This document shows, in pieces, positions 1 to 44,503 of a stretch of DNA of 44,503 bases; position 1 is the first letter of the stretch, and each line of letters begins with the position of its first letter. A program made the translations under genes and the position numbers. The DNA is from an uncultured Alphaproteobacteria bacterium. Its GTDB lineage: Bacteria > Pseudomonadota > Alphaproteobacteria > Sphingomonadales > SMXR01. Below the pieces are notes generated by a model. That model saw nothing but the letters and a program-made list of their open reading frames with translations. It searched no databases and was not told the origin of the DNA. Location: NCBI GenBank assembly GCA_937126915.1, contig CAKZLM010000037.1:1-44503 (forward strand), given 5' to 3'.

Positions 1-2
1 TG

Positions 3-266
3 GATAGTTCTGCCAATCCTAAGCGTGCGTTCTGCCAAGATGTGTTGACCTGGGAAGATCGTTTCTATACAGACCTACACGGCTTGTATCGCTCTGCGGT
101 TGAAACTTACACCGCTGGCGTTCAAGAACGTCACCGCGATCTAATGCCTGTTTACCTTGACTTCATGCAAAAGCGTGATGCCATTGTAAATGGCGCCTTG
201 AAAGACTTTAACGATGCTTATGCAAGTGCGGGTCTAACTGGGATTATTCCAAAGAAAGTTGATTAA
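3..266 (+). CDS. 3' end of an unidentified gene (open at left edge)
   Basis: The reading frame is open from base 3 to a TAA at 264-266, so only the last 87 codons are present and the true start lies outside the window. An internal GTG at 42 is not a credible start because the frame continues upstream without a stop. The fragment is hydrophilic and looks helical, with many Tyr, Asp, Glu and Arg residues and no membrane segment. It ends in IIPKKVD. I do not recognise the family. A strong terminator follows 26 bases after the stop, so this is the last gene of its transcript. Confidence 0.75.
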   Translation, partial: DSSANPKRAFCQDVLTWEDRFYTDLHGLYRSAVETYTAGVQERHRDLMPVYLDFMQKRDAIVNGALKDFNDAYASAGLTGIIPKKVD

Positions 267-291
267 GCTTATTTAGAAAATGGGTTAAATT

Positions 292-320
292 GAGGGGGCC
301 TCTTGGCTCCCTCTTTTTTT
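292..320 (+). terminator. Rho-independent terminator
   Basis: A 9-bp stem (292-300 pairing with 305-313, one G-U pair) with a TCTT loop is followed directly by a run of T to 320. It sits just after the stop of the partial gene ending at 266. Confidence 0.85.
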
Positions 321-353
321 GTGGCCTCCGTATCCTCCCTTTAGTCGTCACAT

Positions 354-393
354 GAGGCGCGCTCAAGGCTGTAAAGGCTTTCGCCTCTTTTTT
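354..393 (+). terminator. Weak terminator-like hairpin
   Basis: GAGGCG (354-359) can pair with CGCCTC (382-387), which is followed by six T. The loop is long (22 bases), so this may be a back-up terminator or chance. The 3' arm overlaps GGCTTTCGCC (376-385), the reverse complement of the repeat at 471-480. Confidence 0.3.
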
Positions 394-426
394 GTAGCCT
401 CTGCGATCATAGCGTTCAGTCTATCG

Positions 427-530
427 AATTGCGAAAGCAATTGCGAGCCTTCAGCACGTTTCATCGCGCAGGCGAAAGCCGCAGCGGGAAACACAATTAA
501 GCGAAAGCAATTGCGAGCCTTCAGCACGTT
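427..530. repeat. Intergenic 30-bp direct repeat pair with GCGAAAGC mini-hairpins
   Basis: An identical 30-base segment occurs at 431-460 and again at 501-530, offset by 70 bases. Each copy begins with GCGAAAGC, a sequence known to fold into a very stable small hairpin. A third GCGAAAGC core lies between them at 472-479, and its inverse GGCTTTCGCC is at 376-385. At 427-442 the first copy forms a perfect 6-bp stem with a GAAA loop. No convincing gene covers 267-746; the short open frames here look like chance. The array resembles decayed REP-like intergenic repeats. Confidence 0.7.
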
Positions 531-637
531 ACACTGGACGACCAAGGGGAGGATCGGGAAACTTACAAAATAAATTACCCCACCCTAAATTTTTTATAGG
601 TTTTGCTGCGTACGAATTTTTAATAGAAATAAAGAAA

Positions 638-725
638 GGCGATCAGGGTACCCGTTTAGACCCTGCAAAGTTTAAACAATCTGTTTCTTTTAAATACCAA
701 ACCCTTACTCACCGCCCTGATCGCC
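638..725. other. Long inverted repeat; candidate structured RNA
   Basis: GGCGATCAGGG (638-648) and CCCTGATCGCC (715-725) are perfect 11-bp inverted repeats enclosing 66 bases, which would give an RNA of roughly 90-100 nt with a strong closing stem. Read on the minus strand the closing stem is followed by TTTCTTTATTT, a plausible termination tract; on the plus strand it is followed by ACTTTTGTTT. It lies just downstream of the minus-strand gene ending at 747. It could be a small RNA, or an elaborate terminator for that gene. I do not recognise an Rfam family. Confidence 0.4.
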
Positions 726-746
726 ACTTTTGTTTCCTCTTCAACA

Positions 747-1421
747 TCAAGTGCCTGCTGTGGTTAAAAAACCGCGAATAATTTCTGAACGGATCACTTG
801 AAAAGTTGCAAAGTCCATCAAGGCCAAAAACACGGCATAGGGCCACATGGTTTTTAACACATGCTTAAACATCAAAATTTCGGCATAAAGAACCCACGCC
901 GCCGTCGCCATCAAAATGTAATTATCGGCTTCTATGGGTACTAAACGAAATTCCGTCAAAATATGGTAAGGCAAAAACATCGCAATGGCAAAAACCCGTG
1001 CCCAATGATAGCCTGAAATAAAGCGAATAAAATGTTGTCCAAGGTTTAAAATGCGCACCAAATAAAACATCGCCACCGCAAACACCAACCATGCAACAAC
1101 ATAACCAATCCACAAGACCCAGTCAGGGGTGGAATGCATGCCATCTGCGGTTTCAGAAAGCCCTTCTAAATACATCGTTAAAAAATAAATTGGGCTAGCA
1201 AATAAAAGCGCTGCAAAAGACCGAAACACCGCACGACCAGAAAACTCTAAAAACTTAAACCCTTCAACATCCCAAAACACAATAGCGCGCCAACCCGCAT
1301 ATAGGCCGCGTGCCACATGCTCGCCAAAGCCCATGCTGCGGTCAAACTGTGGTGATCGCTGGTGCTGTTGCTTTTGTTGCTGGGGCGGCATTTGCCGGTT
1401 TTTAGGTTGTTTTTTTGCCAT
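747..1421 (-). CDS. Hypothetical multi-pass membrane protein
   Basis: A 224-residue protein with a Gln/Lys-rich soluble N-terminus (about residues 1-30, many Q, K and P) followed by about five hydrophobic segments (near 66-86, 102-124, 140-156, 165-184 and 188-208). I do not recognise a named family or any catalytic motif. The start is an ATG preceded by GGAGTAA. It lies 19 bases downstream of the HAD nucleotidase gene on the same strand, so the two are probably co-transcribed, but that does not reveal its role. An inner-membrane location is inferred from the hydrophobic segments. Confidence 0.75.
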   Translation of the reverse strand: MAKKQPKNRQMPPQQQKQQHQRSPQFDRSMGFGEHVARGLYAGWRAIVFWDVEGFKFLEFSGRAVFRSFAALLFASPIYFLTMYLEGLSETADGMHSTPDWVLWIGYVVAWLVFAVAMFYLVRILNLGQHFIRFISGYHWARVFAIAMFLPYHILTEFRLVPIEADNYILMATAAWVLYAEILMFKHVLKTMWPYAVFLALMDFATFQVIRSEIIRGFLTTAGT

Positions 1422-1440
1422 TATGAATTACTCCACATTC

Positions 1441-2151
1441 TTATCCATGAACCAATTGATGTAACCAGCCACTAAGAGCTGGTATCTCAACATCAATATG
1501 GTTAGGCGAATGATCCATCTTGCCCCATTGGCAGTTGGCATTAACCCACACAGTTGCCATGCCTAAGTCTGAGGCGGGGATCAAATTCCGGGCCATATCT
1601 TCCACCATAACGGCCGTTTCGGGATCGACATCAAAATGACGCAAAAAACTGTCATAGGCGTCTTTGTTGGGTTTGGGTGAATAATTGGCAAGGGCAATAT
1701 CAAACACGCCTTCGATGTCATCTTCAATGCCCAAACGTGCCAAAACACGATCAGCATGTGGCACATCACCATTGGTAAACACCAGCTTTCGCCCTTCAAG
1801 ACCAGTGATGGCCTCAGCCAGTTTTTTGTCATAAGCCACCGACGTCAGGTCAACATCATGGACATAATCCAAAAAATCACGCGGGTCGATGGCATGGTTT
1901 TCCATCAAGCCTTTCAAGGTGGTACCGTAATCACGCAAATAATCTTTTTGCACCTTGCGCGCCTCAACCGCGTCTAAGTTTAAAAGATTTGAAATAAAGC
2001 TGCCCATGCGCACATCAATTTGCTTAAAGACATCGGTATTGGCATCATAAAGCGTGTTATCCAGGTCAAAGACCCAAACCACATCAGGGCCTTTATGCAA
2101 GCGTTCTAAGCGTTGGCTTTTATCTTTATTTTGTAACTTATCACTGGTCAT
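1441..2151 (-). CDS. HAD-family pyrimidine 5'-nucleotidase
   Basis: A haloacid dehalogenase superfamily hydrolase of 236 residues. Motif I is FDLDNTLYD, with the nucleophile Asp29 and acid/base Asp31. Motif II is VFTNGD, motif III is the Lys in SPKPNKDAY, and motif IV is MVEDMARN with the second metal-binding acids. The overall order and the TLYD variant match the pyrimidine 5'-nucleotidase (yeast SDT1-like) subgroup, cytosolic enzymes that dephosphorylate UMP/CMP and related metabolites. The exact substrate is inferred. It is divergent from the DUF2336 gene (75-base gap) and leads the transcript that also carries the membrane protein gene. Confidence 0.85.
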   Translation of the reverse strand: MTSDKLQNKDKSQRLERLHKGPDVVWVFDLDNTLYDANTDVFKQIDVRMGSFISNLLNLDAVEARKVQKDYLRDYGTTLKGLMENHAIDPRDFLDYVHDVDLTSVAYDKKLAEAITGLEGRKLVFTNGDVPHADRVLARLGIEDDIEGVFDIALANYSPKPNKDAYDSFLRHFDVDPETAVMVEDMARNLIPASDLGMATVWVNANCQWGKMDHSPNHIDVEIPALSGWLHQLVHG

Positions 2152-2226
2152 TTACGGTCTTTTCTGTCTAAATAATAACGACATATGTTTGTCGGGCATG
2201 CATAACAGGTTGAAGGGTGTTTTTCC

Positions 2227-3459
2227 ATGACCAATGCAAAAAAAGGCGAGATTATTACTTATGATCAAGCCAAAAACATTCTGGAAAAGGAAGATATCGC
2301 GGGGCGCCGCACCATAGCGGGACGAGAAGAAACAGCCCCTGAAATTCTTTATTACATGGCGTCTGAGGATAAAGACGCATCGGTTCGACAAAAGGTTGCT
2401 GGCAACAACAACACCCCTGCCCTAGCCCAAGAAATATTGGCCGATGATGATGCCGATGAAGTGCGCCTTGAACTGGCTCGCAAAATAGGCCGCATCATCC
2501 CTAACCTACGTAATGAAGCCGCGGCCCAATTGCGCGAAACCACGATTAAGATATTAGAGCGTTTGGCCGCCGATGAACTGCCCAAAATCAGACAAATTCT
2601 GGCCCTTGAAATTCAATCAGACGCGCGCATCCCAGTGAATATCGTCAACAAATTAGCCCGCGATAAAGAGGTTGATGTCGCCGCCCCTATTCTGGAATAT
2701 TCACCCCTTTTAAATGATACTGATCTAAAAGAAATTATCGCCGCGGGCATCGCCAAGGAAGCACTGGTTGCCATCGCCAAACGCCAAAACGTCAGCGAAA
2801 ATGTCGCTGATGCCATTGTTGATACCCTAGAGATTCCAGCCGTTGCGGCCCTTTTGACTAACAAAGATGCCACCATCCGCAGCCAAACCATGGACCAAAT
2901 CGTCAAACAGGCAGAAGGCATTGAAGACCTACACGAACCTTTGACCAAGCGCCCAAACCTGTCGCTACGCATTATGAAACGTATTTCCAGCTTTGTGGCG
3001 CGCGCGCTTATTAACAACATGGTCGAACAGCATGGCCTCAGCGATGATGTTGCTAAAGACCTTTTAAAACGCTCGCAAAACAAAATTGATGACATTGCCG
3101 GCGACGAAGATGATATCCAACACATGGAAGATCAGGTTACCAACTTTTATCGACGTGGCATGATTGATGATGAATTTATCGTCAATTGCATAGACAACCA
3201 CCGCCGCAGCATGATCATTCACGCCTTATCGCTGTTAACCGATGTCGATCGCACAAAAATTGATCGTGCCTTCAGCCAAAAAAACGCCCGCGTTATCACC
3301 GCACTTTGTTGGAAGGCGGGCTTTAAAATGCGCACCTCGCTGGAAATTCAAAACCGCCTTATCATGGTCAACCGCGCCCAAGCCGTGCTTGCCAAAGACG
3401 GCCTTCATTACCCCTTCGACGATAATGAAATGCGCAAAATCCTACTGCCATATACATGA
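2227..3459 (+). CDS. DUF2336 domain-containing HEAT-like repeat protein
   Basis: A 410-residue, almost entirely alpha-helical soluble protein. Its first half has repeated helical units of the form 'D-x-VR-x-x-A-x-x' (for example ASVRQKVAGN and DEVRLELARKIG), typical of HEAT-like repeats, and the whole matches the DUF2336 family common in Alphaproteobacteria. The function is unknown; a protein-protein scaffold is the usual guess. The last codons read KILLPYT then TGA. The same seven residues plus a stop reappear at 5610-5633 beyond the KAP gene, with synonymous differences, suggesting that foreign DNA entered at the 3' end of this gene. Confidence 0.85.
   Translation: MTNAKKGEIITYDQAKNILEKEDIAGRRTIAGREETAPEILYYMASEDKDASVRQKVAGNNNTPALAQEILADDDADEVRLELARKIGRIIPNLRNEAAAQLRETTIKILERLAADELPKIRQILALEIQSDARIPVNIVNKLARDKEVDVAAPILEYSPLLNDTDLKEIIAAGIAKEALVAIAKRQNVSENVADAIVDTLEIPAVAALLTNKDATIRSQTMDQIVKQAEGIEDLHEPLTKRPNLSLRIMKRISSFVARALINNMVEQHGLSDDVAKDLLKRSQNKIDDIAGDEDDIQHMEDQVTNFYRRGMIDDEFIVNCIDNHRRSMIIHALSLLTDVDRTKIDRAFSQKNARVITALCWKAGFKMRTSLEIQNRLIMVNRAQAVLAKDGLHYPFDDNEMRKILLPYT
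3436..3459 (+). repeat. Left copy of duplicated DUF2336 3' end (att-like)
   Basis: The final codons of the DUF2336 gene. Bases 3436-3449 are identical to 5610-5623, and the next ten match at seven positions (21 of 24 overall). Both copies encode K-I-L-L-P-Y-T-stop. The pair brackets the KAP gene. Confidence 0.7.
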
Positions 3460-3532
3460 CAAATAATTGTGTTTGACTACACCATCAACCTCCAGTAGCA
3501 TTTTGATCGTGCTTTAAGGGGAATTGATACTC

Positions 3533-5602
3533 ATGTCAGATATGATCGATAAGTCAAAATTAAAAATTTTAGATGACCAACCAACAGAAGAAGATGCTTT
3601 TGGTAGCCACCATAATATCGCAACGGGCCTCAAAAAAATTATTGATGATGACAAAGATGGAAAATCCATCGCCCTACTCGGTGGTTGGGGAACAGGCAAA
3701 AGCACCGTCATTAAAATTCTGCTGAGCCTTTACATTAAAGAAGAAAAACCATCCGAAACTCCCTCCCCAACTTTCATCGAATATGACGCATGGTCCCGCG
3801 AAAACGACCTATTCAAACGATCTTTCCTACAAAACTTGCTAGATAAACTATTTAAAGATCGGGAAAGTAAAAATTATAAAGACCTAAAAATAAAAATCTG
3901 GTCAAACAAACTGGATGTAGAAAAGGATGATAAAAGCGCTATCCATGTCATCATACTAGCCATTAGTATTATGACACTCATGCCATTTGGCTTAAACTTT
4001 TTACCTAACAAGTTCACAGATATTGATCTTTTATCTTCAGATTTCATTTGGTTATTATTATTTTTATCCCCTCTAATATATATGTTTGGTCTGTGGTTTT
4101 GCGGACACACGACCAAACAAGTTCTTTCATCAATTAAAGGCGAAACTGAACCAGAAGTTGCCACTATAGACCAACCCCAAGCTGACTTTATCCATACTTT
4201 CAATGAAATCATTTCTAAGTCAAACCTGAGCGAAAACGATAAAATCATTTTTGTCATTGATAATCTTGACAGGATTGAAGACGAGCACGATCAACAAAAA
4301 ATATGGGGGTCATTATCAGAAATTTTAACTGATATGAAAATTTCTAGGGAAACTGATTTAAGGCAAATTTCCTATCCAAATAATATACCACTTTATTTTA
4401 TTGTCCCCGTCAAACAAGATTTAGACGATAAAGCAAAAGCTCTAAATTTAATAGATAAGTTATTTGATCTAATTATTAATACTTCGAATTACTATCTCAT
4501 CGACTGGGAAAACTATTTTTTGGAGAAAATTACAAAAGCAATTCCGGATATAGACACAACATCGCTAATAAGAATTTGTGCTCAATTAAAAATGGATAAT
4601 GAATTCACGCCTAGAAAAATGATTAAACTCATTAATGATATTTCTCTAAAAATACTATTTTGTGAGGAAGCTGGCCAAAGTTCAAAAAGCGTCATAAACC
4701 CTGAATTCATTGCCGCTTATTTGCTTCACGTCCAAAACACACCATCTGAAGTACAAAAGAATTTATTTCGTCACTCTGCTTTAACAAATATTGGTAGAAA
4801 TTGCCCCGAGGATTTTGGATTTGGCGACGATCAAGATAGAGCTGCAAAAGCGGGGGCTTTATATTTTAATGTCACTATGTCCAATGCTGAGAAAATCACA
4901 CTTAAGAGCAATATTCTACACTGGTTAAAAATAGGGACAGTTATAGAGAATGGCGATTACAAAAACACCGACAATTTTGATTTCATTCTCTCTAATGCTG
5001 TTAACCAATATTTAGAAAATAAAAAAGAAAACTATTTAGCTTATTATATCAATCCTCTTGCAACAATTTATGAGTTAGGAAAGTCCTCAGAATTTATTTA
5101 CAAAGACATCTACAGACTTGCAAAAGCTATTTTCAGCTTGGTTAAAAAGGAAGGCAGCTCTTCTGGAGTTCCTAGTGCTGTAAATCTTAAGAAGGCATTA
5201 AAAATCATCGATCAGTACAATGCAGAGGCTGGGAAGGCCTTTGAAAATATTGACATAGAAAATCTTATAAATTTTATGGGCGATTTCTTAATTTCTGATA
5301 GGTCTTTATTTGGAAATTTAAGAAGGGACCTATCAAATCTATTAGAGAAACAAGGAAAGGATACCCATCTTATAGACACTTTATTTTACTTATCTCAAAA
5401 TGGCTATAATGGTTATCAAAAAATAGATTTATGGTTCTCTACTGATCAGTCAGCAAGCTATGAAAACTTCAGGGCTCTGCTTTCCGACACTCAAACAAAA
5501 GTCAGGGATGGCGACACATTACTAAGTGATCAAAAACTATCTTTCCTAGGTGACATTAGGGTTATCAATGAAAAAAGAGAATACGGTATTACATTTAAAT
5601 GA
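3533..5602 (+). CDS. KAP-family P-loop NTPase with two membrane segments
   Basis: A 689-residue protein if the ATG at 3533 is used; AAGGGG at 3516-3521 suits it, whereas the upstream TTG at 3524 is too close. The Walker A motif GGWGTGKST is at residues 50-58, followed by the KAP-type EYDAW motif near 83-87. Two hydrophobic segments (about 138-157 and 171-190) interrupt the NTPase domain, and Walker B is IIFVIDNLDR at 238-247. This is the classic KAP arrangement, a family that includes Kidins220/ARMS and F-plasmid PifA, which excludes phage T7. The C-terminal half is helical and unassigned. The gene is clearly richer in A/T and in AAT, ATA and TTA codons than its neighbours and has no obvious partner, so it was probably acquired. 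A defence role is inference. Confidence 0.85.
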   Translation: MSDMIDKSKLKILDDQPTEEDAFGSHHNIATGLKKIIDDDKDGKSIALLGGWGTGKSTVIKILLSLYIKEEKPSETPSPTFIEYDAWSRENDLFKRSFLQNLLDKLFKDRESKNYKDLKIKIWSNKLDVEKDDKSAIHVIILAISIMTLMPFGLNFLPNKFTDIDLLSSDFIWLLLFLSPLIYMFGLWFCGHTTKQVLSSIKGETEPEVATIDQPQADFIHTFNEIISKSNLSENDKIIFVIDNLDRIEDEHDQQKIWGSLSEILTDMKISRETDLRQISYPNNIPLYFIVPVKQDLDDKAKALNLIDKLFDLIINTSNYYLIDWENYFLEKITKAIPDIDTTSLIRICAQLKMDNEFTPRKMIKLINDISLKILFCEEAGQSSKSVINPEFIAAYLLHVQNTPSEVQKNLFRHSALTNIGRNCPEDFGFGDDQDRAAKAGALYFNVTMSNAEKITLKSNILHWLKIGTVIENGDYKNTDNFDFILSNAVNQYLENKKENYLAYYINPLATIYELGKSSEFIYKDIYRLAKAIFSLVKKEGSSSGVPSAVNLKKALKIIDQYNAEAGKAFENIDIENLINFMGDFLISDRSLFGNLRRDLSNLLEKQGKDTHLIDTLFYLSQNGYNGYQKIDLWFSTDQSASYENFRALLSDTQTKVRDGDTLLSDQKLSFLGDIRVINEKREYGITFK

Positions 5603-5609
5603 TTTATCT

Positions 5610-5633
5610 AAAATCCTACTGCCTTATACCTAA
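5610..5633 (+). repeat. Right copy of duplicated DUF2336 3' end (att-like)
   Basis: This copy repeats the 14-base core AAAATCCTACTGCC found at 3436-3449 and continues to encode Pro-Tyr-Thr-stop, but with CCT, ACC and TAA in place of CCA, ACA and TGA. It starts seven bases after the KAP stop codon. The three synonymous changes point to a related but diverged DUF2336 allele rather than a fresh duplication. Confidence 0.7.
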
Positions 5634-5667
5634 GGTCGTTAAAATTGATTTTGCCTTTAAGACTTTG

Positions 5668-5683
5668 TTAACTTTTTCTTAAC
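5668..5683 (+). promoter_or_regulatory. CtrA-type binding box
   Basis: TTAACTTTTTCTTAAC fits the alphaproteobacterial CtrA consensus TTAA-N7-TTAAC at every fixed base. It lies 50 bases upstream of the start of the solute-binding-like gene. CtrA is the response regulator controlling motility and cell-cycle genes in this class; its presence in this organism is inferred. Confidence 0.55.
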
Positions 5684-5733
5684 GCCTTGAGCGTAGGCTG
5701 TATCCATAAAAAATATGCTTTTTGGGAATGTAG

Positions 5734-6492
5734 GTGCGTTTATTTAACTCTTTTCTTGGCTTGGTATTGTTGTTGACCAGTACAATACCCGTGCCCGCTT
5801 TTGCGCTTCAGCAAGACGGGGTCAGCATTGCTGTGCTTGATCTGCCGCATCTTTTCCAACCCGATAAGCAAGGCTTTTACGATAAACTTTTTGCTGAGAT
5901 GCAAAAGGCAGGCATTGTAAAGTCATGGCAAATTGTTCCGCCCAACCGCAGTAGCCGCATGATGATGGCTGGCGAGGTTGATTGCAAAGCCCCGCTATCA
6001 CTAAATGTTTCAAAAAAGCTTGGGTTTGAAGAAGGCAGCATCGTTTTCTCAAAACCATTTAATTACACCTTAGGCCACATAGTTTCCCCCAAAGACCACC
6101 CAGCCTTAAAAGACCGCTCGCTGTTAAAAGGTAAATCAGTGGGCACCGTCAAAATGGGTAAAATTTATGGTGTTCCTGAAGAAATGCTATTTGAGCCTGT
6201 TGCTTATCGCAGTTATGATACATTGGTTGAAGCCATTGAGCGTGGCCATGTCGAGTTTGGGTATTTCATCTCGCCCGACCTACACTTTTCTGATCGCGGA
6301 CGCATGTTTTTTACTAAACATAAGAAAAACAGCTTTGTCATATGGCGCGGTATTGAAAGCATTGCCTGCAACAAACAGCATGCCGCCAGCATCCCTAAAA
6401 TGAATGCCGTAATAAATCGCTTCATTGAGAACAACAAATCAAATGCCTACTTATCAGCCACCCTACCCCAGCACGATCTTAGCCAGCCATAA
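5734..6492 (+). CDS. Periplasmic solute-binding-like protein
   Basis: A 252-residue protein starting at GTG 5734 (GGGAA just upstream) with a clear signal peptide: MRLF, a hydrophobic run, then PAFA at residues 21-24 as the likely cleavage site. The rest reads like the type-3 extracellular solute-binding fold: a 'VLDLPHLFQPDKQGFYDKLF' opening, a central LKGKSVGTVKMGKIYG motif at the domain crossover, and a helical 'SYDTLVEAIERGHVEFGYF' stretch. No transporter permease or ATPase gene is nearby, so it may be an orphan sensor or binding protein; the ligand cannot be predicted. A CtrA-type box precedes it. Confidence 0.75.
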   Translation: MRLFNSFLGLVLLLTSTIPVPAFALQQDGVSIAVLDLPHLFQPDKQGFYDKLFAEMQKAGIVKSWQIVPPNRSSRMMMAGEVDCKAPLSLNVSKKLGFEEGSIVFSKPFNYTLGHIVSPKDHPALKDRSLLKGKSVGTVKMGKIYGVPEEMLFEPVAYRSYDTLVEAIERGHVEFGYFISPDLHFSDRGRMFFTKHKKNSFVIWRGIESIACNKQHAASIPKMNAVINRFIENNKSNAYLSATLPQHDLSQP

Positions 6493-6615
6493 CGGTTAGC
6501 ATAAAGACTAGCATAAGCGACTGACCAAAGCTTTTTTCACTTTAACCGCTGCCACCATCACTTTGTCGCAAGGCGATACGGTTTTTTTCGGTTTGAATTG
6601 ACTCTTTGTCGCACT

Positions 6616-6661
6616 GGTCTTAGCGTTTCAAAAGACCGTTGCTGTTAAGTGGGGCAGCAAC
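6616..6661 (+). other. Two tandem hairpins in the leader of the sortilin-like gene
   Basis: GGTCTT (6616-6621) pairs with AAGACC (6632-6637), and immediately after it GTTGCTG (6638-6644) pairs with CAGCAAC (6655-6661). Neither stem is followed by a T run, so they are not standard terminators. They lie 42 bases before the ATG at 6703, and a 10-base repeat CTTTGTCGCA occurs upstream at 6561 and 6604. They may influence stability or translation of the leader. Confidence 0.4.
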
Positions 6662-6702
6662 ATTCATGTAAAATTTAAAAGAAACACCAATAGGGGGAAC
6701 CT

Positions 6703-9700
6703 ATGTCGAAACATCATTCACCGTCAGCTGGCTGGCGTTCATCATTGAAAAAAGCCTTATTTTCTGCAACTGCTTTGGGGATGGGCCTTGCCGCATCTGC
6801 CGCGACAGCATCAGATTTTGATGGCGACCTATTAGCAGGCCTAAAGGCACGTAACATTGGCCCTGCCACCATGTCAGGCCGTATTGCCGCCATTGATGTG
6901 ATTGAAAGCGACCCTAGCCACATTTATGTGGGTGCGGCTTCGGGCGGTGTTTGGCATTCAACCGATTCTGGCACAACATGGGAACCTTTGTTTGATCGTG
7001 AAGATGTCGCCTCTATTGGTGCATTGGCGATCAACCAATCAAACCCGAGTATTATCTGGGTTGGTACTGGCGAAGGTAATGTTCGTAACTCAGTGTCCAT
7101 CGGTAACGGCATTTACAAATCAATGGATGGCGGCAAAACATGGCAAAACATGGGCCTTACTGACAGCGAGCATATCAACCGTATCGCCATTGACCCAACC
7201 GACCCTAACACCGTTTATGTGGCGGCTATGGGCCATCTTTGGTCTGATGGCGGTGAGCGTGGTATTTATAAAACTACCGACGGCGGTAAAACATGGACGA
7301 AAATTTTAGCCGGTGCCAACGATAACACAGGTGCCACCGATGTGATCATCGACCCGAACAATCCAAACAAATTATATGCCGCCATGTGGCAGTTCCGTCG
7401 CTATCCAGATTATTTCAAATCAGGGGGGCCGGGTTCTGGTTTGTTTGTCTCAAACGACAGCGGCTCAACGTGGCGCCAATTAACCGAACAAGACGGCATC
7501 CCAGCTGGCGAATTGGGCCGCGCCGTATTTAGTGTTTCTAAAAACCATTCAAACACCGTTTATGCCCTTGTTGAGGCAGAAAAATCAGCGATCATTCGTA
7601 CCGACGATGGCGGCAATTCATGGCGCAAGGTAAACCAAGACCCAGGTATTGCGAACCGTCCATTTTATTATATGGAACTTGAGGTTGACCCGAACGACCC
7701 CGAAACGGTTTATAACATCGCAACCAATCTTTCACGCTCGTATAATGGTGGCGGCAATTTTGACATGATCAGATCCGTTGATTGTTGCTCGGCCCCTAAC
7801 AAATTACATATTGACCTCCACAGCATGTGGATCAACCCGACCAATTCTGACCATATCATTCTTGGTAATGATGGTGGCCTTGGCATTTCTTATGATGCGG
7901 GTAACACGTGGCGCTTTGTGGGCAACTTGCCTGTGGCGCAGTTCTACCATATCAATGTGGATAATGATCTGCCGTATAATGTCTATGGCGGTTTGCAAGA
8001 CAACGGTACCTTCAAAGGGCCAAACGAAGTGTGGGAAAATGGTGGCATCCGCGAAGGTCACTGGCGCGAAATTGGTTTTGGTGATGGCTTTGACGCTGCC
8101 GCCCATCCAGAAGACAGCAATATTGGTTACGCCATGTCACAAGGTGGTAACCTGCGCCGTTGGAACTTAAACACTGGCGAATCTCAAGGCATTCGCCCGA
8201 ACCCACCAACCCCTGAAACAGAATTACGCTTTAACTGGAACGCGGGATTTGCCCAAGACCCGTTTAACGCCGATACCATCTATTATGGCTCACAGTTCTT
8301 GCATAAATCCACCGATCGCGGTGACACATGGGAAGTATTGTCAGGTGACTTAACCTCCAACAATCCTGACATGATGCGCTTTAAAGAATCAGGCGGTTTA
8401 ACCAGTGACGTAACTGCCGCTGAAAACTATCAATCAATTGTCGCCGTTGCCCCTAGCCCCGTTCAAGCGGGTGTTATTTGGGTAGGTACCGATGATGGTC
8501 GCGTGCATGTCACCCAAGATGGCGGTGCAACGTGGCAATCGGTTGAGGGTCGTGCCCGTGGTATGAAAGGCAAATGGGTTCCACATATTGAACCAAGCCC
8601 GCATGATGCCTCACAAGCCTTTGTGGTATTTGATGATCACCGTCGTGGTGACATGAAGCCACATGTGTTCCGTGTCGAAAACTTTGGCCGTAAATGGAGC
8701 AATATCACCACTGATGACATCAGCGGTTATGCCCTAAGTATTCAACAAGATCATGTTGATCCTGATTTATTGTTCTTAGGTACCGAGTTTGGTTTGTTTG
8801 TCACCATCAATGGTGGCAAAGAATGGACCAAATGGACTGGCAGTGTTCCAACCACATCTGTGATGGATTTGGCAATCCAAGAGCGTGAAAACGATCTGGT
8901 GCTTGGCACCCACGGCCGCGCCGTGTTTGTTATTGATGATTATTCTGGTCTACGTAACTTGGATAAAGATGACTTCAGCAGCCGTTTAAAGATGCTTTCA
9001 ACAACCGATGGCATTGCCTATAACGTTAGCCAGTCAATTGGTGCTCGTTTTGATGCTTCCACGGGCTTTAGAGGGGAAAATGCAGACCGAGGAGCTTATA
9101 TCACCTTTATGGCCTCTGGTAATGATCTGAAACACCCTGACCCAGCGTTGGAGCGTCAACGTCTTGCTGCACAGAAAAATGCTAAAGACGAAGACAAGCC
9201 AAAAGGCAAACCGGGCCGCGTAAAGGTTGAAATTACCAATGCGGATGGTGATGTGATCCGTACTTTCCATAGAACCGCCCACCAAGGTATTAACCGCATT
9301 GTGTGGAACATGCGTGAAGATGGCGATGCGGGTCTGCGAAACCTGCGCCCTGATCAAGACTTACCAGCGGGCTCTGGCGTGGTTCCAGGTACTTATGGCG
9401 TTAAATTGACCATGGGTGATCAAACTGTTGAAGGTAGTTTTGCTGTGATGGCTGACCCGCGTGAGGACCTAAGCCAAGCTGACTATCAAGCCAATTATGA
9501 TCATGGCAAACGCATCCAAGCCTTGGTGAAAACCGCCAACACCGCGATGAAACGTGTGCGCGCCGCCAAAAAAGATGCCGATGCGATCAAAGCCATGGCT
9601 GATGCAGCGGTGAAGAAAGAAGGCTCTGACCAAGAAACCTTAAAAGCTCTTGCCAAGAAGGCTGGAGAAGTTTCAAAAGCCTTGGGTGAAAATGATGAAC

Positions 9701-9969
9701 TTTACTCGGTTAATCGCCGTGGCGCAGAAGGCATCGTTTACACAGGCGATAAGGTTATGACCAAAATCTTTGGCGCCTATGGCAACATGGGCAATGGTGC
9801 GCCAAGTGCCTCTGCGCTTGCTTATTTTGAACGCGCCCGTTTGGCTGTTGAAAAGGCGGTTGGTGAAACCAATGCCCTAATGAATGGTGACGTTGCTGAA
9901 TTACGCGCCATGTTCAAACAAAGCGGCCTAGAGATGTTGCCTGAAGAAGGTGAGATCACCCTACCTTAA
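6703..9969 (+). CDS. Large secreted VPS10/sortilin-like BNR beta-propeller protein
   Basis: A 1088-residue protein beginning at ATG 6703 after AGGGGGAA. An N-terminal signal peptide runs through SAATAS near residue 37. About nine Asp-box (BNR) motifs of the form S/T-x-D-x-G-x-T/S-W are visible from roughly residue 85 to 720, for example STDSGTTWEP, SMDGGKTWQN, TTDGGKTWTK and TQDGGATWQS. This matches the exported sortilin/xyloglucanase-like propeller family often annotated as glycosyl hydrolase. After the propeller comes a beta-rich segment (about 800-930) resembling the immunoglobulin-like C-terminal part of these proteins, then a helical tail rich in Ala and Lys (about 940-1088). Substrate and catalytic activity are not evident. 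It is probably periplasmic or surface-located and monocistronic, with a hairpin after its stop. Confidence 0.85.
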   Translation: MSKHHSPSAGWRSSLKKALFSATALGMGLAASAATASDFDGDLLAGLKARNIGPATMSGRIAAIDVIESDPSHIYVGAASGGVWHSTDSGTTWEPLFDREDVASIGALAINQSNPSIIWVGTGEGNVRNSVSIGNGIYKSMDGGKTWQNMGLTDSEHINRIAIDPTDPNTVYVAAMGHLWSDGGERGIYKTTDGGKTWTKILAGANDNTGATDVIIDPNNPNKLYAAMWQFRRYPDYFKSGGPGSGLFVSNDSGSTWRQLTEQDGIPAGELGRAVFSVSKNHSNTVYALVEAEKSAIIRTDDGGNSWRKVNQDPGIANRPFYYMELEVDPNDPETVYNIATNLSRSYNGGGNFDMIRSVDCCSAPNKLHIDLHSMWINPTNSDHIILGNDGGLGISYDAGNTWRFVGNLPVAQFYHINVDNDLPYNVYGGLQDNGTFKGPNEVWENGGIREGHWREIGFGDGFDAAAHPEDSNIGYAMSQGGNLRRWNLNTGESQGIRPNPPTPETELRFNWNAGFAQDPFNADTIYYGSQFLHKSTDRGDTWEVLSGDLTSNNPDMMRFKESGGLTSDVTAAENYQSIVAVAPSPVQAGVIWVGTDDGRVHVTQDGGATWQSVEGRARGMKGKWVPHIEPSPHDASQAFVVFDDHRRGDMKPHVFRVENFGRKWSNITTDDISGYALSIQQDHVDPDLLFLGTEFGLFVTINGGKEWTKWTGSVPTTSVMDLAIQERENDLVLGTHGRAVFVIDDYSGLRNLDKDDFSSRLKMLSTTDGIAYNVSQSIGARFDASTGFRGENADRGAYITFMASGNDLKHPDPALERQRLAAQKNAKDEDKPKGKPGRVKVEITNADGDVIRTFHRTAHQGINRIVWNMREDGDAGLRNLRPDQDLPAGSGVVPGTYGVKLTMGDQTVEGSFAVMADPREDLSQADYQANYDHGKRIQALVKTANTAMKRVRAAKKDADAIKAMADAAVKKEGSDQETLKALAKKAGEVSKALGENDELYSVNRRGAEGIVYTGDKVMTKIFGAYGNMGNGAPSASALAYFERARLAVEKAVGETNALMNGDVAELRAMFKQSGLEMLPEEGEITLP

Positions 9970-10021
9970 GCTAGATTGTTGTTGGCCTTGAGAGCTCTGT
10001 CTTTTGAGGCCACGACCGCTT

Positions 10022-10076
10022 GCTGGGAAGCCCATATCACCTGTTTAACACAGCATGATATGGGTTTTATCCCAGC
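10022..10076 (+). terminator. Composite hairpin terminator
   Basis: An inner 9-bp perfect stem (10031-10039 with 10056-10064, TGATATGGG followed by TTTT) is nested in an outer 7-bp stem (GCTGGGA at 10022 with TCCCAGC ending 10076). It lies about 50 bases after the stop of the sortilin-like gene. Confidence 0.6.
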
Positions 10077-10121
10077 CAAAAAGCGAGAGTAAAATTTAAT
10101 TAAGTGAGCATCATAAACACA

Positions 10122-10649
10122 ATGAAACCACAAGTACTTTTCAGAAAAATTCACCATTGGGGGTCCTTTATCATCGCCATCCCTAGCCTAATCATCATTG
10201 GTGCTGGTATATTATTGATGCTGAAAAAAGATGTTGAATGGCTACAACCCTCTACAATTCAAGGGTCTGTGACAACCACTGTTCCCACCGCGACCATGCA
10301 GCAAATGTTTGATGCCGTCACCAAGGTGCAAGAAGCAGGCATCACCCATTGGACTGACCTAGACCGGGTTGACTTTAAAAATGATAAAGGCGTGGCTAAA
10401 TTTATCGCCACCAATAATTGGGAAGTACAGGTTGATACCACCACCGCAAAGGTTTTAGGTGTTGCTTACCGCCGTTCTGACATTATCGAACAAATTCACG
10501 ACGGCAGTTTTTTTGCCGATTGGGCCAAGCTTGGGCTTTTCCTGCCCTCTGGCATCGTCCTATTTGTCTTATGGCTAACGGGCATGTATCTCTTCTTCCT
10601 GCCACATTATAAAAACTGGCAAAAATCCCGCAAAAAGAACCAGAAATAA
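10122..10649 (+). CDS. PepSY-associated transmembrane protein
   Basis: A 175-residue inner-membrane protein from ATG 10122; an in-frame GTG at 10104 would add six residues and cannot be excluded, as neither has a strong ribosome-binding site. Residues 1-35 hold the family-typical 'RKIHHWGSFIIAIPSLIIIGAGILL' region (shown here split: RKIHHW then a hydrophobic span). A periplasmic PepSY-like part follows (WEVQVDTTTAKVLGVAYRR), and a second membrane span is near 145-165 (LPSGIVLFVLWLTGMYLFFL). Such proteins are often linked to iron or redox functions at the membrane; no partner is visible here. Confidence 0.75.
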   Translation: MKPQVLFRKIHHWGSFIIAIPSLIIIGAGILLMLKKDVEWLQPSTIQGSVTTTVPTATMQQMFDAVTKVQEAGITHWTDLDRVDFKNDKGVAKFIATNNWEVQVDTTTAKVLGVAYRRSDIIEQIHDGSFFADWAKLGLFLPSGIVLFVLWLTGMYLFFLPHYKNWQKSRKKNQK

Positions 10650-10704
10650 GCACCGACAATTTAGCAGCTGTCGCAAGGGTTAGGCTCTTGTGATCTGTTA
10701 CTTT

Positions 10705-11442
10705 TTAAAGCACCATCATGGATGCTGAGGATGTTAAGGAAACAGGGCCCATGGGCAACAACGATGTGGTGATAAAATCCAAGCTATAGGTCATGGTGAC
10801 CGTAACGGTTGAACCAGCATGGCGACTGGGTGACCAGCCCACCTCGATAAAAACCTCGTTGGGGCCAACGCCAATGGCTTGTTCTTTGGCAAAGGCTTTT
10901 ATTTCAAGATCGGTTTCTTCATCCAAGGTGGCGTGGCCTTGAATGCTGGCATAACGGGCACTTTCTGCTACGGCATTGTTAAGGCTGGCATAGGTAAAGA
11001 CCGCCCTGCCCATATCAAAAATAACCAGCATGAAAATGATAAGTGTTGGGAATAAAAAGGCTGATTCCACGGTGGAGATACCACGTTGGTCATCGACAAA
11101 TCTTTGCCAGATACTTTGCGAAGCGGGTGATCTTTTGGTTGTTTTTTTAGCCTCTATACCACACAAGCCACCAACGAAATTCTGCCAAAGACTTTTTAAT
11201 TGATCGTGGTCCTTTTGACGCTGTCGAGATGTTGATCCTCCCCGCCTAGCATGCAAAGGGTCTGCGATACGCTTTTCCCCAAACTTCTCAGACAGCTTTG
11301 GCTTTTGACGGCCAGTCCCTGATAAAACACCACGGTGGTCAGCGACAAATCTTTGCGAAACGGTTTCGCTAACCGCCTTCTCACGATTCATTTGACCATC
11401 TGCCTTGTTTGTTTGTTTTTCATTGTCGATGCCTGTTGTCAT
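10705..11442 (-). CDS. TadE-family pseudopilin with repeated leader motifs
   Basis: A 245-residue protein whose C-terminal 130 residues form a normal TadE-like pseudopilin: a leader ending QRFVDDQRG at 113-121, Glu126, a membrane segment (about 128-148), then a beta-rich periplasmic domain ending VSLTSSASMMVL. The unusual part is the 110-residue N-terminal extension. It is charged and contains SQRFVADHRG (29-38) and LWQNFVGGLCG (85-95), both resembling the leader at 111-121. The first and last copies are also alike in DNA (26 of 28 bases). It is the third gene of a compact tadG-tadE-tadE transcript. TadE-type proteins are processed by prepilin peptidase and help assemble Flp/Tad pili. Confidence 0.8.
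   Translation of the reverse strand: MTTGIDNEKQTNKADGQMNREKAVSETVSQRFVADHRGVLSGTGRQKPKLSEKFGEKRIADPLHARRGGSTSRQRQKDHDQLKSLWQNFVGGLCGIEAKKTTKRSPASQSIWQRFVDDQRGISTVESAFLFPTLIIFMLVIFDMGRAVFTYASLNNAVAESARYASIQGHATLDEETDLEIKAFAKEQAIGVGPNEVFIEVGWSPSRHAGSTVTVTMTYSLDFITTSLLPMGPVSLTSSASMMVL
11080..11107 (-). repeat. Internal repeat, leader-proximal copy
   Basis: This 28-base segment encodes FVDDQRG and its neighbours and matches 11329-11356 at 26 of 28 positions. It contains the functional-looking prepilin leader next to the membrane segment. Confidence 0.75.
11329..11356 (-). repeat. Internal repeat, N-terminal copy
   Basis: This is the second copy of the 28-base segment, encoding QRFVADHRG near residue 30 of the pseudopilin. 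It is followed by no hydrophobic segment. Confidence 0.75.
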
Positions 11443-11443
11443 G

Positions 11444-11908
11444 TTATCGCACCCTTATGCTGGCATTGGCGCTTAAGGCCCAATTTTCAACAAAGCCCGG
11501 CACCCCAAACAGCATGGCATAATCACGGTCAACGGTAACGGTAAGAAATAATTGCGGGTAATTGTCATCAATGCAGGTGGTCAAACAACTGACCGAACCA
11601 GTGCTTTCAGGGCATTCACAGGTATTAACTGCGGTTACTGCCATGCCATCATTATCGGGTTCAGCCGCCGTTAAAACCGCCGCTTCAATGGTGGGAATAT
11701 TGATTGCATCTGACTGGCTTCTTAGGCCAATTTGCACGCCTGTGCGGGCCAATTGTTCAAGGCGAATACGTTCAAACAACAAGCGCCCAAAATCGAATGT
11801 GCCCAGCGCTAAAAACGCCAATATTGAAAACACAAAAGCCATCTCAATGGTAACATTACCACGGTCATCTTTTTTCAAACGATGAAGAACTGTAGATAAA
11901 CGCGTCAT
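11444..11908 (-). CDS. TadE-family pseudopilin
   Basis: A 154-residue protein with a short basic leader (LHRLKKDDRG at residues 9-18), the conserved Glu of VTIE at residue 22, and a membrane segment (about 24-42), followed by 'FERIRLEQLARTG' and a periplasmic beta domain. A Cys-rich loop (CECPESTGSVSCLTTC) suggests disulphides. This is the standard architecture of TadE minor pseudopilins of type IVc (Tad/Flp) secretion-pilus systems. It starts two bases after the tadG-like stop and ends one base before the next gene, so all three are one transcription unit. Confidence 0.85.
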   Translation of the reverse strand: MTRLSTVLHRLKKDDRGNVTIEMAFVFSILAFLALGTFDFGRLLFERIRLEQLARTGVQIGLRSQSDAINIPTIEAAVLTAAEPDNDGMAVTAVNTCECPESTGSVSCLTTCIDDNYPQLFLTVTVDRDYAMLFGVPGFVENWALSANASIRVR

Positions 11909-11910
11909 GA

Positions 11911-13170
11911 TTATTCCACCAATTGAGTTGAGATAAACAAAGGGTTAAAGGCACGTGAGCTTTCAGGGTCAAAGTTGGCAATATGGGCATTGCCTGTAAA
12001 GTCCACCTGGCGGGCAACCAAAAACAGCTCCGCACTATCAGCTTCTGAACCACCAGAGAACTTTACCTCTTGACCCGGAAAATAAAGAATACCATCAAGG
12101 TCCATGGTTGAACCACCGGTTAAAGAATGGGTAATGGCTTCACTGCTATTTGGATCTTGAATGAAAAGCAGCCCGCGATAAAGCCCTGATGTTGGGGCAT
12201 TCAAATCAACCGTTGCGCCCCCTGAGATTGAGATATTTTCACTGACCCCACCTTTATCGGTTAGGTAAATGGTCACATCATCACCATAAAGGGTGGCTTG
12301 GGCACTTACCTTAAAACCTGCGGCATCTAAAATATAAACACCGGGTGCCATGGTAACCGTACCGCCAGTAATATTAATATCGCCACAATAGGTGCCCGGA
12401 TAAATAGTAACCGCGCCGCCATTAATTCCAGTTGAGCTGGTATGATCACAGCCAGTTACCTCTGGCAAGGGAAGCGGGTTTAAAGGATCAAGGCGGGGTT
12501 GCACGCCGGGGGTTGGTTCTGGCTCAATACATGTGCCATCTGCCCCACCCACAATTTCCACCTCTGATGCCCGTAAACAAGCGGTGTTACCATTCACCTG
12601 AATAGCCTCAACCGCCACAGAGTTGGCAAAAACACCGCAGTTAAAGCTAACATCGGCACCACCGCTTACCCGCAGCGCCCCATATTCATCAGGGTCCAAA
12701 GCCCAAAGGCAGGTGTTGCTAACATCGCCAACCGCCACCGCGCGGGATGAAACGAAACCATCAGCCTCAAACAATAAATGGGCAAAAAGAGTGCCCACGG
12801 GGCGACTGACAATAATTTCAACAGCATCATCATCGCCAACCCGCTTACCATCTAAGGGGGGCCAATTAATCGCAATTAAATCGCCTTTGGTATCGTCATA
12901 GCCATTGCTTTCGGCGTTATGCATAACGGCAGTGTTAAAGTTTGGCACACTACCATCGCCCTCGGTGCGGTCGCGGACAATTTCCACTGCCCCCGCTACG
13001 GCAGCAGCATCAGCAATGATCTGGGTTTCGCGCTTGGCAATTTGCCAAATAGCAACATCCACCCCCATACCAACAAAGCCGATTAGGGCGGGTAACATAA
13101 TGGCGGTATAGGCCAAGGCTGACCCTGACTGATCACGCCAGAATCGCTTTAAAATTTTAGTGAAAAGCAC
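11911..13170 (-). CDS. TadG-like pilus-assembly protein
   Basis: The start chosen is GTG 13170, which has GAGGAG eight bases upstream; the GTG at 13179 abuts that site. The 419-residue product opens with a leader of the form FWRDQSG, followed by one membrane segment (LAYTAIMLPALIGFVGMGVDVAI) and the TadG-typical 'AKRETQIIADAAAVAGAVEI' helix. The rest is periplasmic: a central domain with several Cys and a Gly/Thr-rich C-terminal part with short repeats such as GINGGAVTIYPGTYCG and ITGGTVTMAPGVYIL that reads like a right-handed beta-helix. TadG-type proteins anchor Tad pili to the envelope. The core tad genes (ATPase, secretin) are not in the window. Confidence 0.82.
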   Translation of the reverse strand: MLFTKILKRFWRDQSGSALAYTAIMLPALIGFVGMGVDVAIWQIAKRETQIIADAAAVAGAVEIVRDRTEGDGSVPNFNTAVMHNAESNGYDDTKGDLIAINWPPLDGKRVGDDDAVEIIVSRPVGTLFAHLLFEADGFVSSRAVAVGDVSNTCLWALDPDEYGALRVSGGADVSFNCGVFANSVAVEAIQVNGNTACLRASEVEIVGGADGTCIEPEPTPGVQPRLDPLNPLPLPEVTGCDHTSSTGINGGAVTIYPGTYCGDINITGGTVTMAPGVYILDAAGFKVSAQATLYGDDVTIYLTDKGGVSENISISGGATVDLNAPTSGLYRGLLFIQDPNSSEAITHSLTGGSTMDLDGILYFPGQEVKFSGGSEADSAELFLVARQVDFTGNAHIANFDPESSRAFNPLFISTQLVE

Positions 13171-13257
13171 GGCAGGCACTCCTCATTCCATCCAAATGCA
13201 TGACTGTTAGACACACCAGCCATACACATTCCTATCTGATTCTATATCAAACTTACC

Positions 13258-13273
13258 TTAAAGCCTGTTTAAG
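13258..13273 (-). promoter_or_regulatory. CtrA-like half-perfect box upstream of the tadG-like gene
   Basis: TTAA-N7-TTAAG occurs 88 bases upstream of the tadG-like start. It has the full TTAA-N7-TTAA core but G in place of the last C. Caulobacter pilA is CtrA-controlled, so the location is suggestive, but the region is AT-rich and chance is possible. Confidence 0.3.
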
Positions 13274-13302
13274 AACCCGTTGGATTTGTCTAAAATTTTA
13301 AC

Positions 13303-13336
13303 AAATAAAAAGCGCCCCCAAAAATTTGGGAGCGCC
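13303..13336 (-). terminator. Rho-independent terminator of the PAS_5 gene
   Basis: On the minus strand an 11-bp stem with one G-U pair (13336-13326 with 13322-13312) is followed by TTTTTATTT (13311-13303). It lies 27 bases after the stop of the PAS gene. Confidence 0.85.
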
Positions 13337-13362
13337 TTAAATCGAATCAATGCTTGGTAGAG

Positions 13363-13950
13363 TTAAGCTGATTGTAACTGCTGAGGAATGCCATCTACCT
13401 GATAGCGCCAGTCAAGCTTGCCAAAGCCAATATCAACCGTTTCACTATAAACAACCTTATGATTGGTGACCTGTAAGTTAGCGGTTTGGTTATAATTGCG
13501 TTTTAGCACATCTTCAGCATTTGAAAGACCAATAATAAATTGCATATCATGCTGCGGCCCCAAGAAAGGCAACAAGATGCTTTTTAAATACTCAACCACA
13601 TTGCCCATGTGAATTTCCCGAACAACAAACAATCCAACCTTCTGGTTAAATATCATGTTGGTTAAGTCTTTGACCATATACTCAGCTTCATTGTCAAACA
13701 ATTCACGCCATTTTTTATTTTGAAGTTGAATGGGTAAAAGCTCTTCAATTTTGGTACCTGCAAGGCGAATGTTTAAATCGCTTTCTTCCAACGCATCCAT
13801 CAAGAAAATGGATGGTAACATGTGAATGACAGACGCAGGATTAAAATCAGCCTTTAGGGGAATACCTTGACCTTCAACCTTTGGCAAAGAATGCCAGTAG
13901 GTTAAAAACTCCGTAAACTCAGCGGGGATAATCTGATGAACTAAAGTCAT
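13363..13950 (-). CDS. PAS_5-family PAS domain protein
   Basis: A 195-residue soluble protein consisting of a single PAS-like domain of the PAS_5 type found in multiple copies in Rhodospirillales and related orders. The marker stretches are 'YWHSLPKVEGQGIPLKADFN', LPSIFLMDA and NIRLAGTKIEELL. No output domain follows, so its signalling role is unknown. It is alone between two terminator-type hairpins. Two tandem paralogues, one of them broken, occur at 23268-24588. Confidence 0.82.
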   Translation of the reverse strand: MTLVHQIIPAEFTEFLTYWHSLPKVEGQGIPLKADFNPASVIHMLPSIFLMDALEESDLNIRLAGTKIEELLPIQLQNKKWRELFDNEAEYMVKDLTNMIFNQKVGLFVVREIHMGNVVEYLKSILLPFLGPQHDMQFIIGLSNAEDVLKRNYNQTANLQVTNHKVVYSETVDIGFGKLDWRYQVDGIPQQLQSA

Positions 13951-14111
13951 GTGTGTACTCTACGATATTGCTTGTTTTTTTTAGTAATGTCATTTTTCAT
14001 GATCTGAGGAGGTTATACCCCGAAACCCCTAATAAGTTATTAACGCCAAAAAAATAATTTCATCTGAAACAAAAATGAGGGATTTGCTAAAACACCGCGC
14101 ACCATAAAACA

Positions 14112-14140
14112 TATCACCGGCCCATCAAGAACCGGTGATA
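14112..14140. other. Perfect 9-bp hairpin in a 270-base intergenic gap
   Basis: TATCACCGG (14112-14120) pairs perfectly with CCGGTGATA (14132-14140). On the minus strand it is followed by TGTTTTATGG, so it could be a weak terminator for the ccoGHIS-TIGR01244 transcript that ends at 14221. Otherwise 13951-14220 shows no gene; it also holds a one-mismatch CtrA-like string CTAA-N7-TTAAC at 14029-14044. Confidence 0.45.
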
Positions 14141-14220
14141 GTGAAGCGAGCTTTGCCATCGGAAACAAGAGGCCAGCGTGGCTAGCATTTTATCATGCTG
14201 ATAGTTGTTGTGGTGTTTGT

Positions 14221-14559
14221 TTACTGAACCAGCTTCCAGAGATTGCTTGAGCGGTTGCCTGTGCGGCAATAAGCAAGCAAACTGCCTTGATTTTCAGCTA
14301 AAGCGACCTTCATACTATCAACGGCGTCATTGGTAAAATTACCACCAGACACGGGCGCAAAAATAAAAGCCATACCACGTGCTTCGGCCCATTGTTTGAC
14401 CATTTCTGCCGTTGGTTGGCCAGGGTCTTCATTATCAGGGCGATTACAAATAACTGCGGTTACGCCTTCTGCCTTTGCAGCATCCAAAATGGCTTCATCA
14501 ACTTGACCACGCACACGGGTTCCATCTGGCATCAAAGACCATAGAGCATCATTTGTCAT
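14221..14559 (-). CDS. TIGR01244-family phosphatase/sulfurtransferase-like protein
   Basis: A 112-residue cytosolic protein matching the small 'beta-lactamase hydrolase-like' phosphatase family (DUF442/TIGR01244). It has the VICNRPDNEDPGQPT segment typical of the family and an active-site loop CRTGNRSS with Cys98 and Arg103, as in tyrosine phosphatases and rhodaneses. Relatives are linked to sulfide and redox metabolism. It lies 22 bases after ccoS on the same strand and may be transcribed with the oxidase assembly genes. The substrate is unknown. Confidence 0.82.
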   Translation of the reverse strand: MTNDALWSLMPDGTRVRGQVDEAILDAAKAEGVTAVICNRPDNEDPGQPTAEMVKQWAEARGMAFIFAPVSGGNFTNDAVDSMKVALAENQGSLLAYCRTGNRSSNLWKLVQ

Positions 14560-14581
14560 AGCACTTACCTTTATTCTTTAA

Positions 14582-14761
14582 TCAATCATTTTTTTGTTCA
14601 CTATCTGTGTCAATAGCATCATCTTCATCATCATACAATATGCGGTTTGCGGCACCATCTAAATCGTCATATTGACCAGACTTAGCGGCCCAAAAAAACG
14701 CCATCAACCCAATAAAGCCTAGGATTAACATGGCTGGGATCAAGAACAATAACGCCGTCAT
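14582..14761 (-). CDS. ccoS: cbb3 oxidase assembly protein CcoS
   Basis: A 59-residue single-span membrane protein. It starts MTALLFLIPAMLILGFIG, is hydrophobic to about residue 24, then has WAAKSGQYDDLDGAANRILY, the conserved CcoS signature in which the 'SGQYDDLDGAA' stretch precedes an acidic tail. CcoS is needed to insert cofactors into cbb3 oxidase. Its ATG overlaps the stop of ccoI in an ATGA arrangement, implying translational coupling. Confidence 0.93.
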   Translation of the reverse strand: MTALLFLIPAMLILGFIGLMAFFWAAKSGQYDDLDGAANRILYDDEDDAIDTDSEQKND

Positions 14762-16983
14762 GATGCCTTAACCTTTGCAAGGTGTAAGCGCAGTGAATTT
14801 AAGATCACCAAAAGGGATGAACTAGACATGGCAATGGCCGCCACCAAAGGGGTTGCCAAACCAGCGACTGCCATCGGAATGGCGATAATGTTATAACAAA
14901 AAGCCAGCGCAAAATTTTGCTTCACCAAACGATCGGTTTTTTTGCTAACAGTTAATATTTCTGGCACCACAGCCAATGACTTTCCTTGGAAAATAATGTC
15001 AGACGCTGTCTGCGAGATATCCGCCGCACTGGCAGGGGAAATTGACACGTCTGCAGCGGCAAGGGCGGGTGCATCGTTTAAGCCATCACCCACCATCAAC
15101 ACGCAGCCATTTGCCAATTTTGCTTTTTCTTTCAACTCATCAATCTTGGCGACCTTTTCTGTGGGCTTTAAGCTGGCCCAGAAATCATCCACACCAAGGG
15201 CATTGGCCTGCGCCTTGACCGAACCATAATGATCACCCGACAATAAAACAACTCGGTAACCTTGCTCTTTTATCCATTGAACGGTTTCAAGGGCGTCGGG
15301 GCGTAATTGATCCACAAATTTCAGGCAATGTAGAACCGAACCATTTTTTTCAAACCATAACTCAGGGCCTGCTTCATGGCCTTGCTGCAAAGCAGGGACA
15401 TCCAACCATTGTCGATTGCCTAGGCGATAATGGTCATCACCATCTTGCCATTCAAGGCCACAGCCAGAAATCTCTTTTACCTGATCAAGGGGCTTTGCTG
15501 TTGGAAAGGCCTCAACAATGGCCCGCGATAGTGGATGACTGGATGAATAGGCCATTCCGGCACAAAGTGACAAGAGATCATCGGATAAAAGATGGCGGTT
15601 AACCAACGCGGGCTTACCAAGGGTTAATGTGCCAGTTTTATCAAAGCAAATGGTATTAACATTTTTAAGTTTTTCTAGCGCATCACCTGACTTTAGTAAC
15701 ACACCTTGTCGCATCAAACGCCCACTGGCAACAACCTGCACCACAGGCACCGCCAAGCCCAAAGCACACGGACAAGTGATGATTAACACGGCAATGGCAA
15801 GCAACAGCGCTTGTTGCCAATCTGCGCCCATACCAAGCCACCAACCAAGGAAGGTTAACAGCCCCAATAAATGTACCACGGGCGCATACCAACCCGCAAT
15901 TTTATCAGCCAAACGAACAAATTGCCCGCGTGCCTGTTCGGCGTTTTCCATCATTCTGACAATATCAGCTAAAAGGGTTGAATCACCCACCGCGGTGACT
16001 TTTATCTCTAGCGTGGCAGATAAGTTAATCATGCCAGTATAAAGCTGATCCCCTGCTTTAGCAGACATTGGTACAGACTCGCCAGTAACCATGCTGGTAT
16101 CAATATCTGATAGGCCCGCTAAGACAACCCCATCAACTGGAATTTTATCGCCCTTTTTCACCCGTACCACTGTGCCTAGGGCAACCTGATGAATAGGCAA
16201 GGCTTCTATGCTACCATCATCCATCACAACATCTGCGGTCATGGCTTGAAGGGCCACCAAATTTTCCCCTACAGATCGGGCCTTAGCACGGGCACGGTGA
16301 TCTAAATAGCGCCCAACCAACAAGAAAAACAACAGCGATACAGACGCATCAAAATAGACATGATCACCGCCTTCAATGGTTTCAAACAAACTCATCCCCG
16401 AGGCCAGAACAATCGCCAAAGAAATAGGTACATCCATATTGAGCTGTTTGTTACTGAGGGCTTTAATAGCAGATCCAAAGAAAGGTCTGCCCGAATAAAC
16501 CACCGTTGGCAGGGCAACAATGGCTGATAACCAATGAAACAAACCGCGCGTTCCCTCACCCATGGTGGCAAAAGCGCCCGCCCAAACCGCAAAGGACAAC
16601 ATCATCACATTGGCCATGGCAAATCCGGCAACCGCCATGGCGTATAAAAGCCGTGTTTCTTCTTCCTTGTCAGAATTGCTCATAGTTTCAGGGTCAAAGG
16701 GGGCAAGGTCAAAGCCTTTATTAACAATGTCGCGCATCACAACCGAAGGATCAAAGCTGCCATCCTGCCAGCGCATCACCATGCGCTTAGATGTCATATT
16801 AACCCGCCCTTCTTTAAGCTGCTCATAGGCGGCAAGGGTTTTTTCAATAGACCGCATACAGCCCGCACAGCGAATGCCATCCACCATCAAATGTAACGAT
16901 TGAACACCATCTGGGCTTTGATGAATGAAGGGCTTTGGGTCAATCCCATCAAAAGCTCTATCTATAGCATGAGTTTGCGACAT
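14758..16983 (-). CDS. ccoI: Copper-exporting P-type ATPase CcoI (FixI)
   Basis: A 741-residue P1B-type ATPase that delivers copper for cbb3 oxidase assembly. An N-terminal metal-binding domain carries C39-A-G-C42. The membrane copper motif CPC is at 404-406, TGES at 300-303, the phosphorylated Asp in DKTGT at 448-452, the HP motif at 483-484 and GDGLNDAP at 632-639. About eight membrane spans are visible. All catalytic motifs are intact. It lies between ccoH (8-base gap) and ccoS (overlap), the standard order, which separates it from housekeeping copper-efflux pumps. Confidence 0.95.
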   Translation of the reverse strand: MSQTHAIDRAFDGIDPKPFIHQSPDGVQSLHLMVDGIRCAGCMRSIEKTLAAYEQLKEGRVNMTSKRMVMRWQDGSFDPSVVMRDIVNKGFDLAPFDPETMSNSDKEEETRLLYAMAVAGFAMANVMMLSFAVWAGAFATMGEGTRGLFHWLSAIVALPTVVYSGRPFFGSAIKALSNKQLNMDVPISLAIVLASGMSLFETIEGGDHVYFDASVSLLFFLLVGRYLDHRARAKARSVGENLVALQAMTADVVMDDGSIEALPIHQVALGTVVRVKKGDKIPVDGVVLAGLSDIDTSMVTGESVPMSAKAGDQLYTGMINLSATLEIKVTAVGDSTLLADIVRMMENAEQARGQFVRLADKIAGWYAPVVHLLGLLTFLGWWLGMGADWQQALLLAIAVLIITCPCALGLAVPVVQVVASGRLMRQGVLLKSGDALEKLKNVNTICFDKTGTLTLGKPALVNRHLLSDDLLSLCAGMAYSSSHPLSRAIVEAFPTAKPLDQVKEISGCGLEWQDGDDHYRLGNRQWLDVPALQQGHEAGPELWFEKNGSVLHCLKFVDQLRPDALETVQWIKEQGYRVVLLSGDHYGSVKAQANALGVDDFWASLKPTEKVAKIDELKEKAKLANGCVLMVGDGLNDAPALAAADVSISPASAADISQTASDIIFQGKSLAVVPEILTVSKKTDRLVKQNFALAFCYNIIAIPMAVAGLATPLVAAIAMSSSSLLVILNSLRLHLAKVKAS

Positions 16984-16991
16984 AAATATCT

Positions 16992-17516
16992 TTAATCCCT
17001 AGTCACCATTAATCGCTCTGAATAACGATTTTCAATGTCTTCTTTTATCATCAAAACACGTAAGTCCCACTGACCAACGTCTAATAAATTTACCTGTGCA
17101 TAGTAAAACCCGGGGCGGGTTTCTTTGAAGGTAATGGATATATCAAAACTACGACTGGCCGGACGCTCCAGCTTACCCACAACAGTTAAACCCTCAACAG
17201 CAAGACTATTGGCATCAGCCACAACAAATTCAATCGCTGTTCCGTTTGCACCGGGTAAATCATAAACGTTTGATGTCATATCCCAATTGAGGGCCTTGGC
17301 GGCTGCGCCTTTTTCAATCAGTTCATTATATTGCAAACCCTTGTCATAAGCCGCTTTGGTTTCAACGCCGGGCCAACTGTTTAAGGCTTGCAGCAAAAAG
17401 ATAACGTTGGCAACCATCATCACACCAAAGAAAGCGATGAACCAGCGTGCCACACGCCAACCTGAATATTTGGGGGATTGATTATTGGCATCAATATTTA
17501 TCATTGTTTTAGGCAT
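16992..17516 (-). CDS. ccoH: cbb3 oxidase assembly protein CcoH (FixH)
   Basis: A 174-residue protein with one N-terminal membrane segment (about residues 25-45, WFIAFFGVMMVANVIFLLQAL) and a periplasmic beta-sandwich domain. The marker 'YNELIEKGAAAKALNWDM' and the C-terminal WDLRVLM segment fit the FixH family, which is required for stable cbb3 assembly. Its ATG directly follows the ccoG stop, so the two are co-translated. Confidence 0.9.
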   Translation of the reverse strand: MPKTMINIDANNQSPKYSGWRVARWFIAFFGVMMVANVIFLLQALNSWPGVETKAAYDKGLQYNELIEKGAAAKALNWDMTSNVYDLPGANGTAIEFVVADANSLAVEGLTVVGKLERPASRSFDISITFKETRPGFYYAQVNLLDVGQWDLRVLMIKEDIENRYSERLMVTRD

Positions 17517-19070
17517 TTATTTTCTCCCATACAAATTTCTAGGATTTGTATGCTTGGCAACAAAAATATTCTTTTCAGAAACCGTTTCGCCAGATGAGGG
17601 GTTTTGCACGATGAAGGCAATTTCTTTGCGTTCAAAGGCAATTTGGTCTTTAGGTAACAAAACAAATACTCGAAAATCTTCTACCTGATTAGGTGCCACG
17701 GTCACATCCAAATGTTGGCTAACATGCTCGTCTTTGCCCGCAAGCCACATCTCACTGCCTGGCAAGCCAGTTAAGGAGATATGAAATTCTTGCGGCTGAT
17801 GTAACTTATTCATAATTTTTAGAACATAACCATTTCTAACACTGCCATCAGACTGCGTTACCATGACGGGATTACGGTCTTTCAAGACATTTAAATCCGT
17901 TTGCTGCTGGTTCGCTAAAGAAAACATCATCACAACACTCATCAGAACCAAAATAGCGGCATAGAAAACGGTTCTGACCCGTAAAATTTTTGTGACCTCT
18001 GGCTCACCTTTGCTCCGGCGCTCAACATTGGCTAAACTGTCAAACCCAATAAGGTTTTTAGGCAAACCAACCTTTTCCATCACATTGTTACAAGCATCGG
18101 CACATAAGCCACAATTGATACACTCAATTTGCATCCCATTACGAATATCGATCCCCATCGGGCACACTGCCACGCATTGGGTGCAATCAATACAATGACC
18201 ACGATTGCTATAGTTATCATCTTTTGGCTTTTTAGCGCGTGGCTCACCACGGTCACCACGGTATGCAATGATATAGGTATCTTTATCGATCATCGCTGAT
18301 TGGAAGCGCGAATAAGGGCACATATAGGTACACACCTGTTCACGGGCAAAACCGGCCAGCAAATAGGTTGTACTGGTCAATATAACGATAGTGTATAGGG
18401 CTGCACTGGGCGCTTCAAATGCCATTAATTGTGCTGCCAAGGTTGGTGCGTCCATAAAATAAAACGTCCACGCACCGCCCGTACACATGGCAATAAGGAT
18501 CCATAAAATATGCTTGGTGACACGCTTTCTAATCTTATCAAAGTCATAAGGCGCTTTATCGAGTTTGATACGAGCATTGCGATCGCCTTCTACCCAGCGC
18601 TCTACCATCACAAATAAGTCCGTCCATACGGTTTGCGGACAGCCCCAGGCACACCAAGCACGACCAATAAGCGAAGTGACAAAAAACAACCCCCAAGCCG
18701 ATGCGACCAAAATACCAACCAAATAATAAACTTCTTGCGGCCAAATTTCGATGCCGAAGAAATAAAAACGCCGCGAGCCAATATCAAACAAAACCGCTTG
18801 ATCAGGGGCTAATGGACCACGATCCCAGCGCAGCCAAGGTAAGAAATAATAAATGCCCAAAAGCACAGCCATAAACCACCATTTAATGGTTCTAAAAAAG
18901 CCGCGCACACGTTTTGGAAAAATTTTAATTTGCTTAGCAAAATACTGGCGATTTTCTTGCCAATTCACAGGTTGAAATTGCTCATCCAATGATATTGGTT
19001 TGGCATTGCCGTGCTGTTGAATTTCTTCAGTCATCTTATCGTTAACAGCCCCTTTAGGAGTTTTTGACAC
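17517..19070 (-). CDS. ccoG: cbb3 oxidase assembly iron-sulfur protein CcoG (FixG)
   Basis: A 517-residue membrane ferredoxin-like protein with several hydrophobic spans (about 64-80, 114-136, 186-205, 224-240 and 368-388). Two 4Fe-4S motifs are present: Cys293, 296, 299, 303 and Cys317, 320, 323, 327. An NqrB/RnfD-like 'GRAWCAWGCPQTVW' segment is at 136-149. CcoG is a cupric reductase acting with CcoI in copper delivery. The start is uncertain: GTG 19070 is used here, but ATG 19034 (MTEEIQ) is possible because neither has a clear ribosome-binding site. It is separated from ccoP by a terminator. Confidence 0.92.
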   Translation of the reverse strand: MSKTPKGAVNDKMTEEIQQHGNAKPISLDEQFQPVNWQENRQYFAKQIKIFPKRVRGFFRTIKWWFMAVLLGIYYFLPWLRWDRGPLAPDQAVLFDIGSRRFYFFGIEIWPQEVYYLVGILVASAWGLFFVTSLIGRAWCAWGCPQTVWTDLFVMVERWVEGDRNARIKLDKAPYDFDKIRKRVTKHILWILIAMCTGGAWTFYFMDAPTLAAQLMAFEAPSAALYTIVILTSTTYLLAGFAREQVCTYMCPYSRFQSAMIDKDTYIIAYRGDRGEPRAKKPKDDNYSNRGHCIDCTQCVAVCPMGIDIRNGMQIECINCGLCADACNNVMEKVGLPKNLIGFDSLANVERRSKGEPEVTKILRVRTVFYAAILVLMSVVMMFSLANQQQTDLNVLKDRNPVMVTQSDGSVRNGYVLKIMNKLHQPQEFHISLTGLPGSEMWLAGKDEHVSQHLDVTVAPNQVEDFRVFVLLPKDQIAFERKEIAFIVQNPSSGETVSEKNIFVAKHTNPRNLYGRK

Positions 19071-19142
19071 AATAAGATATAGAACAAATTATCGCATCTG
19101 ACATTGAGGTCAATTGTCGCATGCTGGAGATTTTGTATAACT

Positions 19143-19183
19143 AAAAAAACAAAACAAAAAAGGGCCACTTGAAAGCAGCCCTT
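19143..19183 (-). terminator. Terminator between ccoNOQP and ccoGHIS
   Basis: On the minus strand AAGGGC (19183-19178) pairs with GCCCTT (19165-19160), followed by TTTTTGTTTTG. It separates the oxidase structural genes from the assembly genes, so the latter probably have their own promoter in 19071-19140. Confidence 0.8.
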
Positions 19184-19210
19184 ATCCCATTTCTTTATAT
19201 GTGTACCAAA

Positions 19211-20080
19211 TTAGTTTTCGCCACCGCCTAATGAGTGGACATAAATGGCTAATTGTTTGATGGTAACAGGGTCAAGTCGACTGCCCCACGCGGGCATCAT
19301 ACCATGCTTAGGTGAGACAATTTGTTGATACACAGCCTCAACACCACCTTGGTATAACCAAATCGCATCGTTTAAACGTGGGCCACCCATTTCTTTCAAG
19401 CCCTCACCACGTTCACCATGACAAGTGGCGCATTGCTCTTGATACAAGGTAGCACCCTCTTGGCTGGCACGAATAGAACGATCAGACATAGCCATTACAT
19501 AGCTTGCCACTTCTTTGGCTTGGGCTTGATCCAAAATGCCGTCTTTGACAAAAGCAGGCATCATGGCATAGCGGCTGTCAAAATCATTTTCATCACGAAC
19601 ACCGTGTTGGATGGTGGTTTGAATTTCTTCCAAGGTGCCACCCCATATCCAATAATCGTCATTCAGATTAGCAATACCTACTGCACCCTCTGCACCGCGA
19701 CCATGACACTGTGAACAGAACAAACCAAAGGCAGACTGACCCCCGCGATAGGCAAAGTCCATTAAAGATGCATCGGCTTTAATCTCAGCAAGGGTTTTGC
19801 CTTCCATAGCGGTGCGATATTGCGCTTGCATTTGGCGAAGCTGATCCAATTCTTTTGCCACTTCACCACGACTTGACCAGTCAGCAGAACCTTGCAAATA
19901 GCCGCTTAGGGTTGGCCACGACGGATAAACAAAATAATAGCCAATGGACCAAACGATGGTCAGCAACCAAACCCACACCCACCAACGCGGCAAAGGGTTG
20001 TTTAATTCTTTAATGCCGTCCCACTCATGACCCGTGGTTTCAACACCTGTTACATCATCTTTATCTAATTTATCAGACAT
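19211..20080 (-). CDS. ccoP: cbb3 oxidase dihaem cytochrome c subunit CcoP (FixP)
   Basis: A 289-residue protein using ATG 20080, which has GGGAGGA five bases upstream; the ATG at 20086 overlaps that site. One membrane span lies near residues 33-52, and two class I haem-binding motifs are CSQCH at 122-126 and CATCH at 217-221. The pattern 'GAEGAVGIANLNDDYWIWGG' after the first haem is typical of CcoP. It passes electrons from cytochrome c to the CcoO/CcoN core. Its start overlaps the end of ccoQ. Confidence 0.95.
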   Translation of the reverse strand: MSDKLDKDDVTGVETTGHEWDGIKELNNPLPRWWVWVWLLTIVWSIGYYFVYPSWPTLSGYLQGSADWSSRGEVAKELDQLRQMQAQYRTAMEGKTLAEIKADASLMDFAYRGGQSAFGLFCSQCHGRGAEGAVGIANLNDDYWIWGGTLEEIQTTIQHGVRDENDFDSRYAMMPAFVKDGILDQAQAKEVASYVMAMSDRSIRASQEGATLYQEQCATCHGERGEGLKEMGGPRLNDAIWLYQGGVEAVYQQIVSPKHGMMPAWGSRLDPVTIKQLAIYVHSLGGGEN

Positions 20081-20231
20081 GGTCATCCTCCCTTAAGGGA
20101 ATGTTGCCAGCGTCGTCATAATGTTCAGACGAACCAGGGCGCATCACCCACAAAACAACGCCACAAAAAAATACGAAGAAAAAGATCAGGCTAAAAGTGC
20201 CCCAACTGGCTGACGTAATAAGTTCTTCCAT
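20073..20231 (-). CDS. ccoQ: cbb3 oxidase small subunit CcoQ (FixQ)
   Basis: A 52-residue protein with one membrane span (residues 13-31, SLIFFFVFFCGVVLWVM) and a hydrophilic tail RPGSSEHYDDAGNIPLRED. Size, topology and position between ccoO and ccoP identify it as CcoQ, which stabilises the complex. AGGAGG precedes its ATG. The last three codons overlap the ccoP start. Confidence 0.93.
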   Translation of the reverse strand: MEELITSASWGTFSLIFFFVFFCGVVLWVMRPGSSEHYDDAGNIPLREDDHV

Positions 20232-20240
20232 CAGACCCTC

Positions 20241-20975
20241 CTAACGATAATCATCTGCGGGACGATATTGGGTGAAATCAACCAATGTTCCCAGCATTTG
20301 CATATAGGCGATCAAAGCATCCAATTCGGTAATTTGATCAGGGTTTAAATCAAAATCGGCCACACTTGCTTTTGGATAACGCTCCATAAAGGCATCGTAA
20401 TTTTCATGATCTGGGTTTACCTGAGTTTCCAAATCAGTAAAGGCCATTAAAATATCTGTATCATCATAAGGCACACCCACGGTACGTTGGGTTTCAAGAT
20501 ATTTTGACACTTTACGATAATCTAATGGGGTTTTACCCAACCAGCTGTATGACGGCATAATCGATTCAGGCACCACTGAGCGTGGATCATTCATGTGCAT
20601 TACATGCCACTCGTTTGAATAACGTCCACCCACACGCGCCAAGTCAGGACCAGTCCGTTTTGAACCCCACTGGAACGGATGGTCATACATGCTTTCCGCC
20701 GCCAAAGAATAATGGCCGTAACGCTCAACCTCGTCTTTCAATGAGCGCACTTGTTGTGAATGACAGCCATAGCAGCCCTCGCGCAAGTAAATCTCACGAC
20801 CCATTAATTCTAGCGGGGTGTATGGGCGCATGCCCTTTACTTTTTCAATGGTGCTTTCCAGATAAAACAACGGTGCAATTTCAACCAAGCCACCAATTGA
20901 AATAACTATCAGGGTAGCCACTGTTAAAAGAACCGAGTTTTTCTCAACTTTCTTTTGAAAACTTTCTTTTGCCAT
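20241..20975 (-). CDS. ccoO: cbb3 oxidase monohaem cytochrome c subunit CcoO (FixO)
   Basis: A 244-residue membrane-anchored cytochrome c. The N-terminal span is about residues 15-38, and the haem-binding motif is C68-Y-G-C71-H72 followed by SQQVR, the hallmark of CcoO. Met ligands lie in the MPSYSWL segment. AAGGAG is placed well before its ATG, and it follows ccoN by 12 bases. It relays electrons from CcoP to the CcoN catalytic site. Confidence 0.95.
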
Positions 20976-20987
20976 GGTTCTTCTCCT

Positions 20988-22448
20988 TTAAGCCGCTTTA
21001 ATCATGGCATCTTCAGGGATGCTTTCGTTGCGCTCTTTACCTTTGGCTGTCATGATTAAATTGTAGGCCATAATCAAAGAACCCAGCACATACAACAATC
21101 CACCTAAAGCACGGATCAGATAATAGGGGTGTTTCGCTTCAACGGTTTCAATGAAGGAATAAACCAAGAAACCAAGTTCATCATATTCACGCCACATCAA
21201 GCCTTCCATGATACCCGACACCCACATAGCCACGATGTAAAGCACGATACCAATGGTGGCGATCCAAAAGTGCCAACGGATAAGGGCCACCGAATACATG
21301 CGTTTTGCGCCCCACAAACGTGGCACCAAATAATAGATCGCACCAAAGCTGATAAAGCCAACCCAACCTAAGGCGCCAGAGTGCACGTGACCAATGGTCC
21401 AGTCGGTATAGTGTGATAAGGCATTCACCGCTTTGATCGACATCATCGGGCCTTCAAAGGTGCTCATGCCATAAAAAGCAAGGGCTGAAATCATGAACCA
21501 TAAAATAGGATCAGTTCTTAATTTGTGCCAAACACCTGACAGCGTCATCACACCATTAATCATACCACCCCATGACGGCATCCACAGCATGATAGAAAAG
21601 GTCATGCCCAGGGTTTGCACCCAATCAGGCAGAGCGGTATAAAGAAGATGGTGAGGACCTGCCCAAATGTAGAGGAAAATCAGCGACCAGAAATGCACGA
21701 TTGATAAGCGGTAACTGTAAACTGGGCGGCCTGTTTGCTTTGGCACAAAATAATACATCATGCCAAGGAAACCAGCGGTTAAGAAGAAACCAACCGCATT
21801 ATGGGCATACCACCATTGGATCAAGGCATCCTGAACACCCGCATGAACAATGTATGATTTAGCGCTTGTTATCTCAACCGGAACAGCCGCATTATTGACT
21901 AAATGCAGCACAGCAACCGTTGCGATAAAGGCCAAATAGAACCAGTTAGACACATAAATATGCGGTTCTTTGCGTTGCTTTAACGTGGCAATATAAAGCA
22001 CCAAATACACCACCCAAACAATGGTCAACCACAGGTCAACATACCATTCAGGTTCAGCATATTCTTTACCCTGCGTAATGCCCAACACATAACCAAGGGC
22101 CGCCATCACAATAAATAACTGATAACCCCAAAACACAAACCAAGCTGCTTTTTCAGAAGCAAGGCCTGTGCGGCAAGTACGCATTAAAGAATAAAAGCTG
22201 GTTGCCAATAACGCATTACCACCAAAAGCAAAAATCACCGCCGAGGTATGCAAGGGACGTAAACGCCCAAAACTGGTCCAAGGCAGGTCAAAATTTAGCG
22301 CAGGAAAAGCCAACTGCAAGGCAATCAACAATCCCACAGAAAACCCAACAATGCCCCAAAAAACCGTCGCAATGGTTGCGGCTCTCACCACCCCATCTTG
22401 ATACTCATCTTTTGGCGCAAGGGTATTATCTGCTGCAAATACCGTCAT
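20988..22448 (-). CDS. ccoN: cbb3 oxidase catalytic subunit CcoN (FixN)
   Basis: A 486-residue haem-copper oxidase subunit I of the cbb3 type with about twelve membrane spans. The start is ATG 22448, with GAGAG seven bases upstream. Recognisable parts are [17 protein letters not shown] (haem b ligand His), [16 protein letters not shown] (copper ligand and cross-linked residues), [11 protein letters not shown] and [14 protein letters not shown] (copper and haem b3 ligands). It reduces oxygen to water at high affinity and conserves energy as a proton gradient. It leads the ccoNOQP unit. The regulatory palindrome at 22469-22482 is 20 bases upstream of its start. Confidence 0.96.
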
Positions 22449-22468
22449 ATTTTTTCTCTCAATCACAT

Positions 22469-22482
22469 TTGTTCATGAACAA
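22469..22482. promoter_or_regulatory. Perfect palindrome upstream of ccoN; candidate operator
   Basis: TTGTTCATGAACAA is a perfect 14-bp palindrome in the 209-base gap between divergent ccoN and the TetR gene. It has the half-site layout of FNR/FixK sites (TTGAT-N4-ATCAA) with one substitution per half. It is only 20 bases before ccoN's ATG, too close for a normal activator position, so an operator for the TetR protein is at least as likely. The rest of 22483-22657 shows no gene. Confidence 0.45.
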
Positions 22483-22657
22483 TGTTTAGGGAAAATAATT
22501 CACCCTCACCCTTCGCTTATAAAAGGCATAGCGCAAGAAATCACTGCGGCACGCTGACGCACATCATCAATAAAAATCTATAAAAACAAAACTAACACTG
22601 TATTTTTATTGTCTTTCTACGGCAGAACTTATATTCTTAAAACAGGGGAGAAATGAT

Positions 22658-23248
22658 ATGGGACGCCGCAAAAGTTTTAAGCCAGAAGAAGCCTTACAAA
22701 AAGCCATGACGGTTTTTTTAGCTAAGGGTTTTGATGAAACATCCTATGACGAATTGGTCGAGGCCACCGGCGTTGCGCGCTACGGCCTCTACAGCACCTT
22801 TGGCAACAAACGCGATTTATTCATCAAGGTCCTTCAACATTATCGCAAAACAGTGACCTTCTTTTGGTCTGCTGGTTTAGACCGTGAAGACGCTGATATT
22901 AAGGATGTCAGGGCCCTTGTAAAACGCATGAAAGATTTTGCTGCAGGATCCAATGGTGCGTCGGGTTGTTTGATGTGTAAAACAGCGGTTAAAGGCAAAA
23001 CCTTGGACATTAAGATTCAAGAAGAAGTGGAAGATTATTTCTCTTATTTCCGCTCACTCTTCTTCCGCGCCTTTGAAAATAGCCGCGCTAATGCCCTTGT
23101 ACCCAATGACTTTGATTCAGAAAAATATGCTGACTTTTATGTCTGCATGATGCGCACGGCTGACCTTCTCGCCAGAACAGCTGACCCTGAACATAGCTAT
23201 GACGGATATTTTGTTATCTCTGACCAATTACTGAAACTAGAGCTATAA
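22658..23248 (+). CDS. TetR/AcrR-family transcriptional regulator
   Basis: A 196-residue regulator with GGGGAG before the ATG. The N-terminal helix-turn-helix reads FDETSYDELVEATGVARYGL then YSTFGNKRDLF (about residues 24-55), typical of TetR proteins. The ligand-binding half is helical and contains 'FAAGSNGASGCLMCKTAVKG' with two Cys, close to the 'GCL' motif of AcrR-like members. It is divergent from ccoN, so regulation of the oxidase genes or of itself is plausible but inferred. The effector is unknown. Confidence 0.88.
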   Translation: MGRRKSFKPEEALQKAMTVFLAKGFDETSYDELVEATGVARYGLYSTFGNKRDLFIKVLQHYRKTVTFFWSAGLDREDADIKDVRALVKRMKDFAAGSNGASGCLMCKTAVKGKTLDIKIQEEVEDYFSYFRSLFFRAFENSRANALVPNDFDSEKYADFYVCMMRTADLLARTADPEHSYDGYFVISDQLLKLEL

Positions 23249-23267
23249 AGGATCAAGCAGGCTTTTG

Positions 23268-23798
23268 CTAACTAACAGTAAGAGACTGCATAATATTATC
23301 CGGTATAGAAGCAAGACCATTTCCAATGTCGAGCATTTTGATGGTGTAACGTTCATGTTCACCAAACATATCGAAAACTTCGTTGCCGCTTAATCTGACA
23401 CTATCGTGAGTGATTTGATAAACCGTTATTAAAAACTTCTTGCCAGTACTGCTATCAATGAGGGGTAAGCCGATGGTTTTCAACTTTATTTTTTGCCCCA
23501 GTTCCTTAACTTTCCGTCGCACCGAAACATAGCCAAATTGATGGTCCCTCACATGGGTGATAAAAGAAGCAATATCTTGACGCTTATCATCTGGGATAAC
23601 ATCTAAAAAGTTTCTGCCCATCAAATTGGTTTCGCATAACTAATCAACCGCGGTGCCAGACAGTCGCACATAAACGTGATCATCATTGACAAATTCAGAA
23701 AGGGTCAAATAAGGAATCACATCCAAAAGTTTTTCTGGTTTTAAGTCCTTCTTATCAAAAAAGGTCAAGCCATCTTCTATGAAATTCGTCAACAACAA
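23268..23798 (-). pseudogene. PAS_5 gene copy interrupted by an in-frame amber codon
   Basis: The frame can be read continuously from TTG 23798 (GAGGTG just upstream) to a stop at 23268 except for one TAG at 23642-23640. The segment before it ends LSGTAVD and the segment after it resumes LCETNLMGRNFLDVIPDD. The intact neighbour at 23989-24588 reads LSGTEVDKLSSGNLRGRNLI at the same place, so a Lys codon became amber. The 5' end also lacks about 20 residues of the N-terminal helix kept in the neighbour. The remaining 3' part (about 118 residues) could still be translated from an internal start, but the family core is split. It arose by tandem duplication with the neighbour. Confidence 0.75.
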
Positions 23799-23988
23799 AA
23801 TAACACCTCAAAAAAAGCGTCATACTTTAAGTCGATCGTCCTGAAACTTTACACTTCTGTGAAGGAAATTTGCCACTCGACTCTTATCTTGGTGCGCTGA
23901 ATACAGTAGATAAGTTAAATAAGCATAAATATTATCAATGATAATAAAACTATTTGACTTTATTGCACCCAAACAACGTCAAGAATGA

Positions 23989-24588
23989 TCACACTAAAAG
24001 ATTTAAGGATTTTTGTAAATCATCATCAAATGCAGGCAAGCCATTACCAACATCAAGTAATTGCAAGGCATATTTTTCATTCTTGGCAAATAAATCAATC
24101 ACCTCATTACCATTTAGCGTGACGCTCTCATGTGTGATTTGGTAAACACTCACCATAAATCGCTGCCCGGTATCTTGTTGTAACAACGGTAAATAAAGCG
24201 TTTTTAATATGGTCTTTTGACCCAATTCAGAGGTTTTGATTCGTTTAGAGATATAGCCAAAGGTGTATTTATTCAACATCGACATAAATTTTGCATAGTC
24301 GTTGCGTTTTGGGGCAGGAATAATATTAATTAAATTACGCCCCCTTAAATTGCCCGAACTTAATTTATCAACCTCGGTACCCGATAATCTTATCCGCATT
24401 TCATTTTCGGATATAAACTCTGATAGGGTAAGATATGGAATGACATCCTGCAATTTTTCAGGCTTTAAGTCTTTCTTTTCGAGAAAGGTTAAGCCATTTT
24501 CTTGCCGATAATTTCCCAACCAAAATTGGATCATTTTTATAAGTTGCACCTGCAAAGATGCCTCTTCTAACATACTCTTTAACAACAC
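23989..24588 (-). CDS. PAS_5-family PAS domain protein (intact copy)
   Basis: A 199-residue soluble protein starting at GTG 24588 with GAGGTG upstream. An N-terminal helix (MLLKSMLEEASLQVQ, then IQFWLGNYRQ) leads into the PAS_5 core: LKPEKLQDVIPYLTLSEF, MRIRLSGTEVDKLSSGNLRG, and the C-terminal 'YQITHESVTLNGNEVIDLF'. No effector domain is attached. Its promoter region (23800-23945 compared with 24600-24735) resembles that of the broken copy, including GTTAAATAAG strings, so the duplication took in regulatory DNA. The role is unknown. Confidence 0.8.
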   Translation of the reverse strand: MLLKSMLEEASLQVQLIKMIQFWLGNYRQENGLTFLEKKDLKPEKLQDVIPYLTLSEFISENEMRIRLSGTEVDKLSSGNLRGRNLINIIPAPKRNDYAKFMSMLNKYTFGYISKRIKTSELGQKTILKTLYLPLLQQDTGQRFMVSVYQITHESVTLNGNEVIDLFAKNEKYALQLLDVGNGLPAFDDDLQKSLNLLV

Positions 24589-24735
24589 GATAGCACCTCA
24601 AAATAGTCGACTTCTCAGGTCGATTGTTCCGTTATATTATATTTTGTGGAGTAAGCTTGCTCGCCAGCTTTTTCTAATTGCTGAATAGTTTAAACCAAAT
24701 TCGTTAAATAAGTGTAAATATTAAAATTAACACAC

Positions 24736-25365
24736 CTATAAGGCTGGTGTTTTTGCATAATAGTGCCATAAAAACAGCGCCATTGAACTGCGGTGAGGGC
24801 GCCATTTTTCAGCAATCATATCCATTTGCTTTGGTTTTGGCCGCTCATCCAAGCCTTCTAACCGTTTAACCGCCTCTTGCACCGCAAGATCATCGGCAGG
24901 CCAGATATCGGTCCTACCAAGGGAAAACATCAAATACATTTCCGCTGACCAACGACCAAACCCTTTAAGCGATGTTAATTCATCCAACACAATATCATCA
25001 TCAAGGCTTGGCCATTGATCAATGCGTAAATTTCCACTTAAATAGGTCTCACACAGCCCGCGGCAATAAACCACTTTTTGCCGCGACATGCCAAGGGCGC
25101 GCATGTCATCATCCGATAGCGACGCTAAGTTTTGCGCGGGGTTTTCATCGCCAATGGCCGCCTCAACACGGGCCGCAATGGTCGCTGCGGCCTTAACCGA
25201 TAATTGCTGACCAATAATTATGCGCAGCAGCGACGAAAAGCCATGCCCTCTGCGGCGCTCACCGGGGTATCCAACACGATCAATGGCTTTAGCTAAAGCA
25301 AGATCATGCTTGGCAAGGGTATTTAAACTTTCTTTGACATATTCTTTGGTCAGGATGAAGGTCAT
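24736..25365 (-). CDS. AlkA-type DNA-3-methyladenine glycosylase
   Basis: A 209-residue member of the HhH-GPD DNA glycosylase superfamily, which removes alkylated bases such as 3-methyladenine. Visible parts are FSSLLRIIIGQQLSVKAAAT (first helices), the helix-hairpin-helix LTSLKGFGRWSAEMYLM at 130-146, and the catalytic Asp159 in WPADDLAVQ. It lacks the extra N-terminal domain of E. coli AlkA, as is usual for the shorter AlkA/MAG1-like form. It starts two bases after the MipA/OmpV stop, so it is last in that transcript; the functional link is unclear. Confidence 0.88.
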   Translation of the reverse strand: MTFILTKEYVKESLNTLAKHDLALAKAIDRVGYPGERRRGHGFSSLLRIIIGQQLSVKAAATIAARVEAAIGDENPAQNLASLSDDDMRALGMSRQKVVYCRGLCETYLSGNLRIDQWPSLDDDIVLDELTSLKGFGRWSAEMYLMFSLGRTDIWPADDLAVQEAVKRLEGLDERPKPKQMDMIAEKWRPHRSSMALFLWHYYAKTPAL

Positions 25366-25367
25366 TT

Positions 25368-26255
25368 TTAAAAATCAACCCTTACACCAAGGCCGCTTGA
25401 AAACTGGTAATCATCACCGCGCAATGCCACCAAGGGGCTGTAGGCACGGTTACCAATAATTTTACCAACCACCATAACACCTTCAACACGCACATTTCGC
25501 ATCACTTGATAACGACCATAAAGGGCCGCTTCCATTTGGTTGAGGCCAGAACCAGGGCGAAAAACATCATACTCAGTTGTTTGGGCCTGTTGTTCGCTAA
25601 CCCCAAAATTGGTCTGGTTATTTTTGGCGTTCCCCCAAAAGGCGCGTAATCCGGTAATCACCATGGTTTTTTCGCCATGATATAATCCATGACCTACCAA
25701 TAAACGCGCCACAGTTCCCTGTTTGGCTCCCAATGCTTTACGGAGGCTGGCTGAATACAGCAAGCCATGCCAGCGCCCCTCGGCAAACAGTCCTATTTCG
25801 ATGGTGTCCTTAATAGACCCCATGCCCAACAGCGCATCATTGGCTTTTTCCTTGCGGCCAACTTTATAATTCACCAGTGGCCCAACCCGTAGCATTTGAT
25901 GATTGGTGAGATTATAGCGAATTTTAGTGCCTTGGATGAGCAACTTATCTTGCACATTAATTTCTATTAAAGGGACGATGGCGCGGTTCAAATTGTTGCT
26001 GCCTAAATAATCTGGCTTAAAACCATAACCCACGCCAAAGCGCAAGCGAACATCACCGCGATCCAATCCTTCTGGCCAAACCAAATCAAACCCATCGGTG
26101 ACAAGGTCTGATGCAAGAACTAATATGTCCTCATTGGCCTTGGCTGGCAGTGTCCCAACAGTGAATATAGCTAAGAGGCCTGACAAATACCCCTTAAAAG
26201 ACCATCGCTTTTTAATAGGGGGAATTATTGCTTTTTCTTTATTAGTTTTTTTCAT
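25368..26255 (-). CDS. MipA/OmpV-family outer-membrane protein
   Basis: Starting at ATG 26255 (MKKTNKEK) gives 295 residues with a proper signal peptide: basic start, hydrophobic GYLSGLLAIFTVGTLPAKA, cleavage near residue 39. A longer upstream frame would run into the MATE gene and is not used. The mature part alternates beta strands and ends in VRVDF, a terminal Phe as in outer-membrane barrels. 'RLRFGVGYGFKPDYLGSNN' and FSSGLGVRVDF match the MipA/OmpV family, scaffold or porin-like proteins. It lies 55 bases after the MATE gene and two before the glycosylase gene. Confidence 0.85.
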   Translation of the reverse strand: MKKTNKEKAIIPPIKKRWSFKGYLSGLLAIFTVGTLPAKANEDILVLASDLVTDGFDLVWPEGLDRGDVRLRFGVGYGFKPDYLGSNNLNRAIVPLIEINVQDKLLIQGTKIRYNLTNHQMLRVGPLVNYKVGRKEKANDALLGMGSIKDTIEIGLFAEGRWHGLLYSASLRKALGAKQGTVARLLVGHGLYHGEKTMVITGLRAFWGNAKNNQTNFGVSEQQAQTTEYDVFRPGSGLNQMEAALYGRYQVMRNVRVEGVMVVGKIIGNRAYSPLVALRGDDYQFSSGLGVRVDF

Positions 26256-26310
26256 TTCTCGTTCGTCGTTACGCTTGTCATTCGTTTTATTATTATATAA
26301 CGGGAAAATA

Positions 26311-27705
26311 TCATTCTCCCACATAATTGCTTCTGGTGTGAAAACGCCATGATAATAACAACACAGACACAACGCCACCAATCCATACCGAAACCATTAA
26401 ACCAAATATTCCTTGGTCTAGGGTGATCCCTAGATAATAACTCAACGGTGTCATGATTAACATATAACTAATCGCTTGAATAACCGTTGGCACCCATGTT
26501 TCACCTAGTCCGCGCAAGGCATTTGACACCACAGCCTGTCCACCATCAAAAGGCATAACATAAGGCACCAAAAGCATAACGGGCATAATCAAATTTATCA
26601 AGGCAGGGTCATCAGTATAAAAATGCGTAATCCCCTCAGCACCCCACCATACAAAAGCACCAACAATGATAAGGCCAACGGTATTCAATAATAAACTGGT
26701 CCAACCAGCCATCTTAACATCAGCGCGATCATGGCGAGAATTGGCAATACCCACACGCACACTAGCCGCCGAACCAATGCCTGCCGACAACATGAACATT
26801 AAACTGATCACATTCACCACCACACCCCAAGCAGCAACTGGCTCGGTTCCCATCCAACCAGCAAACACAACCAACAAGCTAAAGGCCGCAACCTCAGCAC
26901 CCAAACTTAGGGCGGCGGCATAGCCCATCACCCGCTGCTTTGCCCAATCAGACCATTTACCCGTCCATGGAATGCGCACACCAAACTTTTCAAGGCTGGG
27001 GGCCTTTAGAATATAAAGCACCATCGAGGCAGCCATTAAAAAACGCAATATTGTGGTGGCAATGGCGCTGCCACTGGCCCCCATAGCGGGGATATCGCCC
27101 CAGCCATGAACCAAGACATAATTCAAAACCACATTGACGATATTTGCCAACACCATGGCATACATGGCAACCTTTGGCTTTTCGATGCCCTCAAGAAAAG
27201 CAATGCAGGAAAAAAACACTAAATGCGAAAATAAGCCAATGCCGTGAATGGTCATCACCTTACCGCCTTCACGGGCCATTTCTGCGGTTTGTCCCATCCA
27301 CAAAAACAATGTTTCGGATGGTAAACAAATAAGTAAACATATGATACCTAAGCCCACAGCATAAGGCAAAGATCGCCGCCACACAGCGCCAGCTGACTTA
27401 TAATCACCACGCCCATAGGCATCAGCTGAATAAACCAAAGTACCCAGCAACATGCCATAAGCCATCACCAAAGCCAGCATCACAAAAGTGCCCGTACCAA
27501 GGTTTAGGTAAGCGAGTTCGGTGGTGGAATATTGGCCAACCATAATTGTGTCCACCGTTGCCATCACCATCGCCCCCATACGCGACATAATTGCTGGCCA
27601 TGACAGGCCAAATATCTGGCTGGTATGGCGCAAGAAACGCTCACGATACCAGCTAGCATCATGATGATCGGTAGGTTGATAGCTCTTATTTGGTTGCTCG
27701 CTCAC
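26311..27705 (-). CDS. MATE-family efflux transporter
   Basis: A 464-residue inner-membrane protein with about twelve hydrophobic spans, starting at GTG 27705. The N-terminal 'GLSWPAIMSRMGAMVMATVD' and the D-T-I-M-V-G-Q motif typical of NorM-type MATE proteins are present, as is the pseudo-repeat near the middle (GAEVAAFSLLVVFAGWMG). These antiporters use sodium or proton gradients to export cationic drugs or metabolites. The substrate is unknown. It heads a possible transcript with the MipA/OmpV and glycosylase genes. Confidence 0.9.
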   Translation of the reverse strand: MSEQPNKSYQPTDHHDASWYRERFLRHTSQIFGLSWPAIMSRMGAMVMATVDTIMVGQYSTTELAYLNLGTGTFVMLALVMAYGMLLGTLVYSADAYGRGDYKSAGAVWRRSLPYAVGLGIICLLICLPSETLFLWMGQTAEMAREGGKVMTIHGIGLFSHLVFFSCIAFLEGIEKPKVAMYAMVLANIVNVVLNYVLVHGWGDIPAMGASGSAIATTILRFLMAASMVLYILKAPSLEKFGVRIPWTGKWSDWAKQRVMGYAAALSLGAEVAAFSLLVVFAGWMGTEPVAAWGVVVNVISLMFMLSAGIGSAASVRVGIANSRHDRADVKMAGWTSLLLNTVGLIIVGAFVWWGAEGITHFYTDDPALINLIMPVMLLVPYVMPFDGGQAVVSNALRGLGETWVPTVIQAISYMLIMTPLSYYLGITLDQGIFGLMVSVWIGGVVSVLLLSWRFHTRSNYVGE

Positions 27706-27768
27706 AGCCGCATACGCCTTTTAAAAATTAACAGACAAAAACCCTAGGACAGAAATATCCTTTGTCCA

Positions 27769-27797
27769 CAAAAAAAGGGTCACCACAAGCGACCCTT
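27769..27797 (-). terminator. Rho-independent terminator of gshA
   Basis: On the minus strand AAGGGTC (27797-27791) pairs with GACCCTT (27781-27775), followed by TTTTTTT. It lies 28 bases after the gshA stop. Confidence 0.85.
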
Positions 27798-27824
27798 AAA
27801 CCGTTTTTTCTAAAGTGATGTAGT

Positions 27825-29177
27825 TTAATAACTGAAATGCTTAAAAACCTGTGAGGCATCACCACCCCAATCATTTTTATAAGCATCCAACAAAATGTCC
27901 GCGGGCGTCTTACCGCTTTCCACACAATCAAACAATGATGTTAAAAAGCCCTGCTCGGTTTCACCACTGCTAGACAGGCGCTGGCGGTTTTTCAAACCCA
28001 TATCAGATATCTCTAACACACGGCGTGCAATATCTTGCACATTGGTTTGTCTAAAAGGCGTTTCAAGACCCATTTTTGGCACTTCCATACGCAATTCTTG
28101 CATTTCATCCGTGGTCCAGTCTTTGACCAAATCCCAAGCGGCATCCAGCGCCGTTTGATCATACAAAAGACCTACCCAGAACGCTGGCAAAGCACAAAGA
28201 CGGTTCCACGGACCACCATCCGCACCGCGCATTTCAAGAAATTTCTTCATTCGCACTTCAGGGAATGTGGTGGTTAAATGATCTTCAAAATCTTTAATGG
28301 TTGGAATGTGCCCTCTATAGGCGGGCAAATCACCCTTTAAAAAGTCACGGAATGACTGGCCCGACGCATCAATGTAACGATCGCGGTAGACAAAATACAT
28401 CGGGACATCGAGAATATAATCAATATATCGTTCATAACCAAAACCCTCATCAAACACAAAAGGCAACATACCTGTGCGATCAGGGTCAGTGTCCGTCCAT
28501 ACTTGGCTGCGCATAGACTTAAAACCGTTTAAGCGCCCCTCGGTAAAAGGCGAATTTGCAAACAAAGCCGTCGCAATGGGTTGCAACGCCAAGCTCACGC
28601 GGAATTTTTGGATCATATCTGCCTCGCTTGCATAATCCAAATTTACCTGAATGGTTGAGGTGCGCAGCATCATATCAAGGCCCAGCTTGCCTTTTTTCGG
28701 CATATAGCTGCGCATAATGTCATAGCGCCCTTTGGGCATAACCGGTATTTCTTCCCGCTTTAAAGTGGGGTGAAAACCCAAGCCAATAAAACCAACCCCC
28801 ATATCTTCACCAATGGCTTTTGCTTCAGCTAAATGAGAATGAACTTCATCGCATGTTTGGTGTATGGTATCTAACAAGGCGCCTGACAATTCAAATTGCC
28901 CACCCGGTTCTAAGGTGATGGAGGCACCATCTTTTTTCAAGGCGATGATATGGTCGCCTTCCAGAACTGGTTCCCAATTAAAACGGTCGCGAAACGCTTC
29001 AAGCAGCGCCTTAATACCGACCTCACCTTCATAGGAAAGCGGGCTATTATCAGCGGTTTTATAGCAAAACTTTTCATGCTCGGTGCCCATTTTCCACTCA
29101 TCACGAGGGGTCTCGCCTGAGGCAACATAATCAATCAATTGTTGCTTACTGGTAATTTCTGGAGATGCTTTGGCCAC
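27825..29177 (-). CDS. gshA: Glutamate-cysteine ligase (plant/alphaproteobacterial type)
   Basis: A 450-residue enzyme of the GCS2 type that makes gamma-glutamylcysteine, the first step of glutathione synthesis. GTG 29177 is preferred because GAGGA lies six bases upstream; the TTG at 29183 abuts it. Markers include WKMGTEHEKFCY (active-site Glu), LEPGGQFELSG, the 'MMLRTSTIQVNLDYASEADM' segment and 'MRGADGGPWNRLCALPAFWV'. This form is characteristic of Alphaproteobacteria and plants rather than of enteric bacteria. It follows rsmE on the same strand. Confidence 0.93.
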   Translation of the reverse strand: MAKASPEITSKQQLIDYVASGETPRDEWKMGTEHEKFCYKTADNSPLSYEGEVGIKALLEAFRDRFNWEPVLEGDHIIALKKDGASITLEPGGQFELSGALLDTIHQTCDEVHSHLAEAKAIGEDMGVGFIGLGFHPTLKREEIPVMPKGRYDIMRSYMPKKGKLGLDMMLRTSTIQVNLDYASEADMIQKFRVSLALQPIATALFANSPFTEGRLNGFKSMRSQVWTDTDPDRTGMLPFVFDEGFGYERYIDYILDVPMYFVYRDRYIDASGQSFRDFLKGDLPAYRGHIPTIKDFEDHLTTTFPEVRMKKFLEMRGADGGPWNRLCALPAFWVGLLYDQTALDAAWDLVKDWTTDEMQELRMEVPKMGLETPFRQTNVQDIARRVLEISDMGLKNRQRLSSSGETEQGFLTSLFDCVESGKTPADILLDAYKNDWGGDASQVFKHFSY

Positions 29178-29306
29178 GCTCAATCCTCACCTTTGGTTAT
29201 GGGCTAAAAGGCAAGAATTACAAATACCTACCGTTCCCCTATCAACAACTTATATAATCCAACTTACCTTTTACGCAAGTCACAAGTTTGTTGATCACTT
29301 TATCCT

Positions 29307-30035
29307 TCACCAATCACCTAATGCCACTTGCCATAATGCCAGTGCTGCAATGGCCGCTGTATCTGCCCGCAAAATGCGCGGACCAAGGGAAACCGTGACG
29401 GTGTTTTTGTGCGCCTTTAAGGCTGATCGCTCGCGCTCAGAAAAGCCGCCTTCTGGGCCAATAAAAATCGCCCATTTTTCACCCCCTTGCTTGCCATCAT
29501 GTTTGCGCAGGGTATCCACCGCCGTGGTGCCTTCTAAACTTTCATCACAAAACATGATCATTCTGTCATCGGGCCAATTGGCTAACACATCCGTCAATTT
29601 AACAACCTCATCCACAGCCGGCACCATCAGTCGCTCGCATTGCTCCGCCGCCTCTTTAGCATTGGCGGCAAGGCGTTCAGTTTTAACGCGGTCCATGGCG
29701 GTGTGATCGGTCATCACCGGACATAATTTCGTGGCCCCCATTTCTGTGGCTTTTTGGGCCATGAAATCAATACGGGTTTTCTTTATCGGGGCGAAAACTA
29801 ACCACACATCAGGCTCATCAATTTGCGGGCGGGTTTGCTGGCTAACTGTTATAACCGTTTTACGTTTATGGGCATCACATATGTTTGCCTGCCATTCGCC
29901 ATCACGGCCATTAAACACTAATAAATCAGCACCCACTTTTTGACGCATTACACTGACCAAATAATGGCTGTCTTCTTGGCTTAACGGAACCTTGGCACCA
30001 TCAGCCATGGGTACATCTAAAAACAGGCGAATCAT
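29307..30035 (-). CDS. rsmE: 16S rRNA (uracil-1498-N3)-methyltransferase RsmE
   Basis: A 242-residue SPOUT-class methyltransferase that modifies U1498 of 16S rRNA. ATG 30035 (MIRLFLD) is used because GAGGA precedes it. The C-terminal knot motifs are intact: IFIGPEGGFSERE and LGPRILRADTAAIAAL. The N-terminal PUA-like part contains LSQEDSHYLVSVMRQKVGA. It is divergent from ubiA and upstream of gshA, a common alphaproteobacterial arrangement. Confidence 0.93.
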   Translation of the reverse strand: MIRLFLDVPMADGAKVPLSQEDSHYLVSVMRQKVGADLLVFNGRDGEWQANICDAHKRKTVITVSQQTRPQIDEPDVWLVFAPIKKTRIDFMAQKATEMGATKLCPVMTDHTAMDRVKTERLAANAKEAAEQCERLMVPAVDEVVKLTDVLANWPDDRMIMFCDESLEGTTAVDTLRKHDGKQGGEKWAIFIGPEGGFSERERSALKAHKNTVTVSLGPRILRADTAAIAALALWQVALGDW

Positions 30036-30181
30036 CTTATCCTCAACTTTTTCTGACAAATATTTTGACAAGCTGCTTGAATCATATGTTACTTGTTGTC
30101 AAAACACCAGCCAGTAAAATAAGGATTTGGTTTTATAACCAACTCATTTGCCTAACGTTTTTGTCTAAAATTCGAGTAATC

Positions 30182-31111
30182 ATGACCAACGACACGATCA
30201 AAACCAAAGATGCCATTGATAACCATTGGGTCCACACCATGGCACCCCGATGGATGCGGCCTTATTTGCGATTGGCAAGGGCTGATCGCCCCATTGGCAC
30301 ATGGTTATTGCTTTGGCCTTGCTGGTGGTCCATTGGTCTTGCCACCGATGAAGGAACATGGCCCAGCTTGTGGATGCTGATCTTATTTGCCATCGGTGCC
30401 TTTTTCATGCGCGGTGCTGGTTGTACCGTCAATGATATGGCTGATCGTGATTTTGATGCCAAGGTTGACCGCACCAAATTGCGCCCCATTCCAGCGGGTG
30501 AAATTAGCCTAAAACAAGCCTTTCTGTTTCTAGCCTTTCAAGCCTTTGTTGGCTTGATGGTGCTGCTGCAATTTAATGATTTTGCCATTGCTTTGGGTGT
30601 TTCATCGCTGGTCTTGGTGGTGATATACCCTTTTATGAAACGTATCACCTATTGGCCGCAGTTTGTTTTGGGGCTTACCTTTAATTGGGGTGCCTTGCTT
30701 GGTTGGGCAGCCGTGAGGGGGGACTTATCCTTAAGCCCTATTCTGCTTTATATTGGTGGGGTTTTTTGGACCCTTGGTTACGACACCATTTATGCCCATC
30801 AGGACAAAGAAGATGATATGATGATTGGGGTTAAATCAACGGCCCTAAAATTTGGCGATCAAACCCGTCCTGTACTGTTGTTATTTTATCTATTAACCAC
30901 CACGTTTTTTGCAGCCAGCGGATATTATGCCGACATGGGGATGGTGTTTTATGGTGGGGTCACCTTATTCGCAGGCCAACTTTTATGGCAATGGTACCGC
31001 CTAGACATTGACAGCCCTGAGACATGCTTAAACCTGTTTCGGTCAAACACGGTTGCGGGATGGCTGTTATTTTTAGGAATTATTGTTGATCAAAGCGGGG
31101 TTTTTCTTTGA
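30182..31111 (+). CDS. ubiA: 4-hydroxybenzoate polyprenyltransferase UbiA
   Basis: A 309-residue integral membrane prenyltransferase that attaches the isoprenoid tail to 4-hydroxybenzoate in ubiquinone synthesis. ATG 30182 (MTNDTIK) is preferred over the upstream in-frame start, which would overlap rsmE's leader. The two Asp-rich motifs are NDMADRDFDAKVDR and DTIYAHQDKEDD. About eight to nine membrane spans are visible. It is followed 30 bases later by ubiD, which acts on its product after further steps. Confidence 0.94.
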   Translation: MTNDTIKTKDAIDNHWVHTMAPRWMRPYLRLARADRPIGTWLLLWPCWWSIGLATDEGTWPSLWMLILFAIGAFFMRGAGCTVNDMADRDFDAKVDRTKLRPIPAGEISLKQAFLFLAFQAFVGLMVLLQFNDFAIALGVSSLVLVVIYPFMKRITYWPQFVLGLTFNWGALLGWAAVRGDLSLSPILLYIGGVFWTLGYDTIYAHQDKEDDMMIGVKSTALKFGDQTRPVLLLFYLLTTTFFAASGYYADMGMVFYGGVTLFAGQLLWQWYRLDIDSPETCLNLFRSNTVAGWLLFLGIIVDQSGVFL

Positions 31112-31141
31112 TCCCAACCCACAATCAATTATAAGTGACAT

Positions 31142-32665
31142 ATGCATTATAAATCATTACGCGACTTTATAAAAATCTTGGAAGATCAAGGCGATCTGGT
31201 GCGCATTAGCGAACCGGTTTCAACCGACCTTGAAATGACCGAAATACAAACCCGTGTCATGCGTAATGGTGGCCCTGCCCTACTGTTTGAGCATGTTATC
31301 AAAGAAGATGGCAGCAAGTCTGACATGCCCGTTTTAGTCAACCTATTTGGTACCGTAAACCGTGTTGCCATGGGTATGGGCCGCAAACCAGAAGAATTAC
31401 GCGAAGTGGGTGAAACGCTGGCCTTTTTGCGCCAGCCCGAACCACCGGGCAGCATCAAAGAAGCCGTGTCGATGTTACCTTTGGCAAAAACCGTTTTGGC
31501 CATGAAACCAAAACGGGTTAAAAAAGCCCCCGTCCATGATGTGGTGCTGGAAGGTAATGACATTGACCTTGATCAATTGCCTATTCAAAGCTGCTGGCCC
31601 GATGAACCAGCACCCCTAATTACATGGCCCTTGGTGGTGACCAAAGGCCCCGGTGGTGATAAAACCGATGGCTATAATTTGGGCATTTATCGGATGCAGA
31701 AAATCAGCAAAAACCAAACCTTAATGCGTTGGTTAAAGCATCGCGGCGGCGCCCAACATCATGCCCGCTGGAAAAAAGAAAAGCCTGAACCCTTGCCCGC
31801 AGCTGTTGTCTTAGGGGCTGACCCTGGCACCATTTTGGCAGCGGTAACCCCCGTACCAGACACCCTTAGTGAATATCAATTTGCAGGCTTGCTTCGCGGT
31901 AAAAAGGTTGAATTGGTTCAATGTAAAACCATCCCGCTGGAAGTGCCGGCTGAGGCCGAAATAGTCATTGAAGGCTATGTATCGTTGGATGATTACCGCG
32001 ATGAAGGCCCTTATGGTGATCATACCGGTTATTATAATTCGATTGAAAAATTCCCGGTCTTTAACGTTACCGCCATCACCATGCGCAAAGACCCAATTTA
32101 TTTATCCACCTACACAGGGCGCCCACCAGACGAGCCTAGCGTCTTGGGTGAAGCCTTGAATGAGGTGTTTATCCCTCTTATCCAACAACAGTTCCCTGAA
32201 ATTGTTGATTTCTGGCTACCACCTGAGGGGTGCTCGTATCGCATTGCGGTGGTGAGCATTAAAAAGGCCTATGCTGGACATGCCAAGCGGGTGATGATGG
32301 GGGTATGGTCTTATTTGCGCCAATTTATCTATACCAAATTTGTGATCATTGTGGATGATGACATTGATTGTCGTGACTGGAAAGATGTGATGTGGGCCAT
32401 GTCCACCAAAATGGATCCTGTGCGCGATATCACCACGGTTGAAAACACCCCCATTGATTATCTTGATTTTGCCTCACCCAAATCAGGGCTTGGTGGTAAA
32501 ATTGGGTTTGATGCCACCGACAAAGTTGGATCAGAAACTGACCGCGAATGGGGTGAAGAAATTTACATGAAAGAAGGCGTTATCCAAAAAATTGACGCCA
32601 TTTGGGATGACCTTGGCATTCCCGGTGATAAACGCCCTATTTGGAAACCAGGACAACGCAAATAA
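31142..32665 (+). CDS. ubiD: 4-hydroxy-3-polyprenylbenzoate decarboxylase UbiD
   Basis: A 507-residue prenylated-FMN-dependent decarboxylase of ubiquinone synthesis. Conserved parts include [10 protein letters not shown] at the start, YNLGIYRMQ (cofactor site), [12 protein letters not shown] (active-site Glu and metal contacts), and [17 protein letters not shown]. It needs UbiX for its cofactor; ubiX is not in the window. The full family length is kept. Confidence 0.94.
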
Positions 32666-32699
32666 ACGATAGAAACAGAAATAACGAGTAGATCAAGTT

Positions 32700-34049
32700 A
32701 TGACTAAAAATTTATCAGAAAAACAATCCTTATTAGACGATCTGATCAAACGTGCTAAGGCCGCTGGCGCTGATGCTTGTGATGCCATTTTGGTTGGCGG
32801 CACATCCACCTCGGTTGGGATGCGTGGCGGCGAACTGGAAGAGCTTGAGCGCTCTGAAGGAACTGATCTTGGCTTGCGTGTTTTTGTCGGTCAACAACAG
32901 GCAATGGTTTCGGCCTCAGACATTCGTCCATCTGAATTTGACATGCTAATTAGCCGCGCCCTAGATATGGCTAAAAACTCCCCCGCCGAACCTTATGCAA
33001 CACTTGCCAGTGCTGATATGCTATCCAATCAAACCGCTGATGATCTAAATATTTGGGATGCACAAGAGCCTGATGTTGAAGTTCTAAAAGACATTGCTCT
33101 TCGCGCTGAGAAAGCAGCGCTTGATGTAGAAGGCGTCACCAATTCTGATGGCGGCCATGCGGGCTTTTCCCACGCCAGTATAGCCCTTGCCACCAGCAAT
33201 GGTTTCGTTGGCGGCTATAACAGTTCCAGCTTTAGCATTTCTGTCTCTGCCGTGGCGGGTGAAGGTGTGCATATGGAACGCGATTATGATTATTCATCCA
33301 AGCATCACTTTAATGACCTCAGCAATGCCGAGGTGATTGGACGCCATGCGGGTGAGCGCGCGGTGAAACGCCTAAACCCTAAAAAGGTGCCCAGCGGGCA
33401 GTTTCCAATCATTTATGATCCACGCGTTGGTAACAGCCTACTTGGCCATTTTGCCGATGCCATTCATGGTGCATCCATCGCCCGAAAAAGCAGCTTTTTA
33501 CAAAACCATATGAACCAACAAATTTTTGCTGACAGCATCAATATTGTCGATGACCCGCATGTGGTAAAAGGCTTAAAATCAAAACCGTTTGATGCAGAAG
33601 GCCTGCAAAATGACCGCCTCGATTTGGTTGAAGACGGTGTGTTGCAGCATTGGCTTTTAAACCTTTCCACCGCCAAACAATTGGGCCTAACCAGTAATGG
33701 TCGCGCCACCCGTGGCACATCATCACCGCCCGGCATTGGCTCTACCAATCTTTATATTGCGGCGGGAACCATCAGCCGTGATGATATGATCAAAGACATT
33801 AAATCAGGCCTATATCTGACCGAATTGGTTGGTATGGGCGTTAATGGTATTACGGGTGATTACAGCCGTGGTGCCGCTGGCTTCTGGATTGAGGATGGTG
33901 AAATTGCCTATCCTGTTAGCGAAATAACCATTGCAGGCAATCTAAAGGACATGTTCTTAAACATGACCGCCGCTGATGATTTAGAGTTTAAATATGGCAC
34001 AAACGCCCCAACATTACGATTGGATGGTATGACCATTGCAGGTCTTTAA
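32700..34049 (+). CDS. pmbA: TldD/PmbA-family protein (PmbA/TldE)
   Basis: A 449-residue protein matching PmbA (TldE), the non-catalytic partner of the TldD metalloprotease, which processes modified peptides and acts on CcdA in E. coli. The N-terminal 'MRGGELEELERSEGTDLGLR' segment and the C-terminal 'GLYLTELVGMGVNGITGDYS' and 'RGAAGFWIEDGEIAYPVSEI' are family hallmarks. No HExxxH metal motif is seen, which favours PmbA over TldD. It is 3 bases upstream of the inositol phosphatase-like gene, a pairing often found in this class. Confidence 0.9.
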   Translation: MTKNLSEKQSLLDDLIKRAKAAGADACDAILVGGTSTSVGMRGGELEELERSEGTDLGLRVFVGQQQAMVSASDIRPSEFDMLISRALDMAKNSPAEPYATLASADMLSNQTADDLNIWDAQEPDVEVLKDIALRAEKAALDVEGVTNSDGGHAGFSHASIALATSNGFVGGYNSSSFSISVSAVAGEGVHMERDYDYSSKHHFNDLSNAEVIGRHAGERAVKRLNPKKVPSGQFPIIYDPRVGNSLLGHFADAIHGASIARKSSFLQNHMNQQIFADSINIVDDPHVVKGLKSKPFDAEGLQNDRLDLVEDGVLQHWLLNLSTAKQLGLTSNGRATRGTSSPPGIGSTNLYIAAGTISRDDMIKDIKSGLYLTELVGMGVNGITGDYSRGAAGFWIEDGEIAYPVSEITIAGNLKDMFLNMTAADDLEFKYGTNAPTLRLDGMTIAGL

Positions 34050-34052
34050 AAC

Positions 34053-34874
34053 ATGACGATAAACGGTGACATAGATGAGCTGACCCGCATCATTAAGCAT
34101 TGCGGCGACATGGCCCGAAACGCACGCACCCACAAATTGGTGGCATGGGAGAAGGCCGACAGCACCCCTGTTACCGAGGCAGACATTGCCATTGATAAAT
34201 ATCTGCAAGAAACCTTGATGGCCATGAAGCCTGATTATGGCTGGCTGTCAGAAGAAAGTGAAGACAACCTAAACCGCTTGAACGCCCAGCATTTATGGGT
34301 TGTTGACCCCATTGATGGCACCCGCGCCTATGCCCGTGGCGATGATGATTATTGCATTTCTATTGGCTTGCTAGAAAACAACAAACCCATCCTTGGCATG
34401 TTATATGTTCCTGATCATGATGATTTATATTTAGCCATAAAGGGACAAGGCAGCTTTAAAAATGGCAAAACCTTATCAATGCCGTCTCTTGATAGTTTAC
34501 GTGACAAAACCATGATCGGTGATGGTGATTATTTTAAATCAGCCCGCACTTGGCCCACTCCTTGGCCTGATAGCATGAATTATGAACAGGCTAATTCGCT
34601 GGCTTTGCGTCATGCATGGGTTGCTGAGGGTAAAGGTGATGTGGTTGTAACCGCCAACCCTAAATGCGATTGGGACCTAGCCGCTGCCAGCCTAATCATT
34701 ACTGAGGCAGGTGGTCATAGCGGTGACCATCAAGGGGCGGACTATCAGTTCAACCAAGAAAATCCGCGGCACTTCCCCGTGGTGGCCTGCCATCAAGACT
34801 TGTTGGCGTCGGTTGAAAAACGCTTAAGCCCTGCATTGGCGTTAAGAAAAGAGCGTCGCCTTGATAAATTTTAA
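34053..34874 (+). CDS. Inositol monophosphatase-family phosphatase (CysQ/HisN-like)
   Basis: A 273-residue metal-dependent phosphatase. Metal ligands are seen in SEESED (motif A), DPIDGTRAYA (motif B) and CDWDLAAASLIITEAGG (motif C), all intact. The family covers inositol-phosphate, 3',5'-bisphosphate nucleotide (CysQ) and histidinol-phosphate phosphatases; the sequence alone does not choose among them. Its stop (34872-34874) overlaps that of the convergent porin gene (34871-34873). Confidence 0.87.
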   Translation: MTINGDIDELTRIIKHCGDMARNARTHKLVAWEKADSTPVTEADIAIDKYLQETLMAMKPDYGWLSEESEDNLNRLNAQHLWVVDPIDGTRAYARGDDDYCISIGLLENNKPILGMLYVPDHDDLYLAIKGQGSFKNGKTLSMPSLDSLRDKTMIGDGDYFKSARTWPTPWPDSMNYEQANSLALRHAWVAEGKGDVVVTANPKCDWDLAAASLIITEAGGHSGDHQGADYQFNQENPRHFPVVACHQDLLASVEKRLSPALALRKERRLDKF

Positions 34875-35584
34875 AAATAATAGCGCACACTTAAGTTAAA
34901 GCGGCTTTTACCACGGAAAAACGTGTTGCCTTTCACATCATGATAACCTGCACTGATCACAAAATCGTTGATGCCTGCTATGAGGTTCACACTCCAATCC
35001 CATTTATTATCAATGCTTTCAAATGCCTCATAACCTGTGCGTACATTCATTGATAACGGAATGCCAATATTGATCGGGAAAGGCACTTCGATCTCACCAT
35101 AGCCATAAAGCGATGAACCACCGCCAAACTCGCGGTTATCAGGGGCATAATTCAGGCCCGTCCTAGCATATAAAAAACCCATATCACGGCTGATGGATGA
35201 CCGTATTTCAGCATAGCCTTTATCATTGGGGCCACCCCAAAACTTGTCATAAGCCACCGACAGCTCATAATCAAAATTGGTGGCACTGCCGAAATAGCCA
35301 AGAGCAAATTCGGTCTCAGCATCTTGGCCCAATCCATTATCTAAGCTAGAGGCAAATACACGGCCATAAAAACCACTGTCATTGCTAACCTCAACCGAGC
35401 CTTGAATGGCAGGGTCACCGCCTGTGCGGCTAATGCCACGGTAAATATAATCTGAGGTCGCGTTCAGATCAAAGTCAACCGACAAATCATCATCTTGTGC
35501 GCTGACCATTTGCGGTGACAAAGCCATTATGATCACCGACAATATTAAGGAGGTGTTGGTTTTTGTGGTTCCTGACATATTCAT
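34871..35584 (-). CDS. TorF-family putative porin (TIGR02001)
   Basis: A 237-residue outer-membrane barrel protein with a signal peptide (TSLILSVIIMALSPQMVSAQ, cleavage near residue 29). The mature N-terminus has the family signature FDLNATSDYIYRGISRTGG, and the chain ends FNLSVRYYF with a terminal Phe. Alternating strands fill the rest, for example FYGRVFASSLDNG. It is likely a small porin; the solute is unknown. The M23 peptidase gene upstream on the same strand ends 26 bases before its start. Confidence 0.85.
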   Translation of the reverse strand: MNMSGTTKTNTSLILSVIIMALSPQMVSAQDDDLSVDFDLNATSDYIYRGISRTGGDPAIQGSVEVSNDSGFYGRVFASSLDNGLGQDAETEFALGYFGSATNFDYELSVAYDKFWGGPNDKGYAEIRSSISRDMGFLYARTGLNYAPDNREFGGGSSLYGYGEIEVPFPINIGIPLSMNVRTGYEAFESIDNKWDWSVNLIAGINDFVISAGYHDVKGNTFFRGKSRFNLSVRYYF

Positions 35585-35610
35585 CGCTGTTCGTCCTTTT
35601 AGTTTCTTCT

Positions 35611-36519
35611 TTATTCTGCTTTTTCGGGCATGGGCTTATCTTTAACTAATAAGTAAGGATCCAAGCGCACCTTATACCAATTAACCCGCCAATCAACATG
35701 CGGACCTGTGGCGCGCCCCTTATCGCCCAGCTTACCAATTTCATCACCTGCTGCTACCATTTGCCCCTCTTCAACCAGCACATCATCCATATGAAATAGG
35801 GTTGAGGTAACGCCCATACCGTGGTCAATGATGACAATGCCGCCTTCCAATAAAAAGTCTTTAGCGGCTAGGGTCACAATGCCCGATGCAGGTGCTACCA
35901 CAGGCACACCTTTTGGGGCAGCAACATCTAATCCATAATGTGGTGATCTTGGGTTGCCATTCAAGATGCGCTGCGATCCATAAACCCCACTAACGCGGCC
36001 ACTGGCTGGCCAAATAAAACCTGATAACCAGTGTTTATCATCGCTAATACCTTTGCGTCCTGAGACCACCCGTCCAGTTTCTTTTTTGCGACGTTCTAAC
36101 CAACTTTTGGGTGGGGTTACGGTTTTAGGCGGCAGGCCGTCAACCCGTTCAATTTTCCATTGACGCGGTTCAATTGTCAAAACTTGCTGACCTTTGACAC
36201 CATCAGCCTTTTGCCACGTCAGTGTCCAGCTTTCCTTGGCATCACGCCCCACCCCAAAAACAAAGGTACCATCAGCCCCAACAGCAACAGGCTCGCCATC
36301 CAGCCAAAGCTTTGACCCTGCTTGAAGCCTACCATGAATCAACCCGCCTTGCACCATATCACCGTCAAGATTAAGCCCACCATCATCCGCCTTAACCTTT
36401 GAAACAGGCACCATCAAAGCGGCAATTGCTAAACTCATAGCAAGGGCTAAAAATACATACATTCTCACAGTCTGTGGCAATAAATTTAGTGTTGTGTGGA
36501 TTGATTGTGGCACCGACAT
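35611..36519 (-). CDS. M23-family peptidoglycan endopeptidase
   Basis: A 302-residue periplasmic LytM/M23 peptidase. ATG 36519 has AAAGGAG just upstream and is preferred over a start 15 codons earlier. A hydrophobic signal segment is near residues 15-40. The zinc site is complete: HYGLD with Asp, LFHMD, and GPHVDWRV in the C-terminal domain (about residues 190-290). A beta-rich N-terminal domain with DGDMVQGGLIHGRL precedes it. The expected role is cleaving cell-wall cross-links during growth or division. A CtrA-like core lies 120 bases upstream. Confidence 0.9.
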   Translation of the reverse strand: MSVPQSIHTTLNLLPQTVRMYVFLALAMSLAIAALMVPVSKVKADDGGLNLDGDMVQGGLIHGRLQAGSKLWLDGEPVAVGADGTFVFGVGRDAKESWTLTWQKADGVKGQQVLTIEPRQWKIERVDGLPPKTVTPPKSWLERRKKETGRVVSGRKGISDDKHWLSGFIWPASGRVSGVYGSQRILNGNPRSPHYGLDVAAPKGVPVVAPASGIVTLAAKDFLLEGGIVIIDHGMGVTSTLFHMDDVLVEEGQMVAAGDEIGKLGDKGRATGPHVDWRVNWYKVRLDPYLLVKDKPMPEKAE

Positions 36520-36638
36520 AAATCTCCTTTGGCTTTTAACTCTGCCGACCTTTGGCAACTTCAAAAATAGGCCGTGTTCTCTAGCTTATTTTTTTGGTCC
36601 TCATGATGCTGGCTTGTGACACTTTACAGGCAACAAGC

Positions 36639-36653
36639 TTAACCCGTCATTAA
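36639..36653. promoter_or_regulatory. CtrA-like core upstream of the M23 gene
   Basis: TTAA-CCCGTCA-TTAA matches the TTAA-N7-TTAA core of CtrA sites but is followed by T rather than C. It overlaps the last codon of the DUF2093 gene by four bases and lies 120 bases upstream of the M23 start. Chance is possible. Confidence 0.25.
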
Positions 36654-36841
36654 TTAACGCCATTTTCCGCCTGTTGCGCCTCAATGGCAGAAAAATAAGC
36701 CTCTTGCCGGTCAACTGACCAATATTTCAATTGCGATAAATGAATAAAGCGCCCTGACACAGCACAGGGCACATAATCTCCAAATTCAAGCACCTCAAGG
36801 TCACCATCCAGATACAGAATTTTTGCTTGTTTCTCACTCAT
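36650..36841 (-). CDS. DUF2093 family protein
   Basis: A 63-residue protein with AAGGAAG before its ATG. It reads KILYLDGDLEVLEFGDYVPC, then AVSGRFIHLSQLKYWSVDRQ, EAYFSA, which is the DUF2093 pattern (YLDGD, GDYV-CAV-G, L-YWSV-RQEAY). It is known only from Alphaproteobacteria as far as I recall and has no assigned function. It lies 12 bases downstream of xseA, its usual neighbour. Confidence 0.9.
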   Translation of the reverse strand: MSEKQAKILYLDGDLEVLEFGDYVPCAVSGRFIHLSQLKYWSVDRQEAYFSAIEAQQAENGVN

Positions 36842-36853
36842 ATAAGTTCTTCC

Positions 36854-38455
36854 TTAAAAAAGGCTTCCTTGATTTTCAGACCCCGCCTTCGACTTGGGCT
36901 TTTTGGGGGCTGCTTTTGGTTTTGGCACAGGTGTTGGACGTGCTTTAGGGGCGGCCTCATCACCAACAACTACACTTTGTTGACCATCCACCATCTCAAT
37001 ATTTAAGACATCACCCAATGTCATATCTGCCACCGCCTTAACAGGCGCACCCTGATCATTACGAACAACCGCGAATCCGCGTTTTAAAACACTTTGATAA
37101 CTAAGGGTATCAAGCAGGCGCACTTGGCTTAGGAACTTCTCATTAAATTGGCGAAAATTGGCGTCTTGGGCACGATCAAGTCGCGCCCACAATTCAGTCA
37201 ACCCCTGCCCTTGATGGTCCATGGATCTAATGATTTGATTGGCTGAAAGGCGTGACGCCACGCGTGACAATTTGACATCATTGTCTTTTGCAACCGACAT
37301 CAAGCCACGAGGTAAGCGTTCCCCCAAGTCGTCTAAGTTTTGCTTTTTGTAATCCATCGCTTTCATTAATTGCGATGCTGAAAGTCTTGCTGCAACACCA
37401 GACAGCTTAACATCATTGCCTTGCGCCACCGCCATAAGACCGCGCGGTAAACGATCACTTAAATCATCAAGTTTTTGACTGGCTAGCCCCAACAAATCAC
37501 GGGGCTTTGGCAGCGCACGCGCTAAGGCCTTTAAGCGATCTTCTTTCGCATCAAACAAACGGCTTTTGCTGTCACGTAATCGTCTGGCAAAATCACTGAC
37601 GGTATAATCCAAATCAGCCTTTACAGGTACCGCCATTTCTGCCGCCGCCGTGGGTGTTGGGGCGCGCAGATCTGCGGCATAATCAATCAAGGTGGTGTCG
37701 GTTTCATGACCCACAGCGGAAATAAGCGGAATATCACTTTCAGCGGCTGCCCGCACAACAACCTCTTCATTAAACGACCACAAATCTTCAAGCGAGCCAC
37801 CACCCCGGGCCACGATCAATAAATCAGGACGCGGTAAAGTGTGACCGCAGCCCTCACGCCCAAATTGGTTAAAGCCTTTGATGGCATTGGCTACTTGGGC
37901 CGCAGCCTCGGTGCCTTGCACCTGAACAGGCCAAACCAATACATGGCGAGGGAAGCGATCATTAAGACGATGCAAAATATCGCGAATAACGGCCCCTGTG
38001 GGAGATGTTACCACCCCAATAACACGCGGGATGAAGGGGCGTTGTTTTTTGCGCTCTGGGTCAAACAACCCCTGGGCGGCAAGTTTTTTCTTGCGTTCTT
38101 CTAACAACGCCATCAAGGCCCCTGCACCTGCAGGTTCCATATGATCAATCACCATTTGGTATTTTGATCGCGCCGGATAAGTGGTTAATTTACCAACGCA
38201 CACCACCTCCAAGCCATCTTCTGGATTAAAACTTAAGCGCCCCGCCATGCCACGCCACATTACACCATCCATCACCGCCTTATCATCTTTAAGCGCCATA
38301 TAAAGATGGCCCGACGCGGCGCGTTTAAAGCCTGAAATTTCGGCCCGAACACGCACATAAGAAAAGGCGTCTTCCACTTGCCGCTTTAGGGCGCCAGAAA
38401 GTTCGCTGACGGTAAATTCATAGATATTATTGCTGGTATTTTCTGTGTCTGACAT
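36854..38455 (-). CDS. xseA: Exodeoxyribonuclease VII large subunit
   Basis: A 533-residue subunit of the nuclease that degrades single-stranded DNA with XseB. The N-terminal OB-fold part includes VRVRAEISGFKRAASGHLYM. The catalytic core has VVTSPTGAVIRDILHRLNDRFP, RGGGSLEDLWSFNEE and ISAVGHETDTTLIDYAADLR. The helical middle contains two 45-residue repeats (329-373 and 374-418) and a partial third. The C-terminus is a Lys/Pro-rich tail. It is divergent from purD. Confidence 0.93.
   Translation of the reverse strand: MSDTENTSNNIYEFTVSELSGALKRQVEDAFSYVRVRAEISGFKRAASGHLYMALKDDKAVMDGVMWRGMAGRLSFNPEDGLEVVCVGKLTTYPARSKYQMVIDHMEPAGAGALMALLEERKKKLAAQGLFDPERKKQRPFIPRVIGVVTSPTGAVIRDILHRLNDRFPRHVLVWPVQVQGTEAAAQVANAIKGFNQFGREGCGHTLPRPDLLIVARGGGSLEDLWSFNEEVVVRAAAESDIPLISAVGHETDTTLIDYAADLRAPTPTAAAEMAVPVKADLDYTVSDFARRLRDSKSRLFDAKEDRLKALARALPKPRDLLGLASQKLDDLSDRLPRGLMAVAQGNDVKLSGVAARLSASQLMKAMDYKKQNLDDLGERLPRGLMSVAKDNDVKLSRVASRLSANQIIRSMDHQGQGLTELWARLDRAQDANFRQFNEKFLSQVRLLDTLSYQSVLKRGFAVVRNDQGAPVKAVADMTLGDVLNIEMVDGQQSVVVGDEAAPKARPTPVPKPKAAPKKPKSKAGSENQGSLF
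37202..37471 (-). repeat. Two tandem 135-bp repeats within xseA
   Basis: The protein repeats LDDLSDRLPRG...KKQN and LDDLGERLPRG...GQG, each 45 residues, with 28 or more positions alike; a partial third unit begins at residue 419 (LTELWARL). The coding DNA repeats are 37337-37471 and 37202-37336. They extend the coiled-coil region of XseA. Confidence 0.8.
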
Positions 38456-38646
38456 TGATCACACATTCATTCTTATCTTATTTTAAGGTCGCCCGTTTTT
38501 GTTTGTTGCCATGATAACCATTCACCCCTGCAATTGCCAGCCCGATATTTAACTTTTCAAAGCCAAATGGCGATTCAAATCTTGCACACAACGGGGCATG
38601 TGCTAAAACCGCCATTAAGAATGACATTAAACAAGGATTACAAATA

Positions 38647-39924
38647 ATGAACATCTTGGTAATTGGGTCTGGTGGACGTGAACATGCCCTTGCCTATGCG
38701 GCAAGCCAATCAAAGCATTGCGATCAGTTATATTGTGCACCGGGTAATGGTGGCATGGAAGAGATCGCCATCTGCCTGCCATTAGATGCCAGCAACCACC
38801 AAGCTGTTCTTGATTTTTGCGCAGACAAAGACATTGGCTTTGTGATCATTGGCCCCGAAGCCCCCTTGGTGGAAGGCTTGGCGGATACCCTTCGTGCCAA
38901 CAATATTAAATGCTTTGGCCCCTCTGCCAAGGCGGCACAGCTTGAAGGATCAAAGGGCTTCACCAAAGACCTTTGTGCCAAATATGATATTCCAACCGCA
39001 GCCTATGGTCGCTTCACATCTGCTGATGACGCCAAGGCGTTTATCGCAGAAAAAGGCGCACCGATTGTTATTAAGGCCGATGGTTTAGCCGCGGGTAAAG
39101 GCGTGATCATAGCGCAAACAATTGACGAAGCTAACAGCGCGGTTGATGAAATGTTCGACGGCCTGTTTGGTGAAGCGGGCGCGGAAGTTGTGGTTGAAGA
39201 ATTTTTAGAAGGTGAAGAGGCCAGCTTCTTTGCCCTAACCGATGGCACCAACATTGTGCCGCTTATCAGTGCGCAAGATCATAAACGCGTTGGCGACAAT
39301 GACACAGGGCCAAACACCGGCGGCATGGGCGCTTATTCCCCTGCCCCCGTTATGACCGATGAGATGATCCAACGCACCATCAAGGAAATCCTCGAACCAA
39401 CCGTTAAAGGCATGGCAGCGGAAGGCACACCTTATTCAGGTGTTCTTTATGCGGGTTTGATGATCACCACTAAGGGCCCTGAGCTGATCGAATATAATGC
39501 CCGTTTTGGTGACCCTGAATGTCAGGTTCTGATGATGCGCCTAAAAAGTGATTTGATCGACGCCATGTTGGCCATTGAAAATGGCACCTTGGCTGACCAT
39601 ACCCCGGAATGGCATGATAATGTTGTTCTAACCATTGTTATGGCCTCAAAAGGCTATCCTGGGTCATATTCGAAAAATACCGCAATTCATAATATTGATG
39701 CCGCCAATGCCATGGATCATGTCAAAGTGTTCCATGCTGGCACCAAAAAAGACGGTGACCAGATTTTGGCAACTGGTGGACGCGTGTTGAATGTCACCGC
39801 CAGCGGCAGCACAGTTGCAGAAGCGCAAAAACGTGCCTATGATGCTGTTCATAAAATTTCATGGGATAATGGTTTTTATCGCACCGACATTGGCTGGCGC
39901 GCGGTTGAGCGGGAAAAACAATAA
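38647..39924 (+). CDS. purD: Phosphoribosylamine-glycine ligase PurD
   Basis: A 425-residue ATP-grasp enzyme that joins glycine to phosphoribosylamine in purine synthesis. Its start [18 protein letters not shown] is the family signature, with AAGGA upstream. Further marks are [35 protein letters not shown] and '[17 protein letters not shown]' for ATP and metal binding. The full family length is kept. It is divergent from xseA. Confidence 0.95.
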
Positions 39925-39977
39925 GCCCCGCTTATTACAACCACATTATCTTAATACTATTTTGGGGGAGATAGTTT

Positions 39978-41054
39978 ATGACCACGAAGGACAGTTCCAA
40001 GTTTTCAGGCACCATGGATGTGCGTGAAAGGTTGAAATTTGATCAATCAGCGCTTGAGGCCTATTTGCCGCAACACATGGTGATCACCCCACCCATTGAG
40101 ATAAAACAATTTAAGGGGGGGCAATCAAACCCCACCTATCATCTAACCGATGCCGAAGGGCGCACTTTTGTTTTACGCCGCAAGCCACCGGGTAAAATTC
40201 TTAAAGGCGCCCACGCGGTGGAACGTGAATATAAAGTTATGACCGCCCTTGGTCAGACCAATGTTCCCGTACCTAAAACATTTGTCCTTTGTGAAGACGA
40301 CAGCATTATCGGCACGCCCTTTTTTGTGATGGATTGTGTTGAGGGACGCATTTTCTGGGATCCTGCCCTGCCTGAAATTGACAAGGCAGAGCGCCATAAA
40401 TATGTTTTTGCCATGGCTGATGCCCTTGCCGCCCTACACAATGCTGATTTTGAATCCATCGGCCTTGGTGATTATGGTAAGCATGGCAATTATTTTGAAC
40501 GTCAAATTGCGGTTTGGAGCCGTCAATATTTATCCGACGAAGAAGCCGGTCGTATTGATGAAATGGATAAGTTGGTGGAATGGTTGCCTAAAAACATTCC
40601 CAACACCGATGAAACCAGCATTGTGCATGGCGACTTTCGCTTGGACAATATGATTTTTCACCCAACCGAGCCAAAGGTTATAGCGATCCTAGATTGGGAA
40701 CTTTCCACCCTTGGCCACCCAATGGCGGACTTTGCCTATAGCTGCCTGTTTTATCGCATGACACCGGATCATTTTGCGGGCTTTAAAGGCATGGATGTAA
40801 CCGAGTTAGGCTTGCCGCTTGAAGAAGATTACATCGCCCATTATGCGCAATTAACAGGCCGTGAAACCATTCCACATATGGATTATTACACAGCCTTTAA
40901 CATGTTCCGCCTAGCGGCCATTATTCATGGTATTAAGGGCCGCATGATCCGCGGTAATGCCGCAAGCAAAGAAGCAGAAGGCCACGTAGCCCGCTTGGAG
41001 CCCCTAGCAAAGCTCGCCTGGCAAAATGCCTTAAAGGTGATGGAAAACAATTAA
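39978..41054 (+). CDS. Phosphotransferase family protein (APH/ACAD10-like)
   Basis: A 358-residue kinase-like protein with GGGGGAG before its ATG. The catalytic loop is VHGDFRLDNMIFHP (His-Gly-Asp and Asn), and the metal-binding DWELSTLGHPMADFAY follows. An N-lobe Lys is in TFVLRRKPPGK. It belongs to the aminoglycoside-phosphotransferase-like group related to the kinase domain of ACAD10/ACAD11, which acts in 4-hydroxy fatty-acid breakdown. It is probably not a resistance enzyme. It follows purD by 53 bases. Confidence 0.87.
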   Translation: MTTKDSSKFSGTMDVRERLKFDQSALEAYLPQHMVITPPIEIKQFKGGQSNPTYHLTDAEGRTFVLRRKPPGKILKGAHAVEREYKVMTALGQTNVPVPKTFVLCEDDSIIGTPFFVMDCVEGRIFWDPALPEIDKAERHKYVFAMADALAALHNADFESIGLGDYGKHGNYFERQIAVWSRQYLSDEEAGRIDEMDKLVEWLPKNIPNTDETSIVHGDFRLDNMIFHPTEPKVIAILDWELSTLGHPMADFAYSCLFYRMTPDHFAGFKGMDVTELGLPLEEDYIAHYAQLTGRETIPHMDYYTAFNMFRLAAIIHGIKGRMIRGNAASKEAEGHVARLEPLAKLAWQNALKVMENN

Positions 41055-41064
41055 GAGTAAAAGC

Positions 41065-42411
41065 CTAATCAATTTCGGATGCTGGCTTTTTAAGCTCGGC
41101 TTCCACTTTTTCCACCTTGGCTTTATGTTCAGCTGTTTCATCAATTAAATGTACAACACGCTGCGGGAATGGGAACTGAATACCCTCTTCATGAAAGCGG
41201 TCCCACACCGTAAGCAAGACATCACTTGCCACATTAACCACACCATTTTGCGGGTCCGATATCCACATACGTAATTCCAAATCAACCCCATCAGCGCCAA
41301 ACCCAATAAGACGTGACACAGGGGCAGGATTGCGCAACACACGCGGATGCTCTGCAGCGGCGGCAGCCATAATATCCATCGCCTTACGCGGGTTGTCCTC
41401 ATACGAAATTTGCACGGGTAAATGACGGCGTACCATTGGGTGAGAATGCGACCAATTGGTTACCGCTTGGGTAATCATGTCTTCATTAGGGATTAGATAT
41501 TCTGTACCACTGCGGGTGATGACCGATGTATAACGAGCGGCTAGCTTATTGATCTGACCATAGGTGCCGCCAATTTCAATAACGTCGCCCGGTTTAATGG
41601 ATTGATCCACCAACAGAATAATGCCGGAAATAAAGTTGGAAACCACCTTTTGCAAACCAAAACCAAGGCCCACACCCAAGGCACCACCAAACACCGCCAA
41701 GGCGGTGAGATCAACGCCAGTACTATTCAGCGCCACCAAAAAGGCAATGACGATCAGCAAAATTTTGACCGATTTTGAGATCAGCACTTGCACCGATGGC
41801 GCTAACACATCCACGCTTTCAATACGTTTTTCAAGCAAGCGTGAAATGAAAATTGCCAACCAAATAAGAATGATGAAAGAGGCAATACCCCACAAAACCC
41901 CAAGAGCTGTAATGCGGTTGTTGCCCAAATCAATGGAGGCCGTTTCAAGCGCCACGATCGCAGGTTCAAGCAAATTTAGAATATCAAGAGCAGCCACCGA
42001 CCAAGCAAAAAAGGCTACCAATTTGGCCAATTGTCGTTTAGCAATAAAAGCGGTTGCTAATCGTATAACCAACCAAGCTGTTAATAGGCTGGTTGCGATA
42101 TCAAAAAGATAATTAGGCAACTCAGCCGCAGCCGCTGCAGAATTTCCCACCAATAACATCAACCACGCCCAAAAGGGCTTGTGAATTGGGCGCAAAACCG
42201 TGCGTAATTTTTCAAGATAGTCATTGCTTGGTTGTTGCATGTCATCGCTGGCATGAACAACTTTTTGACCTAACCAAACACCAAACCATGACAGCACAAG
42301 AATCGCCGCCAATTGGCCCGCAGAATCAACCGATAAAACCACATCATTGATCCACGCCCAAATAGCCATGATGAGTTGATTAAGTTGTTCATTATTGATC
42401 AGCCTATCCAC
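41065..42411 (-). CDS. MscS-family mechanosensitive channel protein
   Basis: A 448-residue inner-membrane protein starting at GTG 42411 after GGGGGAT. It has about five to six hydrophobic spans; the pore-lining helix reads ALAVFGGALGVGLGFGLQKV, followed by the MscS beta domain (VDQSIKPGDVIEIGGTYGQI) with 'RYTSVITRSGTEYLIPNEDM', then the alpha/beta tail. Such channels open on osmotic downshock. The extra N-terminal spans are common in larger MscS homologues. It is convergent with the phosphotransferase gene (10-base gap). Confidence 0.9.
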   Translation of the reverse strand: MDRLINNEQLNQLIMAIWAWINDVVLSVDSAGQLAAILVLSWFGVWLGQKVVHASDDMQQPSNDYLEKLRTVLRPIHKPFWAWLMLLVGNSAAAAAELPNYLFDIATSLLTAWLVIRLATAFIAKRQLAKLVAFFAWSVAALDILNLLEPAIVALETASIDLGNNRITALGVLWGIASFIILIWLAIFISRLLEKRIESVDVLAPSVQVLISKSVKILLIVIAFLVALNSTGVDLTALAVFGGALGVGLGFGLQKVVSNFISGIILLVDQSIKPGDVIEIGGTYGQINKLAARYTSVITRSGTEYLIPNEDMITQAVTNWSHSHPMVRRHLPVQISYEDNPRKAMDIMAAAAAEHPRVLRNPAPVSRLIGFGADGVDLELRMWISDPQNGVVNVASDVLLTVWDRFHEEGIQFPFPQRVVHLIDETAEHKAKVEKVEAELKKPASEID

Positions 42412-42437
42412 GTTATCCCCCGATCCATGATTTGCTG

Positions 42438-42899
42438 TTAACGGCGTTCTTTAAAAAATGATCTTAACATATCTGCGGCTTTTGTCGCTGATAATCCACT
42501 ATAAACATCTGGCTTATGATGGCAAGATGTCTGCTGATAGACACGTGCACCATTTTCAACGCCGCCGCCCTTTGTGTCATCCGCAGCAAAATAAAGACGG
42601 CGAATGCGGGCAAAGGATATGGCCTGTGCGCACATCGGGCATGGCTCTAGGGTCACATATAGATCACAATCAATGAGGCGCTCACTGCCCAAGCTTTTAC
42701 AAGCCTCACGGATCGCCATAATCTCAGCGTGGGCCGATGGATCATGATCCATCAGCACCCGATTATAACCACGCCCAATGATGGTTTGGTCTGGACCAAC
42801 GACCACAGCACCAACACGCACCTCGCCTAATGAGGCTGCTTTTTCAGCCAACCTTAAGGCTTCATCCATCTCTTCAGATTGCATTAAATGTTTTCCCAT
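42438..42899 (-). CDS. tadA: tRNA-specific adenosine deaminase TadA
   Basis: A 153-residue zinc deaminase that converts A34 to inosine in tRNA-Arg. ATG 42899 is chosen; a TTG 12 codons upstream is less likely. The zinc site is H57-A-E59 (catalytic Glu) with PCPMC (Cys87, Cys90), and GEVRVGAVVVGPDQ precedes it. The family length matches. It is divergent from rluB, 91 bases apart, so the two may share promoter DNA. Confidence 0.92.
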   Translation of the reverse strand: MGKHLMQSEEMDEALRLAEKAASLGEVRVGAVVVGPDQTIIGRGYNRVLMDHDPSAHAEIMAIREACKSLGSERLIDCDLYVTLEPCPMCAQAISFARIRRLYFAADDTKGGGVENGARVYQQTSCHHKPDVYSGLSATKAADMLRSFFKERR

Positions 42900-42990
42900 A
42901 GGTGAAAGAGTAAAATTTTTATGGCCGCATGGCAAGGCGATAGCGTGTTCTCGATTGCGAAATTATATTTGTCACTGTATGGTGCCCGCC

Positions 42991-43902
42991 ATGTCTGATA
43001 ATGATTCGAATATTCAACCATCAAACACCAACAAGGCGACACCCGAGGGTGAGCGTATAGCAAAGCTATTGGCGCGCGCTGGTGTTGCCAGTCGCCGTGA
43101 TGTTGAACGCATGATCGGTGAGGGTCGAATCAAACTAAATGGTGAGGTATTAACCACCCCCGCCACCCTTGTTAGCAGCACGAAGGGCATCTTGGTGGAT
43201 AACCAACCCGTGAAATCACGTGAACGGTTGCGTGTATGGCGCTTTCATAAAGTGCGCGAAACCATGACCACCCACCGCGACCCCAAAGGCCGCAAAACCG
43301 TATTTGATGACCTGCCTAAAGATATGCCGCGTGTCATTTCCATTGGTCGCTTGGATTATAATACTGAAGGCCTGCTGCTTCTTACCAATGATGGTGGCGT
43401 GTCGCGCTGGATTGAGTTACCCAAAACAGGCTGGAAACGAACCTACCGCGTACGTGTCCATGGGCGTGTGTCACAAGGTAAATTAAATAGCTTGGCAAAC
43501 GGCGTAAAGATCAATGGCATCCGTTATGGTAAGGTCGAAGCGAAAATTGAGAAAACCCAGGGCACCAATTCATGGCTGGAAGTATCCATTTTTGAGGGCA
43601 AGAACCGCGAGGTGCGCCGCATTATGGAACATATTGGCTTGCAAGTAACCCGCCTTATTCGCACCGCTTACGGCCCTTTCCAACTGGGCGATTTGGGCCG
43701 TGGCGCGGTTGAAGAAATTCCGTTCAAGGTGTTAAGCCAGCACATCCCAAACGATGTTCTCGGCATTTTATCAGATAAGGAAAAAGCTGAAAAAGGCTTT
43801 GCTGTTGCCGCCAAGAAAAATCCTTTACGCGGCGCCAATAAACATCAAAAAAACACCCGAAAGTCAAACCGCAACAATCGCCCCCATAGCCCTAAGAGAT
43901 AA
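42991..43902 (+). CDS. rluB: 23S rRNA pseudouridine synthase (RluB/RsuA family)
   Basis: A 303-residue enzyme from ATG 42991; the longer upstream frame would overlap tadA and is rejected. An S4 RNA-binding domain (ERIAKLLARAGVASRRDVER) is followed by the catalytic segment GRLDYNTEGLLLLTNDGG with Asp122. Further motifs are KTGWKRTYRVRVHG and EGKNREVRRIMEHIG. The C-terminus is a basic tail rich in Lys, Arg and Asn. RluB modifies U2605 of 23S rRNA. It is three bases upstream of rsmD, a standard pairing. Confidence 0.92.
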   Translation: MSDNDSNIQPSNTNKATPEGERIAKLLARAGVASRRDVERMIGEGRIKLNGEVLTTPATLVSSTKGILVDNQPVKSRERLRVWRFHKVRETMTTHRDPKGRKTVFDDLPKDMPRVISIGRLDYNTEGLLLLTNDGGVSRWIELPKTGWKRTYRVRVHGRVSQGKLNSLANGVKINGIRYGKVEAKIEKTQGTNSWLEVSIFEGKNREVRRIMEHIGLQVTRLIRTAYGPFQLGDLGRGAVEEIPFKVLSQHIPNDVLGILSDKEKAEKGFAVAAKKNPLRGANKHQKNTRKSNRNNRPHSPKR

Positions 43903-43905
43903 GCC

Positions 43906-44259
43906 ATGCGCATTATCAGTGGACAGTTTCGCGGTAAAAAACTAACGGCCCCTGAAGGTCAAAACACCCGCCCAACCAGTGATCGTCTGCGTGAATCGCT
44001 CTTTAATATTTTGCAACACAAACTCAAGGGCGGTTTTTATCAAAAACGCGTAGCCGACATTTTTGCCGGGACAGGCGCCTTGGGACTAGAGGCCCTATCA
44101 CGCGGCGCAACCGAGGTATGGCTGGTAGATAATGACCACCAGGCACAAAAGGCCATTTCAGCCAATATCAACAGCCTAAAAACAGATCACCCGCCCCGTT
44201 TGATAAAGTCAGATGCCAGGCACCTACCAGCAAGCCAAACAGCATTTGCAAAAGAGTAA
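43906..44259 (+). pseudogene. rsmD: 16S rRNA methyltransferase RsmD, truncated at a sequence junction
   Basis: The first 114 residues are normal RsmD: MRIISGQFRGKKLTAPEG, TRPTSDRLRESLFNIL, and the S-adenosylmethionine motif VADIFAGTGALGLEALSRGA. They stop just after SDARHLPASQTAF, where the family continues with a DPPY catalytic motif. Here AKE and TAA follow instead, so the C-terminal third, including DPPY, is missing. The break is near 44247. It may be a true insertion or an assembly join near a contig end. Without DPPY the product should be inactive. Confidence 0.8.
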
Positions 44260-44503
44260 TTCCAGTCATTTCGAACATTGTTAGGAGTCTGAATATAAGT
44301 ACCACTCGTATTCAGAACTCCTTTTACAAGCTTATACACTGCTACCTTAGTTTCTCTTAAATCATTGACGTTGTTAAACTCGATAATTTTAAGCATGTTT
44401 TTCCAAGCTAGATCATGAGGAGGTACATTTTCCGAAGCACTAAAACGAATTGTAATATAGTCACTAATATCGCTATTAACCATACCTCGATAATTCCCTC
44501 TAT
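44187..44503 (-). CDS. Unidentified open reading frame fragment at right edge
   Basis: The minus-strand frame is open from the window's right edge to a stop at 44187. The part from 44503 to about 44250 is AT-richer than the neighbours and encodes a segment including NYRGMVNSDISDY, RETKVAVYKLVKGV and TPNNVRNDWNYSF. Left of 44250 the frame only reads antisense rsmD, so its natural end has been replaced. I do not recognise the family. It could be the 3' end of a mobile-element gene or contaminant sequence joined in assembly. Confidence 0.4.
   Translation of the reverse strand, partial: RGNYRGMVNSDISDYITIRFSASENVPPHDLAWKNMLKIIEFNNVNDLRETKVAVYKLVKGVLNTSGTYIQTPNNVRNDWNYSFANAVWLAGRCLASDFIKRGG

Follow-up and report, generated by a model that had tools for sequence, protein, structure and literature searches.

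Locus and terminal repeats

The window, that is, the whole 44,503-nucleotide stretch of DNA analyzed here, contains a gene of the DUF2336 family followed by a gene encoding a KAP-family P-loop NTPase, and the last codons of the former are found on both sides of the latter. The features of the locus are as follows.

2227-3459, + strand: DUF2336-family gene, 410 aa (Pfam PF10098, E 3e-46), the putative target, now with a presumed element-borne terminus
3436-3459, + strand: proximal repeat copy, AAAATCCTACTGCCATATACATGA, with a core unique to this repeat pair in the genome, presumed left attachment-site hybrid, whose TGA is the stop codon of the DUF2336 gene
3473-3501, + strand: promoter-like site TTGACT-17-TAGCAT, downstream of the proximal repeat and upstream of the KAP gene, a consensus match only
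3533-5602, + strand: KAP-family P-loop NTPase gene, 689 aa (Pfam PF07693, E 2e-16), the sole cargo
5610-5633, + strand: distal repeat copy, AAAATCCTACTGCCTTATACCTAA, 21/24 identical to the proximal copy, presumed right attachment-site hybrid plus displaced native DUF2336 end

A preliminary description of this DNA had reported that the end of the DUF2336 gene at 3436-3459 recurs at 5610-5633, and this was borne out by the sequence. The two copies were identical at 21 of 24 positions, and at 19 of 20 across the first 20 bases, and they shared the 14 identical bases AAAATCCTACTGCC described as their common core. Also as described, the distal copy was separated from the end of the KAP open reading frame at 5602 by a gap of seven bases (5603-5609), and translation gave KILLPYT followed by a stop for both copies, with synonymous codon differences between the proximal and the distal copy at Pro (CCA/CCT), Thr (ACA/ACC) and the stop (TGA/TAA). 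Such purely synonymous differences are what an incoming terminus derived from a gene end would be expected to show. The identity ended at the edges of the repeat on both sides.

When the 20-mer of the repeat was searched with up to 3 mismatches, only these two sites were found in the window (mean after shuffling, 0.01), and no third site was present in the whole 2.79-Mb genome. Viral contigs contained no copy of the core. We also compared the ends of the 31 long open reading frames of the window by their best match within 4 kb. The DUF2336 end was an outlier at 21/24, the 30 others reaching 14 to 16/24. Among direct-repeat pairs of the window with a spacing of 0.3 to 9 kb, the terminal repeat ranked first by a modest lead, with a score of 17 versus 15 for the next pair. 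By length alone the repeat is not overwhelming; the case rests on where it lies, precisely on a stop codon and at the edges of an AT-rich gene. No RNA families or tRNAs were found in the window; therefore, the site is not the end of a tRNA or tmRNA gene.

The KAP gene had a GC content of 34% (31% at third codon positions), and the DUF2336 gene, the HAD-hydrolase gene and the downstream genes had a GC content of 44 to 50%. A change-point fit placed the left edge of the AT-rich segment at 3422 (support, 3401 to 3842), at the proximal repeat. For the right edge the fit gave 5777, away from the distal repeat, a position blurred because the intergenic region downstream is also AT rich. For threonine, the host genes of the window used ACC in 56% and ACA in 19% of the codons, and the KAP gene used ACA in 44% and ACC in 12%. 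The stop codon of the host genes was TAA in 18 of 27 cases and TGA in 6 of 27. The distal copy (ACC, TAA) thus resembles a native terminus and the proximal copy (ACA, TGA) an imported one, in line with the integration model; because only three codons are informative, this is no more than a hint.

The KAP protein and its distant relatives

The KAP protein matched PF07693 with 60.4 bits (curated cut-off, 20) and therefore contains the P-loop domain of this family. The Walker A motif, GGWGTGKST, is followed by two hydrophobic stretches and then by IIFVIDNLDRIE. In the bracketed 2.2 kb, the KAP gene was the only long open reading frame besides one overlapping antisense frame, in agreement with the earlier statement that the segment holds one gene and no recognizable integrase. 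Promoter-like sites in the region were not above the shuffled background (8 found versus 9.0 expected).

The KAP protein had no close homologue in about 780 genomes of the order and class (overlapping sets: 60 relatives, 398 genomes from the order, 385 from the class), and collections of plasmids, phages and viral contigs gave no close match either. The bracketed segment, which comes from a draft genome of 176 contigs, matched nothing in phage and plasmid records. A search of solved structures gave no meaningful match, and a structure predicted from the single sequence was unusable (pLDDT 36). With PADLOC, weak matches to the PDC-S20, PifA and QatA models were obtained. An assignment as QatA was rejected, the score being 29.5 bits versus 600 for the NCBIfam equivalog, with DUF2336 and unrelated genes as neighbors and no qatBCD.

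At the class level, the most similar KAP protein (24% identity over 589 residues) was encoded in another genome, at a locus (L104, 1393-10720) where a Gabija GajA-GajB pair is directly followed by a gene for a 1,121-aa KAP NTPase. A recombinase-like gene of the serine type, as judged by its sequence, lies on the opposite strand. It is possible that the KAP gene is a companion of Gabija at this locus. A repeat pair found there was rejected as a gene-end bracket, since one copy lies within GajB and the other shortly before the start of the serine-recombinase gene. Candidate repeat pairs were also found around distant KAP relatives at three other loci (L106, L107 and L108).

Because of the weak PDC-S20, PifA and QatA matches and the relative beside Gabija, an anti-phage role of the KAP protein is likely, as judged from its family and this distant relative. 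By analogy, it is probably a membrane-associated, single-protein anti-phage factor working like PifA. It resembles the PifA/KAP anti-phage proteins in its KAP P-loop domain, its weak PifA profile match and its two hydrophobic stretches past Walker A, but the PifA match spans only residues 18 to 113.

The DUF2336 gene in related genomes and recombinases of the source genome

Orthologues of the DUF2336 protein with 38 to 49% identity were present in most genomes of the order, 41 besides the source genome. The five relatives examined all had a HAD-hydrolase gene near the DUF2336 gene, adjoining it in three, and lacked the insert. When the last 24 bases of the gene were compared with the DNA downstream (about 10 kb for most), a duplicated terminus was found for none of 39 orthologues in the order, the best matches reaching 13 to 16/24. 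The terminal residues of the orthologues differed from KILLPYT; therefore, the same attachment site is absent from them. As far as can be seen from these sequences, the terminus duplication is private to the source lineage. Separately, the DUF2336 protein scored 133 bits against the NCBIfam SpbR model, below the cut-off of 400, and is thus a distant relative of SpbR at most. A literature search on DUF2336 found no papers.

Tyrosine-recombinase matches were present on contigs 31, 86, 128 and 136 of the genome, and a large serine recombinase was found on contig 160, so that all PF00589 and PF07508 matches were on contigs other than that of the KAP gene. None of these recombinases could be linked to the KAP site, because the core has no further copy. 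The serine recombinase on contig 160 (4544-9815; 606 aa, truncated at the end of the contig) has Fic-domain and MauJ-like proteins nearby. Contig 86 carries an island-like region (8494-18783). Besides a tyrosine-recombinase-like gene, it encodes a Prim-Pol primase and a C5-cytosine methylase, and genes of the region match the PADLOC NsnA, NsnB and NsnC models.

Probable integration at a gene end and its alternatives

Integration at the 3' end of the DUF2336 gene is likely. We consider it fairly probable that a 2,174-bp integrase-less island, spanning about 3450 to 5623, entered at the 3' end of a protein gene, bringing a replacement terminus and displacing the native one. The preliminary description had proposed such an integration with a replacement terminus, and the proposal is partly supported by a unique repeat on the stop codon, the foreign composition of the cargo, the absence of close KAP homologues in relatives and, as a hint only, the codons of the two copies. 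We infer that a 2,174-bp circular DNA would have recombined with the DUF2336 3' end by a single crossover via the short core, within the 14 identical bases. The DUF2336 gene would thereby have come to end in the synonymous codons CCA TAT ACA TGA of the incoming DNA, and its native last codons CCT TAT ACC TAA would have been left beyond the cargo. Because the segment has no recombinase, the integrase may have acted in trans or may have been lost with the rest of a larger, CIME-like integrative element; it is also conceivable that none was needed. Excision would give the DUF2336 gene its native terminus back. The predicted empty site is 3449 joined to 5624, ATGCGCAAAATCCTACTGCC-TTATACCTAAGG, and the predicted circular junction is GATTTATCTAAAATCCTACTGCC-ATATACATGACAAAT.

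A repeat of 20 bp is short, and illegitimate recombination can also act on one of this size. DNA of a related lineage, with a diverged DUF2336 end beside the KAP gene, may thus have entered through 14 to 20 bp of identity with no site-specific recombinase. The differences between the copies, all synonymous, fit the gene end of a diverged homologue, and the core has neither a second site nor a linked integrase in the genome; moreover, RecA-independent recombination between short direct repeats has been documented for an integrase-less island (PMC5426353). This route would leave unexplained, however, why the identity stops at the gene end and why no other DUF2336 sequence of the donor is present, and we regard it as rather unlikely. 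It is far less likely that the KAP gene is an ordinary horizontally acquired gene downstream of DUF2336, with a second terminus that matches by chance. The score of the pair, just above the next best of the window (17 versus 15), would allow this, but among gene termini the match stands far apart (21/24 versus at most 16/24), the repeat is unique in 2.79 Mb and is separated from the KAP stop by seven bases, and nothing alike was found in the 39 orthologues.

A recurrent hotspot at which the DUF2336 3' end exchanges different defense cargoes had also been suggested. The anatomy of the site would suit such a role, but in the order none of the 39 orthologues carried a duplicated terminus downstream, let alone different cargo at the same site, and the terminal codons were not conserved. 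At this level the suggestion was not borne out, and we consider a hotspot very improbable, marginally more so than a chance match.

The favored integration at the gene end yields an arrangement of a rare but already known kind, since islands without an integrase between direct repeats have been documented (PMC3191183, PMC3146451), and the KAP segment likewise has att-like direct repeats at a gene end and no integrase inside; its single-gene size is unusual. Like a cis-mobilizable element (CIME) (PMC5704250), it has att-like flanking repeats at a gene end and no integration or transfer genes, but CIMEs are decay products of ICEs or IMEs, whereas the KAP island has one gene and no known parent element. 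In Dehalococcoides, ssrA islands that lack an integration module follow a 20-bp repeat of the 3' end of ssrA (PMC3146451). The 20-bp direct repeat and the cargo without an integrase are similar here, but the target there is a tmRNA gene, where many islands lie in tandem and related ones bear integrases, and the KAP case involves a protein gene and one island. The microcin H47 island has been shown to excise without a recombinase gene of its own (PMC3191183, PMC5426353). It shares with the KAP island imperfect direct repeats and the lack of an encoded recombinase, but it is 13 kb long with repeats of about 145 bp, whereas the KAP island is 2.2 kb long with repeats of 20 to 24 bp.

With one case and no empty site to set beside it, the KAP locus is still an anecdote. 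A general process, in which minimal single-gene defense cassettes with their own replacement termini move among the 3' ends of protein genes with a recombinase in trans, is improbable on present evidence. If the proposed integration is true, the locus would represent a very small island at the terminus of a protein gene, consisting of one gene and two half-sites, and a defense-like gene could be inserted with its target left intact and with no integrase of its own.
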